Origin: Acidobacteriota bacterium
Lineage (GTDB): Bacteria > Acidobacteriota > Terriglobia > Terriglobales > Acidobacteriaceae
Reading direction: 5' to 3'
DNA: 37,086 nt
Assembly: GCA_003225075.1 (NCBI GenBank)
Contig: QIAP01000059.1
Coordinates: 1-37,086 of the forward strand
Each line of letters opens with the position of its first letter. Within the stretch, counting starts at the first letter, position 1. Below are positions 1 through 37,086 of this stretch, in pieces. The translations under genes were made by a program, and so were the position numbers. Below the pieces are notes generated by a model, which was not told the origin of the DNA, searched no databases, and saw only the letters and a list, made by a program, of their open reading frames with translations.

Positions 1-352
1 CACAGCGTGACATTCTAGTGCCCGGATGGCACGCGTTCCCTTCGTGCGCGATGGGGTGCATATTCGCTCATGAAGCTTAGGGGTTATGTTGGCTCTGGCT
101 GCGTCAGCTTATTACCCAGCTCGTCGATATGAACCTATGCATCCGGTTTAGATGACTCCGAACTCGTCGACCGGAAGAAATCCTGATTAACCTCCACTCA
201 ACGTGAGAGTCAAGGAAAGCGTCAGTGACGCTGCAGATCGACACTGTGTCGCATTGCGGGGCAGGGTGGATGTCAAGCTATCCGCGAAAAGGCAACTTTC
301 ACCTGCCATCGCATCCATTCGGTCTTTCTGATAGAAGTCTTTTCATTCCCAT
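1..352. other. Gene-free stretch at window start
   Basis: I see no convincing gene here on either strand. It lies downstream of the minus-strand terminase-like gene, where a large-terminase gene would be expected in a complete phage, and none is visible. The short frames that enter the stretch overlap the terminase-like gene in other frames and resemble no family. It could be decayed element DNA. Confidence 0.4.
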
Positions 353-802
353 CTATTCTGTCTCGTCGTTCGACATTCTTTGCTTGATGCGCGCGCTCAC
401 CTTGTCGCAGATCGCCGCGACTTCCATCGGCGGCATGTTGCGGAACTGGTCTCTCATTGCGTCGCTGTTGAGATTCTCCGTGTGGACTTCGACGGGTTTG
501 TCGCCCCATTCGTCATCATGCTTGCGAAGGAACTCGAACGCACGCGCCGGATCGGTCTTGACGCGAGAGATGTAGAGTTTCTTCGCAGCGCGCCGGGTAC
601 GACTCTTGCCGCGAAGCCAATCGTTATGAAAATTATTTAGAATCGTGCTGACACTACAGCCGCATTCGTCCGCAGTCTCTTGAAGAGTGTAATAATTCTG
701 CCCGCATTCAAAGACTTTTTGAGAATCTATCTCGAGACGCGGACGTCCTGGCCCACGCGATACTTTCTCACGACGCTTCTTGTAATCTTTGCGCTCAGCC
801 AT
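353..802 (-). CDS. Phage terminase small subunit-like HTH protein
   Basis: A 149-residue basic protein. The N-terminus carries an AT-hook-like GPGRPRLE stretch. It is followed at about residues 38-60 by a helix-turn-helix (YTLQETADECGCSVSTILNN). The second half has the pattern ARAFEFLRKHDDEWGDKPVE, which resembles the linker after the HTH in phage terminase small subunits, proteins that recognise packaging-site DNA. I start it at the ATG at 802 because AGGAG lies nine bases upstream; a TTG one codon earlier is also possible. No large terminase, portal or capsid gene is visible nearby, so it may be a phage remnant or an element-specific DNA-binding regulator. The family call is from pattern memory and is moderate. 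Confidence 0.6.
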   Translation of the reverse strand: MAERKDYKKRREKVSRGPGRPRLEIDSQKVFECGQNYYTLQETADECGCSVSTILNNFHNDWLRGKSRTRRAAKKLYISRVKTDPARAFEFLRKHDDEWGDKPVEVHTENLNSDAMRDQFRNMPPMEVAAICDKVSARIKQRMSNDETE

Positions 803-1128
803 CAATCCACACTCCTGCTGGACTTATAAATCCCCACTATGCCTTTGCGGGCGGTAACTTGTAAGTCCCGCCCGCCTTGGGTTGATTGAGTGTGTACCCA
901 CTGTCCCGGCAAGGACGACTTCCTCCACGTGGGAGAAACTTGTGACAATCGTTTCATTGCAACTTTCTCTCTAGCCATGACTTTCCCTTGCCCGTCCCTT
1001 GAGTGGTTGACTGATTGACTTGTGTACTCGGAACCAGATCGTGAGGACAGACCTGTTTTCCCAGACTAATATCCTGCGCACTACAGAGTAAGGAGCCGGT
1101 CCCAGTGTGTCGCCGACTTCAACGCTGG
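803..1128. other. Intergenic stretch between integrase and terminase-like gene
   Basis: About 325 bases with no supportable gene. It contains a GC-rich inverted repeat (847-875). It also contains two loosely similar segments, GATTGAGTGTGTAC near 884 and GATTGACTTGTGTAC near 1013, which differ by a small indel. Transcription of the integrase runs into this region, and transcription of the terminase-like gene would start at its left edge. Confidence 0.4.
847..875. repeat. GC-rich inverted repeat
   Basis: GCGGGCGG (847-854) and CCGCCCGC (868-875) are perfect complements separated by 13 bases. The loop contains a second short palindrome, ACTTGTAAGT. It lies 45 bases upstream of the terminase-like start and downstream of the integrase. 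It could be an operator or an RNA hairpin. No T-tract follows on either strand, so it is not a standard intrinsic terminator. Confidence 0.45.
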
Positions 1129-2406
1129 TCATACGTCGGCAAAATACACGATCTGAAAGCCGGTCGCGGCGTCTCGGGGGGCCCCATTAGCGTGGCACCA
1201 CTCAGCAAAATACCGACCGCGCCGGCTTGCATTTGGGCGATCGTAATCGCCCAGATTAAGCCAAAAAGGCACATGCGCGATCGTTCGCGTTAAGGTCTCA
1301 TTGACACGTCGAATCGGAGGAGGCAGTTTCTTCTGATCGACGATTTTTGCGTAAATCTCCGTCGTGCCAATGTGACGGTGTCCGAGTAGCTTTGAAAGCG
1401 TATAAACGTCTATACCGCTTGTGAGGCTCAATGTGGCAAACGTGTGCCGGCCACAGTGGAACGAAATTTTCTTAGTGATGCCAGCTTTCTTGACCCAACG
1501 CTGGAGTGCCTTGTCAGTAGTCTGCTGTGCACCGAGTTGGAAAACTAGATCGGGGTCAAGCGGAAACTTGCTGCGTGACACTGGCAGCGCTGGGGACAGT
1601 TGGTGTTTTAAAATGGCCACTGCTTGGGCGCACAGAGGCACCACAATCGGAGTTCCGGTTTTCGTTTGCCGAAATTCCAAAGCGTAAAGACCATTCAATT
1701 GCCGAACATGGCTTGCTCTAAGCGACTCTATGTCGGAATAGCGCAATCCCGAGAAGCAAGAAAACAGAAACGCCGCTTTCGTTTCTGCATTGCTGCATTT
1801 GGTATCGGCCAACTGCCGCAACTCGTCCAAGCTTAGGAAGGCCCTTTCCGTGGCCTGCTTCCTGATGGTTACGTTCACAGCCGGATTCTTTGTAAGGATG
1901 CCATCGTTCATCGCCTGCCGACAGGCAGTCTTGATCCGAGCCAAATAAACCGCAGCAGAATTGACGCCTATCCGGGCCAGGAGATATTCGTGAAATGCTT
2001 GCACGGTGGAGTGGTTGAGAGAGGAGAACGCCAAACGTCCGCCGCAGAACGTCGTAAAATGTTCGAGCGCTTTCCGCCAGACCTCTCGAGTATTGTGCGC
2101 GTGCTTGGTGTCCGCCAGTTTCCGACAATACTCGATGAAATCTGCCCGTTGGCGGGTGAGGGTTGCAAACCCGTGCTCATCACCTATCAGTTCCAGTGTC
2201 CGCTTGGAAGCGATCGCCTCTGCCACGCGGAATGTTTCCCGATCCGCGGCCCAGTTTCCCGTGAGATAGAGGTTCAAATATTCAAGCTGCCGCCGGCCGC
2301 GAGAGTAAAGGTCCAGATAGACGGTTTGCGTTTTACCGTCCCGCAGAAGGCGCGATCTGACCTTGATAGACAGAGCGAAGCAACAAATGTACAACAAAGT
2401 TTGCAC
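1129..2406 (-). CDS. Tyrosine recombinase / integrase
   Basis: Site-specific recombinase that cuts and rejoins DNA through a 3'-phosphotyrosyl intermediate. The N-terminus (about 12-55, SIKVRSRLLRDGK...YLDLYSRG) resembles the arm-type DNA-binding domain common in Bacteroidetes-type integrases. A SAM-like core-binding domain follows (about 80-170), then the catalytic domain. Visible catalytic residues are Arg222 (SGLRYSDIE), Lys249 (QTKTG), His317 and Arg320 (HCGRH), His343 (LGHRHIG) and Tyr352 (TTEIYAKI), so the enzyme looks intact. It carries about 73 residues after the tyrosine, more than usual. The annotated start is a GTG at 2406 with no clear ribosome binding site; in-frame TTG codons a few residues later are alternatives. 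A tRNA-like fragment lies about 105 bases upstream, the usual setting of an integrase beside its attachment site. Confidence 0.93.
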   Translation of the reverse strand: MQTLLYICCFALSIKVRSRLLRDGKTQTVYLDLYSRGRRQLEYLNLYLTGNWAADRETFRVAEAIASKRTLELIGDEHGFATLTRQRADFIEYCRKLADTKHAHNTREVWRKALEHFTTFCGGRLAFSSLNHSTVQAFHEYLLARIGVNSAAVYLARIKTACRQAMNDGILTKNPAVNVTIRKQATERAFLSLDELRQLADTKCSNAETKAAFLFSCFSGLRYSDIESLRASHVRQLNGLYALEFRQTKTGTPIVVPLCAQAVAILKHQLSPALPVSRSKFPLDPDLVFQLGAQQTTDKALQRWVKKAGITKKISFHCGRHTFATLSLTSGIDVYTLSKLLGHRHIGTTEIYAKIVDQKKLPPPIRRVNETLTRTIAHVPFWLNLGDYDRPNASRRGRYFAEWCHANGAPRDAATGFQIVYFADV

Positions 2407-2762
2407 AAAATGAGTAGCTTAAAACAGGAAAGAGCAGAAAATGTTGCGGATATGTTGTTGAAACTTAGCTTCTATTTGCGGGTGTTTCTTCTTGTTTACG
2501 GGAAAGGATTACTACCGCTGAACTACTCCCGCTCTACACTCGCTCTCGAGCCAACCACGGTAGATTAACATCCGCGCGAAGCTGGTTACAACCGCCGGCA
2601 GTTTCCTTGTCTAGAACATAACCATCACCCACCCTCTGCGTTTCGTTGAGCGACTCGGCGAAAAGCCTTGCGTCCAGTCTGTTTTCTCCTGCGGCAAACT
2701 GGTAGCATCTTGCGTCACGGATTTTGCTTCCTGACTTGAAAACATTCGAAGGAGAAACCAGC
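2407..2762. other. Intergenic region between integrase and amidase
   Basis: The stretch separates the divergently transcribed integrase and amidase genes. It probably marks the junction between element and chromosome. Its left half holds the tRNA-Gly 5'-end match (2512-2532, minus strand). The right half leads into the amidase and ends with its ribosome binding site (AAGGAG, about 2750). I see no riboswitch or other RNA gene. Confidence 0.4.
2512..2532 (-). tRNA. Truncated tRNA-Gly 5' end, possible attachment-site relic
   Basis: On the minus strand, from 2532 downward, the sequence reads GCGGGAG, TA, GTTC, AGCGGTAG. These are the acceptor 5' strand, positions 8-9, the D-stem 5' strand and the D-loop of a typical bacterial tRNA-Gly. 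The match then stops: the next bases are TAATCC, where a D-stem closing GAAC would be expected, and no anticodon or T-arm follows. It is therefore not a functional tRNA. Its place just upstream of an integrase suggests an attachment-site scar or element boundary. The tRNA assignment is from memory of canonical sequences, and a chance match of 21 bases cannot be fully excluded. Confidence 0.42.
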
Positions 2763-4442
2763 TTGAGCCCAAAGGATGGCGATCCAGTTTCCGGCCGTAG
2801 ACGGTTTTTGCAAGCCAGTTTCTTAACTGGAGTGGGCGCTGCCGTGTATCCCGTGCAGGTCGCGGGACGAGAGGTCGCACCGGCGCCGGCTGCTGTGCCG
2901 GAATCGTCCACATTTGAATTGAACGAGATCACAATTCGCGAACTACAGGACGGGATGAAGTCGGGCCGATTCACGGCGCGCTCGATTGCAGAACAATACC
3001 TGGCGCGAATTGAATCTATGGATCGGCCGGACAAGGATAAATCGGGCAACGATAGGCGGCGGCCGGCGGTGAACAGCTTGCTCGAACTGAATCCGGACGC
3101 GCTGGCGATTGCGGACGGACTCGACCAAGAACGCAAACAAAAAGGGCCGCGAGGTCCGCTGCATGGGATTCCAGTTCTGATTAAAGACAATCTCGATACG
3201 TCGGACAAGATGAATACCACGGCAGGTTCGCTGGCGCTGATGGGAGCAAGGCCGCCCAAGGATTCCTTTATGGCGCGAAAGCTACGCGAGGCGGGCGCAG
3301 TCATTTTGGGGAAGACCAATTTGAGCGAGTGGGCCAATATCCGGTCGAGCCACTCGACAAGCGGTTGGAGCGGGCGCGGTGGACAGACGAAGAATCCCTA
3401 CGTGCTAGATCGGAATCCTTGTGGCTCGAGTTCCGGATCGGGCGCGGCAGTTGCGGCGAACTTCTGCACGGTCGCGATTGGAACCGAGACCGACGGCTCG
3501 ATTGTATGTCCGTCGTCGGCCAATGGAATTGTTGGAATAAAGCCTACCGTGGGCCTGACCAGCCGCGCGGGGATCATTCCAATATCGCACAGCCAGGATG
3601 GTGCCGGACCCATGGCACGTACCGTCAGTGACGCAGCGATCTTGCTGGGCGCGCTCGCTGGTGTGGATCCCGACGACAGCGCAACCGCCGGGAGTCAGGG
3701 TAAATCCTATACCGATTACACTCGCTTTCTTGATCCCAACGGACTGAAGGGCACAAAGATTGGTGTGGTGCGAAAGTACTGTGGCTTTCACGATGGTGTG
3801 GACGCACTGATGAACACAGCAATCGAAGAGATGAAGAGGGCGGGCGCGACTGTTGTGGACCCGGCAGATATCGCGACGATCGGAAAATTTGATGAGTCCG
3901 AGTTGCTGGTGTTCTTATACGAACTAAAGGCCGACCTGAATAATTACCTGGCGCGGTTGGGGCCCGCTGCTCCGGTACACACCTTGAAGGACATCATTGA
4001 CTTCAACGAGCGGAACAAAGAGAAAGAGATGCCCTACTTCGGGCAAGACCTTTTTCTGAAAGCCGAGGCCAAGGGACCGCTGACAACCAAAGAGTATCTG
4101 GACGCGCTGGAAAAGAACCACCAACTTTCGCGTACACAGGGCATTGACGCGATCATGGATCAATTTCAATTGGATGCGTTGGTGGCGCCAACAGGTGGAC
4201 CAGCGTGGATCACGGACCTGGTGGATGGCGATCATTTTGCCGGTGGGAGTTCGAGTGCGGCGGCGGTGGCAGGGTATCCAAATATCAATGTGCCGGCGGG
4301 ATTCTTTTTTGGATTGCCGGTAGGGATCTCATTTTTTGGGCGAGCATGGAGCGAGCCCACCTTGATCAAGCTGGCATACTCATTTGAACAGGCGACGAAG
4401 TTTCGTAAGCCGCCGCAGTTTTTGCCTAGGGTGGAGGTGTAG
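2763..4442 (+). CDS. Tat-exported amidase (amidase signature family)
   Basis: A 559-residue hydrolase of the amidase signature family, which cleaves carboxamide bonds with a Ser-cisSer-Lys triad. The triad is visible: Lys141 (PVLIKDNLD), Ser222 (CGSSSGSG) and Ser246 (GTETDGSIVCPS). The N-terminus has a twin-arginine signal (RRRFLQ, then a hydrophobic stretch to about residue 35), so it should be exported folded to the periplasm. I place the start at a TTG (2763) because GGAG lies eight bases before it; the frame is also open further upstream from 2724. The substrate is unknown. Relatives include peptide amidases and cyclic-amide hydrolases, and the absence of GatB/GatC partners argues against a tRNA amidotransferase GatA role. 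It converges with the phosphoesterase gene. Confidence 0.92.
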   Translation: MSPKDGDPVSGRRRFLQASFLTGVGAAVYPVQVAGREVAPAPAAVPESSTFELNEITIRELQDGMKSGRFTARSIAEQYLARIESMDRPDKDKSGNDRRRPAVNSLLELNPDALAIADGLDQERKQKGPRGPLHGIPVLIKDNLDTSDKMNTTAGSLALMGARPPKDSFMARKLREAGAVILGKTNLSEWANIRSSHSTSGWSGRGGQTKNPYVLDRNPCGSSSGSGAAVAANFCTVAIGTETDGSIVCPSSANGIVGIKPTVGLTSRAGIIPISHSQDGAGPMARTVSDAAILLGALAGVDPDDSATAGSQGKSYTDYTRFLDPNGLKGTKIGVVRKYCGFHDGVDALMNTAIEEMKRAGATVVDPADIATIGKFDESELLVFLYELKADLNNYLARLGPAAPVHTLKDIIDFNERNKEKEMPYFGQDLFLKAEAKGPLTTKEYLDALEKNHQLSRTQGIDAIMDQFQLDALVAPTGGPAWITDLVDGDHFAGGSSSAAAVAGYPNINVPAGFFFGLPVGISFFGRAWSEPTLIKLAYSFEQATKFRKPPQFLPRVEV

Positions 4443-4459
4443 GCCCCGCAGGCAAAAAC

Positions 4460-4491
4460 CCAGGCGCGTCGTGGCTCTGACGCGGGCCTGG
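4460..4491. terminator. Hairpin between convergent genes, possible terminator
   Basis: CCAGGC-GCGTC (4460-4470) pairs with GACGC (4479-4483) and GCCTGG (4486-4491), with an eight-base loop and a two-base bulge. It lies just after the amidase stop and before the end of the opposing phosphoesterase gene, where a shared terminator would be useful. No T-rich tail follows on the plus strand, so the call is tentative. Confidence 0.35.
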
Positions 4492-4561
4492 AAGACCCGC
4501 TCTTCCGCGGTAGGGTGGCACGGTAGCGCGGGCTCTTACTAACCTGAGGACTGATTCCAAA

Positions 4562-7408
4562 TTAATCGGGCTCTTTGCTTTCACTGCTCGCAGGACTGAT
4601 TGCCTGACGCGATGGAGGCAGGGGAATCGCGCCTTTGCTGTCACGCCAGAGGATGGCGTTCACGCGCTTGGCGTTGGCCGCATCGGGGCGGGAGAAATCC
4701 ATCCGTGACGACTCTTGCGCCCCGAGACCTTTCTTCGGATTGATCTGGTAGATCAAATTATTGTCACGGTTGCGGTAATCGGCGGCATAGGGAGCTTGCG
4801 CTCCGGGACCGGAAAAGAGTGGCGCCATGACTGGGGCGTATGCGTCGTTCTGGTTCATCGGCGGGAGACCTAGTAATTCTTCGACGGTGTGAATCATGTT
4901 TACCGTGCTGTAGAAGCGATGGTCCACGAACGGCTGCTCAGCCGAGCCGGGAGAATATTTGGTGATGACGAACGCGATGGAACGATGCGCGTCCACGTGG
5001 TCAGCTCCGTCCTGAGCATCGTCCTCGAGAACCAGGATGGCAGTGTCGTCCCAATAGGGGCTGTGGGAGACGGCTTCGACCACGCGGCCGAGTGCAAGGT
5101 CGTTATCGGCTACGGAGGCTGCCGGGCGGGGCATCGCGGGGTGAGTAGCGGCAGTATGGTCATCGGGCAGGTAGAGGAAGACGAAATTGGGCAGCTTAGT
5201 TCCCTTGTCCGTCTTGCGAGCCAGAACGAAGCCGCCGAATTCGTTGAGGAACTCGTCGGCTCGCAACTGGTCGGGAAAGTCGAGTTGGAAGTCGGGATAC
5301 AAAGGATCAAAGTGATCGCGCAGCGCGGCTTTGGTGGGCTTCATACGCTTCAACACCGGGATGGGCCACGGCCAGGGACTCGGCGAACCGTGCGGCTGGC
5401 CGAGATGAGATGGCAACGGATCGCTTTTGCGAATTTGGGTTTGTGCGCAGGAGGCCGAAAACGGAGAAGGCGTCCCCTCCTGCGGAGAGCCGGCCGTAAT
5501 TTTCTTGTTGCACCATTCGGCCAGCACGAACTCACCGTAATCGCGATAGCTGAGGCCGTGGCGGGCAACGTTGTCCCAAAGGTATCCGGTAGCGGGATCG
5601 TCGATGTCGGGCAGGTGGTAGTCGAGCATGTACTCGTCGCTCACGGTTCCCTGGTAGTCGTAAATGCGTTCTTTGCTGCGATAGCCTATTTGCCAGGTCT
5701 TCTCGTTGTAATCGGTGGTGATGGCAGCTGTGGACCAGAGATGTCCATCGCCTGAGACTTCCCCACTGTCGTAAAAGTTGTCGAGCACGCCGAATTGCAA
5801 CGCCAGTTTGTGCTCGTTGGGCGTGATATCGGCGCCGTACATCGTGAGCGACGGATCGCCATCGCCAACTTTGCGATTGCCGGATTTGAGGTCGCCAAGC
5901 ACCTGATCGTAGGTGCGGTTTTCCTTGAGCACGTAGATCACATGCCGAATCGGATTAGTGCCTGCGGCAAAGGTGATCTTGCTGGGGTCGGAATGCAGAT
6001 TAAAGAGATTGTCCTGCTCGACCTGGTGGGTGAAATCGGCGAGATTGCCCGAGATGTCATGAATCCCAAGGCGTGCGATTGAGCCACCAATCAAGGTGGC
6101 AATATATGGATGAACGCGGCGCCTACGCTCATTCCTCAATTTACTGATACCGCTATTGGGGCCGCTTCCCTGCCCCTTGGCAGTAGCGATCAGTAGATCA
6201 TCGCCGGTTATTGCAAGCGCGCTCGGATACCATTCGGTAGGGATAAAGCCCAGGGCCCTTACTTCGATCGGCTCCGTTGCTTGGCTGGCCGCAAGAGTGA
6301 AATTTAAACTGTCGAAGACGGCAACGGCATTGATGGAGGCGTCCGCCACAAAAAGCCGTGATCCGTCGGCGGAGAGTGCCATGGCGTTCGGCGAGGTTCC
6401 AGGATAATTCTGCCCGAGCACAGTCGTATCAAGCAGTCGCGTGATCTGGCCGGATGAGGTAGCGACTACAGCGACTCGATCTGCGTTGGATAATGCTACG
6501 TACAACAGGCCTTCATCTGGACTGAGCAATAGCGCTGTGGGATGCGAGCCCGGCGCGATGGGATCCTTCGTCTGAAGCAGCGAAATCCAGCGACTGACAG
6601 TACCCTTCTCAAGGTCGAGTTCGGCGACTCGTGAGGCATTCCACAGGCTACACCAGGCGCGTTTGCCGTCACGCGTTGCAATGACGGTGTAGGGGAACGT
6701 AGAAGGCACCAGATTACTGGCACTAAGATCGAAAGCGTGAATTACACGGCCATCCTTGGGATCGAGAAGCACCGCGTTGTCGGATAGATTATTGGCCACC
6801 AGCAGCTTTTCACTTCTCCCGCTTTGAACGAGCACAAGTCCGGCGGGATATGGGATTGCCGTTTCGGCGGAAGTTTTGCGCAAGCCGAAAGCAACTTTTT
6901 TGTGAGCCGCGAGTTTCTGCGGTGGAATCTTAATGAACCTCTCGGGAGCAACATTGCCATCATGAAAACTGTAAACCGCAATGCCGTTGCCGAGATCGCC
7001 TGACTTTTCCCCAATCGGATCGGTAATTGAGCCAACCGAGACGTAGAGATGATGTCCGTCCGCGCTGAACGTCATTCCCAGGAAATAACTCTGGTGAGCG
7101 TCTTCGGGAAAGCGGCCATCGGGAAAGTCGGCGATCTGATTCGTCTTGAGATCCAGAACGGCCATCGATTGGCGTGCGCCGCTTTCTTGGGTGCCGTAGC
7201 CGTTGTTCAGGAGAGCCGCATAATGGCGATCGGGACTTAGGGCGATGTTTGCGGGAAAGCTATTCAGGGTACCGAGCCTGCCCGGCACAGGCACGGTTAG
7301 CTGTTTGCTGGTGGGAAGCTCTATCTGCCTCTGCTGAGGACGCTGCTGCGCCCACAGCAGGGCGGCGACGGCGATAGATACGAGAAGAAGACAAAAAGCA
7401 GGCTTCAT
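4562..7408 (-). CDS. Exported beta-propeller phosphoesterase
   Basis: A 948-residue two-domain secreted protein. The signal peptide (MKPAFCLLLVSIAVAALLWA) fixes the likely start at 7408, although the frame is open to 7525. Residues about 50-430 form a YncE-like seven-bladed propeller, with repeated motifs such as LSPDRHYAAL, FSADGHHLYVSV and LSADGSRLFVAD. From about residue 480 a phosphoesterase domain of the alkaline-phosphatase superfamily begins. VLKENRTYDQVLGD (about 495) carries the probable nucleophile Thr, GVLDNFYDSGEVSGDGHLWS follows, and VLEDDAQDGADHVDAHR (about 795) supplies metal ligands. The family includes acid phosphatases and phospholipase C-like enzymes. The true substrate is unknown. 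Periplasmic or extracellular location is expected. Confidence 0.9.
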   Translation of the reverse strand: MKPAFCLLLVSIAVAALLWAQQRPQQRQIELPTSKQLTVPVPGRLGTLNSFPANIALSPDRHYAALLNNGYGTQESGARQSMAVLDLKTNQIADFPDGRFPEDAHQSYFLGMTFSADGHHLYVSVGSITDPIGEKSGDLGNGIAVYSFHDGNVAPERFIKIPPQKLAAHKKVAFGLRKTSAETAIPYPAGLVLVQSGRSEKLLVANNLSDNAVLLDPKDGRVIHAFDLSASNLVPSTFPYTVIATRDGKRAWCSLWNASRVAELDLEKGTVSRWISLLQTKDPIAPGSHPTALLLSPDEGLLYVALSNADRVAVVATSSGQITRLLDTTVLGQNYPGTSPNAMALSADGSRLFVADASINAVAVFDSLNFTLAASQATEPIEVRALGFIPTEWYPSALAITGDDLLIATAKGQGSGPNSGISKLRNERRRRVHPYIATLIGGSIARLGIHDISGNLADFTHQVEQDNLFNLHSDPSKITFAAGTNPIRHVIYVLKENRTYDQVLGDLKSGNRKVGDGDPSLTMYGADITPNEHKLALQFGVLDNFYDSGEVSGDGHLWSTAAITTDYNEKTWQIGYRSKERIYDYQGTVSDEYMLDYHLPDIDDPATGYLWDNVARHGLSYRDYGEFVLAEWCNKKITAGSPQEGTPSPFSASCAQTQIRKSDPLPSHLGQPHGSPSPWPWPIPVLKRMKPTKAALRDHFDPLYPDFQLDFPDQLRADEFLNEFGGFVLARKTDKGTKLPNFVFLYLPDDHTAATHPAMPRPAASVADNDLALGRVVEAVSHSPYWDDTAILVLEDDAQDGADHVDAHRSIAFVITKYSPGSAEQPFVDHRFYSTVNMIHTVEELLGLPPMNQNDAYAPVMAPLFSGPGAQAPYAADYRNRDNNLIYQINPKKGLGAQESSRMDFSRPDAANAKRVNAILWRDSKGAIPLPPSRQAISPASSESKEPD

Positions 7409-7819
7409 GACCGGCTCACTGTTGACCCGCTCAACTTGTAACATCCCGTGACCGCTGCGGGAAAGGGGGAAGACTACGGGTCGTAAGCTCCCGAACTGGG
7501 CTGCCGCGACGCAGCGAAAGAACACTATTTCAGTCTCAGTGGTCTGTGGATATCGCAGCCGAAAACATCGCCTTTGGTTAGGAATTCACACGATACTCTG
7601 TTTGTAATTTACTAAGACACAAAGAGTTAACTGATCGGCCGGGGAACGCAGCGGAAAAAAGACTGGTTTTCAACAGGGGAAGCCGGGTTGAGACCCTGGT
7701 TGTGATGTTAAAATAAGTCCTCTCGTTGAGGGCGTTTAGTAAACCAGGCGAATGTCCTCTTTCTGTTTGCGTTTTTCTGGACAACTCTGTATTGTGCAAT
7801 TCCCCTCCCCGGGTCAGCT
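7409..7819. other. Divergent intergenic region
   Basis: About 410 bases separate the phosphoesterase (minus) from the CHAD gene (plus) and should hold both promoters. A plausible plus-strand promoter is listed separately. An unlikely minus-strand frame crosses 7578-7799 without family resemblance or a good start. No RNA gene was recognised. Confidence 0.4.
7767..7795 (+). promoter_or_regulatory. Possible sigma-70 promoter for CHAD gene
   Basis: TTGCGT (7767-7772) and TATTGT (7790-7795) are separated by exactly 17 bases, placing a start point near 7802, about 18 bases before the CHAD ATG. The -35 box matches consensus in three positions and the -10 box in four, so this is only a candidate. 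Confidence 0.28.
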
Positions 7820-8701
7820 ATGCCGGTAGATCAAGAACATATCAAATCTGTGGTTGAGAAACTGAATCGCCAACTACCCAAGCTGGCAAGCAAGCCCCAG
7901 CCGAAGAATGTTCATCAGTTCCGCACCCACACCCGCCGCTTGGAGGCAGTGCTGGAAGAGGTCGCGCCGGAATTTGGCCGCAATGAGAAAAAGCTGTTGA
8001 AGCAATTGGCACGTTTGCGACGGAAAGCAGGACGAGTTCGCGATCTGGATGTTCAGGTGGCCGCGCTGCGCAGTCTGAAAATCCCACACGATGCGGGGCG
8101 AAAGACGCAATTGCTGCGCACGCTCGTCGAAACGCGGTCCAAGCGTGAACAAAAACTGGCTAAGGCGCTGGATAGTGCAACAGTCCGCGAACTGAAGCGA
8201 AGGCTGAAGCGTGCTGCGGCCGATTTGCGAATCCCGCATAACGTGGAGCCTTTAGTTTTGGCCACCCGCATGTTCGCGCGAGTCAATCATACACAGTCTC
8301 CGCTGAGCGAAAAGATTCTGCACGGCTATCGCATCGCAGGTAAACGAGTGCGATATGTGGCGGAGTTGGCGGGTAATGTTCCGGAAGCACAGCGCATGCT
8401 GGAAACGCTGAAGGTCATGCAGGATGCCCTTGGTAGTTGGCGGGACTGGCTCGTGCTGACGAAAACTGCCGAAAAGACATTTAGCGATGTCCCCGACTCC
8501 GCCCTGGTGTCGGCCCTGCGCAATGTGACCCGGGCAAAATTGCGCCAAGCGATGCAGGTCGTAACCAATACCCGAACCTTGCTGCTGTCCAGGCCGGTGG
8601 CGGCCGTTCGTTCCAGCGGATCGGCGGAGGCAGTTGGAATGGCGACGCACCGCAGACCTGCTGCGAGTTCTGCTGAGTTGCCAAGAGCTGCGAGCGCGTA
8701 A
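7820..8701 (+). CDS. CHAD domain protein
   Basis: A 293-residue, strongly basic, all-helical protein. The CHAD domain (conserved histidine alpha-helical domain) fills about residues 10-260. Its characteristic motifs are visible: VHQFRTHTRRLEAVLE, RVRDLDVQ, GYRIAGKRVRYVAEL and MQDALGSWRDW. CHAD proteins bind inorganic polyphosphate through conserved His, Arg and Lys residues and often localise to polyphosphate granules. The position 128 bases upstream of a Ppx/GppA gene, and next to ppk, supports a polyphosphate role. The N-terminal CYTH catalytic domain found in some CHAD proteins is absent, so it is probably a binding protein and not an enzyme. The C-terminal 30 residues are low complexity. 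No signal peptide, so cytoplasmic. No clear ribosome binding site precedes the ATG. Confidence 0.9.
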   Translation: MPVDQEHIKSVVEKLNRQLPKLASKPQPKNVHQFRTHTRRLEAVLEEVAPEFGRNEKKLLKQLARLRRKAGRVRDLDVQVAALRSLKIPHDAGRKTQLLRTLVETRSKREQKLAKALDSATVRELKRRLKRAAADLRIPHNVEPLVLATRMFARVNHTQSPLSEKILHGYRIAGKRVRYVAELAGNVPEAQRMLETLKVMQDALGSWRDWLVLTKTAEKTFSDVPDSALVSALRNVTRAKLRQAMQVVTNTRTLLLSRPVAAVRSSGSAEAVGMATHRRPAASSAELPRAASA

Positions 8702-8828
8702 CGACTTCACGCGTTTGAAAGATTTCCCTTCGCCTCCAAAGTCTAACTGCGCGATGAGTGAAGGGCGACGGCAGAGAACTGCTTGTCAGCCGATCGCCCA
8801 TCTTCCTTGATAGCATGGGCCCTGACAC

Positions 8829-10361
8829 ATGCCGACGTTCGCTGCCATCGATATTGGATCCAATTCCGTCCGCTTGAAAATCGCACGCCTGAAAGGGTCC
8901 CGGCTTGAGCCCATTCACGAGGACCGAGAAGTAACCCGCTTGGGGGAATCGGTCTTCAAGGCTGGATTTCTCTCTCCCGAAGCGATGGCGGAGACCATAA
9001 AAGTGCTACGGCGTTTTCATCGCGCCGCGCAACGGCTGGCTGCCGATGTGGTGCGAGTCGTGGCGACCAGCGCTCTCCGCGACGCGCGAAATTCACAGGC
9101 ATTCTTGGAGTGGGTACGTTCCGCCACCGGATGGAAGGTGGAAATCATCTCGGGCCTGGAAGAAGCTCGCCTGATTCACCTGGGCTTGACTTCCATGGGG
9201 CGAGTGGGGGCTTCGCCGGTCCTGATGATTGATCTGGGCGGCGGCAGTTGCGAACTGACGATCTCAAAGGAAGGTCACATACGGGATACTGTGAGCTTGC
9301 CGCTGGGCGCGGTACGGTTGACCAATGAATTCTTACGTCATGATCCGCCGCGCAAAAGTGAGCTGAAAAGGTTACGCGGATTTGTGGAGCGAGAGGTATC
9401 GCGCGTGGCTGGCCGCGTGGTGGCGGCGCGAGTCAAAGTGGTAGTGGCGACGTCCGGTACTGCAGCGGCGCTGGCCGCGGTTGCAAACCATCTACAGAAA
9501 AACTCAGGCACCCGCCCAGCCGGAAGCGTGTCGCGACCGGTGATGAAACGCATTGCCAAGCTTATTTGCCGTCTTCCCATTGAGCAGCGGCGGAAGCTTG
9601 AGGGTATTGGCCCCCGGCGCGCCGAAATCATCGCCGCCGGGGCGCAAGTGTACGAGGAACTGCTCGAGCTTTGTCATCTACATGGATTCCGCTATTCGCC
9701 ACTCGGCTTGCGAGATGGCCTGTTGGCACAGATGGCCGCGGACTCTGATCACGGGACGCGTTCGGGAAAGCAGATCGAATCGGAACGCTGGGATTCGATT
9801 ACCAACGCGGTCCGGCATTATCGGGTAGAGATGGGGCACGCGCTGCAAGTGCGCGAGTCGGCAATGCAGTTGTTCAAGGCGCTGAAACCAGTCCACCGCC
9901 TGCCGCCGGAGTACGCGGAATGGCTTTCGGCAGCCGCGATGTTGTACGAAGTTGGCGACTACGTAAATCGGAGCGGACGCCACCGGCACACTTACTACAT
10001 TATTTCCAACTCGGAAATTCTGGGATATACGCCGGACCAGAGGAAAATCATCGCCTCGATCGCACGCTACTTGGGCAAGTCGCGACCAGTTCCCGGGACC
10101 GGGCCATTGAAAGTGTTGAATCCGGGCGATCAACAGTTGGTGCGCAAAGCTTCGCTGTTGTTGCGACTGGCCCGTGCGCTCAACCTGGGGCGTAGTCGCA
10201 CAGTTCAGAAGATCCGCATACAAATAAGCGATGGAGCGGTACGGCTAAGACTTCTGCCGCGCAAGAGAATGGGCGTGGATCTGGAGCTGTGGGCGATTGA
10301 AAAGGATCGAGGTTATTTCCGCGAAGTCTTCGGGCGGGAGCTTTCAGCCGCTGAAGTATAG
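8829..10361 (+). CDS. ppx: Exopolyphosphatase / pppGpp phosphatase (Ppx/GppA)
   Basis: A 510-residue cytoplasmic enzyme of the ASKHA fold. Ppx removes terminal phosphates from polyphosphate; GppA relatives hydrolyse pppGpp. The phosphate-binding motifs are clear: AAIDIGSNSVRLKIARL (about 5-21), VVATSALRDARN (about 77-88), ISGLEEARLIHLG and MIDLGGGSCELTIS (about 134-147). The C-terminal half (about 315-510) has an HD-like helical domain (AAMLYEVGDYVNRSGRHRHTYYII), as in E. coli Ppx. The setting beside CHAD and ppk favours polyphosphate hydrolysis, but sequence alone does not separate Ppx from GppA. Its last 49 bases overlap the end of the opposing sixA gene, so transcription through one could interfere with the other. 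Confidence 0.93.
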   Translation: MPTFAAIDIGSNSVRLKIARLKGSRLEPIHEDREVTRLGESVFKAGFLSPEAMAETIKVLRRFHRAAQRLAADVVRVVATSALRDARNSQAFLEWVRSATGWKVEIISGLEEARLIHLGLTSMGRVGASPVLMIDLGGGSCELTISKEGHIRDTVSLPLGAVRLTNEFLRHDPPRKSELKRLRGFVEREVSRVAGRVVAARVKVVVATSGTAAALAAVANHLQKNSGTRPAGSVSRPVMKRIAKLICRLPIEQRRKLEGIGPRRAEIIAAGAQVYEELLELCHLHGFRYSPLGLRDGLLAQMAADSDHGTRSGKQIESERWDSITNAVRHYRVEMGHALQVRESAMQLFKALKPVHRLPPEYAEWLSAAAMLYEVGDYVNRSGRHRHTYYIISNSEILGYTPDQRKIIASIARYLGKSRPVPGTGPLKVLNPGDQQLVRKASLLLRLARALNLGRSRTVQKIRIQISDGAVRLRLLPRKRMGVDLELWAIEKDRGYFREVFGRELSAAEV

Positions 10362-10843
10362 AGAGTACGCAGGATCTTGGGAGTCAAACACCATTGCAGC
10401 GCGGCACTGTTTCTCCGCGTCTCCACTTTGGCCACCGCTGCCTTTTTTAACTCGACTGCGGCTTCGCAACCGGTGTCACTGATGATGCGCCCGAGGAACT
10501 CGCTCAAATTGGGGTTATGTCCAACCAGCATGATGGATTCCTGTTTGGCGTACTTATCGAGGAGCTTGCGAAAATCGGAAAAGACACCCTCCGGTAGAAG
10601 AGCCGGCTCGATCTGTAACTTGCCTTCGTGACCGATCTCGTTGGCCACCAGGGATGCGGTTTGTGTGGCACGCTTCAAAGGACTGGAGATAATGGCGTCT
10701 ACTTGCACGTCCAACGCGGCCAAACCACGGCCTACATAGCCACACTGCTCGATACCCTCTTTGTCCAACGCGCGTTTCTCGTCTTTTTTGGGATCGGCGA
10801 TGTGCTGACCAGCATTGGCGTGGCGCAAAAAGTAAATAATCAT
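10313..10843 (-). CDS. sixA: Phosphohistidine phosphatase SixA
   Basis: A 176-residue histidine phosphatase (RHG superfamily). The catalytic motif is Arg7-His8 (FLRHANAG), with Arg58 (SSPLKRATQT) and His109 (VGHNPNLSEFLG) completing the phosphate pocket. E. coli SixA removes phosphate from phosphohistidine, for example on phosphotransferase-system proteins. Here it starts one base after the ppk stop codon, so the two are very likely co-transcribed and translationally coupled. This makes polyphosphate metabolism or the PPK1 phosphohistidine a possible target, which is inference. The C-terminal 25 residues are a Ser/Lys-rich tail. Its 3' end overlaps the convergent ppx gene by 49 bases. Confidence 0.92.
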   Translation of the reverse strand: MIIYFLRHANAGQHIADPKKDEKRALDKEGIEQCGYVGRGLAALDVQVDAIISSPLKRATQTASLVANEIGHEGKLQIEPALLPEGVFSDFRKLLDKYAKQESIMLVGHNPNLSEFLGRIISDTGCEAAVELKKAAVAKVETRRNSAALQWCLTPKILRTLYTSAAESSRPKTSRK

Positions 10844-10844
10844 C

Positions 10845-13010
10845 TCAACCTATTCGTTCCTTTCGGCGAAGCTTTGTCATGGGCAACGCCGCCGGCGAGG
10901 GGATAGTGTCCATTGCTTGCTTACCTTCCGCCAGTTCGATGAGAAATTCCTGCGCGTTGAATGCGGCCGCGCCAGTTGGCGGTTTTAGGTTGCGTTTTCC
11001 GCGTTGCGCCTTCCAGGCACGGACATAGGTACCATCTTCTTGCAGCACGCGAGCCTTCACATTGTCCGCCAGATAGGCGGCCAGAATCTCCTGTCGCACC
11101 CGCTCGCGAAAGAGCATGTCTCTTAGAGGAAACATTACTTCGACGCGCTCGTATAGATTGCGCGGCATCCAATCCGCGCTGCTCAAATAAACTTCGTCCT
11201 CGCCGCCGTTGGAGAAGTAAAAGATGCGGCTGTGCTCCAGGAAGCGGCCCACGATGCTCCGCACCCGGATGTTGTCGCTCACCCCCCGGACTCCAGGACG
11301 CAAGGCACACATACCGCGAACGATCAGATCAATTTCCACTCCAGCCTGGGAAGCGCGGTAAAGAGCCATGATGATGTTCTTATCAAGCAGTGCATTCATT
11401 TTGGCAACGATGCGGGCCGGCCGGTGGTGGCGGGCATGCTCCGCCTCGCGATCAATTAACCCCAGCGAATTTTCCGCCAGATCAAGCGGTGCGACCAGTA
11501 GAGGCGCATAGGTGGGATGCTCGGCGTAAGCAGTCAGGAAGCTGAATACATCATGGACGGCACCAGTGATCTCCGGATCGGCAGTAAGCAAGCTGAGATC
11601 GGTATAAATGCGGGCGGTGGCGCCATTGTAGTTTCCGGTGCCAAGGTGGGCATAGCGACGAGTCACACCGTCCGGGTCGCGCCGCACAAGAAGTGAGAGT
11701 TTGCAGTGAGTCTTCAACCCTACGAGGCCATGAAATACCTGTACGCCGGCATCCTCGAGGTCGCGGGACCAGCGGATATTCGAAGCTTCATCAAAACGGG
11801 CCTTCAGCTCAACCACGGCGGTCACCTCTTTTTTCTCCGCGGCACTGATCAGGGCCGGAACGATGAGTGAATGCTCGCTGGTGCGATAGAGCGTCTGCTT
11901 GATGGACAATACACGATCATCTTCGGCTGCCGCTTCGATGAAAGATACGACCGCATCGAAAGAGTCAAAGGGGTGATGCAACAACACATCGTGACGACGC
12001 AGCTCTTCGAACAAGTCTTTGGATTTGGAGGTCAGTCGCAATTCGCGGGGCACGAAGGGTTTGAACTTCAGCTCAGGGTGAGCAGTTTGTTCGTAGATAT
12101 TGAAAAGCCGGGAAAGATTGACTGGGCCGTTTACGGAGAAAACCTGCCAGGGTTCAAGCTCGAAAACGGTGCGCAGGCGGTCGATGATTTCGGGATCAGC
12201 ATCGGCCTCGATTTCAAGCCGCACCGCGTCTCCTTTGCGGCGATTGTGCAGCTCGGAACGCACCGACTCGAGCAGGCTGCGCGATTCTTCTTCTTGAAGA
12301 TAGAGGTTGCTGTTGCGGGTCACACGGAATGCAGCCGAGGAAACAATGTCATAACCGTGATACATACGAGAAGCGTGCCATGCGACCAGGTCGGCGAGGA
12401 AAATGAAATCGTCGGTTCCTTCTGAAGGCAGGCGCACCAAGCGGGGCAAGGCACGCGGAACCGTAACAACACCAGTGTAGGTGAGGGCCGAGCGACGGCG
12501 GCGGCGAAGCAGGAAGGCTACGCAAAGAGCTTTATTGATGACGCGAGGAAATGGGTGGGCCGGGTCAACCGTGACCGGGGTTAGAAGCGGATCGAGTTCC
12601 TTTTCACAATACTCCGCGATGAATTCGTTGGCCTTGCTGTCAAGTTCATGCAGGCCGAGTACGCGAATTCCTTTCTCTGCCAGCGCAGGTCGCAACTTCT
12701 CATTCCAGCAAAGGTACTGCTCTTCCACAAATTCATGCGTCTGACGATTCACCAGCTCGCGCTCTTCCAACAAGGTGAGGCCGTCAGGCCCGGCGTCCGT
12801 ATAACCGTCTTCCAGTTGTTGCACTAATCCTGCGACCCGGACCTCAAAAAACTCGTCCAAATTGCTGGCGCTGATAGAGAGGAACTTCACGCGCTCCAAT
12901 AGCGGATTCTGGTCATCTTGAGCTTCCTCGAGAACACGCCAGTCAAACGCCAGCCAGGAGGATTCACGATTAATGTAGTAACCGGGATCGTCAAGAGAAA
13001 TGCGGACCAT
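10845..13010 (-). CDS. ppk1: Polyphosphate kinase 1
   Basis: PPK1 reversibly transfers the terminal phosphate of ATP to a growing polyphosphate chain through an autophosphorylated histidine. At 721 residues it has the usual length. The N-terminal domain (YYINRESSWLAFDWRVLEEA) and head domain (DEFFEVRVAGL) are complete. The catalytic histidine is His435 in GLKTHCKL, and the second conserved one is His593 in FLEHSRIFYFSNGG. Other hallmarks are SIKQTLYRT (about 369-377), YAHLGTGNYN (about 453-462) and LIVRGMCALRPG. No residue appears missing. A small frameshifted gene ends three bases upstream, and sixA starts one base downstream, so all three probably form one operon. Confidence 0.97.
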   Translation of the reverse strand: MVRISLDDPGYYINRESSWLAFDWRVLEEAQDDQNPLLERVKFLSISASNLDEFFEVRVAGLVQQLEDGYTDAGPDGLTLLEERELVNRQTHEFVEEQYLCWNEKLRPALAEKGIRVLGLHELDSKANEFIAEYCEKELDPLLTPVTVDPAHPFPRVINKALCVAFLLRRRRRSALTYTGVVTVPRALPRLVRLPSEGTDDFIFLADLVAWHASRMYHGYDIVSSAAFRVTRNSNLYLQEEESRSLLESVRSELHNRRKGDAVRLEIEADADPEIIDRLRTVFELEPWQVFSVNGPVNLSRLFNIYEQTAHPELKFKPFVPRELRLTSKSKDLFEELRRHDVLLHHPFDSFDAVVSFIEAAAEDDRVLSIKQTLYRTSEHSLIVPALISAAEKKEVTAVVELKARFDEASNIRWSRDLEDAGVQVFHGLVGLKTHCKLSLLVRRDPDGVTRRYAHLGTGNYNGATARIYTDLSLLTADPEITGAVHDVFSFLTAYAEHPTYAPLLVAPLDLAENSLGLIDREAEHARHHRPARIVAKMNALLDKNIIMALYRASQAGVEIDLIVRGMCALRPGVRGVSDNIRVRSIVGRFLEHSRIFYFSNGGEDEVYLSSADWMPRNLYERVEVMFPLRDMLFRERVRQEILAAYLADNVKARVLQEDGTYVRAWKAQRGKRNLKPPTGAAAFNAQEFLIELAEGKQAMDTIPSPAALPMTKLRRKERIG

Positions 13011-13013
13011 AAG

Positions 13014-13387
13014 CTAGTGATATTTGTTGGCAGGCATGTGTTTAAGGATAGTTAACTGCAATTCGCCGCCGTCGGACCGTTTCACAAACATGGCATGCTT
13101 TTCAAACCTGGCCTGAAGGGTTGCTCCAGCTTTCCAGCTTTCTGGCAGAGGGTCATCGGCGTGTCGCGGGTTAAATTCACCCACCCATACTGTATCTCTC
13201 AATTGCACTGCCACCTGGTAAAAGGGGTCGTCCTCAGTAATCGGGGTGTTGACGAGAGAACGCGAGTGCGAGCTTTTTGTTGGACGTCAATGATAGTTAC
13301 GGTTTGATATCCCTTCTCTACCGCCAGGAGATGCGGAAGGAATACGGCCAGGATCAGAGAGCCTATTAAAATGCATCGGCGATTCAT
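13014..13387 (-). pseudogene. Small secreted protein gene broken by a frameshift
   Basis: Two overlapping frames read as one protein. The first, from ATG 13387, gives a signal peptide (MNRRCILIGSLILAVFLPHL) and ends in KARTRVL before going out of frame. The second continues VNTPITEDDPFYQVAVQLRD, TVWVGEFNPRHADD, LPESWKAGATLQARFEKHAMFVKR and ends at 13014. The total span (374 bases) leaves a remainder of two, so a -1/+2 shift is needed. The break lies near the CTCTC dinucleotide run (plus strand 13254-13258). The composite of about 124 residues resembles a short exported protein I recall from acidobacteria, of unknown function. It ends three bases before ppk. It could be a real pseudogene or a sequencing or assembly error. 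Confidence 0.7.
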
Positions 13388-13411
13388 AAGCCAAACATTC
13401 AGTATAAAACA

Positions 13412-13417
13412 TAAGCC
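13412..13417 (-). promoter_or_regulatory. Possible -10 element of the ppk operon
   Basis: On the minus strand, TTTTATACTGAATG lies about 25 bases before the ATG of the small gene upstream of ppk. TATACT is a good -10 match. The expected -35 region (around TTCGGT) is poor, so the promoter may need an activator. The coordinates are approximate to within a few bases. Confidence 0.3.
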
Positions 13418-13435
13418 TGCTTCGACCGAATCTAA

Positions 13436-13448
13436 CAGGTGGCACCTG
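13436..13448. promoter_or_regulatory. Palindrome upstream of the ppk operon
   Basis: CAGGTG-G-CACCTG is a perfect 6-base inverted repeat around one central base. It lies about 50 bases before the first start codon of the small-gene/ppk/sixA unit and near the candidate promoter. It is a possible operator; no regulator is identified. Confidence 0.3.
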
Positions 13449-13653
13449 CCAAGCCCTCGTCGCATGAGTGATTGATTTCTGCTGGATTTGTGTCGGCCAT
13501 TTGTACCACCCAATTGTTACAGGAATGTTACGGTCGGGTGAATTTATAGCGAGAGTGAGACGCAGTTTGCCCAGTTGGTACGTTGCTAACTAGATAATCG
13601 CGTGGAAGCGCCCAGGTTCCGCCTACTAAGGGCTAGCTCACGCGGCGTAGAAC

Positions 13654-14595
13654 CTACTGTCCGGAATCCAGGCGGGCAATCTCGCGAGCGAAAAGCGGAT
13701 TGTTGGGAAATTCATCGCGAAGCGAAGCCAGCAGGGCGCGGGCGCGGGGCTTGTCTTTGTCGTGCACATAGGCAATTGCCAGAAGGATGCGCGCGAACGG
13801 AGCCAGATATTGCCCGTGCGCGGCGGTGAGTTGAAGTTCGGTAATTCCGCGCTGTTTGTCTCCCGAGACTCCTCCCAGGCGTAAAAACCAACGCACTGGC
13901 GCGGCCATGGTGCCGACTATGTATTGGCTGATCCCGGTTGCAATGTGTGCGTCATAACACGTGGGATCAACGGCGAGCAGTTGCTGGGCCCACGCGGTCG
14001 CGTCCTTCGTTAAATGCAGAGAGACCAGGTTGCGTTTCTCGATCAGTGCGGCGTAGTCAGCTTGCAGACCGGAAGAAAGCGTCATAGCGAATAGAGCATC
14101 CCTATCTTTCCGATCCTTGGCCAGCCGTGCTCTTGCCAGGGTTTGAGCACGATTGATGGCGCTATCGAATTGGGTCCGAATAACGGGATCAGGCGAAAGC
14201 TTTTTGCGCGCCTTGAATGCACTGTCGCTGGCGTAGAACTGGGACTCCAGAATTCCGAGCCGCTGGAATTCAGAAAACAAAAAACCGGCCGCCTCGCCCA
14301 CGGGCCCGACAGGATTATCAGCGCGTCCCTGTTCCCAGGAAGAGAACTCCTGTTGAGCTCGAGGGAAATCCAGGTTGTAAAGCAAGCGGAAGCCTCGATC
14401 GAGAGACGGGCCGGCTGTTAGATCCGCAGCTTTAACCGGCACGCTGATACAGAGTGACATCAGCAAAAGCGATACTATAGCGAGCCGAATGGTTAGACGG
14501 CTCGCTGGTTGGGGTACCGGTCCAATTATTATCGAACTCTTTATCGAACCACCAGTTTCAGCCATTCTTCGATTTTGTGTAATCTTTGAAACCAT
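13654..14595 (-). CDS. Exported helical repeat protein, function unknown
   Basis: A 313-residue protein with a cytoplasmic lead of about 33 residues followed by a hydrophobic stretch (LTIRLAIVSLLLMSLCISVPVKA), so it is likely a periplasmic protein with a signal peptide or a membrane anchor. The mature part looks like tetratricopeptide-type helices (RGFRLLYNLDFPRAQQEFSSWEQ; LLAIAYVHDKDKPRARALLASLRDEFPNNPLFAREIARLD). No catalytic motif is visible. The start is uncertain: ATG at 14595 or the ATG at 14565, neither with a good ribosome binding site. It diverges from the GH15 gene with a 133-base gap. It lies on the same strand as the ppk operon but 266 bases upstream of it, so it is probably a separate unit. 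Confidence 0.7.
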   Translation of the reverse strand: MVSKITQNRRMAETGGSIKSSIIIGPVPQPASRLTIRLAIVSLLLMSLCISVPVKAADLTAGPSLDRGFRLLYNLDFPRAQQEFSSWEQGRADNPVGPVGEAAGFLFSEFQRLGILESQFYASDSAFKARKKLSPDPVIRTQFDSAINRAQTLARARLAKDRKDRDALFAMTLSSGLQADYAALIEKRNLVSLHLTKDATAWAQQLLAVDPTCYDAHIATGISQYIVGTMAAPVRWFLRLGGVSGDKQRGITELQLTAAHGQYLAPFARILLAIAYVHDKDKPRARALLASLRDEFPNNPLFAREIARLDSGQ

Positions 14596-14728
14596 ATCAG
14601 ACTAACAGCACTCTCTTGTGTATTAAGTTAGATGCACAGAGAAACTGAGGTTACGTGGCATATCGCCGAGCCGTTGTAAAAAATCTGTCATTTTTTAAGG
14701 CAAGATACGAACTCGAGGACGGAGCAAG

Positions 14729-17131
14729 GTGAGCGATCCGGTTGTGCGACATGCCCCGGGCGCGCCCGGTATCGAGCCGCGTTGGACATCCAGCGCCAAA
14801 TCTGGTGTCGGTACCGCCTTAACCCGTGAAAGCCGCGTGTGGTTTACTTTGAGCCACGGAATCCTGAACGAAGTCTATTTCCCCCGGGTGGACCAGGCTT
14901 GTACGCGCGACCAGGGGTTGCTCATCACCGATGGCAGCACTTTCTTTTCGGAAGAAAAACGGCATTGCAAATTTGCAAACCGTCCCTTCGAGCCTGGAAT
15001 ACCCGTCTACGAGCTGACGAATACCTGTAACGAGGGGCGTTATCAAGTTCACAAGGAAGTTCTGACCGATCCTTATCGCAATGTAGTTTTGCAGAAAATC
15101 CGTTTCGAGCCGTTACATGGCAAGCTGGCGGACTACCACCTCTATGCTCTGCTGGCTCCTCACCTCGCAAATTTCGGATACGGCAATACCGGCTGGGTGG
15201 GCGACTACAAGGGTGTCCCCATGTTGTTTGCCGAACGCGGAAGCACTGCATTGGCCCTCGCGTGTTCAGTGCCCTGGCTAAAATTGTCGGCCGGTTTTGT
15301 AGGGACATCCGATGGTTGGCAGGATATCTCACAGCACTACCAAATGACCTGGGACTATACCCGCGCCGAGAATGGAAATGTTGCGTTGACGGGCGAAGTC
15401 GATCTCTTGGCCGGGGACGGAGTATTCATACTGGCATTGGGATTTGGCGGCATCTGGTCAGAGGCGGGACAGCACGCACTCTCCAGCCTTCTTGAAAATT
15501 ACGCGGATATTCGCAGGGAATACGTCGGACAATGGAAAGGCTGGCACCAGCGACTCTTGAAGCTGGATGATCTGGAACGCGATTGCGACCTCTACCGCGC
15601 CAGCATGTCGGTGTTGCGCGCGCACGAATCGAAAGATTTCCTGGGCGGCACCATCGCCAGCTTGTCCATTCCATGGGGATTTAACAAAGGGGATGAAGAC
15701 CTGGGTGGATATCATCTGGTTTGGCCACGTGATCTGGTGGAGACGGCAGGGGGATTTGTAGCCGCTGGCGCCGTCGAAGACGCCATTCGCGTGCTGCGCT
15801 ATCTGGAGGTCACGCAGGAAGAAGATGGCCACTGGGCGCAAAATCTGTGGCTGGACGGGCGTCCTTATTGGGGAGGCCTGCAAATGGATGAGGCCGCGCT
15901 TCCCATCCTGCTCGTGGATCTGCTCTGGCGGAAGGCCCCCGGCGCGATGGAGGACCCAAAACGCTGGTGGCCTATGGTTCGTAAGGCCGCCGGGTTCCTG
16001 GTGCGCAACGGGCCGGTAACACAGCAGGACCGCTGGGAAGAAGATGCAGGGTACTCGCCATTCACTTTGGCGGTGGAAGTGGCCAGCCTGTTGGCGGCAG
16101 CAGATGTGGCGGAGGAGCTGAGACAGTTTGACACTGCGGGTTATCTGCGGGACACGGCCGATGCCTGGAATGACTGCATCGAGCGCTGGGTATATGCAAC
16201 GGGCAGCGATCTGGCCCGGCAGGTCGGGGTCGAAGGATATTACGTACGGATTGCACCGCCAGAAACGGAGTCGGCTGCGTCCCCACTGGAGGGATTCGTC
16301 CCCATCAAGAACCGTCCTCCGGATCACAGCATGGATGATGCTGCGCATGTGATCAGCCCCGATGCGCTGGCCCTGGTGCGTTTTGGACTGCGTGCGCCTG
16401 ACGATCCCCGCATCGTGAATACGGTCAAAGTCATTGATGCCCTGCTGCGTGCCAAGTTGCCGCAGGGTCCCTGCTGGTATCGCTACAACGGCGACGGCTA
16501 TGGCGAGCACGAAGACGGATCGCCCTTCGATGGTACCGGCATCGGCCGACCTTGGCCCTTACTCGCAGGAGAACGTGGGCATTACGAACTGGCTGCAGGA
16601 CGGCCTGACTCGGCGGACGCCCTGTTGCGAGTGATGGAGTATTCGACACTGGGAAGCAGGCTGATTCCTGAACAAGTTTGGGATTCGGCGGACATTCCCG
16701 AGCGGGAGTTGTTTTTGGGAAAGGCCACAGGATCGGCTTGTCCTCTGGTGTGGGCGCATGCCGAGTACATCAAGCTGCGACGATCGTTACGCGATGGCAC
16801 AATCTTCGATCAGCCGTCGCAAACAGTGCAACGCTACGTGTTCGAGAAATGTCCGTGCCGGGTTTTCACCTGGCGCTTCAACAATAAGTGTCACGCTTCT
16901 CCGTGTGGAAAAATCTTGCGGTTGGATCTGCTCGCTCCGGCGATGGTGCATTGGAGCTTTGACGGTTGGCACACTGCACGAGACTCCGATACCTGGGACA
17001 CGGGGCTGGGCGTGCACGTGGTTTCGCTGCCGACGGAGAGGCTCGAGGTGGGGCGGCAGATTGTGTTCACGTTCTTGTGGTTGAAAGATAATCGCTGGGA
17101 AGGAACTGATTTTAGCGTGGTAGTTGAGTAA
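14729..17131 (+). CDS. GH15 glucoamylase-like glycoside hydrolase
   Basis: An 800-residue enzyme with the bacterial glucoamylase or glucodextranase layout. An N-terminal beta-sandwich spans about 10-270 (VWFTLSHGILNEVYFPRVD), followed by an (alpha/alpha)6 catalytic barrel (about 290-690). The proposed general acid is Glu437 or Glu438 in DRWEEDAGYSPF and the general base Glu615 in AGERGHYELAAG, both conserved for the family. A short C-terminal beta domain follows (WHTARDSDTWDTGLG... FLWLKDNRWEG). GH15 enzymes release glucose from the non-reducing ends of alpha-glucans such as starch, glycogen or dextran; some are trehalases. No signal peptide is visible, which suggests cytoplasmic turnover of storage glucan. 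It starts at a GTG with GGAG five bases upstream. Confidence 0.9.
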   Translation: MSDPVVRHAPGAPGIEPRWTSSAKSGVGTALTRESRVWFTLSHGILNEVYFPRVDQACTRDQGLLITDGSTFFSEEKRHCKFANRPFEPGIPVYELTNTCNEGRYQVHKEVLTDPYRNVVLQKIRFEPLHGKLADYHLYALLAPHLANFGYGNTGWVGDYKGVPMLFAERGSTALALACSVPWLKLSAGFVGTSDGWQDISQHYQMTWDYTRAENGNVALTGEVDLLAGDGVFILALGFGGIWSEAGQHALSSLLENYADIRREYVGQWKGWHQRLLKLDDLERDCDLYRASMSVLRAHESKDFLGGTIASLSIPWGFNKGDEDLGGYHLVWPRDLVETAGGFVAAGAVEDAIRVLRYLEVTQEEDGHWAQNLWLDGRPYWGGLQMDEAALPILLVDLLWRKAPGAMEDPKRWWPMVRKAAGFLVRNGPVTQQDRWEEDAGYSPFTLAVEVASLLAAADVAEELRQFDTAGYLRDTADAWNDCIERWVYATGSDLARQVGVEGYYVRIAPPETESAASPLEGFVPIKNRPPDHSMDDAAHVISPDALALVRFGLRAPDDPRIVNTVKVIDALLRAKLPQGPCWYRYNGDGYGEHEDGSPFDGTGIGRPWPLLAGERGHYELAAGRPDSADALLRVMEYSTLGSRLIPEQVWDSADIPERELFLGKATGSACPLVWAHAEYIKLRRSLRDGTIFDQPSQTVQRYVFEKCPCRVFTWRFNNKCHASPCGKILRLDLLAPAMVHWSFDGWHTARDSDTWDTGLGVHVVSLPTERLEVGRQIVFTFLWLKDNRWEGTDFSVVVE

Positions 17132-17247
17132 AGTATTACGTCCCGCCCCCTTGCCGGACTCACCGGTCTCGCAAATTCTTCCAGTCGATATTTGGTCCGA
17201 TGCACAGGTCCGGTAAGACTGCAATGCTGCCCTCTCTCGCCGAGCTT

Positions 17248-18477
17248 TTACCGTTTCAGAGAGACAGCCAGGCGTAGGCGGCTAGCGACAGCTCGACCGG
17301 CTTTGAATGCAGGAATGAACTTCCATCCGAGGGCCGCGTTGATCAAGTCTGCATTCCCCGACCTCGCTTTTCCAGCCAGTTCGGCGGACCGAACTTTTCC
17401 CGCAGCATCGATAACCAAGTCCAGTAGAACCTCCGAGTCGGCCAAATGCTGATCTGAAATTTCCACCGGAGGTGGGTACCGAAGCAGCATCGGTGCAGGT
17501 GGAACTACTTCCCGTTTGCTTCCTCCTGACTCGCTCACCGAATCGAAGATCGTCGCGTGCTTTCTGCTGCTACCTGGGCGGACCGTCGACACACCATTGA
17601 CCCGGGAACCGAGCCCTCGAGCCCGTGCACTCAGGATTGCTGCACGAATCCGATCAGTATCCGCAGGCGGCCACATATCTACAAGCGTGGGCCACGCCTG
17701 CTGTTCACGGCCACTGTAAAGATAGGAGCAAACAATTTCCAATACTTTGACTTTCACTCCTCGCAGGTGGTGCAACCGATCGACAGACAACTGAGCAAGG
17801 GGAGACAACTTCCCGTCACTACTCTTGAAATCGCGCAGGTCTGCGGAGTCAAGCTGTTTCCTGACCTCCGCGATTTTTCGGTCAAAGGAGGGCTGAAATT
17901 CGGAACTCACGTCCAGTAACTTGCCGTCTGCGAAGCGGAGCACGATCGGCGGTGCAAAGTCCAATTCGCTCATAGCCAAGTTCTCGAAGCCTACCGTTGC
18001 AGCGGCATCATCGGTCCAGATTTCAATGCGGCCATCGAGATCTGTATCAGCCGCGCTGAAGAAGCTCCCCCCGGCAATGCTGAGCAGCAACCGTGGCGGC
18101 TTTTCGAGAGAATAAATCTGATATTCCGTGCAGCATTCTCTATCCGTTCTCTTCACTTGAAACGCAGCCACTGGCACGCCTAGGTTAAGGTCCACCCCGA
18201 AGGCGTCGACATCGAGCTGCGAAACCCCGGTCATGACCACAAGAGTCTGCTGGTTCCAAGTAAAAGTTGCTTCACATGTCCGGGTCGCCAACCCTCGATT
18301 CCGGGCGGCTCCAACGTGGAGTTTCACTCCGGTGTGAAATTCCGCTTCAAAATTGCCGTCACCATCGCTGCACAATACATCATGGACTTGCGCATGGCAG
18401 AATTTCGACATTACAAAAAAAAGACACAGCAATGTCATTACTATGCGCTGGGTGTACCTTGAACGCTTCTTGGGCAT
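17248..18477 (-). CDS. Exported protein with C-terminal TonB-like domain
   Basis: About 409 residues from the ATG at 18477. The frame is open to 18600 and an ATG at 18501 is also possible. A signal peptide (IVMTLLCLFFVMSKFCHAQ) comes first. The middle (about 35-260) is a beta-rich region of unknown function with an EF-hand-like DTDLDGRIEIW loop. The last 70 residues (VEISDQHLADSEVLLDLVIDAAGKVRSAEL... GWKFIPAFKAGRAVASRL) match the TonB C-terminal fold. Such proteins are often annotated as energy transducer TonB. However, the proline-rich spacer of true TonB is not evident and no ExbB/ExbD genes are here, so an energy-transducing role is doubtful. It lies downstream of the symporter on the same strand. 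Confidence 0.65.
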   Translation of the reverse strand: MPKKRSRYTQRIVMTLLCLFFVMSKFCHAQVHDVLCSDGDGNFEAEFHTGVKLHVGAARNRGLATRTCEATFTWNQQTLVVMTGVSQLDVDAFGVDLNLGVPVAAFQVKRTDRECCTEYQIYSLEKPPRLLLSIAGGSFFSAADTDLDGRIEIWTDDAAATVGFENLAMSELDFAPPIVLRFADGKLLDVSSEFQPSFDRKIAEVRKQLDSADLRDFKSSDGKLSPLAQLSVDRLHHLRGVKVKVLEIVCSYLYSGREQQAWPTLVDMWPPADTDRIRAAILSARARGLGSRVNGVSTVRPGSSRKHATIFDSVSESGGSKREVVPPAPMLLRYPPPVEISDQHLADSEVLLDLVIDAAGKVRSAELAGKARSGNADLINAALGWKFIPAFKAGRAVASRLRLAVSLKR

Positions 18478-18601
18478 GGTCCGACTCGGCTTACGGCACA
18501 TCTTGTCGAATATTATGAGGCCGGTTGTAGTCTTGTTAGGTGTGTGGGGACGTTTGCTCCGAGTTGCCGAAGCACGTCCCTCGCGGTGTGAACACCACAA
18601 A

Positions 18602-20428
18602 TTATCTAACTAGCTCTGCCGCTGCCCTCGCATTTTCTGCTGTCTCCACCCCCCAACGACGCGCAATATCCATGTAGAGTGCTGCTGCGCACAGTGCGGA
18701 GCCGGCAAGCAGAGCAATTCCCTTCCACGCTGGTCCCATCAATAAGCGTCCAAGTCCGAAGAGTGCCAGATAAACCATGGAGCAGCCGAGGGCCCAGGCG
18801 ATGAGGTTGCGTCCCAGGTCGTGTGTCGGCGGAATATCGGGTGTAAGGCGGGCAACAGGTTTCCAACCGGAAACATGAGGATGAACCTTGCGGTAAAAAC
18901 TCACCAGCACCTGCTCAGGTTCCGCGGCGGTGACCAGGGTGACGACAACCCAGACGAGCGTAGTTAGTGCCGTAGTAGCGAGCGCGGTCTTGGCAAAGAC
19001 TACAGGTGCAGTGCCCGAAAAAGGTGCGATCACCCGTAGCACTACAGTTGCCACCATGGCCGTCGCCATCGCGGAGATTTCGCTCCACGCATTGATACGC
19101 CACCAGTACCAGCGCAGCAGGTAGACACCGCCGGTGCCCGCGCCGATCTCCAGCACAAATTCCCATCCCGAGCGGATAGAGGCCAGTTGGGCAGAAACGT
19201 AAGCCGAGGCGATCACCAGCAAAACCGTTGCCAGGCGTGAGATCTGGACGTAATGCTTCTCGGTGGCATCACGCTTAATGAACCGGCGATAGAAATCGGC
19301 CACCAGATAAGAGGCGCCCCAGTTGAGCTGCGTAGCGATGGTTGACATGAATGCCGCCATGAAACCCGCGACTACGATCCCGCGTAACGCCGGCGGCACA
19401 TAGTGGGTGACGATGAGCATGTAGCCGGTTTCCGGATGCTCCAAATGAGGGTAGAGGACGATAGCTGCGAGCGCAGTGAGTATCCACGGCCATGGGCGTA
19501 CCGCATAATGCGCGATGTTGAACCAGAGCACCGACAGCAGCCCGTGACGCTCGTCGCGCGAACTGAAAATGCGCTGCGCGATATAGCCGCCACCGCCAGG
19601 CTCCGCTCCTGGATACCAGAATGCCCACCATTGAATACCCAGGTTCACCAGAAAAGTCAGGGCGGGCAAAGTCCATAGCGCTTCTGAAGTGATTGGCCGC
19701 GAGAAGTCGGGAAAAAACGATGTTGCATCGCCAGCGTTTGGTCCGGCTGCGGCTCGCATATCAGCCAGCTTGCTTAACATCATGCTCATGCCGCCGGTAG
19801 CGCGGACAGCGTACCAGGCCACTCCGATCACAATTGTCATTTTCAAAGCAAACTGGAAGAGATCGGTCCAGAGCACACCCCAAAGTCCGCCCAAGGCGAC
19901 ATAAATCCCGGTGAAAGGGATAAGGAAGAACACGCAAATAGCCAGCGCATTGCGTTCGCTGACCCCCATCGTGGTGGCGACGATGCTGGTCATGGCTTTC
20001 GTGACCCAGCCCAGGATCAGGCAATTCATCAGCAGGCCCAGATAGATAGCGCGGAAACCACGCAGGAATGCGGCAGGCTTTCCGGAATAACGCATTTCGG
20101 CGAACTGCACGTCAGTAAGCAGGCCGGAGCGGCGCCACAGGCGGGCGAAGAGAAAAACGGTCATCATTCCAGACAGCAGGAAGGCCCACCACAGCCAGTT
20201 TCCAGCTACGCCCTGCGTGTACACCAGGCCGGTGACGACTAACGGAGTGTCGGCGGCGAAAGTGGTCGCGACCATTGAGGTGCCCGCCAGCCACCAACTG
20301 ACCGAGCGACCCGACAAGAAATAGTCGTCCACGCTCTTGCCGGAGCGTCCGCGGAAATGGAGGCCGAGGAAGAGGGTAATCGCCAGGTAAAGGACAATTG
20401 CCGACCAGTCGAGGATCGTGAAGTTCAT
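18602..20428 (-). CDS. Sodium:solute symporter family transporter
   Basis: A 608-residue inner-membrane protein with about 13-14 hydrophobic helices and the SSS family (LeuT-like fold) opening: ILDWSAIVLYLAITLFLGLHF, followed by SVDDYFLSGRSVSWWLAGTSMVATTFAADTPLVVTGL. That DYFLSGR...W...G.S...T.F.ADTP pattern is the usual SSS signature. These carriers bring in sugars, amino acids, nucleosides or other solutes with sodium. The substrate cannot be told from sequence. The C-terminal 100 residues include two extra helices. No Shine-Dalgarno is visible before the ATG. The TonB-domain gene follows on the same strand after about 125 bases. Confidence 0.92.
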   Translation of the reverse strand: MNFTILDWSAIVLYLAITLFLGLHFRGRSGKSVDDYFLSGRSVSWWLAGTSMVATTFAADTPLVVTGLVYTQGVAGNWLWWAFLLSGMMTVFLFARLWRRSGLLTDVQFAEMRYSGKPAAFLRGFRAIYLGLLMNCLILGWVTKAMTSIVATTMGVSERNALAICVFFLIPFTGIYVALGGLWGVLWTDLFQFALKMTIVIGVAWYAVRATGGMSMMLSKLADMRAAAGPNAGDATSFFPDFSRPITSEALWTLPALTFLVNLGIQWWAFWYPGAEPGGGGYIAQRIFSSRDERHGLLSVLWFNIAHYAVRPWPWILTALAAIVLYPHLEHPETGYMLIVTHYVPPALRGIVVAGFMAAFMSTIATQLNWGASYLVADFYRRFIKRDATEKHYVQISRLATVLLVIASAYVSAQLASIRSGWEFVLEIGAGTGGVYLLRWYWWRINAWSEISAMATAMVATVVLRVIAPFSGTAPVVFAKTALATTALTTLVWVVVTLVTAAEPEQVLVSFYRKVHPHVSGWKPVARLTPDIPPTHDLGRNLIAWALGCSMVYLALFGLGRLLMGPAWKGIALLAGSALCAAALYMDIARRWGVETAENARAAAELVR

Positions 20429-20504
20429 TTGGGCGTCAAGGATACTTCAGGTTGGATTGGATTTCGCAAGTATTCTTGCGAAAACCGGGCGGTCCACTAT
20501 CTCG

Positions 20505-22178
20505 CTACCCGGTATAGACCAGTTCCACGACTGTGCAATCATCGCCGAGCGGTGTGCCACCACAAAATGCAGAAACCGATGCAAAAATGTCTTCCAGGGA
20601 CGAACCTTTGGCGGCGACGGCCTCCAGGCGTTCGTTATCATAGAAGTCTCCCTTAGCGTTTTCTGCTTCGGTGACGCCATCTGTGACTAAAACCAACCGG
20701 TCGCCGGGATGCAAACTACAGCGGTCGCTCTCGTAGGTAGCATCGGCAAGGAGTCCCACCGGCAGGTTGCCGTGCGAGGGGCGGATGACCTCATGATTAC
20801 AAACTAACAGTGGCGGAATATGCCCGCAGTTCACGTATTCCAGCTCACCATCACGCCGGACGCGGGCGATGATCACGGTAGCGTATTTTTCTCCCAGGTG
20901 CTTTTTGGTAAAGAAACGGTTGACCGCGGCAACGATTTCAGGCAGCGGAGTGCGAGCGGTCAGTTGGGAATAAATCATTCCTTGCAGAGTCGAGGCCAGC
21001 AATGCGGCAGAGACTCCCTTGCCGCTGACATCCGCCAAAACAACCGCCAGGCCGTCTTCGGTATTGACGGCGTCGAAGAAGTCGCCGCCAATTTCTTTGC
21101 AGGATAAGTTCCGGCCGCGCAGGGTGGCGAATGGCACTTCCGGAATAGTGACCGCCATCAGGCCTTGTTGCATGGAAGCGGCAATGGACAACTCCTGCTG
21201 GTAACGGCGTGCCGCTTCCTCGGCCTGCACGAGCCGGGCGTTCTCGATCAGCGAAGCAGCCTCGCGTGCGATGGCACGCAATATATCGTTGCTGACCTGG
21301 GAAATATCGCGCGAGGCGAAGCGGGAATCCACGTAGAGTGCGCCCATGACTTCCCCGGTTGCCGGGGACGGAAGCGGCACCTCAGCATCGCGCGTGGTCT
21401 GCACCTGAGGTTTGAGTAAGGGAATGCAAATCACTGTGCGCAGATCGTAAGCGACAATACTCTGGCGTCCAGCGAGATCGAGCGACTGGCTGGTATCGGT
21501 GATCAGAAATTCCGAGTTCGCACTCAGCGCCTCGTCCAGGATGGAGTGGGAAATAGTCTTATCGTCGAGGAGCGGCTCTCCCTTATAGTTGCGTCCGGCG
21601 GCAAGCCGCAACTTCCCTTCCTCGTCCTTGAGGAAAATGTAGCCTCTCTCAGCGCGAGTCAATTTCAGGGTGGCATCGGTCAATGTGACCAGAATTTCAT
21701 CCAGCACGCCCATGGTGTTCAGCTTGCGCGCGGCTTCCAGGAAGAGGGTAAGCTTCTCCAGGTCGGTGGTCTCGGTCGAGATGTGAATCCCGGAAATCTG
21801 GCTGAGGAAATCGCGGGCCGTGTTCGAGCCCGCCTGCACGGGATGGAAAATGACGTAAGCCACCTCGCGCACGCCGAATTCCAAGCGATCATTGCGCTGC
21901 AATTTCTGGCGCTGCACTTTTTCGCCATTTACAAAGGTGCCGTGCTTGCTGCTTTGGTCGACAACGTAAAACTCACCATTGTCAGAGAGAATGAGGGCGT
22001 GATCACGCGACACGCGTGGATCGGCAATCACCAGATCCTTATCCACTTTTCTGCCCACCGTGAACGGGGTGTGGTCGAGGGCGATAGAGCGCTGGTCATT
22101 TCCCTGCACGTAAACCAATGAGGGAAACACTCCTGACCCGGAGTCCGAAACCGGCCCGGTGATTGGTTGGGAGGCCAT
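20505..22178 (-). CDS. FHA-GAF-PP2C (SpoIIE/RsbU-type) serine phosphatase
   Basis: About 557 residues in three domains. The N-terminal FHA domain (about 25-115; FTVGRKVDKDLVIADPRVSRDHA and SSKHGTFVNGEKV) binds phosphothreonine. The GAF domain (about 140-315; LTRAERGYIFL, GALYVDSRF) may bind a small ligand. The PP2C-type phosphatase domain (about 335-555) has the metal-binding motifs GGDFFDAV, VLADVSGKGVSAALLAS, VTDGVTEAEN and GDDCTVVEL. The phosphatase should dephosphorylate an anti-sigma-antagonist. The STAS gene immediately upstream on the same strand is the obvious partner. I start at ATG 22178; a TTG at 22205 is possible. No signal peptide, so cytoplasmic. Confidence 0.93.
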   Translation of the reverse strand: MASQPITGPVSDSGSGVFPSLVYVQGNDQRSIALDHTPFTVGRKVDKDLVIADPRVSRDHALILSDNGEFYVVDQSSKHGTFVNGEKVQRQKLQRNDRLEFGVREVAYVIFHPVQAGSNTARDFLSQISGIHISTETTDLEKLTLFLEAARKLNTMGVLDEILVTLTDATLKLTRAERGYIFLKDEEGKLRLAAGRNYKGEPLLDDKTISHSILDEALSANSEFLITDTSQSLDLAGRQSIVAYDLRTVICIPLLKPQVQTTRDAEVPLPSPATGEVMGALYVDSRFASRDISQVSNDILRAIAREAASLIENARLVQAEEAARRYQQELSIAASMQQGLMAVTIPEVPFATLRGRNLSCKEIGGDFFDAVNTEDGLAVVLADVSGKGVSAALLASTLQGMIYSQLTARTPLPEIVAAVNRFFTKKHLGEKYATVIIARVRRDGELEYVNCGHIPPLLVCNHEVIRPSHGNLPVGLLADATYESDRCSLHPGDRLVLVTDGVTEAENAKGDFYDNERLEAVAAKGSSLEDIFASVSAFCGGTPLGDDCTVVELVYTG

Positions 22179-22355
22179 GAGGGTCTTGCACTCTTTCTCC
22201 AACAAGAATACGGCGACGATAAGAGTTTACCGACAAATAACTGCTGCTGCGATCATCTTAATGATGGCAGGATTGGGGACCGGCGGGAAGAGGTCGAAAA
22301 GGCCTGACATCTCATGACACCCATTCTGCCAAATTAGGGCTGCGAGGTCCCCCGT

Positions 22356-22709
22356 TCAGGCGCCGCCGCGATTAAAAGCGGCAATCGCCTGCTGCTCATT
22401 GTCGTAGACCTCGAACACGGTAGCGAGCTTGGTGATCTGCAGCACGTCACGAAGCCTTTGTCCCAGGCCGGTGAGTTTGATATCCGCGCCGGCAGAGCGG
22501 GCAGATGAGTAGACGCCAACCAGTGTTCCCAGCCCGCCGCTATCAATGTAAGTCACTCCAGAAAGGTTCAATAAAACACGCTTGGTCGAGCCAAGGAGCT
22601 TTTTCAGAGTGTCGCGTAATGCCGTGGCTTCTTCACCGAAGACGATTCGGCCGCTACAGGAGACAATCGTCACACCGTCAGCCGTACGCGCTTCTATCTT
22701 GAGCGTCAT
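22356..22709 (-). CDS. STAS anti-sigma factor antagonist
   Basis: A 117-residue STAS domain protein of the SpoIIAA/RsbV type. Start ATG at 22709, with a strong GGAGGA five bases upstream; the frame extends to 22769 without a better start. The core YIDSGGLGTLVG (about 54-65) has the phosphorylatable Ser57, typical of antagonists that are inactivated by an RsbW-type kinase and reactivated by a PP2C phosphatase. The downstream FHA-GAF-PP2C gene is the likely phosphatase. No kinase or sigma factor is adjacent, so the remaining partners must lie elsewhere or the output differs from sigma control. Confidence 0.92.
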   Translation of the reverse strand: MTLKIEARTADGVTIVSCSGRIVFGEEATALRDTLKKLLGSTKRVLLNLSGVTYIDSGGLGTLVGVYSSARSAGADIKLTGLGQRLRDVLQITKLATVFEVYDNEQQAIAAFNRGGA

Positions 22710-22798
22710 CGAATCCTCCCTAGAAAGGGCAAGAGTGCTGGAAAAGCCTAACGCGTGCCTTGCAGGCAATGCAAGCAGGCGGCACGTGACTGCAATCG

Positions 22799-24115
22799 CT
22801 AGCGGAGCAGCGTCGCGCCTTCCAGCACAGTTTCGTCTCGCTTTCGATCCCGAAGGACGTCACTGAGTAACAAAGCTAGCAACCCCGCGATAACAGGCGG
22901 AATGCCCAACATGCTGTACAACGGTACAGCCCATGCTCCCTGCAAGGACGAAGGTGGGACCGCGAGGGCGCCCAGCATCAGTCCCAAGGACGCCAACCAC
23001 GGCCACAATATGAGCCCAGCAGCCAACACACAGAGAAAACGAGCGACTGAATTTCTAGCCCATAGCAAACTCCAGGAGCGCGCGAGGAGAAATACACCCG
23101 GCAGCAACAGGACCTGATTGTAGGGCGATGTCATGGGAATCACGACTAAGGTCATGGCGAGCAGCAGCGAAAAGACAAGAGCGAATTCAGGAGAATGCGC
23201 GGGGTATTTCCGCAATCGCCGGCACACGCCGGCGAGTCCCAGCAACGCAAGCACCGTCAGCACGGTTCCCCATTTAGGAGTGAGCAGGAGGTCAAATGCG
23301 CCTCCCCCAGCGTAATGGCGATAAGCAAGTATTGCCTGGCAAAAGCGGCTAATCCAGCCGGGCAGAATGTATTCGGCTCCCCCCATTAAAAGAGAGATGG
23401 TAAAGGCGAATCCCCAGAACAAGCGCTGACGTTCGCGCCATTGGCTTACGCTCCAGAGCAGCAACCATGCTGCGGGCAGCACCGCGATTTGTGGCTTGAT
23501 CGTGGCCAGAGCCAGCAGAATCCCAGCCAGGAAGAGATGTCCTCCCGCCAGCAACGCCGCACTGCCCGCGATCATGACCGCTACCACAAGAGTCAATTGC
23601 TGCAACTTGATGCCCTGAACTACGGAAAAACAGCTAATGGTCATAATCAGCAACGCTGCCAGTATTGGGCCGGAAGGCCGCCATTGCAGGAAACGAAGCC
23701 ACAGAAGAACGCTGGCGGCGCTCAGCAGCCACAGCATCGCACGGAAAACAGCCTGCACATCTTGAAACGGCAGATGAACCGTTGGAGCAATCAGGAATAC
23801 TACGTACACGGGGTAGACAAATCCCACCTGATCCTTAGGATCGTCGGGCCGCGAAGGGTCGAGCGGTCGTCCGTAGTATCCCATCTGAATCTCGCGAGTG
23901 ACTTCTGCGCTATAGGGATCACGGTGATGCAACAGAAGCTCTCGAGCGCCGAGCCATCTTGGGTAGAGGTCCGATAAATTTCCGCGCGGTATACCGTGTG
24001 CCGCTGCGTACGCTAACTGTTCGGGGATCAGGACTCGCTGAAAATAAAACCAGGTGCTGGCCGCAAATATCAGCGACAGTAGCACGGCAAGTAGGGGCTT
24101 ATGGCGCAAACTCAT
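22799..24115 (-). CDS. GT87-like multi-membrane glycosyltransferase
   Basis: About 438 residues from ATG 24115; the frame is open to 24211 and an ATG at 24166 is a serious alternative. It has about ten hydrophobic helices after SLRHKPLLAVLLSLIFAAS. The stretch GNLSDLYPRWLGARELLLHHRDPYSAEVTREIQ, an Asp and Arg-bearing loop after the first helix, is the GT87 (DUF2029) signature region. GT87 enzymes are lipid-phosphosugar-dependent mannosyl- or arabinosyltransferases best known from actinobacteria, and their roles elsewhere are largely unknown. Membrane-located; the sugar and acceptor cannot be inferred. It is divergent from the next gene with only a short gap. Confidence 0.75.
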   Translation of the reverse strand: MSLRHKPLLAVLLSLIFAASTWFYFQRVLIPEQLAYAAAHGIPRGNLSDLYPRWLGARELLLHHRDPYSAEVTREIQMGYYGRPLDPSRPDDPKDQVGFVYPVYVVFLIAPTVHLPFQDVQAVFRAMLWLLSAASVLLWLRFLQWRPSGPILAALLIMTISCFSVVQGIKLQQLTLVVAVMIAGSAALLAGGHLFLAGILLALATIKPQIAVLPAAWLLLWSVSQWRERQRLFWGFAFTISLLMGGAEYILPGWISRFCQAILAYRHYAGGGAFDLLLTPKWGTVLTVLALLGLAGVCRRLRKYPAHSPEFALVFSLLLAMTLVVIPMTSPYNQVLLLPGVFLLARSWSLLWARNSVARFLCVLAAGLILWPWLASLGLMLGALAVPPSSLQGAWAVPLYSMLGIPPVIAGLLALLLSDVLRDRKRDETVLEGATLLR

Positions 24116-24176
24116 CGCGGAGATCAGATTCCCAGGCAAACGCTCCAGTTTGGTTAACGGCCTCATGTTACAACTT

Positions 24177-25091
24177 ATGCGATCGCAAATTACTATGCGC
24201 GTGCGAATCACGGTCTCGCTGATGATCGGCTTGTGCAGTGGCGCCTTCTGCTGGACTTTGTTGAGGCGTTTTCAGTTGGGCGCTGGTGATTTCAATTGGA
24301 GCTTCGACGCTGCTCGTGCCCTGCTTGCACACCGTGATCCATTTACTTCTCCGCCCCCAGGGGTAGTACCGTATCCCTTGCCGGCCGCGCTTTTCGCTTT
24401 ACCATTCGCGGTTTTTCCACGGGAACTGGCAGCCGGAATATTTTTCGGCGTTAGTTCCGGGTTGCTGGCTTTCGGCCTGACTCGCGAGGGCTACACCCGG
24501 CTGCTGCTGTTTCTTGCCTATCCCTACTGGGCAGCCCTGCTTGTGGCCCAGTGGACGCCACTCATCACGGCGGTCGCATTCTTCCCTTTCCTCTTGCCCC
24601 TCACAATGGCCAAACCGCAAGTCGGCTTGCCGGTTGCGTTGACTCACTTGTCACGACGCGGGCTGGCGGGGTGCTTCGCGGTCTTGCTGCTAACCTTCAT
24701 TTTGATGCCTGACTGGCCGGCGCACTGGATACCGCAATTAAAGGGATACCAGCATTACTTTCCCATCCTTGTGTTGCCCGGGCCAATCCTCCTGCTGGCG
24801 CTTCTGCGATATCGCGATTCTGATGCTCAGCTTTTGTTCCTTGCCAGCATCATGCCGCAGCGTTGGTTCTACGATCCCCTTATCTTGTGGTTAATTCCGA
24901 AGTCCCGGCGCGAAATTCTGGCCACCGTTTTCTTCAGTTGGGGTGCGGGCATTTGGCGCTGGTATCACATGCCGACTAGTTTTACTCAGGTTGGACGGTG
25001 GACTGTGCTTTTCATTTACCTGCCCATGCTGGTGGTCGTGCTGCGCCGGAGGCCTAAAACAGTGACCGCGCGGGTTGCACCCGACGGCTGA
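24177..25091 (+). CDS. GT87-like membrane protein, short form
   Basis: About 304 residues from ATG 24177; an ATG at 24195 is also possible. Neither has a clear ribosome binding site, and an open frame continues back to 24054. About seven hydrophobic helices. The motif FNWSFDAARALLAHRDPFTSPPPGVVPYPLPAALFALPFAVFP parallels the GT87 loop of its neighbours, including RALLxHRDP. It is shorter than the other two GT87-like proteins, so it may be a reduced paralogue. Its end overlaps the convergent GT87 gene by 38 bases. Confidence 0.65.
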   Translation: MRSQITMRVRITVSLMIGLCSGAFCWTLLRRFQLGAGDFNWSFDAARALLAHRDPFTSPPPGVVPYPLPAALFALPFAVFPRELAAGIFFGVSSGLLAFGLTREGYTRLLLFLAYPYWAALLVAQWTPLITAVAFFPFLLPLTMAKPQVGLPVALTHLSRRGLAGCFAVLLLTFILMPDWPAHWIPQLKGYQHYFPILVLPGPILLLALLRYRDSDAQLLFLASIMPQRWFYDPLILWLIPKSRREILATVFFSWGAGIWRWYHMPTSFTQVGRWTVLFIYLPMLVVVLRRRPKTVTARVAPDG

Positions 25092-26343
25092 GGCTACCCG
25101 CCTCCGCGTCCATTCTGCAGATCATCCGCGCAATCGCAGACATCCAGACCAGAATCAGCCACCCCAAGAGTGCCAAACGGTTGTAGCGCATCAGCAGGAG
25201 AAGCTGTAGAGGCGAGAAGAACAGCGCCGCAATCCCGCATGCTACGGCAACATCCGGCAAGCCGCCAATTCTATCTTTATTGAGCAATTGGTCGCTCGTC
25301 AGAAATACAGGAAGCATGAGCATGCTTAGGTCGTATCCCATGGCGTGGTAGCTGACGAGCACGGTCACAATCATCGCCAAGGAAAACTTTAGATGCGACG
25401 AATCCGCATGGTCGGCAATGCGGCACGTCCACGCGGCAAAAACAACCAGGGCGAGGGAGAAAATCAGTGGCAACGGAGTCTTATGAGATTCGGATAGCGG
25501 AAGCAAGTGGAGAATACCGCGTAGATTCGGCATGTCGGCGGGCACGATCGCTCCCCGGCCCATGATTTCTTCGAGGTGCAATACATATCTGGGATAGGAC
25601 ATCAACCCCTTAACGCCCACAATGAATGCTGAAATCACTGCCAGTGCCATGGCGACCGGAATAAAACCATACAAAATTCTTTTTCTTCGCTGCACCAATA
25701 ACAATAGGACGAATGGCAGCACGAGGTGAAATTTGAATAATCCAAGAGCGAGCAAGGCTCCGGCGAGGACAGGCCTCTGCTTCTTTATCGAGATGAACGC
25801 CATGGCGTAAAGGAATAAGAGCAAAATCGCGTCCTGTCCTTGTACGAGCGCAAAGAAAATCGGAAAGAACGCCAGGCTAGCCAGAAGCCAGAGCAGCGGC
25901 GAATAACTTTGAAGCTGCGGAAGATATGGCCGCAAAAGGAACGGCAAGGCAACCAGCATGGCTATGTTGAGCACATCCCAAAGCACGAACGCCTGGACGT
26001 AAGACAAGTAACTGAATGGAGCAAAGAACAAAGCTTCGATGGGAGGATGGGTATAAGGCAGCGCACCGCGGCGAATAGGGACCTCGGGCGCAAACTCCTC
26101 CTGCACCATGAACTGGACGCTCTCATCGTAGAGCTGATGACCTAGTCCCTGGCGCACTATGCTGGCTGCGCAATAATAAATGGCGAAATCTGAATATCCC
26201 TTCTGAATCTGTTTCCTGACATTCCAGAATACGATCGTATGAATCAGAACCATGGCTCCGAGATAAAGGACGACGGCCGTTCTTGGCGCAGAGGGTTTCA
26301 TTCGTGTGGGTCGCCACAATGTGAGCGTCGCAGAGTTAGCCAT
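25054..26343 (-). CDS. GT87 family membrane glycosyltransferase
   Basis: A 429-residue polytopic inner-membrane protein. After an N-terminal helix (TAVVLYLGAMVLIHTIVFW), the loop QKGYSDFAIYYCAASIVRQGLGHQLYDES carries the GT87-type acidic residue (SDF). A further HPPIEALFFAPFSYLSY motif follows, with about ten more helices including FALVQGQDAILLLFLYAMAF. These features fit the GT87 (DUF2029) family of lipid-linked sugar transferases; substrate unknown. Starts at ATG 26343, 24 bases after the lytic transglycosylase stop, or at ATG 26301. Neither start has a good ribosome binding site. It probably sits in an operon with the upstream transglycosylase. Confidence 0.85.
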   Translation of the reverse strand: MANSATLTLWRPTRMKPSAPRTAVVLYLGAMVLIHTIVFWNVRKQIQKGYSDFAIYYCAASIVRQGLGHQLYDESVQFMVQEEFAPEVPIRRGALPYTHPPIEALFFAPFSYLSYVQAFVLWDVLNIAMLVALPFLLRPYLPQLQSYSPLLWLLASLAFFPIFFALVQGQDAILLLFLYAMAFISIKKQRPVLAGALLALGLFKFHLVLPFVLLLLVQRRKRILYGFIPVAMALAVISAFIVGVKGLMSYPRYVLHLEEIMGRGAIVPADMPNLRGILHLLPLSESHKTPLPLIFSLALVVFAAWTCRIADHADSSHLKFSLAMIVTVLVSYHAMGYDLSMLMLPVFLTSDQLLNKDRIGGLPDVAVACGIAALFFSPLQLLLLMRYNRLALLGWLILVWMSAIARMICRMDAEAGSLSRRVQPARSLF

Positions 26344-26367
26344 AGAAATATAAAGATAGTCTCTGAA

Positions 26368-28680
26368 CTATGGCGCGCCATAGAGCTGTCGGTAAACATT
26401 GGCGTTTCGCAGAATGGCCTGCACGTACTCGCGGGTTTCGGTGAATGGGATTGACTCCACGAACTCTTGTGCATCGCGATATTTCCCTTGCGAAAGCCAG
26501 TCCTGGACGCGGTCTGAACCCGCGTTGTAAGCGGCGAGCGCGTATTCGAACGCGCCGAACTTATCTACCATGCCGCGAAAGTATCGGGTTCCAAGCTGCA
26601 AGTTCACAGCAGGCGTAAACAGTTGTGTGGCATTGAAGTGGCGAAGCTTTTCTTCTTTGGCGACCAGCTTGCCGGTTTTTGGCAACAGTTGCATCAATCC
26701 AACAGCGTTTTTGTTGGACACTGCGGCAGCGTTGAACTCGGATTCCTGACGGATCAATGAAGCCACCAAATAGGGATCGAGCGCGTTTTGCGAAGAAAAC
26801 TTTTTCAGATCAGTCCAATAGGGCTTGGGAAATAGTGCCTCCCAATAGTTCCGCGGCAAGTCCGGAATGTCTACGGCGAAGTAGTTGGGGACAGTGCGCT
26901 TCATGATTTGGATGGCGCGATTGTACTGGCCGCCATCGGCGTAGAGGCGAGCCGCTTCAGGCGCCTCCCAGTTGCCCTTGTCTTCCGCGGCGGCAGCTTG
27001 CAATTCTCGAACCGCGAAATCAACCAGGCCTCCGTTGGCGAGTAGTTGCGCTTTTTGAACTTCTAGATCGTCAGTCGGAATCTCGTCGTCAATGATCTTC
27101 GCCTTGGCCGGCAGCGTCTGCACCTTGTCCAGGATCTCGTAGTGAACCGGATCGTCGGACGGCTTAAGTCCCTTCAGGCGCTGGCGCGCCAGTTCGCCGT
27201 AGTAATAATTGCGAAAGCGATCCGAGAGCTTGACATAAAATGCGCGCGCCTTTTCGATATCGCCTTCTTCTTCGGCAAGCCGCGCCCGCCAGTACAGCGC
27301 CGGTGGAACTTCGGCTGCTGCCGGATACCACGAGATCTGATCCTCGAACTGGCTCTTGGCTTCGTCGTTGTGTCCTTGCCTCAGGGTCAGCCATGCTGCC
27401 TTCCAGTGCGCATAAGCGGCCCGGCTGCCATCGGGAAAACGCTGTTGCAGCTCGCGGTAGGCTTCAATCGCCTTGTCATAGTCGTGCTTGAGAAGGTATA
27501 TGTTTCCGGCGGTAAGCAGCGACTGCTCGAACCAGGGACTGGTGGGGGCGGACTGGCGCAACTGTTCAACGGTGCGGAGAAAGCCGCCATCATCGTCGGA
27601 TGCGCGCGCAATCTCTCCCATCAGGTAAAGCCGCTGCGCGCCCGCTTCGCCGGCGCTCTCCGGCACAGATGCGATAATCTGCTTGCCTTCCTTGGCGTGC
27701 CCGCTGCGAAGCAGCGCGCTGGCCAGCGCCAGTTGAACGCCGGGCTTCTCCTCCGCACCGACTTCGTTCAGCAGTGCGCGATATTCGTCTGCAGCGTCGC
27801 TGTAGCGCTTGCCTTTCGCAAGCAGGTCTGCACGCGTCTTGCGTTCTGTGACCGTGGCCGAAGTCTGACCCAGCTTTCGCAGTTCCGTGCCCGCTATATC
27901 CGCTTCGAAACTTGTGGGCATGGTGTAATCAAGATTGCGCAGCGCGGGGGCCTCTTTCGCCTTCTGCCCGGTGGCTTCGTAAGCGCGTCCCAGCACCAAC
28001 TCTGCATCTGCGCGAACGGGCTGACGCTGCTTTTCAAGTACCGCCAAGGCTTCGTCCCCTCGGCTCTCAGTGAGCAGCGCGTTGGCATATAAAACGCCTG
28101 CGTCCCGAATCAACTGTGAGTCAGGATACTTAGTGGCAAATTCCGCCAGAGTGGCGACCGCCTCGGCATTTCTTCCCGATTGCAAATAAGAGTTGCCGAG
28201 ATAATAGCTAACGTAATCGCCGAGGTCGCCGGCATTCGCCTTGGCCCGGTTCAGCGGGTCGATGGCCTTGGCGTAATCATGATCGACAACGTGCGCGTAA
28301 CCAAGCACCAGCCAGGCTAGCGCCCCGGCATCTTCTTTGGCATGCCGCCGTGCATAGGTTTCCACCCCTGTGTAGGCCTGGGGAGTGCGGTCCTGCAACA
28401 ACTGTTGTGCCATAGGCCGCAAGCTCGCGGAAGCTACAAACGCCTTGCGCATGCGTCGCAGCCGGGGCGTGGAGACCTTGCGCTTGCGTTTTTTGCTGCC
28501 GGCTTTTGTAGCCTTGCTTTTTGTTGTTGCCGAAGGTTTCTTGACCGCGGACGACTTGGGATGAGTGCTCCCGGTTTGTCGAGTAGCGGATGCCGATTGG
28601 GCGGATACCGCGGAAATGACGTTAAAAGAAAAAGCCCAGATTAATGCTAGCACCCGGACCAACTGGCGACGATGCCACAC
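26368..28680 (-). CDS. slt: Soluble lytic murein transglycosylase (Slt type)
   Basis: About 770 residues. A basic N-terminus and hydrophobic signal peptide (LVRVLALIWAFSFNVISAVSAQ) lead to a Lys/Thr/Ser-rich spacer. Then comes a long helical repeat region (about 90-560, TPR-like units such as YAKAIDPLNRAKANAGDLGDYVSYYLG and YDKAIEAYRELQQRFPDGSRAAYAHWKAAWL). The C-terminal lysozyme-like SLT domain (about 620-760) has LIRQESEFNAAAVSNKNAVGLMQLLP with the catalytic Glu near 645, and FEYALAAYNAGSDRVQDWL. It cleaves peptidoglycan glycosidic bonds, forming anhydro-muramic acid, in the periplasm. The start is a GTG at 28680; a TTG at 28689 is possible. Either comes right after the stop of the upstream GAF-like gene, so the two are coupled. 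Confidence 0.9.
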   Translation of the reverse strand: MWHRRQLVRVLALIWAFSFNVISAVSAQSASATRQTGSTHPKSSAVKKPSATTKSKATKAGSKKRKRKVSTPRLRRMRKAFVASASLRPMAQQLLQDRTPQAYTGVETYARRHAKEDAGALAWLVLGYAHVVDHDYAKAIDPLNRAKANAGDLGDYVSYYLGNSYLQSGRNAEAVATLAEFATKYPDSQLIRDAGVLYANALLTESRGDEALAVLEKQRQPVRADAELVLGRAYEATGQKAKEAPALRNLDYTMPTSFEADIAGTELRKLGQTSATVTERKTRADLLAKGKRYSDAADEYRALLNEVGAEEKPGVQLALASALLRSGHAKEGKQIIASVPESAGEAGAQRLYLMGEIARASDDDGGFLRTVEQLRQSAPTSPWFEQSLLTAGNIYLLKHDYDKAIEAYRELQQRFPDGSRAAYAHWKAAWLTLRQGHNDEAKSQFEDQISWYPAAAEVPPALYWRARLAEEEGDIEKARAFYVKLSDRFRNYYYGELARQRLKGLKPSDDPVHYEILDKVQTLPAKAKIIDDEIPTDDLEVQKAQLLANGGLVDFAVRELQAAAAEDKGNWEAPEAARLYADGGQYNRAIQIMKRTVPNYFAVDIPDLPRNYWEALFPKPYWTDLKKFSSQNALDPYLVASLIRQESEFNAAAVSNKNAVGLMQLLPKTGKLVAKEEKLRHFNATQLFTPAVNLQLGTRYFRGMVDKFGAFEYALAAYNAGSDRVQDWLSQGKYRDAQEFVESIPFTETREYVQAILRNANVYRQLYGAP

Positions 28681-28690
28681 GACTCTCAAC

Positions 28691-29854
28691 CTATCGCCGA
28701 AAATTGGCGCCCATAATTGACAAGTCGTCCTCGGCCAGGCTGCGGACGACCTCGTTTTGGAAGTAGTTGCCGCTGGCAGCCACAGTATTGCCATAACGCT
28801 TCTGGAAAGTGGACCGGCTCTTTTCAATGTCTTCTTTCAGGCGGTCGTACAAATCTTTTTTCTTGCGGCCTTCGGTGACCTTGGCTTGATTGTAGAGCTT
28901 GATTTCGTCCACCAGCAGCTTGGCGAAACGCTGCGCCTTGCGATGAACTTCCGCCTCGTCCGCAGGCATATTGGAAAGTGCGTCGCCGGCAGCACCACTG
29001 CTTGCTCCTGCTGCAGCAGACATCGCTGCCTCAGTCACGGGAGTATCTTCGACCGGAGTTTCCTCAGGCACATGTGCCCTGGCAACTGGCGCAGCCGCCG
29101 GCGCTTCGGAATGCAGCGCATGCTTCGGCGCGTGCGCGGCGAAAGGATCCATCACAGAGGGGGCGGACTGGGCAGCCACCGGCGTGGGCGCTTCCATTTT
29201 TTCCGCTGACTCAGCCGTGCCCTCGCGCTGCGATTGCTTGCGCAGTGAAACCACTTCCAGCCAGGCGCTGGTTGCGACTACTAGAACTTCCAGCGCCGTC
29301 GGATCTGCTTGTCCCTCAGCGTCAACACCGCCGTCCGCATACACCAGCGCCGCAACTTTGTCTTTGAGCATCAAGGGCAGAACATGCGCCTGATCCGCGG
29401 CGGGCTTCCCAAATCGTTCGATGAAGCGCGCATCCATTTTGGATGCATTGCCGCTGGCACGCGTTCGGTCGCGAAGCGCTTGCGCTCCCAAACCTGAAGT
29501 CACGTCGAGCGAAAAATCTTTAATGGAATCGCTATCAGCAAAACCGCGCGCCTGCCAGCCGGTAGCTGCTCCGGCTTTAACTACGAACAAAGCCGCGCGC
29601 CCACAATACCGCGTAGCACCCTCCAGCAAAGCGCGCAGGATCTCTCTTTGCGTGGTGCCGGCATGAACCCCCGAGATGGCCGTCAGAAGATCGTTGAAAC
29701 TCGCTCCCGGAGCTCCCGATGACGCTGCCAGTTGAGGCTGCAACTCCTGGAGCACTCGCTGCACCAGTTCGTCGCGAAGCCGCGGAACATGGCTCTCCAG
29801 CACCTTAGAGACGACCCGTTCGACGACTTTCTCAATCTGGTTCCGTTCAGACAT
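28691..29854 (-). CDS. GAF-like sensor protein, function unknown
   Basis: A 387-residue cytoplasmic protein. A coiled N-terminus (about 1-45, KVVERVVSKVLESHVPRLRDELVQRVLQELQP) precedes a GAF-like domain (about 50-205; LLTAISGVHAGTTQREILRALLEGATRYCGRAALFVV and LPLMLKDKVAALVYADGG). An Ala/Pro-rich linker (about 225-300) leads to a charged helical C-terminal segment (about 305-385). No output enzyme or DNA-binding domain is visible. It lies just upstream of slt and ends two bases before the slt start region. It could be a scaffold or signalling partner; I do not recognise a named function. The GAF assignment is from pattern only. Confidence 0.7.
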   Translation of the reverse strand: MSERNQIEKVVERVVSKVLESHVPRLRDELVQRVLQELQPQLAASSGAPGASFNDLLTAISGVHAGTTQREILRALLEGATRYCGRAALFVVKAGAATGWQARGFADSDSIKDFSLDVTSGLGAQALRDRTRASGNASKMDARFIERFGKPAADQAHVLPLMLKDKVAALVYADGGVDAEGQADPTALEVLVVATSAWLEVVSLRKQSQREGTAESAEKMEAPTPVAAQSAPSVMDPFAAHAPKHALHSEAPAAAPVARAHVPEETPVEDTPVTEAAMSAAAGASSGAAGDALSNMPADEAEVHRKAQRFAKLLVDEIKLYNQAKVTEGRKKKDLYDRLKEDIEKSRSTFQKRYGNTVAASGNYFQNEVVRSLAEDDLSIMGANFRR

Positions 29855-30106
29855 TCCTGATCTACCCTTGAAACCCCGACACTTCGTGCACCAACCGGTC
29901 TAAACCCTGATTATATGGCACTTGCCATGAATGCCAGAGGACACGCAAGTACGTGTTCTGCTGCGCAGAAATCCCCTGCCTGGAATTTATCCCAAACAGC
30001 CGGGTTATTCATACGTCAAAAGAATTGGGCGGAAAGCCGGGTTACCAAGTAAAATAACATTTCGTGACCACGCGCTACGCCTGAAAATAACTGCATCGGA
30101 CGGACA

Positions 30107-30736
30107 ATGAGTACCATCCAACCCAGAGTAGAACAGCCAGTCAGTGATGAACTGGCGCTGGTTCAGGCAGCCAAGGGCGGCGACGTCGCGGCGTTCGAAG
30201 AGTTAGTTCGACGCTACGACCGCAACGTGTTCCGCATCGCGCAGCACATTACGCAGAACCGGGAAGATGCGGAAGACGTAGTCCAAGACGCATTCCTGAA
30301 GGCGTACACAAACCTGGGACAGTTTCAGGGCCAGTCCAAGTTTTACACCTGGCTGGTGCGTATCGCCGTCAACGAAGCGTTAATGAAATTGCGCCGGCGG
30401 CGGCCGGAACGTACGGTCTCCTTAGACGAAGAGGTCAAGACCGAAGATGATTCTCTCCCCCGCGAAGTTGCGGACTGGAGCCCCAACCCCGAACAGCAAT
30501 ATAGCCAGGCGGAGTTGCGCGAGATCTTGACCCGAACCATCCAGGGCCTTCCCCCGGGCTTCCGGACGGTGTTTGTACTGCGTGATGTAGAAGGTCTTTC
30601 GACCGAGGAAACGGCTGAGGCATTGGATCTCAGCATTCCGGCGGTCAAGTCGCGATTGTTGCGCGCTCGCCTGCAATTGCGGGAGCGGCTCAGTCGCTTC
30701 TTTCAGAAGCCTGAGAGTGGAGATGGCAACAAGTGA
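30107..30736 (+). CDS. ECF RNA polymerase sigma factor
   Basis: A 209-residue group 4 (RpoE-like) sigma factor. Region 2 (about 18-100) has AFEELVRRYDRNVFRIAQHI, then EDAEDVVQDAFLKAYTNLGQFQGQSKFYTWLVRIAVNEALMKLRRR. Region 4 (about 135-195) has LPPGFRTVFVLRDVEGLSTEETAEALDLSIPAVKSRLLRARLQLRERL. It directs RNA polymerase to a small regulon, probably under the control of the zinc-finger protein encoded next. The two overlap by four bases (GTGA), so they are translationally coupled. The gene has no strong ribosome binding site. Confidence 0.95.
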   Translation: MSTIQPRVEQPVSDELALVQAAKGGDVAAFEELVRRYDRNVFRIAQHITQNREDAEDVVQDAFLKAYTNLGQFQGQSKFYTWLVRIAVNEALMKLRRRRPERTVSLDEEVKTEDDSLPREVADWSPNPEQQYSQAELREILTRTIQGLPPGFRTVFVLRDVEGLSTEETAEALDLSIPAVKSRLLRARLQLRERLSRFFQKPESGDGNK

Positions 30737-30990
30737 AATGCTCTGAATTTCTACAAGAGCTGACGAATTATCTCGACGGTGTGATCGACGACCGCACCAA
30801 GTCCGAACTCGAAGATCACCTGGCTTGGTGTCACAACTGCTACGTGGTTTGCGACACCACCAAGAAGACCATCGAGATTTACCGGGACTCGCAGCTCTAC
30901 GAATTGCCGGAAGACCTGCGTACCCGTCTCCGCTCCGCCATCGTTTCTAAGTGCCAGCAGCACAAGAAAACCGGTCCGCAGAGCGTTTGA
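30733..30990 (+). CDS. Soluble zinc-finger anti-sigma factor
   Basis: An 85-residue protein of the zf-HC2/ZAS family. The zinc motif is His29-x3-Cys33-x2-Cys36 (DHLAWCHNC). Further cysteines are Cys3, Cys40 and Cys53 or later positions, which could support redox sensing. It has no membrane helix, unlike many anti-sigma factors of this type, and is short. It should bind and block the ECF sigma factor encoded just upstream. The start is a GTG (30733) overlapping the sigma stop, GTGAAATGC. A ZAS protein without the membrane segment is characteristic of cytoplasmic, often oxidative-stress-responsive, systems; the actual signal is unknown. Confidence 0.9.
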   Translation: MKCSEFLQELTNYLDGVIDDRTKSELEDHLAWCHNCYVVCDTTKKTIEIYRDSQLYELPEDLRTRLRSAIVSKCQQHKKTGPQSV

Positions 30991-31214
30991 GGCGACCTTT
31001 AGGGCTGGTAACCCGGTAACCTGCAAGATGTTGCACATGGACGCCTTCTCGCGGCCTATGTTTCCCCGTTGTTTCTTTCCTCACCTCACCTCTCATCAAA
31101 TCGCTTGAGGGGAACCTTTTTCAGACTCGCTGAATCTAAGTGATTGAAGCTGCAAAAAATCTGGCGAAGTGTCTGGATAAACGTTTCCAGGTGAAGGGGT
31201 GTTTGGGAGGTTGT

Positions 31215-31448
31215 ATGTTCGCAAGATTGCTGGATGCATTCTTTGGGTGCTGGCACAGTCACTACAGTTTTCCAATCACCGTTCGTTCTGGATCGAGGCG
31301 CAGTGGAGCCGCTTCCCTCACCGGGACCTATGTGGTGTGTCTGGATTGCGGCAAGGAATTTGCCTACGACTGGCGCGAGATGAAGCTGGTTTCTGGTCTG
31401 CGGGACAACCCGAAGGGAGTCCACGCGCTGGCCGCGAAGCAAGTTTAG
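31215..31448 (+). CDS. Small Cys/His-rich protein, possible zinc ribbon
   Basis: A 77-residue protein starting at ATG 31215, which has GGGAGG four bases upstream; a longer frame back to 31140 has no better start. It contains Cys12-Trp-His14-Ser-His16 near the N-terminus and TYVVCLDCGKEFAYDWREMK with Cys42 and Cys45. These Cys and His pairs could bind zinc like a ribbon. I recall very similar short proteins in acidobacteria, with no assigned function. It lies downstream of the ECF sigma/anti-sigma pair, separated by 224 bases. Confidence 0.75.
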   Translation: MFARLLDAFFGCWHSHYSFPITVRSGSRRSGAASLTGTYVVCLDCGKEFAYDWREMKLVSGLRDNPKGVHALAAKQV

Positions 31449-31499
31449 GGATGCTACTTTTCTGGATAGTCTACGGTTGGAGGAATAGTGGATACGGAT

Positions 31500-31931
31500 T
31501 TACTTCACGACTGGATGATCAGACTTCGCACTGCCGGTAAGCAACGTCATAAGCATGTCGACCGTTTTTCGGCCTTCACCTTCTTGTTCTGAAAGATCAA
31601 CCCCCAGAAAACTGTCCTGCGGTTCCAGGGACTCCACCCCGGCTTGCATTTCGTTTGGATTGAGTTGCTGAATCCAGATTATTCGAAACTTGGCTTTATG
31701 CGATCCGCGCTGCAAAGTTACAGTTTCTCCGACCTGCAACTCCGTTCGCAGACCCCCCAGCCGCGCCCCTGCGCGGGCTAAGTCGACGGTGTAGGCAAGC
31801 TGAGTAGTGCCGCGGACTGAAACCTTGACTGGCAGCACTGTTTTTCTGCGGTGGTGTGCACGTCGTTCCGCCATCTGCCCCATTATTGTGCCAATCGAAT
31901 GCATGGCAAAGTTACTGAGGTCACGGCCCAT
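31500..31931 (-). CDS. PilZ domain protein
   Basis: Up to 165 residues; I start at ATG 31931 (143 residues), although the frame opens at 31997 and ATGs at 31904 and 31883 are also possible. None has a clear ribosome binding site. The PilZ motif is visible: AERRAHHRRKTVLPVKVSV, carrying the RxxxR type cluster, then YTVDLARAGARLGGLRTEL, the DxSxxG-like second motif (here D-x-A-x-A-G). PilZ domains bind cyclic di-GMP. The altered second motif may weaken binding. A C-terminal tail of 35 residues follows. It is divergent from the secreted hypothetical gene, with a gap of about 47 bases. Confidence 0.8.
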   Translation of the reverse strand: MGRDLSNFAMHSIGTIMGQMAERRAHHRRKTVLPVKVSVRGTTQLAYTVDLARAGARLGGLRTELQVGETVTLQRGSHKAKFRIIWIQQLNPNEMQAGVESLEPQDSFLGVDLSEQEGEGRKTVDMLMTLLTGSAKSDHPVVK

Positions 31932-31978
31932 CGGTTGCCCAACCAGATTGGTGCTTGTAGACTTCTCGCTACGGTATT

Positions 31979-32581
31979 TTGATAAACACGCGAGCAATCA
32001 TCGTATTCGTGATTGGCGTCACTGCTGGCGCTATTTCGCAATCTGATTCCCTGACGTTGCAAGCTGCGGCCACCCCTGAAACTGGATTCGTATCACGCGC
32101 AAATTACACAAACGCGTTCTTCGGTTTCTCGCTATCGCTTCCTCAGGATGCGCCAATTCGAGATTTCAATGTCCCTTCGCGGGGCGCTGGAGCTCACGCC
32201 CTGTTCGGCCTGCAAAGCCAGACCAATGGCCTCACCGTTCTTAGCGTCATGGCACAAGAAGCCCTCCGCCCAACTGAGGCTAAAGAATTGGTATCGCGCG
32301 ATTCTGCTCACATTCGGAAGCTCCACATCGCAGGAAAGGAATTCTGGAGGAGTGAATCACAAGAGAAGACAAAAGCGGGCAAATTGCGGTCGACGAATTA
32401 CGCAACTGCGTTGAATGGGTATGTCCTGCAATTCATGCTCGTCTCCTTCGATCCAAAGCTCGCCGATGAATTGGAACACGACATCGAGTCCATAACCTTC
32501 TTTGACCCGGCCAAAGCCAAGGAAGTGGCAGGACCCGACAGCCGCCCCTATATTGTCGCCAAGCCCGCCGTAGGAAAATAA
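31979..32581 (+). CDS. Secreted hypothetical protein
   Basis: About 200 residues. The N-terminus (IIVFVIGVTAGAISQSDSLTLQAAA) looks like a signal peptide; the start at TTG 31979 is uncertain and lacks a ribosome binding site. The mature part begins YTNAFFGFSLSLPQDAPIRDF, which resembles the start of short exported proteins of the PsbP-like type, and ends SITFFDPAKAKEVAGPDSRP. No catalytic motif is seen. Function unknown. It faces the M48 peptidase gene across a shared terminator. Confidence 0.7.
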   Translation: MINTRAIIVFVIGVTAGAISQSDSLTLQAAATPETGFVSRANYTNAFFGFSLSLPQDAPIRDFNVPSRGAGAHALFGLQSQTNGLTVLSVMAQEALRPTEAKELVSRDSAHIRKLHIAGKEFWRSESQEKTKAGKLRSTNYATALNGYVLQFMLVSFDPKLADELEHDIESITFFDPAKAKEVAGPDSRPYIVAKPAVGK

Positions 32582-32592
32582 GCGCAAAACAA

Positions 32593-32616
32593 AACCGGCG
32601 GCCGCAGCCGCCGGTT
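32593..32616. terminator. Bidirectional intrinsic terminator
   Basis: AACCGGCGGC (32593-32602) pairs perfectly with GCCGCCGGTT (32607-32616) around the loop CGCA. A T-rich run follows on the minus strand (TTTTGTTTTG) and a shorter TTAATTT on the plus strand. It lies between the convergent secreted hypothetical and M48 genes and can stop transcription in both directions, best on the minus strand. Confidence 0.85.
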
Positions 32617-32633
32617 AATTTACATCTTCAATC

Positions 32634-33740
32634 CTAATTCTGGTTCTGGTCCTCGCGACGCTTCAGAGTAGGACGATCATCGTCCGGACTCTTGCTGTCT
32701 CCGCTCTTGGTGCTCGCCGTGGTGCGTCGCAGGCTGGGCTTGCCAGTTTCCTTCTGGTCCAGCACCTTGCGCCGGTTTTCGAGAGCGGCCAGCCGCCCCT
32801 TTACGTCGTCAAACTCGGATGTCGTGACTACGTACTGCGCCCGCGCCGGTAGTATTCGCCCAATCTCCTCCTGCGACTTCGAGATGCGGTCGGGAGTCTG
32901 AGGGTGAGTGCCGAAAGCTTTTGCCAGAGTGCCGGGCTTTTTCTTCTCCTGCGCCCGCACTTTTTCAAAGAAACTGATGAACGCGTTGGGATCGTATCCC
33001 GACTTGTACATGTATTGCAGACCAAGGTAATCGGCCTCCGCCTCGAAGCCGCGCTGGAAGCTCAGGAAAGTCATAGGCAATCCCAACCCCGCCGCCGAGC
33101 GCACCGCATAGCCGATGCCGCCACCCACAAAGATCAGTGGGATGGTACCGATATTCGCCCACTGCGCGCGGGTCATCTGCCGCGTAGCATGCCGGGCTGC
33201 AACGTGTGCGATCTCGTGCGCCATGACGCCGGCCAGTTCTGCTTCTTCATCCGCCGCCAGGATCAAACCGGAGTTCACATAGAAGAATCCGCCCGGGAGC
33301 GCGAAGGCGTTGATGTCATCGGCGTCAATGACCTTAATGGTGAAAGGCACCTGCGCGTCGGAATTGCGCACCAGGTTCTGCCCGATACGGTTCACGTACT
33401 CGGTCACTACCGGATCCTGGATCAGCTTTACGCTGGCCTCCACCTGCTGGGCATATTCCTTGCCCATGCGAATCTCGCTTTCGAGCGAGTACCAGTTGCC
33501 CATGCCGCGTCCGCCCATCTTGCGGTTGCCAATGGCGTCCACGTCATTCTTGCCACCGTCATGCTTGATCTTGCTGTCGTCCTTCTGAGGAATTACCGGC
33601 GGCGTGGTGACCTGGTCGGTTGGGGCAGCGCCTGCGGCTGCATTCTTATCCTGGGAAGTAGTACCCTGGTCTTGCGCCACAGCCCACGGCGTGACGCAAA
33701 ACATCAGCGCAGCGGCAATTGCCAACAGACGACGCTTCAT
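32634..33740 (-). CDS. M48 family metallopeptidase (BepA/LoiP-like)
   Basis: About 368 residues from ATG 33740, with GGGAG seven bases upstream; the frame extends to 33779. A signal peptide (RRLLAIAAALMFCVTPWAVAQ) leads to the periplasm. A Gln/Asp-rich spacer follows, then the M48 domain with the zinc site HEIAH (His175-x-x-x-His179) and the third ligand in GFEAEADYLG (Glu233/235). The motif DDINAFALPGGFFYVNSGLI precedes the zinc site as in Oma1 and LoiP relatives. The enzyme probably degrades or matures misfolded outer-membrane proteins. No TPR repeats follow, unlike BepA. The tail (KSGDSKSPDDDRPTLKRREDQ) is charged. Confidence 0.93.
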   Translation of the reverse strand: MKRRLLAIAAALMFCVTPWAVAQDQGTTSQDKNAAAGAAPTDQVTTPPVIPQKDDSKIKHDGGKNDVDAIGNRKMGGRGMGNWYSLESEIRMGKEYAQQVEASVKLIQDPVVTEYVNRIGQNLVRNSDAQVPFTIKVIDADDINAFALPGGFFYVNSGLILAADEEAELAGVMAHEIAHVAARHATRQMTRAQWANIGTIPLIFVGGGIGYAVRSAAGLGLPMTFLSFQRGFEAEADYLGLQYMYKSGYDPNAFISFFEKVRAQEKKKPGTLAKAFGTHPQTPDRISKSQEEIGRILPARAQYVVTTSEFDDVKGRLAALENRRKVLDQKETGKPSLRRTTASTKSGDSKSPDDDRPTLKRREDQNQN

Positions 33741-33777
33741 AAAACACTCCCTAATCCGCCCTTTCGGACGATATCCC

Positions 33778-33783
33778 ATTATA
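33778..33783 (-). promoter_or_regulatory. Possible -10 element of the M48 gene
   Basis: The minus strand reads TATAAT here, a perfect -10 consensus, 37 bases before the ATG at 33740. This would give an untranslated leader of about 30 bases. The -35 region is poor (AAAATC or AAATCC at the expected spacing). Confidence 0.4.
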
Positions 33784-33927
33784 ACTCCGCTTCCAAGAGG
33801 GATTTTCCTTGGATCCTATAAGTCATTGGACGCCGAAAGCGGCTGCCAGGTTACCCGATATTACTGTCGGGCGGCGACTTGCGCGCTTTCCGGTGTCGGC
33901 TTCTCGCCACTAAACCGGATAAAGCCT

Positions 33928-34494
33928 TCATTTCGCCACGATTTCGAACTCCACCCGAACCTCATTCTTGACCTTGACCGCGCCGCCACCGACGGTAACC
34001 GGGGTGATGCCGAAGGCCGTCTGCTTCAGTACGGCCACTCCCCGATAGCGCCCACCTTGGCCCTCGACCTCGACCCTCATTGGACGCGTCTGGCCGTGCA
34101 GGGTGAGATCCCCATCGACGACGAATTTGCTCGAGCCGAGCTTCTCCACTTGGGTAGAACGAAAACTGATATTGGGGAACTTCTCGGTGTCGAGCACTTT
34201 CGGCCCTAACATCGTCTGTTGGATTTCTGCCCGATCTTTATCGGACACGTCCTGGTCCATGACTTTCATCTGGTGCGCATTCACCACTAGGTCCACGACC
34301 GGTTTCTCGTCGGAAAACGACCCCCGCTCGATGGGCGCAGTAATCTCATGATTGTGTCCAAAGGCCGAGAAAAGGCCTGCCTTGTAAACGTGGACTGTCA
34401 TGACCGATTTTTCCACATCGATCAGCCTCGATGCGTCGGCTGCCCCGGCAAGCGGCACGAATGTCGCGCACAGTAGGCCAACTAGCACTCGCAT
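33928..34494 (-). CDS. YceI family protein
   Basis: A 188-residue exported protein. The signal peptide (MRVLVGLLCATFVPLAGAADA) is followed by the YceI lipocalin-like fold, which binds amphiphilic molecules such as polyisoprenoids. Visible family motifs are FSAFGHNHEITAP, VNAHQMKV, VLDTEKFPNISFRS, GDLTLHGQTRPMRV and FGITPV. AGGA lies seven bases before the ATG. It lies on the same strand as the M48 gene, 187 bases upstream of it, and could share transcription. The ligand is unknown; some acidobacterial members are thought to be stress-induced. Confidence 0.92.
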   Translation of the reverse strand: MRVLVGLLCATFVPLAGAADASRLIDVEKSVMTVHVYKAGLFSAFGHNHEITAPIERGSFSDEKPVVDLVVNAHQMKVMDQDVSDKDRAEIQQTMLGPKVLDTEKFPNISFRSTQVEKLGSSKFVVDGDLTLHGQTRPMRVEVEGQGGRYRGVAVLKQTAFGITPVTVGGGAVKVKNEVRVEFEIVAK

Positions 34495-34730
34495 TAGGAG
34501 TCCTTTCTTCTAAGATTGCCCTTAGCGGGCGTCGTCTCGGAGCCGCTTTCCGAGGAAAAAACATTGCGCCCGGGCCACAGACCTTGTCGACAACCTTTCA
34601 GTCTGATGCAAACTAATAAGTCCGAAATGTCAAAAGAATGTCTCGGTAATGTAGTCTTTGTCGCGTCCTGGCTTGCGATGCCCTGCCCGCCGTCGTAACA
34701 TGACGCCCTTCAACCTTGAGGAGGCCTCGC

Positions 34731-36020
34731 TTGCTCGATCGCCGCCGATTCATATTCTCCGCTGCCGGCCTCGCCGGAACTCTCGCCATTCCTAATCGGC
34801 TGATCGCGCAGCTTGCCTCTGCTCCGGCGAACCTTCCGGATCCCAAACAATACAGCAATAACGACGACGCATACTGGCTAGAACTGCGCAAACAGTTTCT
34901 TATTCCCGGCGACGAGATCTACCTGAATAACGGTACTGTCGGCTCCAGTCCTGCGCCGGTGCTGCGCGCCATATTCGACGGCTACAACACCACCGAGAAA
35001 ATGGACCAGCAAGACCCGGAAGATTATCCCATCTGGGGCTACGCCGCATGGAATGAATTTCGTGACCCGCTGGCCGCCTTCGTGGGGTGCAAGCGCGACG
35101 AAATTGCCATGTTGCGCAACGCCACTGAGGCCAACAGCTACATTGCCAACGGCGTCGATATGAAGGCCGGCGACGAAGTGCTGATGACCGACCAGGAGCA
35201 TCCCGGCGGCGAGCAGCCCTGGCAGCTTAAAGCCAAACGCTACGGCATTGTGATTAAGAAAGTCACTCTGCCGAAGCCGGTTCAGAATCCTGCGCAGGTG
35301 CTGAACCTGTTCAGCGACGCCATCGGCCCTCGCACGCGTGTCGTGTTCTTCAGCCACATCACGACAGTGACGGGGGTCGTTCTTCCGGCCAAAGAGCTGT
35401 GCGGCCTGGCGCGTTCTAAAGGCGTTCTCTCCGCCGTTGACGGCGCCCATGTCCCCGGCATGATGCACCTGAATGTCAAGGATCTGGGCTGTGACATGTA
35501 CTCGGCCAGCCCGCACAAATGGCTGCAAGCGCCCAAAGGTTCAGGCTTCCTTTGCCTGCGAGACGAGGTCATCGACCGGCTTTGGAATACCATTGCCACC
35601 GAAGGCTGGGACGAGCCTCAACTGCGCGCCGAACGCTTCCAGCGCATCGGCAGTTCGAACGTGCCTGCACTCTGGGGCCTGCGCGCCGCCATCCAAGTGG
35701 CCAACCAGATTGGCATGGACCGCATTGAGCGCCGCCATCGCCAAATGTGCGATTACATTCTTGAAGAAATGATCAAGCGCGGCGCTGAGTCATGGACATC
35801 GCCGGATCCATCGCTCCGTTGCGCCATTGCCACAGTTAATGTGCCGCCCATTCAGCGTATGGATTTGGAGAATTGGTTGTGGAAGACACACAAGATCCGC
35901 ATCCGCGGCGGCGAACCCTCGAAGCTGCGGCTGTCGACGCCCTACTACTTGCAGAAGAAAGAGATTGCCCGGTTCTTGGAAAAGTTTGATGAGTATAAAA
36001 AAGCTCACTCAGAGTCGTAA
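34731..36020 (+). CDS. Tat-exported class V aminotransferase-like enzyme
   Basis: A 429-residue PLP enzyme of aminotransferase class V, the family with isopenicillin N epimerase, cysteine desulfurase and kynureninase. The start is a TTG at 34731 preceded by GAGGAGG at six bases; an upstream in-frame TTG at 34716 overlaps that site and is unlikely. A twin-arginine signal (LDRRRFIFSAAGLAGTLAIP) implies export. PLP-related motifs: YLNNGTVGSSPAPV near the N-terminus, DEVLMTDQEHPGG, SAVDGAHVPGMM with the cofactor-contacting Asp, and Lys263 in SASPHKWLQAPKG, the Schiff-base lysine. Export of a PLP enzyme is unusual. The substrate is unknown. Confidence 0.92.
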   Translation: MLDRRRFIFSAAGLAGTLAIPNRLIAQLASAPANLPDPKQYSNNDDAYWLELRKQFLIPGDEIYLNNGTVGSSPAPVLRAIFDGYNTTEKMDQQDPEDYPIWGYAAWNEFRDPLAAFVGCKRDEIAMLRNATEANSYIANGVDMKAGDEVLMTDQEHPGGEQPWQLKAKRYGIVIKKVTLPKPVQNPAQVLNLFSDAIGPRTRVVFFSHITTVTGVVLPAKELCGLARSKGVLSAVDGAHVPGMMHLNVKDLGCDMYSASPHKWLQAPKGSGFLCLRDEVIDRLWNTIATEGWDEPQLRAERFQRIGSSNVPALWGLRAAIQVANQIGMDRIERRHRQMCDYILEEMIKRGAESWTSPDPSLRCAIATVNVPPIQRMDLENWLWKTHKIRIRGGEPSKLRLSTPYYLQKKEIARFLEKFDEYKKAHSES

Positions 36021-36158
36021 TGCGAATTCTGCGTGAGACTCCGCCAGAAGCTGTGGAGTCAAATTGCTGCGGCCACCGATTGCAAAAGCCCCAGATAATC
36101 CCAGAAAGTGCCCAAGTCGCGCCTTACCAGAATTGAGTTAGCACGTCTATTAGACAGA

Positions 36159-37086
36159 ATGGGTTGGGGCCGCGTCTCAGTCCGCGATCTAACATTGCTG
36201 CTGGTTGCCATTGCTGCCGGCAGCGTACTTCTAACTGCACAGGTCGAAATTCCGAACTCCGGCGGAAGAGCGGCGGCTGCAGTCCGGACCGAGCATGCGC
36301 CCCGCTTGGACGGAACTCTCAACGATCCGATTTGGCAAACTGCGCCGCCCATCGCTGATTTCCGTCAGCGCGAGCCACTTGAAACCTCTCCTCCCACAGA
36401 GAGGACCGAAGTTCGCATGCTCTACGATGCCCGCCACATTTACTTTGGCATCCACTGTTACGACAAGTCCGCTGCCGACATTGTTGCCACTCAGTTGCGT
36501 CGAGATCTGTCTATGGATCTTGACGATAACTTTGCCATCATGATCGATCCCACGCTGACCCACCGGAACGGCTACATCTTCGAAGTGAATCCACTGGGCA
36601 CTCAGCGCGATGGCGAAATCATCGAAGAACAGGCCCCGCAGAATGACTCGATTGTAGACCCAAGCTGGGATGGGCTTTGGACATCCGCAGCAAAGATTAC
36701 CAGTGACGGCTGGACCGCAACTGTCTCCATTCCCTTCAGCACGCTAAATTTTCGCGGTGGCTCGGAGGTAAGCTGGGGACTCAACTTCCGCCGCTTCATC
36801 CGCCGCAAGAATGAAGAGGACGTTTGGTCCGGCTACAGACGGATCTTTGGCTTCTGGCGGGTCTCCCAGGCTGGGCGGCTTCAAGGTCTCAAGGGAATTG
36901 AAAGTGGCCCCCTGTTGGTCATAAAGCCTTATGCGCTTGCAGGCGCACAGGCGTTCTCCGGCCAGCCATGGAGCGCGCTTCACAGCGCCGGAGGCGATAT
37001 CAAGTACGGCCTCGCCAGCAACCTCATCGCGGTGGGCACAATCAACACTGATTTCTCCGACGCAGATGTGGATCAGCAGCAGTTCA
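36159..37086 (+). CDS. DUF5916 / CBM9-like outer membrane protein, 5' part
   Basis: An open frame that runs off the window end, so at least 309 codons are visible and the gene is incomplete. The signal peptide RVSVRDLTLLLVAIAAGS starts the protein; the ATG at 36159 is likely, with a GTG at 36108 as an in-frame alternative. Residues about 40-225 form a CBM9-like carbohydrate-binding domain (APRLDGTLNDPIWQTAPP, YDARHIYFGIHCYD, DDNFAIMIDP, WDGLWTSAAKITSDGWTATVSIPFSTLNF). Then comes the start of the DUF5916 region (GLNFRRFIRRKNEEDVWSGY, NTDFSDADVDQQQF). DUF5916 proteins are predicted outer-membrane beta-barrels of unknown substrate. Confidence 0.9.
   Translation, partial: MGWGRVSVRDLTLLLVAIAAGSVLLTAQVEIPNSGGRAAAAVRTEHAPRLDGTLNDPIWQTAPPIADFRQREPLETSPPTERTEVRMLYDARHIYFGIHCYDKSAADIVATQLRRDLSMDLDDNFAIMIDPTLTHRNGYIFEVNPLGTQRDGEIIEEQAPQNDSIVDPSWDGLWTSAAKITSDGWTATVSIPFSTLNFRGGSEVSWGLNFRRFIRRKNEEDVWSGYRRIFGFWRVSQAGRLQGLKGIESGPLLVIKPYALAGAQAFSGQPWSALHSAGGDIKYGLASNLIAVGTINTDFSDADVDQQQF

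What the first reader, a model, noticed from the sequence alone, without database searches (positions are those of the whole stretch)
2406..2560. tRNA-Gly 5' fragment directly beside the integrase start
The minus strand from 2532 has 21 bases that match a typical tRNA-Gly from its first base through the D-loop, then diverges completely. It sits about 105 bases upstream of an intact tyrosine recombinase. Integrases often use tRNA genes as attachment sites, so this may mark the right boundary of the element. It is a 5' fragment and most known sites leave a 3' fragment, which makes the geometry unusual: either the element integrates at the 5' side, or the fragment is a relic of an older event.
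Basis: partly seen in the sequence, partly recalled or inferred. Interest (0 to 1): 0.55.

Follow-up and report, generated by a model that had tools for sequence, protein, structure and literature searches.

The report
Mobile element in tRNA gene's 5' end
The short tRNA piece marks one end of a mobile DNA element that inserts into the front (5') part of a glycine tRNA gene and rebuilds the gene at its far end, away from the gene's own upstream control region; insertion from this side is known but uncommon.

Summary
Confirmed. The 21 bases at 2532..2512(-) are nt 1-21 of this genome's own tRNA-Gly(CCC). The only other exact copy in the assembly starts the intact gene at contig C29:136-210. Only 135 bp precede that gene on C29, and they carry the same 18-bp motif as the integrase end in the window. 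The nearest integrase relative (51%), in genome G203, shows the whole arrangement on one contig: 5' fragment, integrase, 10.56-kb satellite-like element, intact tRNA-Gly(CCC), with a direct repeat of exactly those 21 nt. The next relative (G258, 47%) has a 20-nt version. In 396 sampled phylum genomes the broken 21-mer occurs only in G000 and G203. Relatives without the element show tRNA-Gly(CCC) intact beside the same upstream gene. So the element most likely integrates at the 5' side and the fragment is its boundary, not a stray relic. The contig break between window and C29 is the main gap. 5'-side integration is known (159 of 3919 Islander islands); a shared block ending in the D arm, before the anticodon, is the unusual part.

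The parts
2512..2532 (-). Displaced 5' fragment of tRNA-Gly(CCC), nt 1-21: attachment junction (host nt 1-21, then element)
   Evidence: Exact match to C29:136-156; same 21-nt block in G203
1129..2406 (-). Tyrosine recombinase (integrase), open frame, reading away from the fragment; start uncertain
   Evidence: Pfam PF00589 and PF13102; alignment with G203 and G258 integrases
2380..2397 (-). 18-bp motif TTGTTGTACATTTGTTGC, candidate integrase arm-type site; repeated at C29:66-83 and at both ends of the G203 element
   Evidence: function inferred
1..2511 (.). Integrase-side end of the integrated element (incomplete; contig ends at 1)
   Evidence: Follows from the junction; GC 52-53% against 53-60% further right
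353..805 (-). ORF of 150 aa in the element end; no Pfam or PHROG match
2533..2723 (-). Native upstream region of tRNA-Gly(CCC), left behind with the fragment
   Evidence: Inferred from amidase-tRNA neighbourhood in G210 and by analogy with G203/G188
2724..4442 (+). Amidase gene, chromosomal flank of the empty site
   Evidence: PF01425 E 3.8e-92; homologue beside intact tRNA-Gly(CCC) in G210

Best explanation
The fragment is the attachment junction of an integrated mobile element. Its tyrosine recombinase recombines the element's attP, which carries a copy of tRNA nt 1-21, with the 5' part of the host tRNA-Gly(CCC) gene. Afterwards host nt 1-21 with the native upstream region sits beside the integrase (this window), and an intact gene is rebuilt at the other end (contig C29) from element-borne nt 1-21 plus host nt 22-75. 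Shown: the 21-nt repeat, the shared end motif, one complete example in G203, and uninterrupted sites in relatives. Inferred: that C29:1-135 is joined to the element whose integrase end is in the window; that strand exchange lies in the D arm, probably across the 7-bp D loop (about 0.75); that the rebuilt tRNA is transcribed from the element side; that the integrase is active.
For: The only other exact copy of the 21-mer in the assembly starts the only tRNA-Gly(CCC) found there. C29:1-135 and the window's integrase end share a motif (16 of 18; 40 shuffles reach at most 15, 40 random chromosomal stretches at most 13), 52 and 114 bp from the core, against 50 and 115 bp in G203. G203: 21-nt direct repeat 10,558 bp apart, the only exact direct repeat of 15 bp or more between the 900 bp upstream of the integrase and the 19-kb stretch, ending at an intact tRNA-Gly(CCC). 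G258 has a 20-nt fragment upstream of its integrase. Broken 21-mer in 2 of 396 phylum genomes, G000 and G203. Uninterrupted sites: G210 for the own flank; 9 of 14 other genomes of G203's family have the upstream gene and tRNA-Gly(CCC) on one contig and strand, 5 within about 0.5 kb.
Against: Window and C29 are not joined in the assembly, and a search with both contig ends found no linking contig. The middle of the own element was not found; a large-terminase search gave 0. The own empty site is one-sided and rests mainly on G210: of 11 relatives with the amidase, 2 have tRNA-Gly(CCC) on the same contig, 6 list it on another contig and 3 have none listed; same-genus G396 has no tRNA beside its amidase. 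No listed relative matches the C29 DNA between the tRNA and about position 1687. G258's intact tRNA-Gly(CCC) was not found, and its end motif is weak (3-4 mismatches, a level also reached in unrelated loci). Integrases at 36-43% identity show no tRNA-type repeat.
Confidence: 0.92

Rival explanations
1. The fragment is a relic of an older, unrelated event and the integrase beside it uses another site.
For: The window's element is incomplete and its other end lies on another contig; only the integrase end is seen directly.
Against: Two relatives have the same fragment at the same place relative to the integrase, and one is complete with an intact tRNA at the far end. The broken 21-mer occurs in 2 of 396 genomes, both with this integrase. 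The 21 nt show no decay.
Confidence: 0.04
2. 5'-side integration is right, but strand exchange is in the acceptor-stem part of the shared block (nt 1-9) and not in the D arm.
For: Exchange can lie anywhere in the shared 21-23 bp; no mismatch inside the block pins it.
Against: The block's outer limit is simply the gene start, needed to keep the tRNA sequence, whereas its inner limit falls at nt 20-21 in three elements. The D arm has a 4-bp inverted repeat around 7 bp (GTTC-AGCGGTA-GAAC here; ATTC-AGCGGTA-GAAT in G203), the form expected of a tyrosine recombinase core (argument by analogy).
Confidence: 0.25
3. The 21-nt match to tRNA-Gly is chance.
For: None found.
Against: Maximum of 14 nt in 50 resamplings, 0 of 100 shuffles, and recurrence beside related integrases.
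Confidence: 0.003

Closest known systems
tRNA-gene genomic islands with a 5' fragment (Islander database, PMC4383910; passages read)
   Same: Tyrosine integrase, intact tRNA gene at one end, displaced fragment at the other; 159 of 3919 listed islands have a 5' fragment
   Different: Islander sorts crossovers into anticodon loop, T loop and T/acceptor junction; here the shared block ends at nt 21, before the anticodon
pTN3-like archaeal integrases (PMC5495485, PMC8371274; passages read)
   Same: 5' part of a tRNA gene is the site; the rebuilt gene is separated from its original promoter
   Different: pTN3 shares 41 bp including the anticodon and splits its integrase gene; here 21 bp and an undivided integrase. 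Archaeal, no sequence relation tested
Caldiarchaeum tRNA-Thr(GGU) 5' fragment beside a putative recombinase (PMC3293823; passages read)
   Same: 5' fragment of nt 1-27, limited to the acceptor and D-arm region, upstream of a full gene
   Different: 1.9-kb archaeal insertion in an intron-bearing tRNA; interpreted there as intron gain and gene splitting
PICI-type phage satellites (definition recalled; PMC10111431 seen only in a search listing)
   Same: The G203 relative is about 10.6 kb with integrase, HTH, primase-like, DUF3987 and terminase genes
   Different: No helper phage or packaging shown; cargo of the window's own element unknown

Membership tests
tRNA-integrated genomic island (Islander type) | Tyrosine integrase inside the island, near one end | tested here: met
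   (window); G203
tRNA-integrated genomic island (Islander type) | Intact tRNA gene and displaced fragment, same orientation, at the two ends | tested here: inconclusive
   Met on one contig in G203; for the window's element the two ends are on different contigs, C141 and C29
tRNA-integrated genomic island (Islander type) | 5' fragment lies on the upstream side of the intact gene, with the island between | tested here: met
   G203: fragment at 72900 and tRNA at 62342, both on the minus strand. In the window the order is inferred
tRNA-integrated genomic island (Islander type) | Crossover at anticodon loop, T loop or T/acceptor junction | tested here: not met
   The shared block is nt 1-21 and does not reach the anticodon at nt 33-35
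pTN3-like 5'-half integration | Site in the 5' part of a tRNA gene, with replacement of the upstream region | tested here: met
   the G203 fragment keeps the upstream region seen in G188, and the rebuilt gene has different upstream sequence
pTN3-like 5'-half integration | Shared block spans the anticodon and lies inside the integrase gene | tested here: not met
   21-nt block ending before the anticodon, 105 bp outside the called integrase ORF
PICI-like phage satellite (G203 element) | Small (about 10-15 kb) element with integrase, regulator, primase and terminase functions but no virion structural genes | tested here: inconclusive
   several small ORFs (83, 108, 123 aa) were not scanned, and not all others were scanned in both libraries
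PICI-like phage satellite (G203 element) | Mobilised by a helper phage | not testable with these tools
   Needs induction and packaging experiments

The most novel reading that the evidence does not exclude
A bacterial integrase subfamily uses a further tRNA sub-site, the D arm, from the 5' side. It recombines across the D loop, carries only tRNA nt 1-21 in attP, and places a host tRNA gene under element-supplied transcription, so that the host's tRNA-Gly(CCC) becomes dependent on a small, satellite-like element.
Probability: 0.5. Interest if true: 0.65.

Novelty: new variant of a known kind. Interest (0 to 1): 0.5.

Why it matters
5'-side integration swaps the tRNA gene's upstream region for the element's, which most tRNA-targeting elements avoid by rebuilding the 3' end. 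Three related integrases, one complete 10.56-kb example and uninterrupted sites make a small test system for two questions: whether the D arm is a genuine recombination sub-site in bacteria, and how the rebuilt tRNA is transcribed. The 21-nt signature is short and could be missed by island finders.

Tried and rejected
Rejected: chance match; stray relic; conventional 3'-fragment geometry (the fragment is nt 1-21).

G339, G105 and G360 (36-43%): about 1.1 kb upstream of each integrase searched against 33-60 kb for exact repeats of 15 bp or more; none for G339 and G360; G105 gave a 17-bp repeat 24.1 kb apart and short tandem repeats, with no tRNA gene in its stretches. L067 (49% over 73 residues, at a contig edge) could not be judged. 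For the other loci only a loose D-arm pattern was applied to up to 900 bp upstream; other tRNA genes were not tested there. Promoter scans: two overlapping candidates at C29:4-33 (mean 0.3 in shuffles), none in window 2200-2800, none in L129 4200-4800, so the source of transcription is open. Ten paper searches gave no bacterial D-arm case; four of them returned nothing. Williams 2002 was not held and is known here only from passages in other papers.

Full report
Observation. The minus strand from 2532 to 2512 reads GCGGGAGTAGTTCAGCGGTAG. ARAGORN finds no whole tRNA in the window. In the assembly (259 contigs) the 21-mer has one other exact copy, C29:136-156, the start of an intact tRNA-Gly with anticodon CCC at C29:136-210. 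The three matches with 3 mismatches are the GCC gene, the TCC gene and one site where ARAGORN sees no tRNA. Two bases before the block (GA) also match; the base after it differs. Resampled windows reach 14 nt at most, and 0 of 100 shuffles hold the pattern at up to 3 mismatches. The ORF 105 bp away, 1129-2406(-), is a tyrosine recombinase.

The other end. On C29 only 135 bp precede the intact gene. If the element entered the 5' part of this gene, those bases are the element's other end. They hold TTGTTGTACGGTTGTTGC at C29:66-83; the window's integrase end holds TTGTTGTACATTTGTTGC at 2380-2397(-); both read in the tRNA direction. The best 18-mer match between the two ends is 16 of 18; 40 resamplings reach at most 15 and 40 random chromosomal stretches at most 13. 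I noticed the motif by eye first, so that test is post hoc. The spacing is stronger: 114 bp (integrase side) and 52 bp (tRNA side) from the core here, 115 and 50 bp in G203. In G258 the motif is weak, 3-4 mismatches, a level that also turns up in unrelated loci. Such motifs resemble arm-type integrase sites (inference). A search with both contig ends found no linking contig, so the join remains inferred.

A complete relative. Of 396 genomes sampled from the phylum, 6 including the own one have an integrase match at E <= 1e-40. The two best others, G203 (52%; 51% by tblastn) and G258 (48%; 47%), have a 5' tRNA-Gly fragment about 210 bp upstream of the aligned integrase start. In G203 the fragment (C14:72900..72880, minus) and an intact tRNA-Gly(CCC) (C14:62342..62268, minus) lie on one contig. 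Between the 900 bp upstream of the integrase and the fetched 19 kb, the only exact direct repeat of 15 bp or more is those 21 nt, 10,558 bp apart. The interval encodes the integrase, an HTH_17 protein, a CHC2 primase-like protein, a DUF3987 protein, a terminase small-subunit-like protein (phrog_57, E 5.8e-25), a GpA-type large terminase (phrog_15, E 7e-239) and unknown ORFs. No virion structural protein appeared among those scanned; several small ORFs were not scanned. This suggests a phage satellite. The window's element need not carry the same cargo: the G203 large terminase has no match in the own genome.

Control. The 21-mer (R and Y at two positions) not followed by A, that is, not continuing as the tRNA, occurs in 2 of 396 phylum genomes, G000 and G203, once each, at the places described; the reversed-pattern control shows 0 for both. 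G258's fragment ends one base earlier and escapes this pattern. So 3 of 3 integrases at 47% identity or more with a readable upstream region (own, G203, G258) have the fragment; L067, a 73-residue match at a contig edge, could not be judged. G339, G105 and G360 (36-43%) show no tRNA-type repeat.

Uninterrupted sites. Own side: in same-family G210 the amidase homologue (68% protein identity; alignment from residue 25) begins 200 bp from an intact tRNA-Gly(CCC), in the same divergent arrangement as amidase and fragment here (ORF start 191 bp from the fragment). In G084 the two are 2.9 kb apart. Of 11 relatives with an amidase DNA match, these 2 have both on one contig; 6 list tRNA-Gly(CCC) on another contig and 3 have none listed (the list is truncated); same-genus G396 has no tRNA beside its amidase. 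No listed relative matches C29 between the tRNA and about position 1687, so the own empty site is one-sided. G203 side: of the 14 other genomes searched in its family, 9 have the upstream gene (SIS/CBS sugar-phosphate isomerase-like, named by recall) and tRNA-Gly(CCC) on one contig and strand, 5 of them within about 0.5 kb (G330, G188, G250, G196, G037) (full tRNA sequences printed for 7 loci). In G188 the match is 87% over 147 bp, 72 of them upstream of the tRNA. G203's fragment keeps that upstream region with a promoter-like TTGACT-18 bp-TAGTAT (read by eye), while G203's intact gene has different upstream sequence.

Mechanism. attP carries tRNA nt 1-21. Recombination leaves host nt 1-21 and the native upstream region at the integrase end, and builds element nt 1-21 plus host nt 22-75 at the other. 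The outer limit of the shared block is the gene start, as needed to keep the tRNA sequence. Its inner limit is nt 21 in two elements and nt 20 in the third. The D arm (GTTC-AGCGGTA-GAAC here; ATTC-AGCGGTA-GAAT in G203) has the inverted-repeat-around-7-bp form of tyrosine recombinase cores, so exchange is most likely across the D loop (inference, about 0.75). The rebuilt gene must then be transcribed from the element side or beyond; promoter scans gave two overlapping candidates at C29:4-33 (0.3 expected) and none in L129 4200-4800, so this is unproven.

Comparison. Islander lists 159 islands with 5' fragments among 3919 and sorts crossovers into anticodon loop, T loop and T/acceptor junction (PMC4383910, passages). 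Archaeal pTN3-like integrases use the 5' half of a tRNA gene; pTN3 shares 41 bp of tRNA-Leu including the anticodon, and the rebuilt gene is separated from its original promoter; a review says this situation is seldom encountered in bacteria (PMC5495485, PMC8371274, passages). A Caldiarchaeum tRNA-Thr 5' fragment of nt 1-27 near a putative recombinase is the nearest D-arm-limited precedent found (PMC3293823, passages). I therefore call this a new variant of a known kind. My ten paper searches gave no bacterial D-arm case, but they cover open-licence papers only, and the key 2002 survey could not be read.

Verdict. The relic reading is unlikely.

Noticed in passing
G203:C14:41686-41730 (-); L129 3914-4225 (+): A 45-nt 3' fragment (nt 31-75, 91%) of the same tRNA-Gly(CCC) lies about 20.5 kb on the 3' side of the intact gene, and an ORF that looks by eye like an integrase C-terminus sits just 3' of the gene. 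The tRNA may carry elements on both sides.
   Followed up: partly
window 63-113: 90% identical to G000:C136:4992-5041(-), a contig that also holds an integrase-like match at 10915-11418; possibly a second, distantly related element in the genome.
   Followed up: no
window 2380-2406: The called integrase start overlaps the 18-bp end motif, and the homologous starts lie 11 residues further in; integrase binding there might regulate its own gene.
   Followed up: no
window 7820-13010: Neighbouring ORFs that look like CHAD-domain, Ppx/GppA, SixA and polyphosphate kinase genes (named by eye), a polyphosphate-type cluster on the chromosomal side.
   Followed up: no
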